From: Rhodocollybia butyracea
Lineage: Eukaryota > Basidiomycota > Agaricomycetes > Agaricales > Omphalotaceae
Length of the DNA: 64,000 bases
Reading direction: 5' to 3'
Assembly (NCBI GenBank): GCA_015501585.1
Contig: JADNRY010000149.1
Coordinates: forward strand, 1-64,000
The notes beneath the pieces are model-generated. The model had not been told where the DNA came from and ran no database searches. It saw nothing but the letters and a program-made list of their open reading frames with translations. Shown one piece after another: positions 1 to 64,000 of the stretch. Numbering within the stretch: the first letter of the stretch is position 1; each line of letters starts with the position of its first letter. The position numbers and the translations under genes are program-made.

Positions 1-603
1 ATTGCACCTCTTGATATCATTGGGTGAGCGAAGCGAATCCAATGTTCACCCGTGACTGAAAAAACGAGCACATTCACAATGTGCAGATGCATGAATGTTT
101 TGACCGGCCAAAGCAAGCGCACGGGGCGCCCGAGCCAATTTCAGTCAGTTACACAGCCGTATGGACGTCAAAAATACTTAGAAGGCATTGCAACCTTGAA
201 CAGCTTCTTTTTGACCACTGTTCACGCCTTCGGAATGTAATTCCAAGTATACTTAGCTACTTTCATATCAATTCCTATTTCTTACACAAGATCGTAACAA
301 GATCGTTCAATAGTGCCTTGGTTCATGCACTGATTTCTCATTCCTTGAATCCTTTTCTTTTGCAAGCTTGAGCTTATACTGTTTATTTGCTGTTTATCTA
401 ACATATCATAGCCTACTGCTGTCTCTTTTTTCTTCTCTTCACTTCCTCCCTGTAATCTGTTACCGCAAGCCAGTAAGTAGAATGAAAATAATTATACATA
501 ACTATCAAGCTTTTTTGTACTGTTTACTTAGTTATCTTTGCCTATAGCATTTGAGTGCACATCAGGAAAAAATGGCTTCACTCCATAGGTTTAAGTAGCC
601 AAG
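1..603. other. Left flank of the CACTA-like element, no gene seen
   Basis: AT-rich sequence with pyrimidine tracts. Short open frames exist (for example 81-371) but show no recognisable family, no splice pattern and no compositional sign of coding. It ends in the CAAG that is repeated on the other side of the element. I see nothing else that can be supported. Confidence 0.5.
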
Positions 604-639
604 CACTACGGGAAGAAAAAACAATTAATTTGATTGTCC
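604..639 (+). repeat. Left terminal inverted repeat
   Basis: Begins CACTACGGGAAG, continues through an A-rich tract and ends in AATTTGATTGTC. It is the reverse complement of 8256-8291 apart from one or two bases in the A-rich part. Confidence 0.88.
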
Positions 640-1135
640 AAAACACAATCTAAATGATTGTCTTGCACTCATATTGATTGTCTGAACCATTCATAATGAT
701 TGTCCAGTCTACTCAAAAAGATTGTCCTATACCTTTATATTGATTGTTCAGACCATTCTTATTGATTGTTTGAACCATTCTTATTGATTGTCTGAACCAA
801 TCCTAATGATTGTCTAAATCACTCTTAAAGGTTGTCTGAATGACTTTCAATGATTGACCTAACCTTTCAATATGATAGTCTGAACCACTCTATATAATGG
901 TTCTGAACCATCTAAAGGATTGTCAAAAACACTCCAAATGATGGTATGAAACACTCATATGGACTGTTCAGCACAGTCTAAATGATTGTTTTTGGAAATG
1001 GGTCACAGTGTCTTAAGACAATCATTAGGATTGTTCAGCAATCACAGTGAGTGGTTGGAACAATCATTTGAACTGTCTTGGACAATCATCTTGACTGTAT
1101 ACAACAATCACTTGGAGTGTCTTACACAATGGTTT
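632..1135. repeat. Left subterminal repeat array
   Basis: About 500 bp built from variants of ATGATTGTCT with short spacers such as GAACCATTC. The copies run mainly in one orientation up to about 1000 and mainly inverted (AGACAATCAT) after that. Arrays of this kind are the transposase-binding regions in CACTA elements; that role here is inferred. Confidence 0.8.
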
Positions 1136-1199
1136 TCAACTGCTTTTGAAAGGTCTTGCAACGTAATAAAGAGATATTTATAAATTACTACATGTCAAG

Positions 1200-2540
1200 C
1201 ACTACTACGTATCCCCAATTCCCTCTAAGCAAAGTTTACACCAAAATGCTTACCAGCGCAGCGAATATTTGACCTCAATCAAGTAACAATCAGTCAAAGA
1301 AAAAATCGGATATAAAACGACTTACTCGATGTTTTGGTTCCCTGTAGGTAGTGAAAATTTATGTTATTCTACGTACTACAGGTAGAAACAGCGATGTTGT
1401 CAGTGGTCAGACCCCAGACCACTAAATCAGTAAAGAAGAACCGTGGATGAGAAGCGCGAAGTACTTACTGCTGAACGAGCACTTGCGCAACAACGATTGT
1501 CGGTCAGACCTCAAAGGTGTAAATCAGTGGCAACGAAAGCGTGAGAAGCGCAACTTACGTCTGGGCTCACCGCGTGTTACTTGCCGTGGCATTGAGGCTG
1601 GATGTTGAGCTGGGGGACCAGGGGCGACTGTTGGGACTCGAGCGGCTGGCACTATGTCAAGACAATCCAGCCGCTAGTGAGTTCACCAGAGGAACAAAAG
1701 AGATGGGGGAGCAAGAGAAGGGAGAGGAAGAGGATCTAAAGTGGGCGGGCATGCGAGCAATGTTCCGACCGCGCAGCTGATGTCAACGGTGGGTCCCTTG
1801 CCGAACGGACGGTGGTGATGAAGGATATGTCGCGGTTAGTTAAAGCTGTAATGGAAAAGAGAGATACAGGGAAATCCCATACGGTCGATGCATCACACTA
1901 TAGTGGCTCGGCATTACAAAGAACAATTACGCTGGCCTAGGTACTTATGCCATGGATCGAGGGGATGACACCGAGCTGTGTTTGAGGGCTGCGGTCCTGT
2001 GCTGTCAACGCTTTATATGAATACGGATATTCCGTTCGGTTGTCGCGTAGAAGCTTGAGCAGAAGTGACGGTGACGTTCCGAGAAAGGTAGTCAGCGTAA
2101 TAATTTCCATGGCGTCTAAACAAAAAAACAGCTGAGCATTATGGCAAAATTTCTGGCTGCAAAGTTGGAGTCGTGTGATGAGACGGAGGAGATGAGTTCT
2201 ATCATAGCATTAGACAAAGTATTTCTGATATTAATACTTGCAGACGTACCTTTGATCAATGCCAACGCCGACAAATTCTGTAGTGCAAGTATCTCTAAAC
2301 CTTGTACTTTTTGGTTGTACGTGTATGTGAAGCACCACATGGACACTTGAATAATACTAAATATCCAACAATAACTTTAACAGGAGGCTTCGTCCAGGAA
2401 CAGCGTGATTATAGACAAGAGGACATGATCGTAGTTGAAGAAGAGCCCGTAGTTATGTTGTGACGTGGCAACGTTGAACATTGATGTGGCTGTGCTATTG
2501 CGCGGCCCGCGGCCCAGAGCGCGTAGCGTTAAGTCATACT
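1200..2540. other. Interior of the element with no assignable gene
   Basis: GC content is higher than in the flanks around 1540-1780. A weak direct repeat is visible at 1408-1470 and 1502-1560 (GGTCAGAC ... AAATCAGT ... GAGAAGCGC). Small open frames at 1541-1780 and 2141-2350 resemble no family I know. It may contain further captured fragments too decayed or intron-rich to recognise. Confidence 0.4.
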
Positions 2541-2544
2541 GTGG

Positions 2545-2705
2545 CCGACTCATGGGCTAACCATGATAAAGGAAGCTATTACTTCATGAATGCATTTTTT
2601 CGGTATCATCACTGCTCTCTGTGCTCTGAGCAGCGAAACGGGAGGTGTCAAAGGCGTCGAGATTGTTTGCAGCACAAAGGGCCGGTGTTCAAACGTTCAG
2701 GTGTC
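2545..2705 (+). pseudogene. Second, decayed copy of part of the captured uL5m fragment
   Basis: This stretch matches 5675-5850 at the nucleotide level. Shared landmarks in the same order are ATTACTTCATGAATGCAT, CTCTGAGCAGCGAA, the segment GTCGAGATTGTT and the segment TTCAGGTGTCCCT. In the better-kept copy those bases encode the part of mitochondrial ribosomal protein uL5 around VEIVRGKKQ. The copy here has several indels and no long reading frame, and similarity is lost after about 2705. Inferred: an internal duplication within the element, or a second capture of the same gene, older or less constrained than the right copy. Confidence 0.6.
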
Positions 2706-2983
2706 CCTTTAAAATTGAGTATTGCCCTTTTATTTCTGCTCTTCCGGGTCACTCCACATCAAATCGCAAAACGGCCCTTCATGTGGAATCTCCCGTGCTT
2801 GACTCGGCACGCGGATCTGATCAAGTGTTCTCATATCGAGACTGAGGCCCCCATGGATGCAAAGCATCATTCCATCGATGATAGCAGCAAGATTCAAGTA
2901 GTCAAAAATGCTGCAACATGCTTTTCAGACAGTTGTTGAGCCGTATTTTTGCTGGCATTTGTCATACAATCTGTATACCTGTG

Positions 2984-5387
<2,404 letters not shown>

Positions 5388-5689
5388 GTAGTGTCACCTT
5401 GTTGGGTCAAGTCACTTTGAGTATGAGGAGCATCGATATGGTTTCCAGGGAATAGTGACCTCTGTCTATGAAGTCACCCTGGATAGCAGAAGTTGTAGTC
5501 TTGTCATTCCATGCAAAAGCATGGTCTCTGGAACATTTCCTCCCTTCCTTAGCAGTTCAAGCAAATCCCAGAATTGACCTATTCCAAATACCGAAAAAAC
5601 GAGCCAGTGGGTGGCAAACAATTCGCGGAAATGGCTACAGAACCAAATACACCAGCTAATATTATCCGTGTGCAAATGCACATCATGCT

Positions 5690-6190
5690 ATAAGACGCCA
5701 TTACTTCATGAATGCATCTTCTCGGTGTCATCGCTACTTTCCGTGCTCTGAGCAGCGAAGCGGAGCTCTGGCAAAAGACGTCCAAGGGGTCGAGATTGTT
5801 CGCGGGAAAAAGCAGATCCATGGCTGGGTCTGTTCAGGTGTCCCTGTGGCTGCCAAAGTGACTCTCAAAGGCTCAGCAATGTACAACCTCATCGCATACC
5901 TTCCCGAATTCATTTTACCGCGTCTTCGTGAATTCCATGTCATTCTTATGGCGGGTCCAGTCAGTGGACCCAATGCCTATTCACCTGCGTTGAGCAAAGC
6001 AGTAAAACCTAGCGACATGACACCTACAGAAGCAATGAGCTACTGGTCTTAGATTGAGATAAATCAGGACATGTATCCTATGGTATGCATCTTCATTTTA
6101 TCACGAACGCAGTCAGTGTGGGTGTGCAGAAGAGGGCCAGAGCTTTGGTTAGTGGATTCCAGATCCCATTTCTACAGAAGAGCTGAGGGT
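5690..6190 (+). pseudogene. Captured mitochondrial ribosomal protein uL5 fragment
   Basis: The frame from about 5708 carries VEIVRGKKQI, GVPVAAKVTLKG, then FILPRLREFHVI and a Pro/Ser-rich stretch. After a stop at 6050-6052 the same gene continues with IEINQDMYPM and, after a frameshift, the parts around THFITNA-like, VQKRARALVSGFQ and PFLQKS. This order is that of mitochondrial large-subunit protein uL5 (MRPL7/L5 in fungi), which contacts 5S-equivalent and P-site regions of the mitoribosome. The N-terminal third is missing, and stop and frame errors rule out function. The fragment faces opposite to the Hsp70 and Pre4 pieces. Confidence 0.78.
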
Positions 6191-6489
6191 GGTGAGCTGA
6201 ATGCAGCGTCACATCGATTGTAGGGTATTAGAGAAATAATTACAATCTGATACCAATTAGGCAATCGCAAGAATTGGAAATTGTTACATTTGAAGCAACG
6301 CTAGAAATTATACATTATACAGGCCATACAGATGGATTTTACTGTGTTTGTGCTCCGTAACGTCTAATACTGTGAATGACCAGTTTGTCTCAACACTGCG
6401 AGACTCTGAGATCGCGACTCCATCTGCCGATATTTTGGCAATTTGATATATGCGTAGTAAGCAATAAAGAAGTCAAAATAAAAAATTGA

Positions 6490-6991
6490 CACACCTTGTT
6501 CAGACCTTGTGTGTCGCGGTAAAACAACGCCTGGATGTACTGGAAGTCAGACAAGTTGCCACCTGCACCAATAACAGTATTGGTTCCAACGGGGTGTAGA
6601 CACTGTATCATTGAAACAAGCAAGCAAGCCATATGAGGCTGGAAGTCGAAAAAGAAAAGGTTAGATATTCAGGAAGAGAAAAAAATGTTCTATATACACA
6701 CCCAAATTGTTGGCAGCCATCATCTGATATCAAGGACACTTGTGCCCATCACCTACGCACAGGGTTAGTCATTATCTTCTTCATCTGAGAAGCCACTCAC
6801 GGAGTATGCTAAACTCCTGCTGAAAACGCATCCACTTCTCCATTATATGTTCTCTGAGCAACTGGATACATGCCGGACACATCAAAGGTGTCCTTTCGCT
6901 GGGTAAGAATGGTGTCAGCAAGGACTGGAAGTGAGTAGTGACTCAGAATCAAATATACCAGGTGACCCCATTGCATAGGAAAATGGTCCAT
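6490..6991 (-). pseudogene. Captured proteasome beta-subunit (Pre4/beta7-type) fragment
   Basis: On the minus strand the start MDHFPMQWG resembles the N-terminus of fungal Pre4. It is followed by an intron-like GTATAT...CCAG gap, PVAQRT, a degenerate VMGTSVL and MAANNLG (normally M-A-A-D-N-L), and then, after another gap, HPVGTNTVIGAGG and LSDFQYIQ. These are the propeptide, mature N-terminal and central segments of the 20S core subunit. The gaps look like retained introns, which implies capture from DNA and not from mRNA. The C-terminal half is missing. Confidence 0.75.
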
Positions 6992-7344
6992 TGTAAGTTG
7001 AGGTCAAGAAGTGAGGAATGCCATAGATGCCCAGTCGTGATCCCATTACACTGTATATACTTACATTACAAATCACTCTGTACACAAGAAACATTATCAT
7101 TCAGTTCAATCTCTTTCACACATCTTTCCTCTTCATTCTTTACGTCTCTTTGCAACCCTTTCTTTCCGCACCTCTGGACACGACCACACAACAACTTCAG
7201 CAAACCGGGAATGACTATCAGTGATTTCGGCACATCAAATATCATTGGTAGCCATTATTACAAATTCAACCAGCTTTGCTGGTCAATGTTTCACGCATCA
7301 ACGCACCTTACCAGCTCAAAATACATTTTTGCAGGATCCACAGC

Positions 7345-7410
7345 ATGCCCTCTGTCAATTCCACCATTCAGTTTGGCCACAGGAAGGCTGTAACCATTTT
7401 AGCGGTTCAG
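7345..7410 (+). pseudogene. Possible captured first exon of 40S protein uS9 (S16)
   Basis: ATG CCC TCT starts a 22-codon frame reading MPSVNSTIQFGHRKAVTILAV, close in pattern to the uS9 N-terminus (S-V-x-T-F-G-x-K-K-T-A-T-A-V-A). It stops at CAG followed by GTTTAT, a plausible splice donor. A pyrimidine-rich leader lies upstream at 7090-7200. No downstream exon of the gene is recognised. The match is short, so this is a suggestion only. Confidence 0.4.
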
Positions 7411-7884
7411 TTTATCCTCGGTATATTTTGTTCCTTAATGTTGATTTCTTTTGAGTCTCGCAGGATTCTTGCTTCACTTGATCATGTATCCATCCACCTT
7501 ATCCACTCAGTATATATCTCTAGAGGACCCTTAGAATGTCCTCTTTCACTTTTGTATCTCAGTGTGAGCACAGATGGTCTGTAGCAGTCAGATGGGTTCA
7601 GTTTTATTTTGTTCAAATACTCTGTATTCCCATTTTTTCATTCCTGTTCAATTTCTGTTCTCTGGCTCCTTCATTTGAGACAGGAGTGTCTCAAATGAAG
7701 TTAATGTACTTTGTTCCCAGTACCATTCACATGCTCTACAAACATGCCTGTCAAATAGTGCAGTGGATTGTAAATATACCAACCAATATTATAGACTACA
7801 GTACTAATGGCCTCTTAGATCCTATTTTCACTAAGGAATAGATAGATTACTGTTAGTCTAGCCTGACATCAGTCAAATGGTTTC
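7411..7884. other. Element interior between captured fragments and right array
   Basis: T-rich sequence with no gene that I recognise. A short perfect inverted repeat, TCATTTGAGACAGGAGTGTCTCAAATGA, written here only as its arms TCATTTGAGACA and TGTCTCAAATGA, occurs around 7669-7697. Confidence 0.5.
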
Positions 7885-8255
7885 TTCCAAAATGATTGTC
7901 CGGAACAACTGCTGCACTCCAAGTGATTGGCTCCAAGAATAGGCACTCTAAACGACTGTCTTACTTTTGGACACTCTGAATGATTGTCTTAATTTTGGGC
8001 ACTCAAATGATTGTTTGCTCAAGACAATCATTTTGATTGTGCATGATAGTAGGCAATCCAAATGATTGTCTTAAATTGGGCACTCTAAATGATTGCTTGC
8101 TCAAGACAATCATTTTGATTGTCCTCACTAGCGGGCAATCCAAATGATTGTCTTAAATTGGGGGCATTCTAAATGATTGTCTTGAGCAGACAATCAAAAT
8201 GAGTGTTTGGCAAAAAAACATCTAAATGATTGTTTTTTCAATAAATGATTGTCTC
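7885..8255. repeat. Right subterminal repeat array
   Basis: Same motif family as the left array (AATGATTGTCTT and its inverse AAGACAATCATT), with local palindromes formed by adjacent inverted copies. Two near-identical sub-blocks containing CTCAAGACAATC occur around 8030 and 8100. This matches the architecture expected at the other end of the same element. Confidence 0.8.
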
Positions 8256-8291
8256 AGACAATCAAATTAATTGTTTTTCCTTCCCGTAGTG
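8256..8291 (-). repeat. Right terminal inverted repeat
   Basis: Inverted partner of 604-639, ending CCCGTAGTG. It is followed at once by CAAG, matching the CAAG before the left end. Confidence 0.88.
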
Positions 8292-8513
8292 CAAGATAGT
8301 AATCATAGGTCTGTAGGAAAGTCCCCCTTTACAGAGTACTGTGTAGTTGACTGTAATTCCTTCATAGTACAATATAGTTTCCCTTTGCATACATGTAGTG
8401 TGTCATAGTCAGTGTAGTATAGTGCATATCTACAATTATTCACCTACTATCAGTACCGTGTAGCCAACTTAGATATACTCATAATATTAATGCACATTCC
8501 ATATCACCAAATA
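8292..8513. other. Spacer between CACTA-like element and companion gene
   Basis: Starts with the right CAAG direct repeat. It is AT-rich with several TAGT-containing words, and no gene is seen. It could be subterminal sequence of the Plavaka-type element into which the CACTA-like element inserted, but no matching opposite end was found. Confidence 0.35.
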
Positions 8514-10587
8514 TTAACTGGCACTAGCGTCTGACTCGGTGTCACCAGTGCATGCCTCCATCTGAGCACGGAGCTCATCTTCAATGTTGCCAGAAATATG
8601 AGATGCGTCAACTTCACCCATAGGCTTTGGACATGTTTGATCCCTAATGTAAAATCCAGCATGAATGGCAATATAGAGGAGAAATTAGCCTTGTACCGCG
8701 CTTTATTGAACATTTGTTTCCAAATGTTTGTGGACACTACAGGGTTCATATCATCCCACTTGGCGAGGTCTTTGAGATAACCTTCATAGAACTTTCTATG
8801 CTCTTCCTCGCTGAATTTCTGGACCTTGATGCACTTTCCAGTTGCCCATTCTGTGAGAGTTGCTTGTACCTAGCTCAGGCTAGTAAGGTGAAATTATCAG
8901 GGCAGACACCATTCCCACTCACCATCGTGAACAGAGAAGCTAGTGTTTTCAGGGAAATAATCTTGAAGTATCCATCAAACACTGTACCCATACCATTTTT
9001 GAAAATATAACCCAAGAGTGTAACAATCGAAGGATGCTCCGCATAACCAATCCAATCCTTGTGGTCCTAGATTGGGAGTTAAGTGCTGACAATGGCAAGT
9101 ATGACATTGACAAACCTTGTATGCAAAAGCAGAGAAATTCCTAGCAGAATGAGTGTGATACAAATCCTTGTTATGTTTCTTGGCTTGCTTGCTGCCATCA
9201 CCGTCAAAGTGGTAGGTTGTTTCGACTTTGGCCTGGATCCATTTGTAAGTTTTGCCATGTATTCGACTTCCTCGTGCAGTGATCTATGGGAATATTAAGT
9301 CAAACAGAATACTTAGTCATTCATTGCAGCGCACCAGTTTAATTACCTGTTTGTCAGAAGCAAGATTGACCCTGGTGACTACACATGCTGCAGAAAAAGC
9401 CTTTTCTGCCCACTGGACATGTAAAGTTAGTCTGGGAAGAAATCCTTTCAAGAATTTGGATTGCCTGGAGAAGGAGACCTTCACCTTCAGCAGTATAGGC
9501 ACTAATTTTCGCACGTGTACCTGTTTTATAATCCGCATGAAATTGAAGTGTCAGAGATGGAGATGCAGCATCAACAGCATTTTGTATATTGATTACCAGC
9601 GGTGTAGGCACTGGTGCTGATGGTGTGGCAGCACTGGTGGGTGCTGATGGCGTGGCGGCGCTGGTGAGTGCTGATGATGTGGTGGCATTAATGGGAGATG
9701 TAGTGGGTTGGACTGTTGGAGTTGGTGGATGGCTTTGTGAGATAGCTGAGGAAGCGCTCCAACTGGCTGTAGTTGCTGTTGACAATGGAGTCAATGGGGT
9801 TCTAACATGCTGAAAAGCATTCCGTGACATAGTCTTGCAACCAGTGGGCTTCTTCTGTTTAATAAGGTTGAGAAACTGTGGCTGGGGAGCGGAAATACTG
9901 GGCAGAGGTGTTGCCTGGAACAGCTGTTAGAACAAGAACATAATGACTATTAATATGTACCGTAGAAGGGAACTGAATCACCTTGTAAGTCACTTCTTTG
10001 CTCTCATACTCGTTGCCATCACTCTCGTCTACAGCAGTATACTTATCCTTGCCCTTCTCCAGTCTCGATTCTAGTAATTGTAATAGGTAGTGCACCATAA
10101 ACATAGCAATAACTATAAAAAACATATGTGTTTTGCTGAGTTGTTTCAGTAGCTGGGCATTTGTTTCCTTCAATCTTGAAAGTTCCTCACTTTCTTCGGA
10201 CTGTTCCACTAAAACAGGCTTAGTTATTTCCATTGAAAACATAATACTTTAATACATACCTTCATCACTTCTTTGCTTCTCAAGTCAACGAGCCCTCTGA
10301 TGTCTGGGATTTTCATCATTATGTGGCCGCCGGGGTTGGGGTTTCTTTGCAGGAGGTTGGCTGTCTTGCATGCTTCCTTTGTTGTTTTCTTCATCAAATT
10401 CTTTGTCTCCATCTGGTATATAAAAGGATTATTTTGATTTGTTAGAGGAGCAAAGCATACCTTTCTGTTTTCCAAGCCTTTGGTGCTTCAATGAAGGTTG
10501 ATGGTCACTTTCTTGCTCCATATCATCATACTGGTTTGGCTCGCCATTATTGTCAAGGTCAGATAAGTTTTGCACACTGTTAGGCAT
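8514..10587 (-). CDS. Uncharacterised multi-exon gene divergent from the Plavaka transposase
   Basis: Not a family I can name. From ATG at 10585-10587 the exons encode a hydrophilic acidic N-terminus, a coiled-coil-like part (SEELSRLKETNAQLLKQL), a Pro/Ser/Thr/Ala-rich middle with SAATPSAPT-type repeats, and a globular C-terminal half. Landmarks of that half are TYKWIQAKVETTYHFDGDG, HTHSARNFSAFAYKDHKDWI, HPSIVTLLGYIFKNG, EWATGKCIKVQKFSEEEH and MNPVVSTNIWKQMF, ending in an acidic tail before TAA at 8514-8516. Good GT...AG gaps separate these blocks (for example 9080-9120 and 8890-8930). One in-frame TGA follows the second exon (reading HQRAR-stop-LEKQRSDE), so it is either mis-split there or decaying. 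Its position back to back with the transposase suggests an accessory gene of the same element; this is inference. Confidence 0.5.
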
Positions 10588-10772
10588 AAAGTTAACACGT
10601 AGACAAAGTAAAAGAGTAAGCTAAAGGCGCCGTTCAAGGAATGAACTATAGACGCCATCCAACGAGTTAGAGTTGCTGTCCAACAAGTAGGCTGAAGACA
10701 CTGTACAAATAAACAAGGAAATTACACAATGGTTATCCAAAGATCGGGCTACACTCCAGTAATTCATCCAGT
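10588..10772. promoter_or_regulatory. Divergent promoter region between companion gene and transposase
   Basis: A 185-bp gap separates the two oppositely oriented starts. Both start codons are inferred and the transposase copy is dead, so this is probably a relic of a bidirectional promoter. No specific box is distinguishable. Confidence 0.3.
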
Positions 10773-13700
10773 ATGGCAGGAGAATTCCACTGCAAGTATG
10801 GCTACAAAGTGAGTTTTTCAACTTGGAAAGGTCTATGGTCACACATAAGCCAAACATTACTCTGTAAAGAGAGAGAAGAGGCTCAGATCCATGAAGCTAT
10901 GTCTGCGGAGCAGCCATCACTATCAATTCCATTGCAGGCTTCACCACAGTTTCAAAACAAGCCACTTCCTGACAACATAGATCCTCATGCCAGCTTCAGC
11001 AAACCTACAGATATTCAGCCTGGACCAGAACAAGGAAGCAAATGACTGTACATTGAGGATAGCGAGGATGACACCATTAATGATCCTATATCTACATATG
11101 ATCCATGTTATCGCTATATTCAACAATACCCCCGTCCTGCAGGTTCTCCGATATGTCCATGTGAACTTCAGTTTGAGCGATATTGAAATGCACAGAAAGT
11201 GGAGGGGTTAGAACCTTGGTTTCCATTCCAAAGTGAAGATGAGTGGGAGCTTGCGCGCTGGTTAATGGAGTCTGGTGCAAGCCAGGGGAAAATTGACCGG
11301 TTCTTAAAGCTTAACAAGGTGCATATTCAATACAACAGATCTGATGATAAGACTTAAACCAGATATCAGATACAAAATGATGTGAAACCTTCTTTCCAAA
11401 CCAAATGTGCATTCTTGCAGTACATTGACTCACTTCCACAAGGTCCAGAGTTCACGTGCACCCCTATGAAGGTCATTGGAGATCTTAAAGATGCAGATAG
11501 CAACTTTTGGACAGAGACACTTGAGCTATGGCATCAGGATCCATTAGACTGTGTTGCAGAAATCCTTGGCAACCCGCTGTTTGAGAACCATCAGACATAT
11601 TGCCCACAGCATGTCTTTCAGCAGCAGCAGCAAGATGGCTCACCATTCAACCAGGAATATAACGAGATGTGGACAGCAGACTGGTGGTGGGAGACCCAGG
11701 TAAATTTCCAGGATATGATGCGCAGACTGTTGAAGCTCACCAGAGATATAGGACAAGCTTCCAGACCATGTGACAATTGCACCAATTATCCTAGCATCAG
11801 ATGAGACTCAGCTCTCAAATTTTAGTGGTGACAAGAAAGCATGGCCTGTGTACTTGACTGTTGGCAATGTTGCAAAGGCAGAGAGGAGGAAACCATCTTC
11901 ACGCGCTTGGGTTCTCTTAGGTTATATACCTGTTTCAAAGCTTGAATGCTACTCAGAAGAGAAACAATCTGATGCGGGATGTCAGCTTTTTCATGACTGC
12001 ATGAGAAAGATGCCCAAGCCACTGATTAAAAAAGAACTGAATCCCACAGAAATGGCATGTGCAGATGGTTTCCTGCGCAGTTTTCATGCAATATTGGCCG
12101 CATACATTGCTGACTATCCAGAACAGTGTTGCATTGCATGTTGTAGGGAGAACAGCTGTCCAAAATGTATAGTTCAACCAAAAGAGCGAGGAGATCCTGG
12201 ACCGTTGAACTCTGTGTACTGCAATCCAGATGTAGTCATAAAAGCGATTGCCCCGAAATCCCAAGGGTTGAGACCCGCTGAATTCAAGAATCAGAATCTT
12301 TGCCCTGTTATCCCATTCTGGCAGAACTGACCTCTCTGTAACATCTTTGAATGCATCACCCCTGACCTCCTTCACCAATTGCAGAAAGGTGTTTTCTCTG
12401 ACCATGTATTGTCCTGGGCAAAACAATCTATCAAGGATGGTAAGCAGGAGATTGATGTATGATATCAAACAATGTCACCTCATCCAACACTGCATCACTT
12501 CAAGAAAGGCATCTCCGGAGTTTCTCAATGGACTGGGGGAGAGTACCGCTCCATGGCCAAAGTGTTTTTGGTACAATTGCAGACGCTGCGTAACCAGGAG
12601 TCATACGTGCGGTCAGCTTTGTTGATCTAGGGATTTGTGAACACTTTAACATCAGCAAAGTGCATAATGTGAAGCATTATGTCGAAGCAATATGCTCACG
12701 GGGCACCACAGATAACTTCAATTCTGAAATATCAGAGCGGCTTCACATTGACCTCGCCAAAGCTGGATACCGCGCATCAAATAAGCAGAATTACATGGTA
12801 CAGATGAAAATCTGGTTGCAGCATCAAGAGGCCATACAGAGATTTGCTGTGTATCTTGAATGGGCCGTAAAAGACTATGTTGCTCAATCTATGGATGATA
12901 ACAAGGAAGAGCAGGAGCAGGAGCAGGAGCAGGAGGAGATGGATATTGATGAACTGCCTGTGGATGCAACAGACAATAATGCGATGGACACCAACAATAA
13001 TGATAAGACAACTTATCATGTAGCAAAGAAACCAGCTATGCATGTGACAATTAGCTCGATCATCAAATATTTTAACGCCAACTGGTTCCTCTGGTACCTC
13101 AATGACTTCCTTCATAAGAACTCCTTCATTACCAACCCTTACAACTCTGGTCTGAACGAAAATACCATCATTCCAGTCTACAAACAAGCTTGACTTCATC
13201 TCCCTCCTTTGCCAGAAGCAGCCTCAGAAAATTGTGTGGACATTGTTCACGCAACAAAAGCAGAGCCTGAGCGTCTCACAGTCAATGGTATAAAGGCAGC
13301 TGTACTAGCCAAAACAAGTACAGTGCTTGTCTGTATGGCTGAAAATGACCCTACAAAAGGGCCTTTGCAGGGTGCATGTTTCTCATGTCTAATTCAACTT
13401 TCCACTGATATCCGCTACATAGGCCTCCAGGTTGCTCGAGTATTTGTCATCTTCCAGCTTCCAGCAGCTATACTTCCAAATTCTGACCCGCTGGTCTTTC
13501 TTCATCTTTTCAAGCCGTTCAGTAAACCGGTTTTGGATCTCCATCTATTCAATATTTCATATGCTTACCAACAGCGATACAAACAAGGCATTGTTCTACC
13601 TCTTTCATGAATTGTTCAAACCTGCCATCTCACACCAAAGTTTGGTCCAGTTGCAAACCAATGTTGGACCAGTACCACTGTTCTTGACAACGCGCCATCC

Positions 13701-13835
13701 TTTTATCTCAACCCATACCTTCGATATAGTGATTTTCACCTGCTCCAACATCAGGTTTACTTGTTTGAGAAGGCCAAGGAGGACTTTGACTGCGATATCA
13801 GGCGAAGAAGAGCACGAAGAGCACCTGGTGTTTGA
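10773..13835 (+). pseudogene. Plavaka-type transposase, decayed
   Basis: Pieces in three frames follow the order of a Plavaka transposase. They are: an N-terminal C2H2-like finger (FHCKYGYKVSFSTWKGLWSH ... C); the segment DEWELARWLMESGASQGKID (11235-11300); YNEMWTADWWWETQ (11650-11700); APIILASDETQLSNFSGDK and AWPVYLTVGNVAK; a D-containing core region with AWVLLGYIPV, MACADGF, ILAAYIADYPEQC and a Cys-rich knot (ACCRENSCPKC); CITPDLLHQLQKGVFSDH; ERLHIDLAKAGYRASNKQNY; and a C-terminal region ending in LNPYLRYSDFHLLQHQVYLFEKAK. At least five stops or frameshifts break it (near 11045, 11355, 11790, 12330, 13193, 13610). The QEQEQEQEE repeat at 12905-12945 is a microsatellite inside the gene. The enzyme family cuts and pastes DNA transposons in fungi; this copy cannot. 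Confidence 0.88.
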
Positions 13836-14312
13836 CAAATGGTCCATCGTATGTTGTTATACTCTCTACAAATCAAATGTTGGACTAATTATCTCTGGGT
13901 TTGTAGAATCAACCTAGATTTAATCCACGTATCTTCAGTCCCTACTAGTTGTAATCTCGTATTATTCAATATATGATTCCCCACAAAATTATTGATAATG
14001 TCAATGTATCTCTCCGTTGCCATGTCACTCTTCTTCTTTGTCTACCATAATGTCTCAACAAAAATATTTGTGAAGCCCTTCCAGCCCTTCTCTTCCATCT
14101 AAATTTCTCAAAAATATGGCCTACAACCCGGGCTTATCCTCGCCCTTCCGGGAATCCAATGAGAATTTGCACAATGGTTGAATCCAGCAAATGCCTCGCT
14201 CACACTTAGTAAAAGTGGCTTTGTGTGGCCCTGGGGTCATAGGTCAAGGGAAATGAAGCATGTATGTATCTTTTCCTTGGTACTATGTATATAATACTCA
14301 ATGTGTTTTATA
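13836..14312. other. Spacer after transposase remnant
   Basis: AT-rich, no recognised gene. A consensus intron-like segment (GTATGT ... TTTTATAG, about 14265-14312) directly precedes the next gene and may belong to it. Confidence 0.4.
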
Positions 14313-14889
14313 GTCCAACATCATTTGCTGAAGAAAACATCCAGGAGTTTGATATGCGCGACCGCTATAACAGTAGCACAACAGACAGCGACTATCGAGA
14401 CAGCTCAGAAAATGAGGCGGCACATGATGCATTCTACCACTTAACCCATGGCGGCAAACAAGACCCTCAAGCTTACGATTATGACCCTGCCAATAGGCTC
14501 AGTTTGGACAGCTATGAACTTTTGGCTCCAGGTGAGTGGTTCATGTATGCTTTGTTTCTTAGATATTGACTTGTGTCTTAGATTTCTGTGCGCCGTTGAC
14601 TCTCAGAAGGCCAACACCTGTCAAATCTGAAAACTTGCATGCGCCACTGACCAAGCCAACATCTGTTAGATCTGACAGTTCTCAAGACAGAGACCTTCTG
14701 AAAACACCGGAACGTCTGGCGCTCGAGGTCCGGCACTTGGAAGCTCGTGTTTGGGTACTGCAGAGGCAAGTCCAGACATATAAGGACCTCTTTGATTGTC
14801 TTGGTTATATTTGCTCTGGTGTAGGTGATGAGCAAGTGATGAGAGTTTCGAGGCAGGAGAGGTTTTACACGGTCTTAACTTACATATAA
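14313..14889 (+). CDS. Small hypothetical protein with C-terminal coiled coil
   Basis: Two exons are visible. The first (about 14313-14530) begins after an acceptor TTTTATAG and reads SPTSFAEENIQEFDMRD and further acidic, Ser-rich sequence. An intron with donor GTGAGT and acceptor TCTTAG follows, and the second exon (14582-14889) keeps the frame and ends in TAA. The protein is hydrophilic, carries two similar short segments (PTPVKSENL and PTSVRSDSS, each after a similar lead) and has a heptad-like stretch (LALEVRHLEARVWVLQRQV) that could form a coiled coil. The upstream exon with the start codon was not resolved. No family is recognised. It may be another accessory gene of the transposon next door. 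Confidence 0.45.
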
Positions 14890-16394
14890 ACCAAGCGGAC
14901 TGGGAAACACAGTAATAGTAAACTACACTGTATCTATGAAATTACTATGCTGCTACGTTTACGTTGGTGTACACCTTGCGCTTGGATGTCTTGCAATGAA
15001 TATATTGTGAGTTGCAGCGGTACTTGTATATTGAGCTATGTATACTGCATAGCAAGGCGAGAATGCTCTATAGATCTACGCTGAAAAGTGAGAGTACTAT
15101 ATTGACTATGGAACACTATGGAGGCTAGCATGAAGCACTGTTGGCTATTGTGACTTTATATCTGAAGCATGCGCCACCATAGTTTTTTCAGTGTTTCCTG
15201 ATGCAGTTGCTAGACCTTTCAGGCGGCAGGATTTAGCTTACCTGGCAGGCCCTCTCTTGAATCATTGGTCCTCTTTGGGTCCTCTACCAAAGCCTGTCCC
15301 AATCTTGGTCCCAAATCTAATACTTATATTGAGCTTGAAAAATAGTACTATACTTCTCCGTTGTGTTCTTCCTATGAGGGCTTCTCCACCTCATCATCTG
15401 GGTCAAAGTCGCTGCTCCCTCCCTTGGCTGCTCCAGTGACCCAAAAAAATGTAACTGATCATGCTTGCATCAATGTACATGCTCCACCTACGGGCCTCCG
15501 GTGTCCTCTTATTGTAAAATTGTCTAGATTTTATACTGATTTAAATAACACAGGGTTTAATTCACTGAGCTCACCCACTCTGCATCACATGGAGCCATAG
15601 GTTCACTATGCAAAACATATTTTAATAACTAGCTGTGCCTGTCTTCATGTTGTATTTCTGTTAGGAATACAGTGAGTGTCCAATCAGGCGGTCAGTCCTG
15701 GGATCCAACACAATAGTGTGTGCGGTTGAACAAGGTATTAGATACCTCGCAAACGCATGAGTACTACGGTACTACATGCAAGCTTATATACCTAGTCTAC
15801 TGTATATAGAACCTTCGGGAATCTACTGGACCGGAGCATCACTAATATGATTACTAATCATGTACGGAGTTGTATACTTCCGATATTACAACACTTCAAT
15901 GGTGCTGTGTTTGTCTGTTGTCCTTGCAGTGCAAGTCATTTATCTTTACAAGGTGATCCTGGTATTTCCATCTCTCTCTTGAAGGTGTATTTGTGGGCAA
16001 CTACTCGATCCAGTGCTGTCTCCCCTTCTATTCCGAATTTGCAAGAGTTATATTGGTTCTTGATTGAAACCCCTGATACAATCTCTTTTTCCGAAATTAG
16101 GTGTATCCGTTTTTCCGCATGTGTATAATGGCAGTGTTCTATCTGTTCAATCTCACTACAAATTCATTGCTATCTGATGTTCATGATCGGCTAGAATTGT
16201 GATTTTAGCTACCGAGAACTGTCATCTCCCTACTTATAAGCCTCATCCGAATCTGGGAACAACGGGTCCATCACTTTTTTCCTATCCCCAGTCGTGCTTG
16301 GACTCAGAATTACCGCACTCCAAACTGTATTTGGCTTTTCACTTTACAAACTTTAACTAGTATCGACTCATACTGACCGGAACATTCTTCCAGA
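14890..16394. other. Gene-poor stretch with possible LTR remnant
   Basis: AT-rich. Around 15190-15440 a patch encodes Pro/Leu-rich frames without family match. TGTTAGGAATACAG at 15658 could start a solo LTR, but no end or target duplication was found. Nothing else is supported. Confidence 0.35.
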
Positions 16395-17872
16395 ATGCTA
16401 TCCTCTTTGGAATCAACCCAGACTCAACGTAGGATCATCATAGACCCATCGCGAAAACTCTTAGCCTTGACGTAAGTACAACATATCTTCATGAGAATCC
16501 AAGCCATCGATGATCTGACAAACAATTTTACTTCAGTGATGTTCCAGTGGTATGTTCATTGTGTGGTGATTAAAGAATGCATGTGGCTGATTTTAGGTTG
16601 GGACGACTGATATAGTTCATCGGGTACATGCTAAGCTACCTTCTGCAAGGGATTTTGTTTGTCCAGATGTGTATGTGCAATCTACGCCTTTCGTACTTCC
16701 TACCTGCCATTTACTCTTTGCCCAGTTCTCTACTGCTTGGCATTCCGCCGAACAGATCCTAGATATCTGCGAGTCACAGGTACTACCTATCTCTGTTCTG
16801 TAATTACTCCAAGTCATTGACTGAGTATTTTACGACAGTACTCTTGATCTTCATTGTGGAACTTGCATCCACTGTGGTTGCAACTGTAGCTATCTTACAG
16901 AGTATTCTTTTTGAAGGCCAGCTCTCCGCATCCTTAACTGTGTCTGCACGCACTTTTTCATGCATTTCTGTCCTTTCTGGGCTTGGTATGCTCTATCACA
17001 AGCGTAACAACTTGGCACTTCATTAAGGTTATCTAGCTGCTACCATGGTCCAAGGCTCTTACGCCTGGCGTATTCACGTCCTCGGTGGAAGTTGGAAGGT
17101 GACTGTGCCGATCATGGTACTGTCTATCATTCAGTGTGTGATGGTGTCGTATTGGGGATCAGTAGTATGTACTTTCTCATTGCTATGTGCCCAGGGCCCA
17201 TTATGACTTAATGTTAGAGTGGAGAAGCCGATTTCCTTCAATCAACTGCGATGCAGTCGGGCATTTTACTAAGTCTAGTAATATTTCCCGTGAGGGTTAA
17301 CCTGTTCATGATTACGCTTTTCACATACGAGTGTCAATAGACATGGCTGGTGAGCAGCGCACTGTGCGATATAACCATCACAGTAGTTTTATTCCGCTTG
17401 GTACGATCCCATGATTATTTCTTCAACATTATGGAAGAATGATCCTTACCACCTTATCTTATCTTAGCGCAAACGGATACGGAGGACTCAAAGCCAACCG
17501 TTGATAGCAAGGGTCAAGAGGGCCATGACCATCGCTATTGACACTGGAGTCCTAACCGTACTCGGTGCATCCATTCAATTGCTTCTCTATCTGAGCTTGC
17601 CTGGCATAGCCCTGTGGCACTTGGCAATGTAAGTCTCAATCTCCATTAAATTTAGCTGCCATTGGACTAAGAACTACAGATTTTTCCCTCTCCCGAAGCT
17701 GTCAGTAGCTACTCAGTTTTCTCTTTCCATACAACATATTAACTGCCTTCAAAGTTATTCTAATAGCCTTATGGCTACTCTTAACGCCAGGATAATCGTC
17801 AAGGCAGGAAGATTTTCAAACAATACTGCTGAGGTAGCGGAAAAGCTGGAGGGGCATTTGGAGACTGCATAG
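16395..17872 (+). CDS. DUF6534-type seven-helix membrane protein
   Basis: A reconstruction with eleven exons closes in frame at 304 aa: 16395-16471, 16537-16549, 16616-16670, 16726-16779, 16839-16985, 17028-17164, 17218-17289, 17341-17400, 17468-17628, 17680-17700 and 17755-17872. The second exon is only 13 nt. Hydrophobic segments follow each other as in the family: VFIGYMLSYLLQGILFVQM, LLIFIVELASTVVATVAIL, a segment with GYLAATMVQGSYAWRI, VPIMVLSIIQCVMVSYW, TWLVSSALCDITITVVLF, IAIDTGVLTVLGASIQLLLYL and the closing KLYSNSLMATLNAR. The YSNSLMATLNAR-type ending and the WLVSSALCD helix are the hallmarks that I rely on. These proteins are multicopy in Agaricomycetes and their function is unknown. 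It sits between transposons but all splice sites are GT-AG and it appears intact. Confidence 0.78.
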
Positions 17873-18533
17873 ACAGGGCCTAATAAACCCTGCGGGAATG
17901 GCACTGACGCCGTCCGGGGAAAGTTTAAATTGAAGAGGATCAAATGGAGAAGTGAGAAGTTATTGATAAGCCTACTCTTCTAGTCATTAGGCTGAGATTG
18001 TCAACCGCCGTCCAGAAGGGCTTATGGACTCGAAGTAAGTACTGGGTAGATAAGATTGGGCTCTTTTGTTAATCATTCATCCATTGGAGTCTTTCAAGAG
18101 TCTTTAGTATTTACCCCCAAAAATCACATACAATCGCTGGTTCGCTGAGCCTCTGCACACGGTACCAGCCCGTCAAGGTAGTTCAGGGGGATTCTTTATT
18201 CATCTTTTCTTCGGTTATGCTAGAAATAGACTCGTACCTCAGTTGAACTGGACGCGGAAATTTTTCCGATGCTGAGCAACGGTAAAATGCAGTAATTATC
18301 GAATAAGCGCGCGCCAAAACTTCGTCTTTGGCGGTTGACACGTGACGGTGGATTTCTTCATCGCATCATCATTCAATCTCATCTCTCACTCTCTTTCCCG
18401 ATATCCTCGCCGCTCTCCTCTTCCTACAGCACTTTGCGCATGCTAACCTGCCTAAATAGGATCAGTACACTGCCGAATCAGAAAAAAAAGCTATCTCATC
18501 TTCGCTCGTCCAAATCCAAGAATGGCATCACTA
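17873..18533. other. Intergenic, no gene seen
   Basis: Contains a pyrimidine-rich tract (18355-18440) but no supported gene. The open frame 18335-18631 runs into the inverted repeat of the next element and is judged non-coding. Confidence 0.5.
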
Positions 18534-18641
18534 TGGAAAGCAAGAAGGGCCTGCCACGTCGGATCATCATTTTTGACGTAGCCGAACTGATGGTGCCAAA
18601 TCGGGACATGGACCTCGGGCACTCATTGTAATTATGTAAAT
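18534..18641 (+). repeat. Left inverted repeat of TA-flanked element
   Basis: Contains GGGCCTGCCACGTCGG and GACGTAGCCGAACTGATGG. The reverse complement lies at 20631-20738. Confidence 0.8.
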
Positions 18642-20630
18642 CTAATCCTACTTATTTATCGCCGCCGTTTACAAATATCTTCCCGTTACTCTCTTCGTTG
18701 AATGCCCTAAGTTAAGAATACAAGGCTAAAATACAAGGCTAAGTGCCCTGTGTATGCTGGAACAGATAGAACGTGTCGCGTCCACCTGTCCATCACTGGA
18801 GCCAGGCCACGTGATGGAAAGTACACTAGATTAGCCTGTACATAGCATAGTAGCTTAACCTAATACTACCAGCTTTACCGCTAGCCAGCGAGCCTTGGGC
18901 ATACTGGCAGTGGACCCCTTCCTCTCTAATACTTACCCATGACTATTCAATACCGTCGGAAACAATAATCAAAGCACTACCCATATACTTAGTACTGTTT
19001 CCGAGTCTTCCAATTAGTACTCTCAGCAGAGCTACATGATACAAAATGCAAGGCCAGCTTCAAAAAAATCACAGCCTGATGAACCGGATCCTGAAATGTG
19101 ATGAGTTTAACTAATATGCCCACTAAATCTGAAGTCATAATTGCCTGCAGGTCCAGTAATAGAAACTTGTGCTCAAAGTTAATTGTAGTCCAGCCATGAT
19201 CCTTGCCATGATCTCCAGTACTTGTGTCACTATTTTAAACTAAACTGAAAAATCTGTGCAGATCTCACTTCTCTTCTAGCTCTCAAACAAACATCTCCAT
19301 ATTCTGTAGTCATTCTTCTCCCTTGTGAAACTAGTTAACTCGCTATCCCCGACTCCAGTGACACATTGAGTGAAACAACTGCCAGGGTGCAAAGCCAAAT
19401 CTACTCTATATTAAGTACAATGACTCGGTAAAGTAATTTAGCGAATGATAAAGGAAAAATACTTATTTAGTACCGACGGAATACGGATAGAGAAAGGGAG
19501 AAACATTGCCCATGCGTGAATGTGATAGCGGGAGCCAAACTCCCCTGACACAGACCATACAGATAGTCGACATCCCTGTAGGCTGTCATGAGCACAGTAC
19601 CTTTTATCAGCCAGTCAGTGACAGAACAGCTGGTAAATACTTTGCTGTGGTCATGGCAAGTGTGATTTGCCAGACTACATAGACAGTTGTGCATGTAGTT
19701 GGCATGTAGCATGACTTGTAAGTAAGTACTATGGATTTACAGACTTACTAAATAGGTAAGTAATAGTTACTTATTTCGATAAATCATTTATTCATTTTAA
19801 ACTTCTTACTTGTATTTAAAGGACTAATTACTTAAAACGAGTCCTTGGACTCTTTCATCACCTTCTAATAAGCCTTATCATCTCTCTAGTACTTGCGCAC
19901 TTGTTGGTACTTGTAATCCCATAAGATCTCACTAGAAGACCTATTCTCACTTAGAATACTTCGGCCTTGCTTTGAAACTTTCCCACCTTGAATAGATTGG
20001 ACTTGGTTCAAGTGTATACATGAGCTGGCTCAAACTAGTGGATGCTGACCTTCCCTCGAAAATTGAAGGTCAGAGTGGCTAGTCTAGACTGGCCCTCCTA
20101 CACGGGAGGCGCAAGCCACAGGAGGAGGGGCCGCCCACTTTCCCAGTCCAGCACCTCTACTACCTCCGAGTCGGTCCTCACCAGTGTCCCAACGGTGTCA
20201 CATTGGGTCTCACTTATACGCTTGCTGCTGTGCAGTGATATCACCCCCCTGGTCTTCAACCATCCCCGGCAAAAATGCTGGGTCTTCACGGCGGCCCCGT
20301 CTTGGGCCCGTCACTTCACTATTTGAAACTCTTCAGTTTCTGTTAACCAATAGTTAGCTTACTTATCACACATTTACCAACACGAGTTGTTGTACAGTTG
20401 TGTACACTGAAGTTAGATTACTTTTCAAGTTCACAGCTGTTTCCAAAACTTCCTGGCAGAGCATTGACATAGCAAGTTGTACTTGGATGAACTATAACAG
20501 TCTAACAGATACCCGATGAATGTGAGGCCATAGCATTAGTTATTTAGCATTAACAGTGATAGACTAGCTTAAGGAATTATTGACTTCTTAATTGACGACA
20601 AGAACAGTGCTGATGAATAAATAGCAGTAA

Positions 20631-20738
20631 ATTTACATAATTATTCCAGGTGCCCGAGGTCCGTGTCCCGATTTGGCACCATCAGTTCGGCTACGTCAAA
20701 AACCATGATCCGACGTGGCAGGCCCTTCTTGCTTTCCA
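20631..20738 (-). repeat. Right inverted repeat of TA-flanked element
   Basis: Inverted partner of 18534-18641, with mismatches clustered near the inner end (CACCTGGAATAATT against CACTCATTGTAATT). Confidence 0.8.
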
Positions 20739-20809
20739 TAAAATACCGACTATGTGTTGTACATCAATGTTGCCGCACCTTTCACTGGCCCAGTGAGATC
20801 GATCTAATA

Positions 20810-22815
20810 CTAATGTACTGATGAATATCTATCTCCAGATCGCAAAAGTTGAAACCCTTCATATCCCCTCTCAGCAACACCAGATATAACTTTGATATAG
20901 CTGGTCAGCCCGCCTGAATAGTTTAAAGGCTCTACAACTTTTCCTGAAAAAATGATTATCAGTGGCAGACTGGCTTTTTAGTAGTAAAGCACACCAGGTA
21001 TATTAGAGCCTATATAGGACCATGGTCAGTGTATATTTGAAGGGATTAATAATACTTACCGAAGTACCAGGACGACTTCACTGTTTTCGCGAATGATGAT
21101 CCAAGGTCCATGATAGTCGAACGCCACTCTGCTTCGGCTTTATGTGTCGGATATATAGCTAAGAAATCATTGTACTTCATATATCTAATGCACTCAGCGA
21201 CCCAATCACACTGAACCTCCTGTTATAAACAATTAACCGTCGAGGTTAGCCTGATCGAGAAGATAGTAGAACACACAATCAAACTGGGCCCATTTACATA
21301 CGCTGTCGGGGCTTGAGGGCCATACACGAAGAACATGTTGGGATAATTTGCGCAAGTCATACCAAAGGTTGTGTATACCCCATTAGCCCATTTCTCGGCA
21401 AGGGAGGTTCCATCAACACCCTGGATGCCTAGGTCTGCTAGTCCCCCAGTAAGACTGTCGAACCCCGTTGCCAAAACCAACACATCCAGATCGTGCTCAG
21501 TACCATCGTCAGTCAGGATCCCTTTACTAGTTATTTTCGAGATTCCGCATTCATTGAGATCGACCAGCTTGACATTCTTCTGGTTGAAAACCTCGTAGTA
21601 CGACTGGCTTTGGTATCAGTACAGGCACAAGTTATTGAACAGTGGTTACATGCCTGCTCAAGAGATAAACGTTTGGCGCCTATCGGGTGGATCGGATCGG
21701 GTGGGGCAAGTTTTTCTTGTAGAACTGGATCATGTATTCGTTTCCTGACTCGATCTCTCCAGAAATTATATGTCTCCCGATGGCCATGTTCGGTGGTATT
21801 GAAGTCTTTAAAGTTTGAAACCACAAAGTGGAATCCACCGAGGGCCCACAAATCTTCCCGATGCAGAATACGTTCTTCGATGCTCGTGGAATCAAAAGAC
21901 TTAGGATATCTGTCGAATGAGAAACCAGCTGCCCAAGAAGATCAATATCACGACAAATGCATTACCAGGGAACATACCACCAGTTTGCAAGCGTCGGCGA
22001 AAAATGGTCGGATAGATCAGCTTCTGGTTTTCAATCTCCTTACTATCCAACTGTTTTTGACGCATTGGTAAAGCCATATTCGGTGTGCGTTGGAATACAG
22101 TGAGGTGCGATGCCTGGGGCCCTACTTCTTGTATGACCTGCACTCCACTTGCACCGGTACCTATTACACCTATACGCTTCCCCTTCAACTCCACACCCTC
22201 CTTGGGCCATCTTGCAGTGTGATAGCAGGCACCTCCAAAGGTGTCCAATCCTTCAAACTGCGGCGTATACACTTTAGAGCAGACGCCAACACACAAGACC
22301 AAGAAACGAGGTCGGGCAACTAGCCTTGATTCCGTAGTCACTACCCACCGGCTTTGCTCTTGATCAAAGGACGCAGCCACCACTTTAGTGTTAAAGGATA
22401 TATCCTTCCTCACATTCCACTTCTGATCAATATGATGGAAGTATTCTTGTAATTCCTTCCAGCCTGGATAACGCTCTTTGAACGTCCAGTCGTTCCACAG
22501 CTCTGACATCGAGAGTTGATAGTTGGGAAACTCCGAGTCTACTCTCGCACCCGCTGTGGAGTGATAAATCAAGCTTTTACAGGACAGGCCAGAAGAAAAA
22601 AAAACAGTACGGTAGACATTGTTCCTCCAAGTACCCCCAATATCAGACTGAGCCTCGAAGACTCTGACAGAGTGCCCAAGCTTGCGATGATGGTAGAGCT
22701 GATATATCCCGCTCAGACCAGCGCCAACAATGAGGACGTCTAGTTCACCGGTATCGTTAGGAAGATCAGCCATGTCGGTAACGGTAAGGTCTTGGTGACT
22801 GGATGTGAATGACAA
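20810..22815 (-). CDS. Baeyer-Villiger-type FAD monooxygenase
   Basis: Class B flavoprotein monooxygenase, expected to use FAD and NADPH to insert oxygen next to a ketone or to hydroxylate a substrate; the substrate is unknown. Six exons (22815-21978, 21928-21654, 21603-21277, 21219-21060, 21009-20995, 20943-20810) sum to 582 aa. The FAD Rossmann motif is at about residues 27-45 (VLIVGAGLSG), the BVMO fingerprint reads FGGACYHTARWP, and the second Rossmann motif reads IGVIGTGASG. The ATG step LATGFDSLTGG and the closing block PLNYSGGLTSY with GYEGF are also present. Exon 5 is only 15 nt. The second intron (21653-21604) starts GC: only CAG|GCATGT restores LEQ-SYYEVFNQ in frame. The start at 22815 could instead be the Met at 22773, which is closer to usual length. 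Confidence 0.92.
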
Positions 22816-23905
22816 AGGGGGAAGTTAGCCTCAGCTTTATGAAATGCCTTGTGATAAGCATCCATTCTGTAAGAGCAGAAACTAGTGTCAATTAGTAATA
22901 GGTGTTTCCACGCTGATTCACGGCCCTCCAGAGATATTGCAACGTGATCCCGACGAGGTGCAAGAGACATCATGTGAATACATATCTCCAGTCTGCGGCG
23001 GTAATGAACTAGCCCGATAAACAACCAACTGCTGACCTTCATGCATATACATAATAAAGCGGACAAGAAAAAGCTGAGTGCCGCCATGTATCAGACCTCC
23101 AGGCTCCCACCAAACGCGCGCGTACTTCGCATAGACCATCCATCTTCAGGATGTACTAGTAGAGTGATTATTCTTGTTAATTTGAAACTCGCCACCGTAG
23201 ACATCTTGAGTAACGATTGACTTATACGAATCCTAGCAAAAGAGAAAGTATGCATACATGCCAAGCTCTTCCATACATTTCATGGAGGCAAGGGGGTAAA
23301 TGACTAGTGTAACAAACCGCTTTGTTCTGATACATACAGAGATTTCATTCTTAATTTCTCAGATTCTTCGATTCATCAGGGTACTATATCTCAAACATAA
23401 CCGAGAAATGTGCGACCTATATTAGACGCTTATTCGAACCTTCTGCACTATTAGAATGACTGCGCTTTTGTTTCGCTTTAACATCATTCATCATGGCGCA
23501 TATCCTGCAGCTTACCTTGTGCAATCGCAACAAGCCCCTCCAAATTCGCTGAATTAACCATGAGCTGTTCTACAAATTTTGATGGACGGTTCCTCGAGTT
23601 ACTTGGTAGTCTTTCGTGAGCCTTTGCTCGAGGAGTAGGCGGTGGATAAAATTGATGGAGCCGCTACAAGCACGGTTTTGTCTTTCGCGTTCCTAGATTC
23701 CGCTGACCATGAGCGCACAGAAGATCTGTGAAATGGATCAGCGGGAATATAATGGGACTATTTGAGAATTGATATCCCTCGTGTCTGATGACAACGCCCG
23801 GGTGGTCGAGCACCCCCGATAGCACCCCTTAGGGCGCGACCAATAATATTTCGACTGGAAAAGAGGCCTGGAGCAGACTTTCTTTTTTTGACACTGACTC
23901 AACAT
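22816..23905. other. Intergenic, no gene seen
   Basis: Upstream of the monooxygenase. Open frames on the minus strand (22740-23139) are short and show no family. Nothing further is supported. Confidence 0.5.
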
Positions 23906-23912
23906 GTTTTCT

Positions 23913-24393
23913 TTAGCCTTGATTCTGGATAATCGTGGATGCTGCCGATGATGCTACAGGCGTCGCCGTAATAGAGGCTGTAGGTGTACCCGTTGTGAAA
24001 AACGGGGTTTTCAGCCCTATGTAAGTAGCTGTAGCAGTATTATCGGTCTGGGTTATTGTCGTGAAAGATAGGACATGCAGTGGATCGTATCCTTGGGATT
24101 GCACACAAATGTTACTCGAGCTGCCCTCGTACTTATGTGCAGTAGGTATTTTCGGTAGATTCCACTAAATCATATTCCGTGATGCCCTGTATCGAAGAAG
24201 CTACAGCATTGGTAGTTGATACTTGCCTGACGGGAGGTGGAGCACGTACCGCTACTAGTTGTTTGCGGAATGAGGGTAGATACGCTACTGGAAGTTGTCG
24301 AGAAGTACCCTCCTTTTCCAAGTACGTCGTGGTGCTTCTGTCATTCTGAGTTGCTTGTGTTGTACTCATCGTTAAGTCACTCGATAATGTCAT
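23913..24393 (-). pseudogene. Possible Ser/Thr-rich surface-protein remnant
   Basis: Two minus-strand blocks encode Ser/Thr-rich sequence (TTTYLEKEGTS in the first; SFTTITQTDNTATATY and TPTASITATPVASSAAST in the second, ending in a stop). The frames do not join with clear splice sites, and no signal peptide is seen at the proposed start. It could be a decayed secreted or cell-wall protein gene. Low certainty. Confidence 0.25.
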
Positions 24394-25426
24394 TTCTGAT
24401 TCTGTTTAGGCTGATAGCCAGAGCTCGGAGCAAAACAGCATCAGCCTAAGGGCTTAGATCTTAGGGCTTAGGATTAGCAGAAAGCGTAGACCTGATGAAG
24501 TCGGGACAAAGGAAGGGATTATGTTGAAGGATGCCCGCAACATTGAAGATAGCGAGCCATCGTGAACTCATGAATTCGATCATGCACCGCGAAACACATC
24601 TTGTATAATAATGTTAGCAGTCTTGAAAGGCGAGAATATAATTAACAGGTTTGAACTTTCGAGGCGGTCGTCATTTGATGCGAGTTGGTTGGCCAAAAGA
24701 GCTCGAGCCAACAAAGTTCTGCAGATATACTTGTCGGAGCTTGCAGATGCTTGCCAAGAATACAGAGGCGAACGGGTCAATACTGGCCGATACAGGCTGT
24801 AGCACTAAGTATTGAGAGCTTTGATCTTCATATGCCATCAGCATTATTATAGTTGAACTAGTTGTTGAATGACGGTTGCCTAGGATTCAGATACCGTTTA
24901 GTCAGAATCAAGTCGTCCGCGAACATTGTTTGTACTGTAGTGCCGTTAGCGTGAGCAAGAGTCAGACGTCAGACGTTCGAGCTGCAAGCTCTTTGAGAGA
25001 TGACGGTGAGAGTAAAGGCAAAAGTGAGATAACTTTCAATAACTTTCGTTCATAACCACTACTTCTCACCAAACACCAAATTCCCCAAATACTCCTCGCG
25101 ATGGATGCACATGCAGCGTATCATCATGATATTGTGATTTGATGGCTGAAACGCTTTTCAGATCTTGGACCATGCCGAGTAATTTACTTCGCTTCCTCTT
25201 CGTACCAGCGGCGTAACTACAAAAGGCTCCAATGAATTTGAACGTTTCTACATTCCTTCCTTCCTTCCTTCATCTTTCTTCTTACGCTTTCGACCGAGTC
25301 CCTTTGTTCCAGCTTGAAGCTAGACACACATTCTTTCAAGGATCATTGTTCATACCGCTCTCTCTAGAATCACGTCAATTTGGATTAAATCGAGTTTAAT
25401 CGCCCCCACCAATAACGTTAACAACG
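24394..25426. other. Intergenic and promoter of the secreted-repeat gene
   Basis: No gene seen. Near the right end are a TTCC microsatellite (about 25251-25270), pyrimidine tracts and an AT-rich imperfect palindrome around 25383-25401 (ATTAAATCGAGTTTAAT), 26 bp before the next start codon. Confidence 0.45.
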
Positions 25427-26580
25427 ATGAAGTTCACAACTGCCCTCTTCGGTGCTGGTGCTTTTGTTTTATCTGTTTCGTCGGTGCCTGTTCGACGTGA
25501 CGTCCCCGCAAATCTTATCCCCTCGTTCGGAGTAACAGCTGGTGCAAACCCTGACGGTACAGGTAAAGATGGAATACTTTGTCTGTATACCAGATACTAA
25601 AATCGAACCAGGAAATTGCGATGGAATCAACGGCCCAAATGGTCAACCCATCTTGATTCCTTGTTCTTGCCCTCCTGATCTTGCCACTTTCACCGCGGTA
25701 ACTATAATGCTATACACTTCCGGGAGTTTACAATTTGAACTTTGAATTCAGGATCTTAACGCTAACGTTGCCGCTGGACACGCTACGAATAACCCCAGTA
25801 TTGCACTGTCTTTCCCGACTGACAGTTCGCAAGCCTCTGCCTCAGCAAGGATAGAAGCAGCCATTGTAACGCTTCAGAATCTGAACGGACCTGGTGTGGG
25901 TTGCCCTGCTGCTTCTACGACGTTTGTCGCCCAACAGGCCGCTATTCAAGCTGGAACTGCTCCTCCTGCGCCTGCACCTGCCTCACCTGCGGCTGCTCCT
26001 GCTGCACCTGCCCCTGCTCCAGCTGCCCCTGCCCCTGCTGGTGGTGTAGATGCTTCATTGGTCCCACAGTTTGGCGTTACCGCTGGACAAAGCCCAGATG
26101 GTAAACATCGTTCTTCCTTGAATGGCAATCCGTACTTATCTTTTTTCAGGGACCGGCAACTGCATTGGTATAGTCCCATACGTAGAAAATCTTATAGTCC
26201 TCTAATTAGTTTCAATAGGAATCAACAACATCAAAATTCCCTGTTCCTGCCCTCCCGACCGCAACACATTCATTGCTGTTGGTATTACTCCTGCTTCTTC
26301 CTACATTCTCTGATATTTTTTCTTAAAAGGACTTGAACGCCAACGTTGCCGCTGGACACGCTACTAATAACCCCAGTATTGCAGTGTCTTTCCCTACTGG
26401 TAGCGACAATGCATCCGCTGCCCAGCGAATAGAGGCGGCCATAGTCACACTCCAGAACTTGAACGGACCCGGTGTGGGTTGTCCCGCTGCATCGACAACA
26501 TTCTCCGTATGTGACTTCTATCTGATTGTCCTTCGTAACTAAATTTTCGAAATCAGGCTCAATTGGCCGCAGTCCAATAA
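25427..26580 (+). CDS. Secreted protein with two homologous repeat units
   Basis: Seven exons (25427-25562, 25612-25697, 25752-26100, 26150-26167, 26219-26277, 26330-26506, 26557-26580) give 282 aa. The first 20 or so residues (MKFTTALFGAGAFVLSVSSV) are a clear signal peptide, followed by a basic VRRDV site. Two units of about 90 residues each contain, in order, PxFGVTAGxxPDGTGNC, IPCSCPPD, DLNANVAAGHATNNPSIA, SFPT, RIEAAIVTLQNLNGPGVGCPAASTTF. They are joined by a low-complexity Ala/Pro linker (about residues 150-180). Introns interrupt the two units at nearly the same places, so the duplication was genomic. Each unit has four conserved Cys and probably forms disulfides. I know similar predicted secreted proteins from Agaricomycetes but no function. 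One donor (GCT|GTTGGT) is weak. Confidence 0.82.
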
Positions 26581-28376
26581 ACGCTCAACTTCACGCTGTA
26601 GAAGGAACGAGTCGGAATAGAGACGGATGTTCAACCACGCTTGCGTGGCCATGTATATTAGGCTTTGTGTCCTTGGTATTTCTTGAAGGAAGGAAACGAT
26701 TCAAAATAAGCATGCTCTGAACGACCTCGACTCATCGAAAGCACACAGCAAGAGGGTTGCGGTGTACTTTGGCGCGTGGAAACGATACGAATAATTTACA
26801 GTCAACCTCAATGTGACCCAACACAAGTTGGCGAATTAAATGTTCCATTGTACAGTGAGAGGCTTGTGGAAAGTGGAAAGGACGTATAAACATTGAACAT
26901 TCTCCTAGGATCGACATGTAAAAAGAAGTACCTAAGGGGTAGATACGGTCAGTTAAAATTTCTTTGCGAAGAGGAGGGGGACAAAGAAAAAAAAGAAAGT
27001 CAGAAGGCTTGGTAAAAATATTGTCTGCATACTGAAGCGGCGGTGTCTAATCGCCTCTTGGAAACACGGACCAAAGCAAAAAAGCATCACGAGAACGATT
27101 GAGAGTGAAAAAAAGACTCGATGCTCACCGAAAAAATTTCCGAAAACGTCTCTTGGGCTGTGAAATTGAAAGGTTAAGAACAAGGACTGATATTCGGAAG
27201 CGCGGAATTTTATTATGGCACGTGACCTGAGCGCTACAGTATTCTCCCGCTAGCCTGGCTAGCCGTCTTGTAGTTAGTGAAGAAAAGTCGTTCACTAATA
27301 AATTCTCCCGCGAACAACAGACAGCTTCCACCTTCGGAGACCTCCCGAGACGCATGCTCTGATCAGGTCAATCATTCCTGTAGAATCCTGTAGAATCACG
27401 CGTACGAGAATAATAGTCTCAGGAAAGCTCGCAGTTTTCCAACCTACGCGATGTCAACTCTTTCAAGTAAAACGCTAAATTTGCTGAATCAAGGCTTGGT
27501 ACATCTCCGAAACCCTCATTAGTCCCTCACGAAGACTTCGGTGGTGAGTGTATTAATAATGCCGTACCCGGCGAGCTCAAGGTCTAGCCCAACTTCTAGG
27601 GTGGTGGTTGAAGCTGGAAGCTTGAATCCTGATCATCATATTTCAGTTAGATCGACCCGACCTCAATATCAACGCCATATCACCACTGCATACAAGTGCC
27701 TAGCTCCGAATGTGTATTTCTCCGTATCGGATCTTTTGTGGCGATACTTCTTGCGGACACCCTCCTAGGCCTCAAGGCCTCGAGTCTCAGTTCGGAAATT
27801 TGAAAGGAACGATCCATACTTCTTCAGCAGGCTTTCGCGGCTTTTGTTCGGAACAGGCTCTTTAATGTAGTATAGTCAACCAAACAGAAACTGTTTACCT
27901 GACTTCAGCCTGTTACCACGTCCGCGGAAAATTTTCTGTGTACTCTTTAATTGAAGGCACAAGACTGGAGGGACCTGTAGAAACAACAACAAGTCCTCAC
28001 GGTATGTTGATTCGTTAACAGCCATTATGATAATAAATTAACAGCTCTCAGGCAGACACAGAACGTCAGTCCAATGTTGCAAGATGCTTTCCAGTTAGAC
28101 TCATCCAAAGACAGGAGAACGAAGCAGATTTAATATAACTAGTTCAATGATGTGACTGTTGACTACGATAAACGACATGGGGGGTGCAATGCCTTACATC
28201 CGAGGAATTGTTCACATGGTAGAGAGAGAGAGCAAATCGCGGTCTATTAGTTTCAGCAGGCGTGTTACTCTTAGAACGCACCAGTTACTAAGTCCCAATT
28301 GCGCGAAATCCCGATCCCGTGTTTCTGGTCGTTAATGACATCACAAAATCTTCAAGTCTTTTCATCTACCACCATC
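26581..28376. other. Intergenic, 1.8 kb, no gene seen
   Basis: Scattered short open frames on both strands without family resemblance or splice pattern. A GA microsatellite lies at about 28221-28232. Confidence 0.5.
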
Positions 28377-29829
28377 ATGCGTGCGATACTTATCAAAGAT
28401 GGCAAAGGACCGATTGAAAACCTTTACCTTGGTGAAGCACCTGAACCAGTCTTGAAACATGGTCAAGTAATGGTTAAGGTAAGCATCTTCGACAATTGAC
28501 AGTGATATATGAATACTTACTAGTAGTGTCACAGATCAAGGCATTTGGATTGAACAGGATGGACATCCTTCAACGAAATGGGAACTATGCCGTCCCAGCT
28601 GGTGCTTCAGATATCCTTGGCGTTGAGTTCTCAGGTACTGTTAGCTCACTCGGTGAGGGCACCACCAAGTTCAAAGTGGGAGATGAGGTTTTTGGTATTG
28701 CTGGAGGGGTGAGAGATCAATCGCTCTCAGCCTCGGGCTAAGTTGACTGAATTTATCCTGGAAAGGGTGCTTATGCCGAGTATATTGTAGTCAGCGAGAC
28801 CCATCTGCTGCCAAAGCCATCACACCTAAGTTGGGTGGAGGCGGCAAGTATACCAGAGGCATTCTTAACAGGCACGATGTTCCTATGAGTCTTAACTTCC
28901 TACAGTGTTCCTTACCATTTCTGTAACAGCATATCAAGCCGTTGTAGTTTATGGGGAGATGAAGGAAGGTGAAAGTGTACTTGTACATGCGGCTGCTTCT
29001 GGGGTTGGGATTGCCGCTATCCAAATGGCTCGTGTGAAGGGCGCGTAAGTGAAAAGATCATCTGCCTTCAATTCCATATTAATATGTTGATTCAAATGTA
29101 GGAAGACTGTAATTGCAACCGCTTCAACTAGAGATAAACTAGACTGGCTGGTGAGTATTCCTAATGGAGCCACTCATGGTGTCAACTACAAGACACAAAA
29201 CTTCGCCGAGGAAGTCAAGAAGATCACAGACAACAATGGCTGTGATGTGGTGGTGGACTTTGTGGGTCAGTCACATTGGAATATGAACATTGAATCGATG
29301 GCGAGAGATGGCCGCATGACAATGCTCGCCCTCTTGAGTGGTGCGTAGTCCAGGAGCTTCTAGTATAATCCCTTTCTCCCCTCTGACATGTTCCAACAGG
29401 ATCAAAAGTTTCCGAGTTCAACTTGGGTGCACTTTTGTTCAAACGCCTTCGCATCCAGGGATCTACGCTTCGATCCCGCACTACACAATACCAAGCCGAC
29501 CTCATAAACAAGTAAGCGCATCTTTTTGATATTATTTAAGATCCTTGACTTGTTCATACTTTACAAGGTTTACCGGTGACTTGCTTGGAATGATCACTGG
29601 CAAAGACGGCCAAGGTCCGATTAAGACCTACATCCACAAGGTTGGTGTTTTGTAAAACTTTTTCCTAATAGACATCTTAATTGCTACAGGTCTACTCGTG
29701 GAAAGATATTCAGGACGCTCATAGGGATATGGAGGGAAATCAAACAATGTTAGTATGCTTTCTTTGCGCTAGAATCATGTTGATTTCTTACTCCTTTCCA
29801 GAGGAAAACTTATCGTGGTTGTAGACTGA
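28377..29829 (+). CDS. Quinone oxidoreductase-like MDR enzyme
   Basis: Zinc-independent medium-chain dehydrogenase of the zeta-crystallin/PIG3 kind, expected to reduce quinones or enones with NADPH. Nine exons (28377-28478, 28535-28708, 28766-28871, 28930-29044, 29102-29340, 29400-29511, 29568-29640, 29690-29748, 29802-29829) give 335 aa. Landmarks are [60 protein letters not shown], the coenzyme loop [25 protein letters not shown] and the C-terminal [14 protein letters not shown]. The Cys and His ligands of zinc ADHs are absent. Intron 3 (28872-28929) must start GC (ACAG|GCACGA) to join FLT to AYQAVV in frame. An upstream in-frame ATG at 28335 would add 14 residues; the chosen Met aligns with the family start. 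Confidence 0.9.
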
Positions 29830-31159
29830 CAGTTTGCTACACGGCCAGACAACGATAAGCGTAGATATCCTGTTCTAGCATTTATCGGTATCTGGTCATT
29901 TCCGGGATGAATCGTTTCGTCAACAGATATTCCCATTGTCTGTCTTGTAGTATTTTGTCTCCCAATAGCTGTTGATCTACGAGCTGCTATCCTCACAGCA
30001 GTTGAAAGCGTCTAGCACCCTTCGCCTATTATCGCTACAGTTTGTGATATGATCGCCGTGTACAATCGTTCGTGAGATCTTTCCTCGCTAATCAAGGTAT
30101 CTGACTGTACACCATTTCTTTCACAACTTTTTGTCAAACGCCCATTCCGTGCCCTGCCATGAGGCTTTCTCCATTTTCACCGGAAACAGGTGTGGTTCTA
30201 TCGATGCCGCTCATCAAGCATACCCGTCCACTGGTCTTGAATTCCACCAAGCTATATCGATGACCGGACCGAGACAAGAGGTTTGACAGCAAAAGGCCAC
30301 CACAGACCGAGTTCTTCGCAAATAAGGTAAGTGTTAGTATCCACGAGAGCTCCATAATGAAGCCATCCTCGCTCGAAGTTGGAGACGTAAGATAAATATT
30401 ATGATATGAGACTCGCGCGCATTCTTGCGCTGAGAAACTCGGGCCCAAGGTCTATCCGGCTCTTCAATGCTAATCAATATTCAGTTGACAAGTAACGGTA
30501 GTACGGACAACATACTTCTCAAGTCCGTTGGAGAAATGTATTACTAATATGTGTGTGAGATCTGTCTGTCTGTAAGTCGTAGGGGAACAAACGCGCTCCC
30601 AATAAGTAGAACTTCCATGTAGACCGGTCGTCAAAATAAACCGGTCGTCGAAACGAAGTTCATTGCTGTGTCAAGCGCGTGCTATTTACAAGTAACTGAT
30701 CCCAGCCAGCGACGCGTCAAACTCTTTGGCACGGCCAGGTACGCACACCATTCTTTATACACCATTCTTTATATAGCTGTGCAGGCAGCTATAATGAGAA
30801 GTTCCTCGCCGTTCACAATAATATACATACATCACGACGGTACATACTCTTACATACTATATGTAGGATTCTTTGATTTGCTATGCTTTCCATTACGAGA
30901 GCTATTCTTTCAACTGTGACGGATCCGTTACACCTCTAATCCAATTCGAGTCAACGCGTGTCAGATAATATTCGCTTTTACATCGGAAGTTGCCTCTGAG
31001 CCAGATATAAAAGGTACAGCTCTGGTACCGTTTCATTATCCTCTCGAGCTTCATTCCAGCTTTTTGATTACCGTCAGCTCTACTTCCTACTTGCTGGTTC
31101 TCCCTAAAAACCTGCCCCTCCGTGTCCTCTTTAATAACCTTCACACATCTTCATATACA
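29830..31159. other. Intergenic, 1.3 kb, no gene seen
   Basis: A short direct duplication (CACCATTCTTTATA at about 30747 and 30762) is visible. The last 150 bp before 31160 are pyrimidine-rich like a fungal promoter or leader. No other feature is supported. Confidence 0.45.
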
Positions 31160-31255
31160 ATGAGCGGCCAATCACAATCAGGAGGAAAACCCCAAGGAGG
31201 AGGTCAAGGAGGCGTACGAGGGGCTGCGTCGTCCGCTGGCGCAGTGTTTTTCTGA
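31160..31255 (+). CDS. Possible 31-residue Gly/Gln/Ser-rich microprotein
   Basis: ATG at 31160 follows a long pyrimidine-rich leader and has A at -3. The peptide starts MSGQSQSGGKPQGGG and ends SAGAVFF before TGA. It is short and of low complexity, so coding status is uncertain. It could equally be the first exon of a spliced gene whose remainder was not found. Confidence 0.3.
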   Translation: MSGQSQSGGKPQGGGQGGVRGAASSAGAVFF

Positions 31256-31366
31256 ACGAATCAGAGAACACTCTGCCTATCGTTCGCTCCATCCAAAACA
31301 AAGACCCATATAACCCATCATTGTACTGCGCTCTGCAGTCGTAATTCACACTATCCTCTAATCCAC

Positions 31367-31462
31367 CACTATAATTCGTGCACACTAATGCACCCACCAT
31401 ACTTCTTAAACCTAAACCCATCATAATTCGTGCACGCTGATGCACTCGCCATTGTTCTTAAA
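31367..31462 (+). repeat. Two-copy tandem repeat, period about 52 bp
   Basis: CATAATTCGTGCACGCTGATGCA-like units, shown by shared words ATAATTCGTGCAC, TGATGCACTCGCCA/TAATGCACCCACCA and TTCTTAAA, occur at 31367-31410 and 31419-31462. Confidence 0.6.
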
Positions 31463-31883
31463 ATCACATCTTCGTATCGGAGGTGGTGTATAAAGACGCG
31501 GCGCGCCTGTTTCGAGCGCAGGCTTCCCATGTTATGGGGGGACGCGGAATCGGAATTGTAGACTTGACAACGCTGATATGGACATTCGAAACCACCGGGG
31601 GAAATTCTCCATCTATGTATCATTCAAAGCTCGACCTAGATTGTCGAGAGAAATCAATTAATTATCGTGTACCATATTGAATATTGTAGCTTACCGTTAC
31701 CGCCTAACATCTGTAGTGGGATTAATAATATCGTTGGTTTATTTGCATTCACGATTATGGGCCAAAAAGAAGAGACACATCTAAATTCAAAGGTGTCACT
31801 CAAATCCTTGTTATTACTTGACGGTATAATGATCTAAAATCTTATCCGAAAACAGTGGACACAGAGTAAATCGTGTCTTACAC
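31463..31883. other. Intergenic, no gene seen
   Basis: The plus-strand frame 31483-31680 is GC-biased but matches nothing known. The stretch leads into the 3' end of the hydrolase. Confidence 0.45.
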
Positions 31884-33068
31884 TTAAAGCCTGCCTCTGA
31901 TTCCCGTCATCCAGATACCGGACTTAAGAGAGCGCTGTCGATGGTTGTCCAACCAATCTAGGATAATATCAACGACTTCGTCCTGTCTACCAGTGAAATT
32001 GTGATCGGCATCCTCCATTAAATGCAGACTGTGAGTTCCTGGGTTTCTCTGGCTCAAGGCGCGGGAGTAGATGATAGCATCGTATCTTTAAAAAAAACGT
32101 TAGTGAAACAGATTCTCAGGACAAGAAATAAGAGTTACGGAGGAACAGCCTGATCTGACATCCCGTGGATTGTAAGGACATCGGGAGATGCAGGAAAAGT
32201 GTCCCAGACAAAAGAGGTATCCCAGTTAACAAAGTTGGCCAGATCTTCAGGATAGATCTTGAAAGATACGCGCTTCCGCGCTACGGTAGGCGACCAAACA
32301 TGATATCCTTCTGCAGCTATAGACTGTTGCCATTCGCGAACACCTTCCCGCTCTGAACGAAGCCAGATGAGGACAGTCCCTGAGATATAATAAGTGTACG
32401 TCACGAACCCAAGATTTTCTGTGCAAGCTATCAGCGTGTATTCGGGGATAAAGGTTTCAGGAAGGCACACATTCATTCGATATCTCCCAGATGCATTGAC
32501 AAAACCCGATATTTTAGCTCCTTCTTCTGAGGTGCAAATCCAACGAAACCCGACAATTGAGCCACGACTGTGACCAACGAGAAGGTCGATTTCATAGCCA
32601 TAATTGACCTTTAAGAAATCCACAACCACTCGGAGATCTTCGAGGTCATCAGCAAGTCCTCCCTGTCTCCATACGCCGGGCGTCTCATGATTTCCCCTTC
32701 CAGTTCAGTGAGCCAGGGTTCATCAAAGGATCAGAAAAAACTGACCGAAAATCAAAACGAAAAGAGTCCATTGAAAGACGAACAGCTAAACGTTTCAGAA
32801 ACAGGTAGTCCTTGTGGCTATTCGTTTTTGAGAAAACAACGAAAGCAGTTCAATCATTTCACTAACCCCGCAGCGCCGTGTAGAATCTGTCCCAAAGATG
32901 AGAGGTGTCATCAAAAACAAAATACAAGGGATGACTATGTACCAAGGCAAGTTTGCGACCGGGACAAGGTTTAGCCTCTGTGAGCTGTTCTAATATGCCC
33001 ACAATCGAGCAATTATTAGTGTCCGTTGGATGGGGGATGTACAGTTTTGTGGAGACACGATCAGACAT
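31884..33068 (-). CDS. Alpha/beta hydrolase (S33-like serine hydrolase)
   Basis: Five exons (33068-32943, 32886-32867, 32817-32746, 32696-32139, 32085-31884) give 325 aa. A 20-nt microexon encodes ILHGAAG, which carries the HG oxyanion-hole motif. Next come HKDYLFLKRLA and FRFDFRGNHETPG. The nucleophile elbow is GHSRGS, the acid is the Asp in IHGMSDQAVP, and the base is the His in EDADHNFTG. This is the layout of fungal cytosolic alpha/beta hydrolases close to the serine aminopeptidase S33 group; the natural substrate is unknown. Between RYRMN and GTVLIW the frame stays open through an extra 25 or so residues with intron-like ends, but no phase-compatible splice was found, so I keep it as coding. 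The 3' end lies within AT-rich intergenic DNA. Confidence 0.87.
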
Positions 33069-34544
33069 TGCACCTTGAATTCCCGTTTTGACTATGTTGA
33101 AGTTGTGGACAAAGAATGGGAGTTAAACAGGTGCTGAAAGAGACAATAATCATGGTGAATCGCAACTGCTGCTGGCACTCGGCTTTCTCGTTTCCGAATC
33201 CCGAGAAAAACTGGTCACGCACAAGGACTTCGAAGTTCGAACTCAATCAGAAATTTGGGCAGACTGCTTGCTTGCTCAAAAATTGACCCTCAATTGGAAT
33301 CGACAATCATGAACGGAACAAGCTAGAGCCCAAAATCAAATCGGGGTCCCGGAAAACCACAGCAATGGGAAATTTCCCAGTCACGGCGACCAGTCCGTTC
33401 CAGTCGTAGCTTGTCGCCTTGAATCGATGTTGCGCTTTGAATTCTCTGCTATCTATGTACCTCAACTCAAAGTGTCGAGAGTTTTTAGAGTTTGCCTTCG
33501 CAAGGCAATTATCTATGTGCGTCTTGTTGTGATAGCACACGCCAATTTGGAGGCTTATTTTTGAAAGTATCTACTCTGCAGCTAAAGAATACATTCATCC
33601 TCTTGATATTCTTTTCTGCGGAGCGGCTCGTTATACTGAATCTGCGCGTTTTAATCAGTAAGCGCATGGGCTCCTACTGCCCACTCGAGAAATTGGCGAA
33701 ATCAGCACTCTATCACTGAATCCTACCCATTTGCGATGTACCTCGATCTCTCTTTCTCACTGCCTCTCCCTCTTCAAGCTATAATGAAACGGACCTGGCT
33801 GTTTATAATCCAATTCCAATCGAACTGTTTGCCGTTCAAATCTTGTCCGTTCCTCACTGCGTCATTGGTGCAGGCACATCAGTTACTGTTGTGCCTCTCC
33901 TGCGTTGCAAACTGCTGCCGCTGCTAGGACAAGCAGTTCACATTCAAGTTCATCTACTGACAATGGTCAAACTCAATTCGCAGGACAGGTTCAGAGGACT
34001 CGCCCTGCGTACTGCTGCTTATCAACCTGAGCATCGATCAGTGCTCTTGCATTTGCCTAGGGTCCAGTGCTCAAAACTGTCGACAGTATGTTAAGACCCG
34101 GAGAAAGAGGATCTTGAAAGAGTATCTATCAAAGGCTTTATTTTATCCCGCTGCTATTCCACGATACAAACCATGAATGGATACGTGGAGACTGCGTCGC
34201 AATATCAGAGCAACGAATATCATGGCACCGATGCAGTATCTATAGCGTCTTGAACGCTTTGACCAGGCTGGCTTTTTACAAGAGACCCAAAGCGATCCAC
34301 AGGCTGTTGTCTTGATACCACTGCGATCGAGGTCCTACGACCCGCATGGAAGGACGATCAAGATCCACACTGGATCTGGAGTGCTTTGCGTTTTACCGTT
34401 GTTCACGAATAATAATTGCGCAGCTTTCTTCATATCCGTATCAGATGGGTCCTACGGGCAGGTCTTCGCACAAAACAAACGAAATGGGGACGTCTTCCGA
34501 GGCACCTCAAAGTGAGGTACGTTCATATCACCCTGAAGAGCACT
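33069..34544. other. Intergenic, 1.5 kb, no gene seen
   Basis: Short open frames on both strands with no family resemblance. Several stretches rich in TTCAAG/CTTGAA words. Nothing else is supported. Confidence 0.45.
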
Positions 34545-34745
34545 TGAGGGGCATCTGGGTAATTGCTCAGTGCCTTTCGGGGTGCCCTTGAAGATATAAA
34601 GATACCTAGTTTTTCGAAGTGCCTCGGGAAATGTTCTTGAGGGGCATCTGGGTAATTGCTTAGGTGCCTTTCGGAGTGCCTCTCGGAGTGCCCTTCAAGA
34701 AGATATGAAGATACGTGGTTTTTTGAAGTGTCTCGGGATTTGTTC
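34545..34745 (+). repeat. Two-copy imperfect tandem repeat, about 95-105 bp
   Basis: TGAGGGGCATCTGGGTAATTG starts copies at 34545 and 34638. Both continue with GTGCCTTTCGG, TGCCCTT, AGATATGAAGATAC-like and TTTTTCGAAGTGCCTCGGGA-like segments. The second copy contains an extra CTCGGAGTGCC unit. Confidence 0.7.
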
Positions 34746-34861
34746 CTCGGAGTTCGCGAAGATATACACCAACATTTCATTCAACAACCAAAATCCAGAT
34801 TTGTAGACTTCACCATACATTATATGCATATACAATATTTGCTTGTATTTTACAGTTAATA

Positions 34862-36229
34862 TTACTTTATCTGTGAGACACAGCCAGGGACAATGCACGA
34901 CCATGGAGTCTCTCCCGTTCTGCCCAGCACAAACCCATTGTCGCTTGCCGCTACAAACCTGTTCTCCAGTACCAACTCTGATCGCTCACTGCTGCTGTGT
35001 TCTGGAGACACAACCGTAAATGACATCGAACTACCCGGGCTAAGCAACGAAGAAGTTTCGGGTTTGCGGATCCGATGGTAAAATTGTACACGTGAACCCA
35101 CAACGGGAGCCATGGTCTGTGCATTCAAGGAAAGAGTTCCCCGAGAGGGGTCACCGGCCGTGATAGCATGCAGCTGATACGACAAAGAACCTGTACGGGG
35201 CAAAACTCCAAGAAGAAACTCTGTTTCGTATGAAGCTGCGTCGATTCCGGCGGCACGTATGCACGAAAGTAGTAGCTGTGTCGGGTTTGAAGAATTCAAA
35301 GTGTTTATGAGATTACCTTCGGAACTATGAAAATTGCTGAGTTAGTAACTCAATGAGGAACGATAAAGCAGAAACATGATCACTCTGTAACACTCAAGGC
35401 TTCGCCAAGAGGCTCGACGTCTCTGGGAAGAGCGAACCCCATGGGTTTTGAATTTTCAAATGCGACTCCAACCGCACCGGTATCATATATCTCTTGGTTG
35501 TGAAACAATGTCACTGGTCTACCAGTTACAAAGGGTGTAGAGGAGGCCAACAAACCAAGCTGTATAAAATCCCAAATCAGTACAAAGTAATTGAAGAGGT
35601 GTCCGCAAAAAGACTTACAAACTTACTTGATTTGCACGAGGAAACGCCTCAGGAATTGAAGAGGAGAGGCCCTCGGGTGATAAATCTGAGAAATATAGTA
35701 CTGAGCTTTCGCCATTTGCGCGTGTGGGAGAGTTCAGATAACTCGTTAACCCTCGTGGAAGTAAACCTCTAGTTTCTTTTGTTTTTGCTTTCCACAAGTT
35801 GTCCCAGTCTACTGGTCCGCCATTTGATAGGGCCTTTTCCATTGTGTCGAGTTCCATGTTCTCTCCATGCTGAATGGTATCATATCTCTTCCTCAGCGCA
35901 TGCCACCTCCCGACTTGTACTTTTTCTTTCCCAGCAATCGTCGAGCGAAATGTCACTACATTTTGAGGATCAAACAGAGCTATCGAGCATGATATAGATC
36001 CAGGAATGAGCGGCGCAGACAGACATCCAACAGACTCCGACGATGAAGAAAAAGTCAAGAGCGTGTCGACGAGAGCAGATAATTCTGATTTCGAGGAGTC
36101 GCTCGGGGTTGGAGAGGAAAGAGCGAAAAGGAGAACATGTGGTTTGGATGCATGCTGAGCTTTTATCTGGGATAGACGGGAAATAATCGAGGTGGAGGAA
36201 CGCGAGGTGATGGTGGCTGAGAAAAACAT
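34862..36229 (-). CDS. FIST-domain protein
   Basis: Three exons (36229-35627, 35559-35384, 35324-34862) give 413 aa with stop TGA/TAA at the left end. FIST domains are thought to be small-ligand sensors and in eukaryotes occur in FBXO22-like proteins. The pattern that I use is the N-terminal FIST half (LVDTLLTF, VGCLSAPL, SCSIALFD), then LASSTPFVTGRPVTLFHNQ and IYDTGAVGVAF with MGFALPRDVEPLG, and a C-terminal half resembling FIST-C (FLLGVLPRTGSLSYQLHAIT, GRTGETPWSCIVPG). No F-box is seen at the N-terminus, which begins directly with FFSATITSRSS. It is divergently transcribed from the L1-domain gene only 42 bp away. Confidence 0.72.
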
Positions 36230-36271
36230 GATGCAATTTTTTGAGCGTCTATTTCACTTTCTTCATCCACA
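36230..36271. promoter_or_regulatory. 42-bp spacer between two divergent start codons
   Basis: The start codons of the FIST gene (minus strand, 36229) and the L1-domain gene (plus strand, 36272) are 42 bp apart. The spacer holds a T-run and a TTTCACTTTCTTCATCC pyrimidine tract. Both 5' UTRs and core promoters must therefore overlap each other or the neighbouring coding sequence. Confidence 0.6.
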
Positions 36272-38357
36272 ATGGCGAAAGACGAAATGATAGACGAGCG
36301 GGTCTCCGTTACCCAATGCAAAAATGCCGTCGATGCACTTTACGCCCATGTATCCAAAACCGTGGAAAAGAAAGCTGACACCCAGCTCTTACCAGACGCA
36401 GAGCCGGTTTTTTGGCTAACAATCGCACTGAAGAAGCAGCCAGAAGGAAAAGGCCTCAAAGTATTGAGAATGTTGGTGTACTTCTTTCTTTTTTCATTTT
36501 CTCTTTTAACTTCTCCCCCCCAAGTCCTGTTGAATATCCAATCGTCGACCCGCGGAAAGAATCTGTGTGCTTGTTCACTAAAGATCCACAGAGAACCTAC
36601 AAGGACTTGATCGCCGACAACAATATCCATTTTGTACATCGGGTTATAGGTCTTGAAAAACTCAAAGGAAAACACAAATCCTTCGAGGCTCGTCGAGCGT
36701 TGCTGAAGGAACATGGCTTGTTTCTCGCAGACTCACGAATTATTCCGCTTTTGCCAAAACTCCTTGGATCGAAATTCTTCGACGCCAAAAAGTAATGTCT
36801 GTTTTTGCTTTTGCAATGTCTCTTCCACTAACTATGAACGTAGACAACCTATTCCTGTCGAACTTAGCCGTAAAGACTTGAAAGGCGAACTTGAACGTGC
36901 AGTTTCGTCAACTTATATGCCCTCCATTCGTGGAACTTCGCTGTATGTCAATTTCCGCTTGTTGGAGTCTTTATTAATATATTTATTACTATGCAAGGTC
37001 AATAAAAATAGGTAGACTCTCCCAAAAGCCCGAGCACGTTGTTGCCAACCTCAAAAAGGCTTTACCAGCTGTGGCGGTTCGAGTCAATGGTGGATGGGAC
37101 AACATACAAAGTCTCGGTATCAAGACAAGCAGCAGCGTCAACTTGCCAATTTGGAGCTGCTCCCTGGACGCCAAAGAGGGTGGCCGTTGGGCCGGGTTCG
37201 ATGCACCGATCTCGGAAGATGTCGACGAAGACGTTGATATGGACGATGTAAACAACGATCCCTCTGCGGGAACGGAATCTAAAGGCAAGAAACGTGCCGC
37301 AGATACAGATGACGAAGATACTGGGCGAGTGGAGATAGAAAAGCCGAAGAATAAAAAGTCAAAGGGTGTAGATGGGGCCAAGGCTTCTTTACTTTCTACT
37401 GCCGCTATCGACGCGCCACCAAAGTCGAAAAAATCCAAGGCATCTGTATTACCCACATCAATCAAAGACCCTTCATCCACAGATGACGCTGCGCTATCCA
37501 CTTTGCCTGCTCTCCCTCAGTCCATATCGAAATCCAAAACAAAAAAGGCACCTGGCACCGCCGCTCCAGCTCCTACACCTGCCAATACACCCGCTACCGT
37601 CAAAAAGACTGCTGTCTCATCCGCAGCCACAGCCATCGTTCCCGAAACGCCTGCCCCCGCTCCAAAAAAGAAAGAGAAAAACGGAGCAGCTAAAATTACC
37701 CCTGAGGTCGTCGAACCCGCTCCTACTACCCCCGATACAGGCAAGCAGACCGCACCGAAAAAGAAGGAGAAAGGTTCAAAGAAAACTACTGTTGCAAACG
37801 CCGATATCGATACTGCTGCCAGTGCAATTGTGGCCGACACGGAGTCTGAGGGCAAGGGCTTAAAGAAGGGAAAAGGGAAGAAAGCAGCGAAGTCGGTTGA
37901 GCTCGAGGTGGAAGCAAAGGCTGCTGAAGTAGAAAAGGAGGATAACACTGCGGAGGCCTCGAAGAGCTCGAAGAAGAAGGGCAAGAAAGAGAAATCAACG
38001 AGTGATGTTACAGTTGAGAAGGCTCCTGCTGTGACAGAAAGCACTGAGGGTTTAAAGAAGAAAGCTAAAGGTAGAAAATCCGGCGAAATGGAGGAACCGG
38101 GCGCCGCCACGATTGTTACTTCGACTGTCGATTCTACCCCTGCTACTCCTGATGCGCGCAAGAAGAAGGATAAGAAGGCTAAGGGTTTAGATTCAGAGAA
38201 AAAAGTTACAGCGTCGGAGCAGGGATCCATCATAACCACTGACGATCTTAAGCAGAAGAAGACCGATGCCCCTGGGGAGAAGAAGAAAGGCAAAGTAGTG
38301 AAGGCGAAAGGTGGAAAGAGCGCGAAGGATGCGTTGCTCGGGAAAAAGGTTCTCTAG
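36272..38357 (+). CDS. Ribosomal-L1-domain nucleolar protein (UTP30/RSL1D1-like)
   Basis: Four exons (36272-36471, 36525-36791, 36844-36942, 36998-38357) give 641 aa. The L1-domain half reads through FWLTIALKK, PVEYPIVDPRKESVCLFTKDP, VIGLEKLKGKHKSFEARR, LFLADSRIIPLLPKLLGSKFF, KKRQPIPVELS, SIKIGRLSQKPEHVVANL and VNGGWDNIQSLGIKTSSSVNLPIW, as in UTP30 and RSL1D1, which bind pre-rRNA during ribosome assembly in the nucleolus. Residues after about 240 form a long low-complexity tail rich in Lys, Ala, Pro, Glu and Thr with many KKKEK/KKGKGKK clusters, far longer than in yeast Utp30. The tail probably gives nucleolar retention and RNA contacts. Intron 1 has a weak donor (AAT|GTTGGT). Confidence 0.85.
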
Positions 38358-38559
38358 CCTATATATGTTTTGTGATAGTTGCTCTATAGCTATATCAAGG
38401 GAGTCAAAGCGTCGATTATAGGGCACCTAGTAACACCCAAACTGATTGAAAAATAATTGTAACATCGACAACACATTATGGGGTATTAGATAGGTTGGTG
38501 GTACAGTAGGACTAATCAATAACTACAAATTTCCTTCAGTCCATCGACTCTTGAGCACC

Positions 38560-39387
38560 TCAGATGCTCTGCTCAAACATAAAATCGGTTCTCAGAGCAT
38601 ATTTGAGACCACTTGTTACTCTTTCTCCTCTGTGAACCAAACTTCGCTGCTGGAATATCAAGGCTCTCCCCACCCTGGGCTCAATGTCCAAAAATTTGGT
38701 TTTCCAGTCCATATCACCCTTTTTGATCAGGTTCCGGGGGGCTCTGAACCGTGTAGCACCACCTTCGACGACATCGGTGTCTGAACCATTGAGGTAAACC
38801 TGGATTGTTACTCGAGATTTCCGTCCGTCTGGCAGCTCTAATCTTCCGTCGAGATGCTGTTTGAAGAAATGCCCCGGTCCATACCGAAGGAAACTGAGCC
38901 GCTCGTTGAGACTTGGATATAAATCAGCATACTCTTGGTAGCAAGAAATGAAAATATACCCGACTAAATTCCAAGTCCCCTGGCCTTGGCTCCCGTCTCC
39001 CACTATTCTATGCCATTTACTCCCTTTTTCTATCACCCCGATGTCATTCTTAACGAATGGAAGTACTCTTTCGTAAATTTATTTCGCAGCAGCTTCGTCA
39101 AACCGCAGAATTCGGTCATTATGTCGGTAACTAGTATTCAAAACCTGGTTTTCGATTTCGAATGAGCCGTTGCGGAGCAGTGCGGGCTGCCAGCCCTTGC
39201 CACCGTCAGATTCGGTAGATTCTGCAAGAGTTATAAGATCCTTGCATTCTTCTGGAGAGAACAGGTTATCTATGATAAGCGCGTAGGCTCCAGAATACGA
39301 TTTGGCGAGGGGCGTTGAGGTGAAATCGATGTAAGAAACTAAAGGCTTGATTGCAGTATTACGCACGGCGATCTTTAGGACGCTCAT
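38560..39387 (-). CDS. Prolyl-4-hydroxylase-like 2OG-Fe(II) oxygenase with an in-frame stop
   Basis: Two exons (39387-38960, 38911-38560) form one frame of 260 codons including an internal TAA at 39081-39079. The jelly-roll signature is complete: HFFKQHLDG supplies the HxD iron ligands, LVHRGERVTSGLKYALRTD supplies the distal His and the 2-oxoglutarate-binding basic residue, and LSFLRYGPG and TIQVYLNG match the family. The N-terminal third has ALIIDNLFSPEECKDLI, QVLNTSYRHNDRILRFD. The stop lies in AAAK-stop-IYERVLPF, where homologues have no gap and simply a residue, so it most likely replaced a sense codon. Either the gene is newly inactivated, the stop is read through, or there is a sequencing error. 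No intron of workable size removes it. Confidence 0.75.
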
Positions 39388-39982
39388 GGTGAGGACGGAT
39401 AGAAGTCAGAATGTAAACTGATTCACTGGTATGTACTTAAAATTTGAAGTACACAGCTTGACTCGAAGTCCGGTTCCGTTCTGGCTCGGAAAGTAACCTC
39501 GGGCCCGCACCATTTGAACAAAGTTACATCCGTCTCGTGTACGCGTCATATCCTAAAAAGGGAAGTGAAGAATTTATTAGGACTTCAACAGAGGATAGCG
39601 CCATGACAATCAGTAAACACTCTCGCCTTACACTTGCAACTCCGAGTCTGGGATAGGAAATCGGAATCTCCGACGGATCAGTCTTCCCCACCACTCCTAA
39701 GTAGGTTACACCACTACTACCACCACCGACCCGTATTTAGACCCAGAATCGCTAAAGGCACCGAGCACTGGGAAACACTGGCAATCGTTCATCCAACTGT
39801 TCCAAAACCGTGTATCATCTTGCAAGCACGAATCAACGAGTGTTATGTTTCTTTGAGTTCATCAAGTTCATACTTCGCATCCCCTTGCTTTTCATGTCCT
39901 AATTCTGTCAATGAAGACTATCAAATTAAGTAAAAAGAGGAGGCTACTGGTGGGATGTGCTTCATTCATTTACTTATGCAAC
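39388..39982. other. Intergenic, no gene seen
   Basis: Between the oxygenase start and the 3' end of the AtuA-like gene. ACC/CCACTACTACC-type low complexity occurs near 39710-39730. No supported feature. Confidence 0.5.
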
Positions 39983-42403
39983 CTACATTCTACTAAGTGA
40001 ATGCTGCTCTTGCCTCATTACAAATCTCTCTGGAATTTCAACCTCCCGTGCCCTTAGATATTCTCCAACGCTCTTCCCCAACGGGTCAACTAAGCTCGAT
40101 GAGCTCACCCCGTCTTCAAGGATTCCAAAAATAACAAAGTGCACCGCACGGATATGTGGCATCTCGAATCGAGTTATAGGATGCGGTTGCGAGTTTGCTC
40201 CTGCAGGATATGCATCTCTGCCCAATAACTCCCTGACTTTTTCAATCGTCAGTAGCGACCGAAGCCAAGGCCATGCCTCCGAGTTTGCATCTCGGACCCA
40301 GAAGCCAACGTTGGCATTGCCGCCTTTATCTCCACTCCGGGCCAAGACAAGAGTACCTAAAGCGATGGGTTAGCAGAGAACAAGATGTCGAGATCTTACA
40401 CTCACCAAGGGGCACTCTCTTCGTCGAGCCAAAGCTTGTCAAATCTTCCCTATCTTCAGGGTCATACGATATTTGACCATTGAAAGCTTCGGTATGTTTC
40501 TCTTGGATCGGTGGGATATCGATAGTATGCTCATGCCAACCCGACTCAACTTTACCGCTGCTCTTATTGTCGTCTTTAATTTCTGTACCGATGTGTACGC
40601 GCATCGATATCTCCATCTGTGGAATTATCGCTGGGAAGAACTTGATATAGGGCTTTGGAACCCCAGAGCGAAAGTCAAGGCTCCTAGTTACTGCAGTCAG
40701 TATTATCCACAACAGATAGCTACCAGCACTTACCCAGTTAATCCTGGATATCCAGCCATACCCTGTGTCAAAAACATGTTTGAAAATTGACTTATCACTT
40801 CCTTGGTTGGGGCTTGCACGAAATGTCTTATCATAGCAGTACATTCTTTCTCGGAATTAGGATCAAAGCTTCTTGATCCAGATTCGGCAGTGGCTGGGAG
40901 CGAGTGAAGACCGTAACCATAAAGGTCAATAGCGATCTTAGTGAACTTTGAAGGGTCGATTTTTCTCATCACCTGCAGTGAATTTATGAGGATCGATAGA
41001 TTGAGAGAGGAATTTGTAGCAATGGTAACTTCCTACCTGCATTTTCCAACTCTCATACTTTTCTTTGATATTCAACCCTACGGCAAACAAAGTTGACTCT
41101 GCCTGGTATCCAGCCAGTGAGCACACCGCGAGCTTGGTAGTCGGGGGTGGTGGGGATCCTTTTATGCCCCATACTTTGACTCGATTCTTTTCGCCAGGGA
41201 CATCCTCGACATGGACACCTTCCAGATTTGCTACAACATCTGGATTGAGGTACTTTGGCCCTTGAATCTCATATACAAGCTGTGCAGTCACTGTATCGGC
41301 AGTAACCGCACCATTAGATCCAGGATGCATAGTGATGATACTTGAGCCGTCGTGTGAGAGCTCAAGAACGGGATATCCGAGGTCGAAGAATTTAGATGAC
41401 TCTGAGCCAGGATTTGGGAAGATGGAGGGAAAGTCGCAGAAATTGCCGCCAGTTGTGTACTGCGAAATGTGATCAGCAACTTGTGTACTTGCATTCAGAA
41501 ACAAAACGCACAGCTCCGCACTCCGTAATATGTCCTGCTACGAGGCTACCGGCGAGTTCATCCCAGTCAGTCAAAGACCAGCCATGCCACCTGCGTGAAA
41601 ATTGAGTACGATTGAATATGATGATAGGTGTTGCTTACCATGCTCCTAGCGCCATGACTGGAGAAGCATCGCATACCCGACCACAAATGATAATCTGCGC
41701 GCCATCTTGTAAAGCTGCAAGGATACCACGCATGCCCACTATTGGCGGGGGCATTAGTCAACATCTAAGATCATCGGCCAACAGAGAGGCTAGACTCACT
41801 GTAAGCATTTGCACTAACAATCTTAGCGACCTCTTCTTTGCTCTTGAAGGCATCATTCAACGTTTGTCCGGGGATATCCAAATGCGGGAACACCTTCCCT
41901 TCGCCATTTAGACTGGCTTTAACGGGGCCAATAACATTATCGCCTTCAACCCAAGCCATTTTGATTTGGCCCAACAGCCCCTTGGTCTTCAATTCCTTCT
42001 TTATCTCTTCATACAATGCCCGAGGATTCAATGCGCCTCCGTCATGAACCCACTTGATTCCACGTTTAGCGATTTCCTCTGCTGCGGTAGCCCATCGAAG
42101 CTGGATTAGAGGAGACTGTTCGTAGCCAAGCTCAGGACGGTCCATCATCTTGAAAATGATCATGTTGATTTAAATTTCATCTCGTTACAGTAAACCGTAC
42201 CTCCAGTGCTCTCCAAGGAATATTTACTTCTGCTAGATAATCGCTGAAGATAGCATCAAGAGGGCCTTCCGTCGCGAGCCGGTACAGTTGGTCTGGTCCA
42301 TCTCCGATTGCTCCTGAGCTACGCAAGTATGTGAGAAGAGGTAGCAAGGGATGCAGCAAACATACGAGTTGCCTATCCTGATTGGTCTCCGCGAGCTTGT
42401 CAT
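39983..42403 (-). CDS. AtuA-like DUF1446 protein
   Basis: Nine exons (42403-42366, 42318-42201, 42148-41800, 41738-41639, 41590-41512, 41459-41037, 40972-40734, 40683-40406, 40356-39983) give 665 aa. The start MTSSRRPIRIGNSSGAIGDGP is the family N-terminus, followed by LAEVNIPW, GIKWVHDGGALNP, QIIICGRVCDASPVMALGAWW, AGHITECGA, YTTGGNFCDFP and YPVLELSHDG. The C-terminal domain has the AtuA signature LARSGDKGGNANVGFWVR. In bacteria AtuA takes part in acyclic terpene (citronellol/geraniol) breakdown; fungal members are fused N- and C-domain proteins of unproven function. All introns are GT-AG. It shares a 356-bp divergent promoter region with the M64 peptidase. Confidence 0.9.
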
Positions 42404-42759
42404 GGTGTGGAATGTCTGAACAGAGACTGTGGTTATATGGTTTTATAAGGCATAGAACGTCAGCTGCTGTATGGTATCGTGATTAAATAAACCGGGTATG
42501 TGCTATTCGAAGATTTCGTGGAAGATCCGGAACTCTTCGAAGACTGAATAGTTACTCCAGGCTCCTGCTTTGGAACGTGTGACTCAACCGTGTTAAAGCG
42601 AAAGTAGGATGGTCAAGAATTGTATTTATCAGCATCCTCAAGAGTCATCTGCTCGGGTAGGGAAGACTTGTTGCGGCCTCTGAGAATGGAGTGAGCGCTG
42701 CGATCACATGTTGAGCGCTGAGCGCCTAATCGTTGTTTCAATCTTTCTCGTTCCCAATC
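42404..42759. promoter_or_regulatory. Divergent promoter region, AtuA-like and M64 genes
   Basis: 356 bp between two opposite start codons. AGCGCTGCGATCACATGTTGAGCGCTGAGCGC near 42696-42724 contains three AGCGC words (longest run not repeated here). No known operator recognised. Confidence 0.4.
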
Positions 42760-44868
42760 ATGGCGAGGATAACGCTTTTACTAGCTCTAGCGGGACTTTT
42801 GGCATTTGGAACAATCGCAGGCGCTGGTGAGGGGATAGTCGATCAACATTCAGGCAGTTCACACAATAGAAAATGCCTTTACGAATTCGGGCGCGAAGAT
42901 ACAACTCTTGTTACTGACACAGTTCAGGTCTCCTTTACTGCCGTTGTCAACCCTCCCTTACTGGAAATACAACCACTTATTGTCTCTGGGCCGTCTGAGA
43001 ATCGGGTAGACCTTGTGTTCTTTTCAGATGGATGCAAGTAATTTCTCGTGACTGATAGAGCGCGAAGTGGTTTACAGTCCCCGCGTAGATATCTTGGAAG
43101 AAAGGGAAAAGTTCATACAAGATGCCCTCCGTCTTGCTGAGGACGTTTCTGGCAACCAGACTTTTAATACGGTCAAACCACTATTGAACTTTTGGGCGGC
43201 GTTTACCCCCAGTGAGGAAGTGAGGATTGGCGTACATCAGGTCTGCTAGCTTATTGACGCACATTTGTAGAGTGGTGTAGGCACGGGTGGAAAACCTAAA
43301 AAGTACATTTCCAACAACGTTTCGTTAGTTTTCATTCACATACTTCAGGACTCCGTACGGCCTATATCGCGATGGAACCGAGCTTCGTGCTGTATACTAC
43401 GCTTATCCCGAAGTCGCAGACGCTGCATGCACTTCTATGGGTCAGCAGTGTGATTTCCCGATTTTACTAGGCAACGACCCTCTCTACGGTGGTCTTGGAG
43501 GCAGATTTACTGTAATCACATCGTCGATACTCAATGGTCCGCTGATTCTCCGACACGAATTAGGTCATTCTATTATTCCCGTCGGCGAAGAGTATGACGG
43601 AGGCTTTGCGTATTTCGGTGCCAATGCGTATCATAATTTGAGTGAACCTGTGCCTTGGACTCATTGGCAGGAGAAGGATCAAATACTCTCCAACATGGGT
43701 CCACGGGTTGAACGCAGTGTAATGCCCTTGCAAATTTATCCTTGGACGCTCCTTAACACATCTTCCCCTTATACCAGCACTTTTATCTCCTCCGGCACCT
43801 TCCCCCGCTATCTTGTTCGCTTCTCCCTCTCGGGTCTTCCTAGCAAACACGACCTCCGCGTTGAACTAGATGGGAAAGACCTTGGGTGGGAGCCAAAGCC
43901 AGGGTTGGGTGTTGATCGATGGCATTATGATATCAAGCTCGGTGACGGGTGGGACCCGGAGGCAGGGAGAATCCATCGGGGCGGACTAAAAGCCGGGTCT
44001 CACGAACTCAGTTTCGTTTTGTTAAACAAAGATGGGGAGGGGGAGGCCCAGTTGTGTAGTGCCGAGGTGCTGGAGTTTGGCTCAGAGGAAGAGTTATATA
44101 CCTATTGACTGCTGCCAACGATCAAGTTACTAACGAAAGCGTTCTATGTAGGTTTGTTTCGGCCCCAGGATACTACGGTGTTTTCCCTACGTAAGTGGAA
44201 ATTCATTGTTTCTACGACTTTCACTTGACTTAAATTTCTTCCTTCTGCCAAATCTCCGCGCCTCCCCTGGTCTCACTCATTGCAACTATAGGTATTCTGA
44301 TACCAATCTGACCTCTTACCGACCAACAAATGAAGACTGCCTCATGCGCGTTGTCACCACACCCGATTTCTGCAGCGTCTGCCTGGAGGGCCTTTGGCAT
44401 GCGCTACTAGCCCGCGTACGATTGATCGACAGTTTTGTTGTCGTAACGCATGACTCTGCCCCTACGGGAGATGAAACCGAGCATGTAGAGGATAAGGTGA
44501 CAATTGAAGTAAAACTTGTCCCCCTTGCCCAATTTCGGTTGGACTCGATACAGTCCAGCTTAGGACTGTCTAGATCAGGGAACAATAACGATGATTCTAT
44601 CCGAGCCCTTGCGGAGTCAGAATCATATACCATTACTTGGACCCAGGATGGTATCCCTCTTCCTCAATTTACGAACATGACGAGAATCGAGGTTCAAGTG
44701 GTTGGTGGCTATGATGGATTTGTGATCGAAGAAGCTGAAGCAACGAAAGGAGGGTCTTACGTGGCATATACTGTTACTGTCCAGTTTTACACACCAGAGG
44801 TGAGAGTGGATAAAGAAGGACATATGAGTGATCAGAGGAAGATGATGATTTCGTCGCGCGCGCTCTGA
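42760..44868 (+). CDS. Secreted M64-family zinc metallopeptidase
   Basis: Six exons (42760-43037, 43078-43219, 43271-43302, 43349-44092, 44152-44190, 44292-44868) give 603 aa. MARITLLLALAGLLAFGTIAG is a signal peptide. The catalytic site is RHELGHSIIPVGEEYDGG: HELGH supplies two zinc ligands, the catalytic Glu and, with GEEYD, the M64 pattern named after bacterial IgA peptidase. Family landmarks around it are VDLVFFSDG, EEREKFIQDALRLAEDV, SGVGTGGKP, YGLYRDGTELRAVYY, LLGNDPLYGGLGG and, late, TNEDCLMRVVTTPDFC. The protein is probably extracellular. The substrate in fungi is unknown. Exon 3 is 32 nt; the preceding intron uses GAA|GTGAGG. Confidence 0.9.
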
Positions 44869-45967
44869 TTGGACACTTGTGCTGGTATTCATTTCCAGTG
44901 TTTCCTTGTTATCTGTACACAATTACACAATTACTTGATCTTTCCGTTTACCGCTTCTCCAGTCTTGATCGTCATGAACCCATGAGCCTGGGAGAAGTCT
45001 GCCGATTCACTTTCATTTGCCTTGTCAAATCCAATGACATTCCGTTGGTGGTTGCTAGATATGGCGTACTGCTATCGATTCGAGCCTTAATGACCACGTC
45101 CAGATAAATAATCCACTGTTCCTGCAAAATAAAATTCATACATATCATACTTGATTTAATCGAGTTTAATCTATGATTACTGAAGTCTAATCATCGAGTG
45201 AGTAGCCTTTACCGCAGCGGATTTGCTGAACATTTCCACCTCGTAAGGTCGCAAGGAAATGTACGATCTCAACCCGCCTCGTATGGCCGAAAGTGGTTGA
45301 GTCTTTTCAGCTGAGACACGCATGCTCAAGTATTGCAGAGCCTGGTGAGACAGAGACCTAGCTTACTTTTCTCTCTGTCTTGCCAGGTGTGTTGTCAAGA
45401 ATTCTTTTCCTGTCATTGTACAGTAGTCTCTTACTTTTCTCTCTCTCTTGTCAGTGTATTCAAGCGAAAAACCCACCCTACGTTTTTCTCCCTCCCTTTA
45501 TATTTGCTTATTGGACTATATCTACAGTTATTTCTATGTATTTCGCGTCTCAATTGATTCAAGGCCTTCGAGGCCGTGTTTTTGGCTACTCCCACGTCCG
45601 ATAACTTGCGATGATGATTAGATGGTTCAAGCGAACTTGAAATTTGAAGGCACTCGAACAAAGTACTTAAGCGCTCCAGGGCGAATATTGGCATGTGATG
45701 GCGTTTGACACGTGGCCTCATTCTCAGAGCGCCTAATCTATGCTCTCAGTCCACGCTACTTCACCGGCCTTTGGAACCAAGTGCAGAGCGCTGCCGAAAA
45801 CCGACTGTGACGGTGTTATGCTCCCTCGCTGATGGTCACTACTGAGGAAGTTATACAGTTTATGCTAACAGACATGTGTTCCGCACGACTTCTGCGTGGG
45901 ATTGGATTGCTGAAATGAAAACGCCTCGTTTATCTTGGACCCATACTTTTGCCAATCATATCTCAAG
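44869..45967. other. Intergenic, 1.1 kb, no gene seen
   Basis: Contains a TTAATCGAGTTTAATC block near 45155 that resembles the palindrome upstream of the secreted-repeat gene, and duplicated TTACTTTTCTCTCT tracts near 45363 and 45432. No supported gene. Confidence 0.45.
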
Positions 45968-47388
45968 ATGCTCGCAGCTACGCTCGCAGCTCTATCCCCG
46001 GGACTGCTTGTTGGTTTCTGGCTTATCTTTCGAGGCACTTCCGAGTCACCCGATCTGGCTGGTACTGAACCAATATCACTAGATCTGCTCAGGAAGAAGG
46101 TGTGTTATGCTGCGATATTGGTGTGAGCAGTTCTGCTGATACATTCTCGCCGTTCTCGTATCTGGTACAGCTCCCATCAGACTTGACAGAGTGGCGCACA
46201 CACAAACGCTATATCACATCTTGGAACTATTTGCGCCCAGTTCTTGCTAGCCATGGATACAAGCTATGGTCCTTTGACCCTGTAAGGGCGCGCATCCTTT
46301 CTCCTCCGGGGTGGGACCATGGCGCCTCGAATGGATTTCTGCATATATCGCCTGCGGGACGAACTACATACGGAGCAGGTCTTGGTAGATTAGCCGTTTC
46401 AGTGAGATAAGTTTGATTTAGCACTGCGTACTTTCCTGATGCACCCGGCCCTAAGAGAAGCATGCTTTGGCCCGCTCGCCATGATCATGGAGACGTGGTG
46501 GTTCGCGTATTATCCGTAGGTGGACAGGGCGAACGTTCGCTGAAAATCCAGCGTCAGGTAGCTACACCACCCGAGGCACTGATGCGTTCCAATCATGCTC
46601 TTCCCATGTTTCGAGAAATCGTACTGCAAGACATTGTTTTGGGCATTTATCCACGCGTTACTTCTAATTTGGCGGATATCTTTATATCAGAAAATCTGTC
46701 TTTTATGGAGAGAGATGTGATGGAGGTATTTTCGCAGTGTTTAGAGGTACGTTTTTCTCTTGTTGCTTTGATTCTTGCTCAGTGTCGGTATTCCTAGGCC
46801 CTAGACTTTCTTCATCAAAATCTCATAGCTCATCTCGTAAGCTCATTGAACTATCCTCGGTGTACATCTTTTCAATTTATTGTTAGAACATCACCTTCGA
46901 TAGTTTTCTCGTTGACTTCCCACCTCTTTTGCAATCTCATGTAACTCGGCCTCCCACAGGTTGTTGTCGGGTGTATATCACAGGCTTTGATTACGCTGTC
47001 TCCTTCCCCGCAAGTACACCACTCCCTGAGCGTTACTGCTACGGGGAGTCATTCTTCTTCGACCAATCTGGTTGTCCACGAAATAAGTTGAAAGCACCAG
47101 AGATTGTGGACTTGATCAATCCCTTTTCGCCGTTCCCTGTGGACTGCTGGCAGTTTTCATCTAGTTGTTTGGCGTTGACGATAGATCCATCTGATGAAGA
47201 GCTTGCTTTGGTTCGTGTTCGCGTTATTTCTTCGTGCATTTTTCATTGGAGTGGTAATAATCTGTTGTATTTATCAGAATCAGGCTGTTTATAAACTCTT
47301 TGGTGCAATGGTCTCAGACGATCCAACCTGTAGACCGTCCGCTTCAGAAGCGTTGGTTGTTTTGCAAAATCTTATTCATTCGCCTTAG
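45968..47388 (+). CDS. Kinase-like protein, probably a pseudokinase
   Basis: The N-terminus MLAATLAALSPGLLVGFWLIF is a hydrophobic anchor. After an intron (46100-46170) LPSDLTEWRTHKRYITSWNYLRPVL is typical of agaricomycete kinase-like proteins. The domain then runs DVVVRVLSVGGQGERSLKI, MFREIVLQDIVLGIYPR, ALDFLHQNLIAHL|NITFDSFLV, VYITGFDYAVSFP, PEIVDLINPFSPFPVDCWQ and a closing MVSDDPTCRPSASEAL. The HRD triad reads H-L-N across an intron (donor CTC|GTAAGC) and the DFG position reads G-F-D, so catalysis is doubtful. Exons between 46260 and 46440 could not be joined cleanly; a stop (46408) lies in the simplest reading. Function unknown. It may be partly decayed. Confidence 0.6.
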
Positions 47389-48242
47389 GCGTGTTTGGAT
47401 ATCACACTGTATTTATGTAATGTCATTTATACTAGTACTGTACATGAATTGTAAAGTCGCTTGGCGTTGCTGAACGAAAGAGTGAATGACCTTGGAAGTG
47501 AGCACCGATGACGACTCATCGATGCGAACTAACCAAGGATAAAACAAACTCTAACTCGATATTCTGCTATCAGAATGTTGTTCCAGCGAAGTTATTCTAG
47601 CGCAAGTCCAAGTTGAAGCTGGAGCTACGCGTTGAATGCGATCAATTCAGCTTCGAAATTTTGGTGGAGCTCCAAATCGGTAGAAAATCCAGCAAACGGT
47701 GGGTCAAAATCGGTTGGTAGACGGAAGAGATAGAAAGCTTAAACCGGTATCCAGGCTAAGCTCGAGTAGCAGCAGTGAACCTTTTTCTGTTCCACTGAAT
47801 ATCGAGGTTCTTTGTGTTCCTAGCCTCCTGAGTATATTAGCGCAGAGCGGAAAAAGCAGTTCGATTATAGGAGACGCCGGCGGCCGAAATCATGGGGTAC
47901 ACCAATGTACGGTCGAACAGTCCAAGACCAGGCTTGAGATTGGATCTTGGAGGACCATATCTTGAATTTTAGCTTTCGTTCTTGAGACGGGCAGACGCGC
48001 ATTCCGAGTAGTCTGGTCTGTCTGATGAGCGTTGGGCGGGGAAGAGAACAACTTCTCCTTTCGGTTTCCTCAGTATTAGTGGTATAAGCGGACCGGATTT
48101 CTCACGATCAACAAAGCATTGATCACTTTTACGTCGTTTTAGCTTTTGGCTTTCTTTTGAAATACTTTGATGTTACTTTCCTCCTTCTTGCTTTGACGCG
48201 TTATCTTGGATTCTCTTCCTTTTTTCTTTCTAAATTTTAAAC
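47389..48242. other. Intergenic, promoter of the CaaX-protein gene
   Basis: 0.85 kb without a gene. The last 150 bp are strongly pyrimidine-rich and end TTTTAAAC directly before the ATG, a typical strong fungal leader. Confidence 0.5.
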
Positions 48243-50253
48243 ATGGCTCTAACACAGACAGCAACTATACCTGGTCCTGGTCCGTCTTGGGATGAACAAG
48301 TTGTTCCGGCTTTAAGGAAACGTGCGTTTGTTCACTGTTCGCATCGTGAATGCAAGCTAAGCAAAGCAATTGCAGGTCTCGAGAGCGAGAGCCGGACATT
48401 AGCTCGCCGAATCTCAGCTATATCTATGTCGTCCGCCGAGACTGCTGATTCGCCAGCGGCCCTCACCATACAAAATAGCACCAGCAGTAGTTCGGGTCGA
48501 CCTGGGTCACGTTCACGAACTTATTCGCAGCCATATTCACACCAAAATAATCGGCGAAGCGATACCAGCAAAGCCTCTTCGTCATCACGCCCTACCTCCC
48601 CGCCGAATAAAGCGAGCCAATCTAGAATTCCTCTTCCTCAAAGATCACGCAGTCGGACTGAAAGTATGACTGGTCGCATAAAGTCACCAGCCCCAGGCGA
48701 AGTGCCGCCCGCAGACCTTTGGGTCGTCCACGAACGCCCTAGCCATTCGCGGCTGGTAAATGAACCAGCTCCTTTTCCACCACCTGGCTCAAGCGCCTCT
48801 TCTGTCGATGGAGTGCCGGAACCACGGCAATCTACAGACTCCGAAGAACGTCCGTTTGAACACTGGTACCGTGGTGAAGTATCACGAAATGGCGGTGTAG
48901 GGGAGTATCGGGTCGCCAAGCGGCAGGAGATGCTTGAGATTGCAAATTATGGTCATAGTCGGAAGCCAAACCCGATAACGGATACTATTGATACGGCTAG
49001 ACGGCGGCGAGGTAGACCACGAGCCGATAGCTTGGGAGAACGGACGAGCTTTTACCTGGACGAGAATCAGGCTCAGGATGCTGAGAGGGTTTTGGATGAG
49101 GATCCATTGACAGACGTGGATGGAGAACATGAGGAATATTACGACCCTATGGAAGAGTATTACCGGCCTGGCTCTACAGAACCTGATAACGAGACATCGC
49201 ACAGGACTACTACCCCAACTCCAACCAACGTTCAACGACCATCACGTATTCCCAGGTCTACTACACCAACTCAAATGCAGCGCGGCCAGAGCGAACCGCC
49301 ATATTTTCCTGCTTCTATCGGAGAATCAACGTCAACATCCTCTAGTGCTCCAGCGACTCCTCGTATTCTACCGTCTGGTAGCAAACCCCAATCTCAATCA
49401 CAAAACCGAGCCCGAGGTGCGTCTCCAGCTGGAGGCTCTAGTTCGACCTCGAGCAAGGGTAAACCCAAATCATCAGCGTCGCCATCCCCTTCTTCCAACT
49501 CTCGCATGGCAGCCTCCAAAGCGACGCAAGCCAAACTTGCTCAAAATAAACGACAAAAAGAAAGAGAAGAAGAGCATCGTAGAAGCATCGCTGCGTATCC
49601 TGATCCCGGTGATGATTTGATGAACGCGATACCTACCTGGACTCAGCCTATACCAAAAGCAGGAAACTGGGATGATGTACGTCGCGCTATCGTAAACGCT
49701 TTTGTATACGGCGGGAAACTTCGTTTTCGTCATGCTCACGTACTCTTTTCTCAAATAGGTCGTGCTACCTGTTGTGGCGCGGAAGAAAGGACTGAACGGA
49801 CACTACGAGCAAGCGGACGGGAGAATACAAACAAAGAAGGACGAAATCCCAATTGCTCCTGCACCTGGAACATTTGGGTTTGATCATTCGAAGTACCGAC
49901 CACCACGAAATCTAGACGGAGCAGAAAGTATACCCATGGACGAGTTTGGCACGAGGAATTCTCGAGAACGAAACGGAGAGGTTGACGAGGATGAGCCTTA
50001 TGATCAGAATCCAAGAACGGAGACTGCACACGACCAGATACGGTCACAGACGAAGACGGTTCACCCAGGATACCCACAACCGCCATCGAGTCCGTTGCCG
50101 TTTGCCGAATACCCTCCGATGCCGTCGAATGGTAGAGTGGAGGAGCCTCCACCTATGTCGCAGATGAAGGCTGACATGGATGTTGAAAGGGGAAGAAGCG
50201 GAGAGGACGAGGAACATGGGAAGGGGGGTTGTTGTGGGTGTGTTATTATGTGA
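48243..50253 (+). CDS. Ser/Pro-rich protein with a C-terminal CaaX prenylation box
   Basis: Two exons (48243-49676, 49759-50253) give 642 aa. The first 35 residues (with WDEQVVPALRKRAF) look folded and are followed by long disordered Ser/Pro/Arg-rich sequence with SRSRT clusters. A conserved-looking patch, LWVVHERPSHSRLVNE and PFEHWYRGEVSRNGGVGEYRVAKRQEMLEIANYG, sits near residues 160-240. After the intron, VVLPVVARKKGLNGHYEQADG is another ordered stretch. The last residues are GGCCGCVIM: CVIM is a canonical CaaX box (Met at the end favours farnesylation), with two nearby Cys that could be palmitoylated. Expected at the plasma membrane or an endomembrane. I do not recognise a named family. 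Inferred role: membrane-anchored scaffold or polarity factor, unproven. Confidence 0.8.
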
Positions 50254-52531
50254 TGTGGTTGGAACGAATTTTATTTGTTGGTCGCGTATTTCATATCTCC
50301 TTCATCATCACATCTGTACTTTCATTTCATTCTGTTTCTGCTTTTCTCTGTATGTGTCCTTCGGTTTTCGGTTCACCCATGTTCGTCATTTTTTCTATAT
50401 ACGATGTCACTCGCTCTCTCTACTATACCTGTTTGATTATCTTCAATTTGGGACTTGCCTTACTTTATCTCATATACACACTCGTTAGTTTTGACTACTA
50501 CTCATACGTTATGCCACTGATTTTTTTCGTCCTTCTTACTAGTACTAGTTTTCTGGCTACTTCTTACGGTCGGTTCAAAGCTTTTCAAACTTATCCAGTC
50601 GTTCCAGTCGGTTCTGCGGATTTTAGTTCTCTTTATTGCATATGCCACAGCAATGTTTTTTCTATTGTAACGTTTTTATCGGATAAATCTTTGTTTTGCC
50701 TTTCTGGCAAATATCTCGTTATTTCCGAACTCTTCGTCAACCGTCCTGTATGAAGACATTCTGCTTCGGCCCAAACATATCTGTCCGAGTTCTGTAAGAT
50801 GGCATGATACATACGATGAGGACGTACTAGGGAAGTCAAAGCGAGAGTTATCTCGCTCGAATTTGATATCCAAGGTTTATGACCCCAATTTTTCAAACGA
50901 ATTACGATAACTTACCTCCAGAGAGACCAAATCCTTCGCCTCGAAATAATGATATGATAACACTGCCATGCACCGGCCATTCAAAATTATAAGGTGAAAA
51001 AGAGTAAAGACTGGGCGCTTAGCACTTTTCACCACGCCAGGTAAACTGCAATTCCTTATCACCACCACCACCGCCACCTAAGGCCCAACATCTGCCATGG
51101 GGACGGCCGTCACAGCGGACTTTGTGTTCTTTCTCCTCGATAGCACCAATGGCTGGTTTTATTTACTCATATATCCACCTTGACACAGAGTGAGCTGGCG
51201 TCTTGTTTTCCTTGAGGTTACGCTGCTGTACATGTGTCTAAACAGTCTAAATGGCAACTCAATACCCAGCCAGCTCGGAAGATTGCACAGAGAAGTTCAA
51301 GTGCTCCCATAGGACTGCAAAAGACGAACATCTATGTTAGAATAAGTGCACTATACATTTTATCCTCAAACAGTGTCCTGCTATGCTTTGAAGGCTCGGT
51401 ATTTCTGACATGGTCCCTTATTACGCTGACCTGGGTTAGTTGCAGACAAACAAGCCCAAATGTCAATATCTATCATCCTCATTCGGAACGAACAGCCTCA
51501 GGTCATACGGCTCACACGTCTCGCTACTATACCCTCGGCTGCCTTGATGAATTCAAATTTGAGCTCCTCTAACTTATCCTTCTCCAAGATTATTCTCAAA
51601 CGTCGCCACTACTCAGTTCCACCTTACATTGAGTTTGAAATTGCGATTGCGATCCTTCCATGTCGCCTCCGGTGTCTACTTGACCGTAAGGAGTACGTCC
51701 ACCTCTAGTCATAGCTTCAAGAGTTCAGAGTTTACGTACCTTGATAGGCCTCTTTAACGAGTCACTATTCCAGAAATTGTCTTTTATCATCACTTCTGCT
51801 ATTAGCATCTTCCGCTGGTTAGCAAGTGGTTCGCTTGGTAACTCACTTAATCTCAGCGTCACGCTACGAGCAATCCGTCAAAATGTGAACAGTAGCTGAC
51901 TATGCTACGAATAATCTTGTCTGCGACCAGTGCTGGAATAGCATCTTCTCAGTCTCTGGTTGGCAGACCGTACTAGCTGCTAAACAATCTCCGCACTCGA
52001 AAGGCTACTCCTACAAAACAACTCGGGAAACTATACGGGAATCCGCCGATCACTGTACTTGGTGTCGCTTTCTTGCTGCCGGTGCCGCCAACGCCAAGGG
52101 TATACGGGCGGCTTGCGATAAGGAATCGGATTGCACGCCGGCTGGGAGAAGCATGGTGCATATCGCCGTGGCAAGTGCTAGTAGTTTCTCTGACATGTAT
52201 TATTACATATATACGAGCCAGAGTATAATGTACTACGAACCCTTCACAAGAAATCGTGCTGATAAGGTTTCGGTAGATGATAATGCTGCGAGATTCGTGG
52301 CCGCACGGGAGTGAATCCGAGACCTCACGTCACCGGTGGTGGTGGTGGTGGTGGTTTCACCGACGTGGTCCCATTGAGGAACAGCCGGGGCCCCAGCTAC
52401 ATGTATAGCGCTACATACATGCCTGGGATGTATAATCCCAACAATGCTGTGATCAATACCGAAGTACTGTCGCACAAACGTTGAAATTACACATGAGTAC
52501 ATAAATGGCGCCAAAATTCGTAACTAAATCG
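50254..52531. other. Intergenic, 2.3 kb, no gene seen
   Basis: The first 500 bp are T-rich 3'-UTR-like sequence. A (GGT)7 microsatellite lies at about 52335-52357. Short frames elsewhere (51234-51708) show no family. Nothing else is supported. Confidence 0.5.
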
Positions 52532-53218
52532 TTAAGCTACGCAATACAAGGCAGGATCTGGAATATATGGAGCTTGACCGGTAAATATCGCAAGAACATC
52601 AAAAACATACTTCGCAGTAACAGTCAAAATACAACCATCAAACAAAACTCTACATAAAAATACATAAGACGAAGAATTAAACCGAAGATTTGATAGTTCT
52701 GGAACCAACACATCTATGTCCATGAAATACCGCAGCCTTAGATAAATGAGGTCCGGATTCACCGCACAATCAAAAAGTGCGAGCCTCATCTTCCACTGCA
52801 GCCAAATAGAAACGGCACAATCTCCACTCTCGGGGAAAGTATGGACGCCCTCGTTCCGAATATCGCAACAGTTCCACTGCCAAAGGATGCGAGGGGGGTA
52901 CATGATGAGTCGAGTGAAGGTATGACAATCTTTTGGAACAGTGATAACCTGTAAGTAATCCCGAAAGACTAACGTCGTTTGACATTTGACGAGCATACCC
53001 TGACTGTTATACTCCACCCGATTTCATAGTAAATGTGCGTGTACAAACTGCTGAACATCTGCAGTCAATGCATCCAAACAGGAAGACTTCACTCTGTCAA
53101 TGATACCCAGCACTTTACTCCCATCACACAGATCTCGAAGTGAGCATTCCACCGGTATTGGCAAGGTATTGGTAAGCGCGATAGGACAAGCCAATAACGC
53201 ATAATAGCAAATGTGCAT
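52532..53218 (-). pseudogene. Hypothetical protein, single frame broken by one TGA
   Basis: Minus-strand frame from 53218 to 52532 is open for 228 codons apart from one TGA at about 53026-53024, between VQQFVHAHLL and NRVEYNSQGM. Downstream it contains LVFRDYLQVITVPKDCH, ILWQWNCCDIRNEGVHTFPE and ends PDPALYCVA. The composition is that of a folded protein but no family is recognised. The true start may lie upstream in another exon. Either a dying gene or a mis-split intron; the single-stop pattern argues for recent decay. Confidence 0.4.
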
Positions 53219-53315
53219 TGCAGAGTATTACATTCAAGAGCACAAGGACTAAATGGACGAAAAATATATTTTAGACGCCCGCTGGATAATACAGAAGCAA
53301 TTGCAGCACATGGTC

Positions 53316-53399
53316 AAGCGCACAAAGACAAGCGCACAAAGACAAGCGCACAACGACAAGCGCACAACGACAAGAGCACAAAGACAAGCGCACAAAGAC
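53316..53399 (+). repeat. 14-bp minisatellite, six copies
   Basis: Six head-to-tail copies of AAGCGCACAAAGAC with one or two substitutions (AACGAC in copies 3 and 4, AAGAGC in copy 5). A related AAGAGCACAAGGAC unit follows about 10 bp later and another lies at 53237. Confidence 0.85.
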
Positions 53400-54202
53400 T
53401 ATCACATTCAAGAGCACAAGGACAATTGCATTTGGATAACAAGAACAACCGCATACTCACATTCATCAGAAGTGTTGTAGAACGTGTTATGATATCGTGA
53501 GTCTTGACGACCAAATAACTTCAATAAGCTCTTTATAAAGGAGCGGGCCTCCGGGAGCCGTAGCAGATGATCAAAGAAATGGGAGATTGCAATGTCCCAA
53601 GGACAAGCCAGCCTCAGTCAGCACTCACTTTCAATCTGATAATTTCAGACAATGGACATCGGATGGTAAGGGCCTGATGTATCAGAAAAATGGAGTGCCA
53701 GCAGTAATGGAAAGGATGAGGCTGTAGCCAGGTAGAAGGGCGTAAATCTCAAACCCGGAGTGTCACAGGTCCATGTGATGAAGAGTCCATATTAATGCCA
53801 AAGGCGGCGAAAGCGACGAATACTATACAAAGTTCATCAGCATATATAGACCTATATGGCATACCTTGGACATTCATAAGTCATTTGCCACGAGACGATG
53901 TACCGGCAGTAACAGCTCGAGCGACGATGTCTCAGAATGTCTTGAGATACATTTCCTGTGAGGCAACCCAGTTGTTGCACTGAGACCCAGAAACTGGCAA
54001 GAAGAAGAGGAATCAAAGAGTAGAGTAGAGCTGCAGAGTTAAATGGGTGAAAAATTCGATCCGAAAACATAGATGGTGGTGGGCGTCACCTAAGGATTCC
54101 TTTGCTACAAACCCTCCCTGATCGCGTCATTGACTGCACCCCTAGGAAACCGAAGCTTGTCACGAGATCGGCATGATCGCTACGTAGTTCTGGGGTGGTT
54201 CT
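53400..54202. other. Intergenic, no gene seen
   Basis: About 0.8 kb with no supported feature. The plus frame at 53795-53983 lacks any family resemblance. Confidence 0.45.
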
Positions 54203-55162
54203 CAGCCAATGATGACCACGACTCTGAACATTGAAAAGTACTGTACGGAGGGCCTCGATATGGCGCAGTTCCCACAGACTATTCAGGACGCCGTTCTTGT
54301 TGCACATAGTCTCGGCGAGAGGTATCTGTGGATTGATGCACAGTGCATTCTCCCAGACTCCGATACAGATAAAGTTCGCCAATTGGGGTGATGCGTTCCA
54401 TCTACCGCAATGCATATCCAAGCATTAATGTTGCATGCGCGGAAGCTGCGACGCAAGGATTCCTTCATTGAGATCATCCACAGAAGGTCCCGAATGCCCG
54501 TGTCCCATACCGCTGTCCAGACGGCACAATTGGTGCAGTGTGGATTGCAAAACGAATGGACACTGACATCCCTGATGCTTCCCACTCTTACTGGGATGCG
54601 ATTGAACCGATATCCTACCATGGTTGGTGCCTGCAAGAACGTATGTTGCCACCACTGAGCCTGATCTATGCCTCTGACACACTCAAGTTCTACTGCCAGA
54701 CGGAGACTGTCAACATTGGTGGTGCATTGTGCGAGCCCAGTAGGCTACAGGGATGCGGTTGCCGAATGCAATATACCACTAGCAGCCGGCACAGAGGCTG
54801 AGGACAGGCCACTCACAGATGAAGATCACAAGACATATCGTCAGGCATGGCTTGCAGTGGTGTTTGTCTACACCCTCCGCAAACTCTCAAGGCCGTCGGA
54901 TAAGCTTGTTGCATTAGCAGGTCTCGCAGAGCAGTTTCAGAGGGTGTACCAAGATGAGTACCTCGCTGGACTGTGGCGAAAGACGATCCTGCTCGATCTG
55001 CTCTGGACAAGCGAGAGGGCTGGTGATGTGTGTACTCGGCCGAAGGAATGCCGTGCACCATCCTGGTCTTGGGCAGCGATTGATGGCCTTGTTAGTGCAC
55101 ACTATCTGGAAGAGAGCTTTGGTCCAGATCTAAAGTGCGCAGAGATTATACATGTGGAGTGA
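54203..55162 (+). pseudogene. HET-domain protein remnant
   Basis: Blocks in different frames follow the HET domain, which in fungi mediates non-self recognition. They are: PQTIQDAVLVAHSLGERYLWID with CI.PDSDTDK (54260-54385); a frameshifted patch with IYRNA-like SINVACAEAA; VPYRCPDGTIGAVWIAKRMD; AIEPISYHGWCLQERMLPP; LIYASDTLKFYCQ; and LRKLSRPSDKLVALAGLAEQFQRVYQDEYLAGLWRKT (shown in parts: DKLVALAGLAEQF, DEYLAGLWRKT) ending in RAPSWSWAAIDG. The N-terminal part of the domain and any effector region are missing, and at least three frameshifts are needed. A pseudogene, not a working incompatibility gene. Confidence 0.78.
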
Positions 55163-55812
55163 CGTTGAAGGACCGTGAAACACCTTTTGGGGAGGCGACA
55201 GGAGGATCGTTGAAGGTAAAGGATACTTGGAGGAAGTCACTCTAGAGCCCAATGGTGTTGCACGAATGAAGGGTAAGGCAGGACAGGAGGAAATAGAGAT
55301 TGGTTATGTTCGGCATGATGTTGAAGAAAAGAGGTCAGCCGCATCCATTCTGGGATTGCCCTGATAAAGGTAAATGACAGTCAATACCAAAGAGTTGGTC
55401 GTTTTTCCAATGGATCAAACTCCAAAGGCATCGAGTGGCTGGATGAATTAGAACAACGGGAGATTATCATTGTTTGAGCCTTGCACATACTTCATACTTG
55501 TGTCGAACTTGTGTATGGCACTAGCCGAACTTGCATATGATGTCGTTTTAGTCTTCTTTTTAGAAAAAACATCATGTTCATTCGCCTTTGCACCATAGCA
55601 TATACGTTCAACTGGTACTAATCTATGAAACTATGTTATTTTCTCGAATCCATGGCTACACTTTCTAAATTCTGGTGCCTGGTCACAGGTTGACCGGCAT
55701 TTCACCGGTCCGATTGATTACGTCACGTAACCATCGACGCGCATTTGACGCGTTTCTTTCCTCTGCTACGACGACCACAGAACGAAAACGAACTACATGA
55801 ATCAGGCTCGCG
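55163..55812. other. Intergenic and promoter of SepH
   Basis: The first 300 bp may hold decayed 3' sequence of the HET gene. ACCGGT words and a CGTCACGTAACC segment lie about 80-130 bp before the SepH start codon. No further gene seen. Confidence 0.4.
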
Positions 55813-58800
55813 ATGGCCCCAGCTGCGAATGTTCCGTCGCGCTCATTACACGACTATGCATGTTTATTCATTCCATATCTTCTTCGCGTGGCTAATTCTC
55901 TCGCAGCAACTGGGTGACAGTCTTGGTAAAGGCGCTTTTGGCCAAGTCTACCGAGCACTAAACTGGGCTACTGGTGAAACTGTCGCTATCAAGCAGATCT
56001 CACTCACTTCTCTCCCATCTTCGCACCTCTCTTCCATAATGTCCGAAATCTCCCTCCTAAAAAACCTTCGACATCCAAATATCGTCAAGTACAAAGGATT
56101 CGTTAAGACTAGATTGCATTTATACATCATATTGGAGTTTTGCGAAAACGGGAGTTTATCGCAGATTGGGAAGCGGTTTGGCAAGTTTCCGGAAGGTTTG
56201 GTTGGGGTGTATGTAAGTCAGGTGTTGGAAGGCTTGTGTTATTTGCATGAGCAAGGTGTTATACATCGGGATATCAAAGGAGCGAATATCTTGACAAATA
56301 AAGATGGTACTGTGAAATTGGCTGATTTTGGAGTTGCTAGTTCAACGAGTACTGTGACAAGCGGAGACGTTGTTGGGTCGCCATATTGGATGGCACCAGA
56401 GGTCATCGAACAGAGTGGAGCCACTACGGCTAGTGATATCTGGTCATTAGGATGTGTGGTTATCGAGTTGCTGGAAGGATCGCCGCCGTACAGCTTTTTG
56501 GATCCAATGCCTGCATTGTGGAGGATTGTACAGGATGATTGTCCGCCGATTCCAGAGGGGGCAAGTGCAGTTGTGAAGGATTTTCTTGGATGCTGTTTTC
56601 AGAAAGATCCAAATTTGAGGATTGGAGCGAGAAAGCTGTTGAGGCATCCATGGATGGTAGGAGTTAGAGCGAGAGTAGGAGGAGACGCAACGACTACCGA
56701 TGACTGGACACCGCCTGCACGTGAGCCAACCCAGAAACCAACGCCCACTGACCCTCGTCCTCTTTCCCAATACGGCTATGACGAAGCAGTGCTACGAGTC
56801 CAGGAATGGAATCAGGCGCTTACTGCCCCTACAATCACACAACCTCTACTCGTTCCTTCTGCTTCCGTCACTTCATCTACTTCCTCCGGCTCTTCCGACA
56901 AAAGTAAGACTATCAAACCACCAGTATTCACCCGTCAGAAGAAGAAGAAGACTAAAGGTCCTACACTCATCACTCCACTCGAGGCACCACTCGCTGCACC
57001 ACTTGTCCTCCTCGCAGACCAGCTCGCTTTCGTAGACGCCTTTGTCGAACAGGAGGAACCAGATTCTCAGAAAGATCGATGGGATGATGATTTTGAATTG
57101 GACGAGGACTTTGGAAAGGGGATGAGTAAACTTGTTGCATCCAGCAGCAGCGAGGAAGATGTCACTATGACATCTAGTTCGAAGGTTAAACCCATGCCGA
57201 AGCCAAAATCTAAACCCAACAGACCTACAGTGTCAACGAAACTAGCGCAAAAGCAGGTGCAGAAAGAAAGAGATGATAGGACGATTCGTGCTTCACCTTC
57301 GCCTGGAACTGTGTTTGCGAAATTGCCTCCTGTTCCCGTTCCGAGTTCAATTTCCAGACGACGTGCTTCTTCTCCGCCTCTTCCCCTTCCTCGTTCTTCT
57401 GCATCCGCATCTCGTCTTCCAACTTCAGTGCCGGTACCCCCAACTGGTATAACCCGTTCGACTTCTGATACCCCACCTACGCCATGTACGAGTGGGAGCT
57501 CGAGCGGTACCCGCACACGCACGACCTACCACGCAATAAGCGAAGCAGAGGAGGAGAATTACGATGATGATTTCCTGGATGATGATGATGATGATTCGTT
57601 CGAAGGAAAGGGTTCCGATGGTGGGAGTGAAAAAGGTACTGGGTTACTGGAGAGAAGGATCAGCGAGTTCAAGGTATGTTTCTATTTCTTTCCATCTCGA
57701 GTGCGTTTTATACCCATACTTGCGCTTTGATAGGCAAAAACAGCTTCTCAACGGATGATCAGCAACGATTATACGGGGACCCATTCCCGACCTCCTCTTC
57801 CTCCACTGTTTCATCCGGATGATATCAAGAGCGCGCTATTTCCTCAGGTTTCTCAACAGGCTCCTGTATCCCACTCTCAATCTCCTCCTCCTGGAACTGG
57901 GAGTGCGTCTACTACGGCTCGATCTAGCCTACACGGACGGACATTCTCTGCAGGTCCTTCATCCTCATCTTCGTTCTCCTCACCTACCTACGCCTCTACC
58001 TCTTCTTCTCGACTACCCTCTGCACCCGCACCCTCTACTTTTTCAAGCTCTTCTTCGAGTTCTGTCTTACCCCCTTCCACCTCTCGAACACCCAAACCCA
58101 AACTAACTCCCCTCACTTCCACCTACCACACGTCGCCAGGCCCAATGACCGCACCTTTACCCAACACAAACATAGATGAGGGTGATGATATATGGGATGC
58201 GGATTATGAGGAGGACCGCAATGATGACAAGGACGATGGCCCCGGAGGATCGAATGGGAAGGGGAAGAGCAAGAGTGGGAAAGGTGGGACTGTCCCAAGT
58301 ACTGGTGCCAGTGCTGATTATGCTGGGTCGAATGGGGGAAGTGAAAGCGTTAACGGAGACACTAGCACTAGCACCGGCGGGAGCACCGCCGCGATAAATG
58401 GAGGTGGGAGTGGAAGCAAAGGAACTGTAGGAAGTGGAAGTGGAAGTGGAAGTGGAAGTGGAAGCGCAAGGGGAAGCACCCGAAGCCTCAACCTCGGCGC
58501 CAAATTTGACAAGTACACCGAACGGCCAGAGGATGAGGACGAGGAGTATTATGATTATGAGGATGAGGATGATTATACCGAGTCGCCTATTCCACCTGAT
58601 TCTGACAGCGGGAATCGAAGTAAGGATAGTACCGGAAGCAAGGACGGGTCTAGAGATGGAACTGGGAGTGGCAGTGGAGGACGAAGTAGTGGAACAAGAC
58701 CAAACACTCTTCTCAAACTCAACTCGCGACTCTCGAATCGCTCGTGGTTAGGTACAGGCGAGGAGGATGAGGAGGATGTGTTCGCTGAGGCCAGTTTTAC

Positions 58801-61800
58801 TTTTCCTCTGTTCTCTTCTCTTCTTCTGATCATTTCTCTCTTCTATCTCCTTTATCTTCTGCTTTGCTCTATTTTTCTCCCAATGCGTCCCTTGCCTTCC
58901 CTAACATCAATATGACCCTAACAGTTCGACGAACCATTTGCAGAAGACGATTTCGAAACTCATTTGCAGAGAGATAAACACGCAAGGTTGTCTGCAAGAG
59001 TGTCGGCGTTGGTCGATGAGTTGACTTTTCAAGCTTCTCCTTCTGCTTCTACCGCTATGGGTGTAGGTGTTGCGAACGGGAGCGGGACTGGGAGTAGTAC
59101 GGATATCCGGACTGCCTCGATAGGTATAGGTGCAAGCGCGGATCCGAATGGAGACGGCGACGGAGATGATGTGACCGTGAAGGAGACATGGACACGGGAA
59201 GAGCGGCTGAGAGGTGTTGTTGGGGAATTGGTTAGTCTTCTTCTTTCATAACCCATTTTCGATTCGTGATATGCTTATGCTTATCCCTTTCCCCTCCTCT
59301 CTTTTTGATTCCAATCGCTACAGCTCGCTATCCTCGTCGCTTCCCCCGAAATGCAAACCCAGCTTGTCAGCGCGCATGGGATGCTTGCAATTTTGGAAGT
59401 TTTGGAGGTGTATCAGGGGCAGGTTCAACAACAGGAGTATCTGCTCCCAGTGACAGTTGGCAATGCTACCAGCGCTCTCAACGCTCCGAATCCGAACCCA
59501 GCCAAACCGAGTCCAAATCCGAGAAATGCAAATACCTCTCTACCTCGAAAAACAAGCGGGATAGGTAGAGGTATAGGAATGGTCAGCTCCCTCGGACTTG
59601 GATCGTTGGCTTCGGCTTCAAGAGCTTCGTTGGGGTCGCTGGGGATTGGTTCGAGAGGTTCGGGCTCGGGTTCAGCAAGTTCGAGTTCTGTAGCTGCGGC
59701 GACAGCACGTTCCAGTTCGGTTCCACTCAGCTCCGCTGAAGTTGTCGGTGTTGGAGGAGGCCTAACTGCAGGTGGCCGAGAGGTCGTGTTACATTTGCTG
59801 AGGATTGTTAACCTGGTGAGTTCAATCGAGCAAGGCACCGATATATCAAATATCTATTCTGACTGTGTTTTATGTCTTACCCGGCAACAGCTCGTAACGG
59901 ACAATATCGGATTTTTGGAAAGTTTTTGTTTGATTGGAGGAATTCCTGTTATTATGGGTGGGTACTGCAACATCTTTTCGTCATTGTCGCGTACCAATCG
60001 CATACTGTTGAAATAAGATTCGCTAACCCTCACCTATATTAGGTTTCACATCCAAACGATATCCCTCTGAATGCCGCCTCGAAGCATCCAATTTTATCCG
60101 GTTACTCTGCCATACGTCGGTGTTGACGTTGCAGATGTTTATTTCGTGAGTATCTTAATCAACATCACATCCGCACCTGTGAACCAAATGTGTTTTCAGC
60201 TGCCGCGGCCTCAAAGTCCTCGTCGACCTCCTCGACGAAGACTGCTCCTCCTCAGCACAAGCACCTCTCGTCGCCCACGCGCTCAACGGCATCGCCAATG
60301 TTTTCGATCTGCAATCACCCACAACCAAGAACGATTTCTGTCGGATGTTCGTGAGGGAGGGATTGTTGGATCCGCTTAGTGGAGCATTGTTGAATGTTAT
60401 GGCAAATGGAAACGCTCGCGCACCCGTGGTTGGGAAAAGGAGTGAAGGAGAGACACAGAGGAAAGGGCAGAGACACAGTCTGGAGAGTAGCGAGTGGAGA
60501 GAGGAGAATAGCGGTGAGAGCGTGGATAGCACGGGTAGTGCGGATAGTGCAGATTTGGAAGGAGGGATGAAGATGAAGATTATTAAGATCCTGTTGGTGT
60601 TTTCGCAAGTTTCGCAATCAGATCTGCATGTCAGGAATGCGGTGGGGACGAGGAAGGTCGTTAGAAGCGAGTTCAACTTTTTTTTCCTCGACGCTGTCGC
60701 TAATTGGATTTGTTCGGTATAGGACTCCTTCGTGCATGCGAGCTTCTTGAACCGGAATGTTTAGTGCTGATGCTCAAAGCTGTGAAGCACCTTTCGATGA
60801 ACGTCGTACTACTCGATGTTCTGCAGAACGCCAATGCTATTGAGATTCTCGTGCGAATTCTAGAGGAACAAGCTACTGGTCCTCATAGCACCGTACGTCT
60901 TTTCATTTTTTTTTATCATCCGCCATCCGTCTACTCTACACTGACACCATACTTCTCTTCCAGGAAGTATCGAACCACATCTTCCAAACCTGCTTCAACC
61001 TCTGCCGCCTAAACAAGGCTCGCCAAGAAGAGGCTGCTCAGGCAGGAATCATTCCTTGTTTACAACGCGTTGCAGAAACACAGTCTCCTCTCAAGCAATT
61101 CGCACTTCCGATCTTATGTGATATGGCATCTGCAGGAAAGAGCTGTCGGATGCTATTGTGGAAACATGATGGGTTGAAGATGTATCTCAAACTATTAGAG
61201 GATCCGTATTTCCAGGTTAGCGCGTTGGAGTCTATTTTGTCGTGGTAAGTCACACTTGGAGAACCTTATATTCATGTTCAATATTGACGCATCAACTATC
61301 CGCAGGCTCCAAGACGAACCAACACGCGTCGAAGAAGAACTCATCAAACCTTCCTCCACGCGCTCTATTCTTGACTGCTTCATCTCCGCCAAAGCAAACT
61401 CGTTCGAAAATCTCCTCGAACTATTCCTCAAGCTCACTCGTCTCTCTACCCGCATAACAACATCCTTTAGCCGCTCCGCCACATTTTTCAAACGGGTCGC
61501 TGAGCGGCTGGCGATTCATAATACGAAACCTGTTGTCAGGCTCAATTTACTACGGATATTGAAATCAGTATGTGAGGCTCATCCGAATCGGGGAATATTG
61601 GTGGAGAGGTATGGCGGGCCAGATGGGTTACTGGGGATTGTGGAGAAGTTGAGCTTGGGAGGAGGGGATGGGGCAGTGCTGGTTAGAGAGTTAGCGAAGG
61701 AGATTATACCGGTGCTGAGGCCGGGGTTGAAACCGGCTGTTGGCGGGGGGAGGGCTGGGGGGAGAGGAGTTACCCCAAAGAGGATGAGGAGGACGGCGTC

Positions 61801-61972
61801 AGAGGCGGATGGAGGGATTGGGCCAGCGGTTACTGTCGGGGTTACTGCTGGGGGTGCGGTGTCAGTGCCGTCTTCTTCTGGCAGAGCGGTTTTGAGTCCT
61901 AGTGCGTCCAGGATTGGCTCGGCGAGGCCAAAGGCGAGGCATAAACTCGGGGATATACCGTGGCAGGGATGA
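55813..61972 (+). CDS. sepH: Septation-network protein kinase Cdc7/SepH
   Basis: STE-type kinase of the septation initiation network (Schizosaccharomyces Cdc7, Aspergillus SepH), acting at spindle poles below the GTPase Spg1/AsgA to trigger cytokinesis. Eleven exons (55813-55857, 55907-57673, 57734-58789, 58925-59230, 59324-59815, 59891-59957, 60043-60145, 60200-60666, 60723-60892, 60964-61244, 61306-61972) give 1806 aa. Kinase domain, residues about 15-270: GKGAFGQVY loop, AIKQ lysine, HRDIKGANI catalytic loop, [13 protein letters not shown] Ser/Gly/Pro-rich disordered stretch of about 800 residues follows. The C-terminal armadillo-like part includes [73 protein letters not shown] and [16 protein letters not shown]. 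Introns 1, 3 and 8 appear to begin with GC. The start Met 55813 gives SLHDYQLGD, as in relatives. Confidence 0.93.
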
Positions 61973-62711
61973 GATTCAAATTCGGATTGTCATCAATGTG
62001 CAAGTTACCTTATCAGTCATTCTCTAGCATTTCTTTTTATCAAATATCTACCACTCTTTTTATTCTTTGCTCTCACTCTGCTTTGGTTGGTACTACGTAT
62101 CGTCGTACACAATAAACACAATTGCAATTTTACATAGCCGGTGAGGTGAGAATCAAGAGATAGGGCCTTCAAAATATCGCTTGCATTTTATTGCCACTGC
62201 TCGTCCTGACAGATTGACTGAAAGCTATCGTATCCACTGAAGGAGCGTAGAAAAGCCCAGTGCTTCATATACCTCATCTGCCAAAGCTGAATAGCATGCC
62301 TTTTCAAGTACACCAACTTGACCAAGTGTTTGCTCGACAGCCTCTGCTCAAAATTATCTTGGAACTTCAAATCACAATGTAGATGATACTTCATGTATGT
62401 TTCGGGCGATTTCACAAGGACGCCTTTTGAGCTAGTCGTCTCCTTTTCATAATGTATACAGACTCTGCGGTGCAAATTTTGTCACCTACCGAAACTGAAA
62501 AGTCAGATGTGGTCAAGGACCAGAAGAAAGATCGAGAAAGCCAGTATGTACTTGACACTGGAGCTGAGAACAGAATACAAGTTGACCAGGTTCTACCAGT
62601 TATACCACCCTTCTTGCTCTCTCTGCTTTAGTCGAGTTGATACAATGTATCATCTTATACTACACAATGAGTACAATCACATTACACATTCTGTTCAAGG
62701 CGACCAATGGG
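61973..62711. other. Spacer between two convergent genes
   Basis: 3' region of SepH on the left and of the anoctamin gene on the right. A minus-strand frame of 95 codons (62475-62188) with an even amino-acid composition is the only candidate, but shows no family and no splice context; I rate it unlikely to be a gene. Confidence 0.4.
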
Positions 62712-64000
62712 TCACTCTTCCTTTTTCAGCCTCTGGATCTCTTCCATGCCCTCATCATACGCCCAAAACTGGGTAACAAGATCCGGCGATGAGCTGGCCA
62801 TGTTCTCCGTATCCGTCTTCCCCTCGTTTGTATCTGCTTGAAGCTCCTGTCCCTGAAACCCCTCCAGAAACGCTTCCTTCACTTTCCTCTCCTCAGTTCT
62901 CCACCTCTCCACCTCACTACTCCCCTCCCACAACACCTTGTGCATCAGATGTCTCAAAGCCGCTCTCACTAATACCCATGCCTGGCTTGCCGCCAGCACC
63001 AACAGCAGGACCGTCAAGCCCAACTCTCTCCACGCCGTCCTATCTTCCTCATCCCACACTGCATCCGACAGCGCTAATGATATCATCTCAATAGGTGTAC
63101 CCGTATCCCCAGTCAGATCAAATAAATGCCCACATTGTCCCCCCCGCGGACAAAACAACGCAACAAGGATTGTATTCACAACAATGCCACTCCACCCCAA
63201 AAACTCCAACACCTCTAACCAAGCCCCAATACTCTCCGTCCGCTCAGGAATCGGTCTCCGTTCTTGTTTCGCAATCCGAAACGCGTCTTTGCGCATTTCG
63301 ATGATGTTGTTTAATAGTGCGAAGAGGGGAGCCAGGGGGAAGATTGTTGACCAAAGGACGATGTAGCCAAATTGGATGACCATTTCAGAGTAGTCGGTGG
63401 AGAGGTTTGCGGGCGTTGAGGGAAGGGAAGATTCGTGGATTGCATGGGTTAGGAGAGATTCTTGAGAGTGGGAGAAGAACGAGGGGTGGAGGAGAGTTTG
63501 AGTGAGGGATGTAGAGAAAGAGCGGAGGTTGGAGAAGGCTGAAGAAAAGGGGGTATGAGGATGCTCCGGGAACGACTCCGAGGTGGGGGAATCGACGAGA
63601 GGTAATCCGGTTGTGGGGGTTTCAGAGGTGGGGGAGTCGACAAGAGGGAATCCGGCTATGGGAGATTCAGAGATGGGGGAATCGACGAGAGGTAATCCGG
63701 CTGTGGGAGATTCAGAGGTGGGGGAATCGACGAGAGGTGATTCAGCTATGGGCCCGGATTCGACCGGCTGCTCATGCTTGAGATTCCATATCAATCCAAA
63801 TAAAGTGTCCCAAGTTTTCATTGCGTAAGGCCATCCAATTTCTTGGATGCTGTCGATGATCTGGTTTGTTGCAGTATACGCAAACATCTGCTCTTCTAAC
63901 CTCGAGCGATCCAACTTCAGCCCATTCCCTAACGTCGTAGAAGGAAACCACCGTAGAGCTGCCTTGACCAGCGCATCACCAAAGGGGACATAGACAAGCG
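62712..64000 (-). CDS. Anoctamin (TMEM16/Ist2-like) protein, C-terminal part
   Basis: Partial: the frame is open from 62712 to the right edge and the N-terminal half lies outside. Anoctamins are lipid scramblases or ion channels; fungal Ist2 tethers the endoplasmic reticulum to the plasma membrane. At the edge LVYVPFGDALVKAALRWFP is followed by EEQMFAYTATNQIIDSIQEIGWPY, then a long cytosolic insert with 45-bp repeats, then IQFGYIVLWSTIFPLAPLFALLNNIIEMRKDAFRI, ERTESIGAWLEVLEFLGWSGIVVN and a further membrane segment (WRELGLTVLLLVLAASQ), all features of the last transmembrane helices. The calcium-site acidic residues lie partly in this region (NNIIEMRKDA). The protein ends in a charged tail MEEIQRLKKEE. 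No intron is needed in this part. Confidence 0.85.
   Translation of the reverse strand, partial: LVYVPFGDALVKAALRWFPSTTLGNGLKLDRSRLEEQMFAYTATNQIIDSIQEIGWPYAMKTWDTLFGLIWNLKHEQPVESGPIAESPLVDSPTSESPTAGLPLVDSPISESPIAGFPLVDSPTSETPTTGLPLVDSPTSESFPEHPHTPFSSAFSNLRSFSTSLTQTLLHPSFFSHSQESLLTHAIHESSLPSTPANLSTDYSEMVIQFGYIVLWSTIFPLAPLFALLNNIIEMRKDAFRIAKQERRPIPERTESIGAWLEVLEFLGWSGIVVNTILVALFCPRGGQCGHLFDLTGDTGTPIEMISLALSDAVWDEEDRTAWRELGLTVLLLVLAASQAWVLVRAALRHLMHKVLWEGSSEVERWRTEERKVKEAFLEGFQGQELQADTNEGKTDTENMASSSPDLVTQFWAYDEGMEEIQRLKKEE
63563..63770 (-). repeat. In-frame 45-bp minisatellite in the anoctamin gene
   Basis: About four and a half copies of a 45-bp unit, TCAGAGGTGGGGGAATCGAC at the core, encode 15-residue repeats of the type ESPTAGLPLVDSPTS. 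They sit in a predicted cytosolic loop. Copy differences are few (Leu/Phe, Ala/Thr, Ile/Thr), so the array is recent or homogenised. Confidence 0.88.

Follow-up and report, generated by a model that had tools for sequence, protein, structure and literature searches.

How cut-and-paste transposons gain host genes is an unsettled question, and the routes proposed include the filling of gaps and template switching during replication (PMC8277862) and the fusion of neighbouring insertions (PMC8903248). In the mushroom Rhodocollybia butyracea, the window analysed here (the whole stretch of DNA, 64,000 nucleotides) contains an element that carries pieces of several housekeeping genes between inverted ends. 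A first-pass annotation, made from the sequence alone, read it as a CACTA-like transposon that had captured unrelated genes one by one as genomic DNA. The locus thus raises the questions of what kind of element this is, from where its cargo came and in what form it entered.

An inverted-repeat element with an empty site

The element occupies positions 604-8291 of the window (7,688 bp) and has inverted ends of 42 bp, CACTACGGG...CCCGTAGTG. The left terminal inverted repeat (604-645, plus strand) starts CACTACGGGAAG, and the right one (8250-8291, minus strand) terminates CCCGTAGTG; taken as arms of 43 nt (603-645 and 8250-8292), the two are 91% complementary. The termini read CACTA...TAGTG (CAC..GTG), as in CACTA/EnSpm elements, and next to the left end (646-1135) lies a subterminal array of ATGATTGTCT-like repeats spaced by about 22 bp. 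Subterminal repeats of this kind are typical of CACTA/EnSpm. A 4-bp target duplication, CAAG, is present on both sides of the element (600-603 and 8292-8295). With a single CAAG retained, the joined flanks aligned contiguously and gap-free to an empty site, C201:45519-46318, over 800 of 800 bases at 99%. The cargo-bearing element moved recently enough for this matching contig to be without it.

The ends are widespread in the genome. A degenerate 35-base end pattern gave 112 matches in 95.6 Mb (49 forward, 63 reverse), while the same pattern reversed, used as a control, gave 0 matches genome-wide. Among the 100 of 112 ends listed, at least 23 facing pairs lie no more than 25 kb apart. The first-pass annotation had named ends unique in the genome, with no empty site, as evidence that would speak against it; the opposite was found on both counts, and a gene-capturing cut-and-paste element is thereby supported. 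Other copies share a 5' module (604-2531, 80-95% identity in pieces) and a 3' module (7040-8291, about 84-96% over long alignments). For the copy on C750, the joined flanks were contiguous through the join in 9 of the 40 retroelement copies scored, five of them at 98-100% and four at 84-85%. The duplication measures 4 bp at the two empty sites checked (the window element and C750). Three of six complete elements carry exact 4-bp duplications; C432 has 5 bp, C368 only 2 bp and C619 none. Neither the 3-bp duplication of EnSpm nor the 8-bp duplication of hAT gene capture was found. We also observed that the cargo of C1316 matches C461 and other places, and that in C619:37929-44909 the ORFs represent chimeric cargo (annotation P0054).

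Search for a transposase

Pfam detected no transposase family domain in the 12 of 69 listed window ORFs that were scanned, and genome-wide Transposase_21 and Plavaka matches included none at 604-8291. None of the 22 genome matches to Transposase_21 (PF02992) falls inside the 23 end pairs (built from 100 of the 112 ends), and the same pairs contain none of the 138 Plavaka matches. Large ORFs in the C368 copy were considered as the transposase of the family and rejected, as they sit in a separate nested element that has its own ends (TGGCGGTGGGC) and a 7-bp duplication (CTGTAAA); C750, C432 and the large C619 element lack this nested element. In the available portion of PMC12730594, EnSpm duplications are 3 bp, and Plavaka elements have TGT..ACA or CATCA..TGATG termini with 2-3 bp duplications. 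Membership in Plavaka was rejected on its termini and duplication, which differ from ours, and on the 0 of 138 matches in the listed pairs. We did not file the element under CACTA/EnSpm either, because its duplication is 4 bp rather than 3 bp and no transposase was found in the listed end pairs. The earlier label "CACTA-like" applies to the termini only: the two checked duplications are 4 bp, and the search of the listed pairs yielded no transposase.

Three genes from one genomic locus

Pieces of a PP2A-type phosphatase, mitochondrial uL5 and proteasome Pre4 match a single contiguous locus, C494:727269-730177, with their order preserved and intron sequence kept. This source locus is without the element's ends, and its uL5 is 100% identical to an annotated host gene on a contig of 1,166,590 bp; the cargo covers about 2.9 kb of the locus, with internal gaps. 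Phosphatase piece 1 (2738-3009, minus strand) aligns to C494:727269-727540 at 91%, and piece 2 (5387-5579, minus strand), which keeps part of an intron, to C494:727544-727763 at 90% and 98% in two parts. The main uL5 piece (5580-6532, plus strand) contains premature stops and aligns to C494:728273-729277 at 85%, and the Pre4 piece (6519-7015, minus strand), with a retained intron, aligns to C494:729647-730177 at 84%. A short second uL5 piece (2562-2708, plus strand) corresponds to C494:728386-728560, at 90% and 79% in two parts; a near-identical stretch is also seen at C462 and in C567/C1335. Across the block, one intron was retained and another cut inexactly.

Among the window ORFs, Pfam recognised a metallophosphatase in one, above the curated cut-off, and ribosomal L5 in another at 24.8 bits, below the cut-off of 27.8; DNA alignment to the intact gene confirmed the uL5 identity, and with it the earlier claim that uL5 is present twice in part. 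Two Pre4 ORFs had no Pfam match, and the Pre4 identity, also as claimed, comes from the DNA alignment to C494. Pre4-like loci are found at C716 and C743 too (76-77% to C494), the captured piece being nearest C494. The uL5 changes common to the window, C750 and C368 affect 33 of 672 columns (9 of the 33 are CpG transitions), in addition to two common stops; some of these common differences may instead have arisen in C494 itself or by parallel CpG decay.

Since pieces of three genes align in order to one locus that has no element ends, a single capture is the simplest reading. The first-pass annotation had supposed separate, unrelated sources, and had regarded collinearity with one ordinary, end-free locus as evidence against its view; such collinearity largely holds for three of the four genes, while Hsp70 comes from the SSB gene. 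The two-piece phosphatase had been overlooked. A tentatively proposed uS9 piece found no backing: window 7252-7581 has no Pfam match, and a genome search with PF00380 (E up to 10) returned three matches, located at C1049 and C532 and all outside the element copies. Inverted ends and the other host-gene pieces were all confirmed.

An intron-free Hsp70 patch

Set into the phosphatase piece is an intron-free Hsp70 fragment of roughly 1.1 kb, which comes from the SSB gene; the first-pass annotation had recognised it as SSB-type, and Pfam identified Hsp70 in four window ORFs above the curated cut-offs. The first part of the fragment (3006-3821, minus strand) covers the 3' half of the coding sequence that was captured, and its second part lies at 5066-5380 (minus strand). 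The two are separated by a nested solo-LTR-like insertion of 1.24 kb (3822-5065; TG...CA if read from 3821), flanked on both sides by ACGT(T) and with many copies elsewhere in the genome.

Four introns of the parental SSB gene (59, 59, 50 and 53 bp; parent used for comparison, C69/C1361) are absent from the Hsp70 piece. The alignment score was 1895 with the spliced parent and 1784.5 with the unspliced one, and 200 controls in which all intron removals were shifted by 4-60 bases reached at best 1824. Keeping a single intron (1 to 4) lowered the score to 1882, 1860, 1864.5 and 1863, so that the absence of intron 1 is the least supported (13 score units); junctions 1 and 2 each have only about 8 exon bases upstream. 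When single introns were shifted, introns 1 and 3 gave a tie at a 1-base shift, and introns 2 and 4 lost only 5 units at a shift of 3 bases; given these near-ties, the case for exact splicing depends on the best score combined with the GT..AG boundaries. The piece also has gaps within exons.

The phosphatase/Hsp70 junction shows 4 bp of microhomology (GCCT), a loss of 3 bp (CGT) and no target duplication, and the patch has no poly(A). A target-primed processed pseudogene was accordingly rejected: the introns are gone, but poly(A) and duplication are lacking, and microhomology and a 3-bp loss are present. Judged from these results, the Hsp70 piece resembles a spliced-cDNA patch. DNA-level capture, as first proposed, fits the C494 block, in which intron sequence is kept, but not the intron-free Hsp70.

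Alternative histories

C567/C1335 and C723 show the same phosphatase/Hsp70 junction and splice point. This counts for the reading given in the next section, but the identity of the junction in these three other places could also mean that the composite came first: an Hsp70 cDNA would have landed, as a processed pseudogene, in a duplicated host phosphatase-uL5-Pre4 pseudogene, and the element would have captured the composite later. Either order of events yields an identical sequence, and the examined stretches of C723 and C1335 have no element end, C567 having the right end only. However, these copies also carry sequence of the element's 5' module, no other composite was seen among the genome matches examined, and the patch lacks the features expected of a processed pseudogene, poly(A) and target duplication. 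We regard this order as unlikely.

An ordinary CACTA/EnSpm element with several genes captured separately, all as genomic DNA, accounts for the termini, the subterminal repeats and the Pre4 intron. It is quite improbable, as the pieces of three genes are collinear with a single locus, none of the four introns is left in Hsp70, the duplications at both checked sites are 4 bp rather than 3 bp and Transposase_21 has no match in the listed end pairs. Loss of the four Hsp70 introns by chance deletions after DNA-level capture is less credible still: the element does have other internal deletions, some within Hsp70 exons, and certain shifted removals score equally or nearly so, but each of four losses would have to fit a GT..AG intron, every control with all removals shifted fell below the spliced score, and the C494 block keeps one intron and has the other inexactly cut. 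An assembly chimera deserves hardly any weight, for although some contigs are short, the junctions are common to other copies and the flanks join scar-free in C201.

A mosaic element and its relatives

The element is very probably a non-autonomous, gene-capturing inverted-repeat DNA transposon of R. butyracea with CACTA-type termini and 4-bp duplications, which combines a genomic block with a cDNA patch. It works like a plant Pack-TYPE element, as had been suggested: terminal inverted repeats and a target duplication enclose fragments of host genes, the intact parents are found elsewhere in the genome, and mobilised copies sit at several sites. A transposase encoded elsewhere would move it through its ends. 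The genomic block would have been acquired by template switching during repair of a gap or break inside the element and later partly deleted, and the Hsp70 patch would be reverse-transcribed mRNA that served as filler in the joining of a break within the element; in this step both the reverse transcriptase and the break are inferred. The patched element would then have transposed as a unit, its pieces decaying as pseudogenes. More tentatively, and with somewhat less than even confidence, the family could be a lineage that has yet to be described, CACTA-ended and with 4-bp duplications, in which mosaics arise by in-element break repair from genomic DNA and reverse-transcribed host mRNA and spread as units.

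Comparison with known systems draws on the available portions of the reports cited. Plant Pack-CACTA elements (PMC8903248) are likewise non-autonomous, with CACTA-ended inverted repeats and coding fragments from more than one locus; the present element differs in being fungal, in its 4-bp duplication and in its spliced-cDNA-like patch. In Pseudocercospora fijiensis and relatives, a hAT element with spliced histone H3 (PMC6710886) is also a fungal DNA transposon that captured and amplified an intronless housekeeping transcript or retrocopy, so that capture of spliced transcripts by fungal DNA transposons is already published; it has an 8-bp duplication, a hAT domain and one gene, whereas ours has CACTA-type ends and a genomic block mixed with cDNA. 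The histone H3-like transduplication of Pyrenophora tritici-repentis (PMC3538342) is again a fungal host-gene capture between inverted repeats, but in an ascomycete hAT with one histone-like gene and likely autonomous copies known. DNA-transposon gene capture in mushrooms and rusts is described for EnSpm (termini CAC..GTG), Plavaka and other transposons, which, unlike ours, encode a TET/JBP dioxygenase; as several transposon lineages of basidiomycetes have captured TET/JBP genes (Kojima 2025, PMC12730594), the earlier statement that gene-capturing elements are rarely described in this group is too strong. Repair mediated by reverse-transcription products in mouse zygotes (PMC4516963) similarly caught spliced mRNA sequence at double-strand breaks, although these were induced and involved no transposon cargo. 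A literature search gave no useful match for gene capture by a fungal CACTA element, for a Pack element with cDNA or for 4-bp duplications in Chapaev, and the available parts of PMC13317346 and PMC8978399 hold nothing on fungal gene capture or cDNA patches.

In conclusion, one element with an intron-bearing block and a cDNA-like patch, together with its parents, junctions, relatives and empty site in one genome, allows the steps of gene acquisition to be put in order. The finding suggests break repair as a route by which sequence of RNA origin can enter a DNA transposon, and the spliced-H3 precedent, known from hAT elements of ascomycetes, now has a counterpart in a mushroom and with CACTA-type ends.

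Structure and mobility of the element

The 7,688-bp element occupies positions 604-8291 of the window and has inverted ends, with ATGATTGTCT-like repeat arrays just inside both of them. The terminal arms are 43 nt long with a complementarity of 91%, a count that includes one flanking base pair. A 35-base pattern of the ends matched 112 times in the 95.6-Mb Rhodocollybia butyracea genome, against none for the reversed control; among the 100 of 112 ends listed, 23 pairs face each other within 25 kb, the window pair included, and span 6.7 to 17.0 kb. Comparison of six complete elements revealed exact 4-bp duplications in three (CAAG in the window, AAAC on contig C750, AACA on C1316), 5 bp at C432 and 2 bp at C368; no exact target duplication was found on comparing both flanks of the C619 element. 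Outside the element, at 9614-9700, we also observed three direct repeats with 27-bp spacing.

An empty site was found on contig C201, where positions 45519-46318 align to the window flanks joined with a single CAAG (800/800 bases, 99%). A short way beyond the element, at 11394-12417, lie decayed remains of a Plavaka transposase that recur at equal distance in C201; this contig therefore seems to be the other haplotype, with the insertion apparently polymorphic. The joined C750 flanks align uninterrupted across the join to nine of the retroelement copies scored (40 in all); identity is 98-100% in five of these and 84-85% in the other four. The element may have been moved by a transposase encoded elsewhere.

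The first-pass annotation had proposed a search for the same ends with different cargo, and at least one further element supports this: C619:37929-44909 carries the same ends around a different chimeric annotated gene (database protein model P0054), whose parts match separate places. The interior of the C1316 element matches C461 at 74%, plus several other loci.

A genomic block and a cDNA-like patch

The cargo had been described as fragments of several unrelated genes, with capture at the DNA level suggested. Hsp70 is indeed separate, but the phosphatase, uL5 and Pre4 pieces come in order from a single locus on C494, encoding a PP2A-type phosphatase, uL5m and proteasome subunit Pre4 (named from Pfam and PDB matches), with a uL5 100% identical to a database protein of R. 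butyracea. By DNA alignment, the window carries two phosphatase pieces (2738-3009, from C494:727269-727540, and 5387-5579, from C494:727544-727763; gene on the minus strand of C494), a uL5m piece (5580-6532, from C494:728273-729277; plus) and a Pre4 piece (6519-7015, from C494:729647-730177; minus), which keep the C494 order at 84-98% identity. Both CACTACGGG and CCCGTAGTG are absent from 5,009 bp of the C494 locus. An intron is retained in the Pre4 piece and part of one in the phosphatase piece, indicating that this block was copied from DNA, as the intron-like gaps in Pre4 had suggested. Gaps within the block look like later deletions: the uL5/Pre4 join coincides with an 8-base CAACRCCT-type repeat. 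Uptake of the block would have proceeded via gap repair or template switching. Elsewhere in the genome, a diverged uL5-Pre4 stretch is present in both C25:73214-74599 and C558:58826-59647, each ending at C494 position 730357, a point that might be the right-hand limit of the initial capture. A second Pre4-like locus lies on two contigs, probably allelic (C716:94070-95217 and C743:41324-42461; 76-77% to C494).

DNA-level capture does not fit Hsp70. The Hsp70 piece, set between the two phosphatase pieces, consists of ~1.1 kb of coding sequence without any of the four GT..AG introns of its parent gene, found on C69 and C1361 (98.7% alike, probably allelic), whose protein is closest to SSB1 among solved structures. 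The piece aligned to the spliced parent with a score of 1895, versus 1784.5 for the unspliced parent and at best 1824 in 200 controls in which all four intron removals were shifted by 4-60 bases. Loss of each intron is supported, that of intron 1 least, because retaining any single one lowers the score (1882, 1860, 1864.5 and 1863 for introns 1-4). At splice junctions 3 and 4 the flanks are long in both directions; upstream of junctions 1 and 2 there are only ~8 exon bases, and junction 2 adjoins a 16-base deletion. Moving one removal by a single base leaves the score unchanged for introns 1 and 3, and a three-base move lowers it by 5 units for introns 2 and 4. On these alignments, the cargo comprises a single genomic block and a single cDNA-like patch.

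The phosphatase sequence where the patch was inserted is GCCT-CGT-AGTAG, with GCCT common to Hsp70 and CGT lost; target duplication and poly(A) are both absent there. Judged by sequence, this pattern is what end-joining with cDNA filler would leave, and not a mark of target-primed retroposition. The cDNA may have been taken up as filler at a break within the element, a reverse transcriptase being the putative source of the patch. Copia-like retroelements, so named from their ORFs, are present inside sister copies. The Hsp70 piece is itself interrupted by a 1.24-kb solo-LTR-like insertion (3821-5065; TG...CA, ACGT on both sides), which has many genome copies at 82-85% identity and is partly common to C723.

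Sister copies and the history of capture

The phosphatase/Hsp70 junction and the adjacent splice point recur in C567, C1335 and C723, of which the first two were counted as one copy (99.4% alike over 7 kb); Hsp70 splice junction 3 is also seen in C723. These copies are truncated or scattered, and all contain sequence of the 5' module (window 604-2531, common to other copies); in the stretches examined, an element end is visible only in C567. A uL5 piece (C494:728135-728958) is carried at six other places (C750, C368, C432, C473, C537 and C619), where it extends into a part lost from the window copy; phosphatase, Hsp70 and Pre4 gave no match in the examined stretches of these six.

The window, C750 and C368 share changes relative to C494 at 33/672 compared uL5 columns (7 transversions and 9 CpG transitions among them), together with two premature stops. 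Part of this signal could reflect change in C494 itself or parallel decay; the shared changes and stops favour one capture followed by diversification. A short uL5 piece (window 2562-2708) has a copy with nearly the same limits at C462, suggesting that it was taken up separately. In the ORFs seen, stops or frameshifts break up the gene fragments, which are also incomplete; we propose no function for them at the protein level.

The C368 element contains, at element coordinates 6353-10570, a separate nested 4.2-kb transposon with ends TGGCGGTGGGC, a 7-bp duplication (CTGTAAA) and two large ORFs. A protein search gave 53 relatives for the second ORF, the named ones being from mushrooms, and neither ORF scored above the cut-off of any Pfam family. 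C750 (7200-7955 of the stretch L009) and matching parts of C368, C432 and C619 hold a low-complexity tract and a copia-like retroelement, a region in which segments are rearranged between copies.

Comparison with known systems

The CACTA-like assignment stands in part. The element has the end features of CACTA/EnSpm, but not the 3-bp target duplication that Kojima gives for EnSpm (PMC12730594); as the end pairs listed yielded no transposase for it either, we do not file it under CACTA/EnSpm. By analogy, it is an element that works like a Pack-TYPE element, the nearest model being Pack-CACTA of plants (PMC8903248). That a fungal DNA transposon can take up the spliced transcript of a housekeeping gene has been published before: Dhillon and colleagues (PMC6710886) described histone H3 exon-exon junctions in fungal hAT elements, and the first report of fungal transduplication is earlier still (PMC3538342). 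In mouse, breaks are known to be repaired with spliced mRNA (PMC4516963). In the literature searched, two features are apparently new: the combination, in a mushroom, of CACTA-type ends and 4-bp duplications, and the presence of a genomic block next to a cDNA-like patch within one element.
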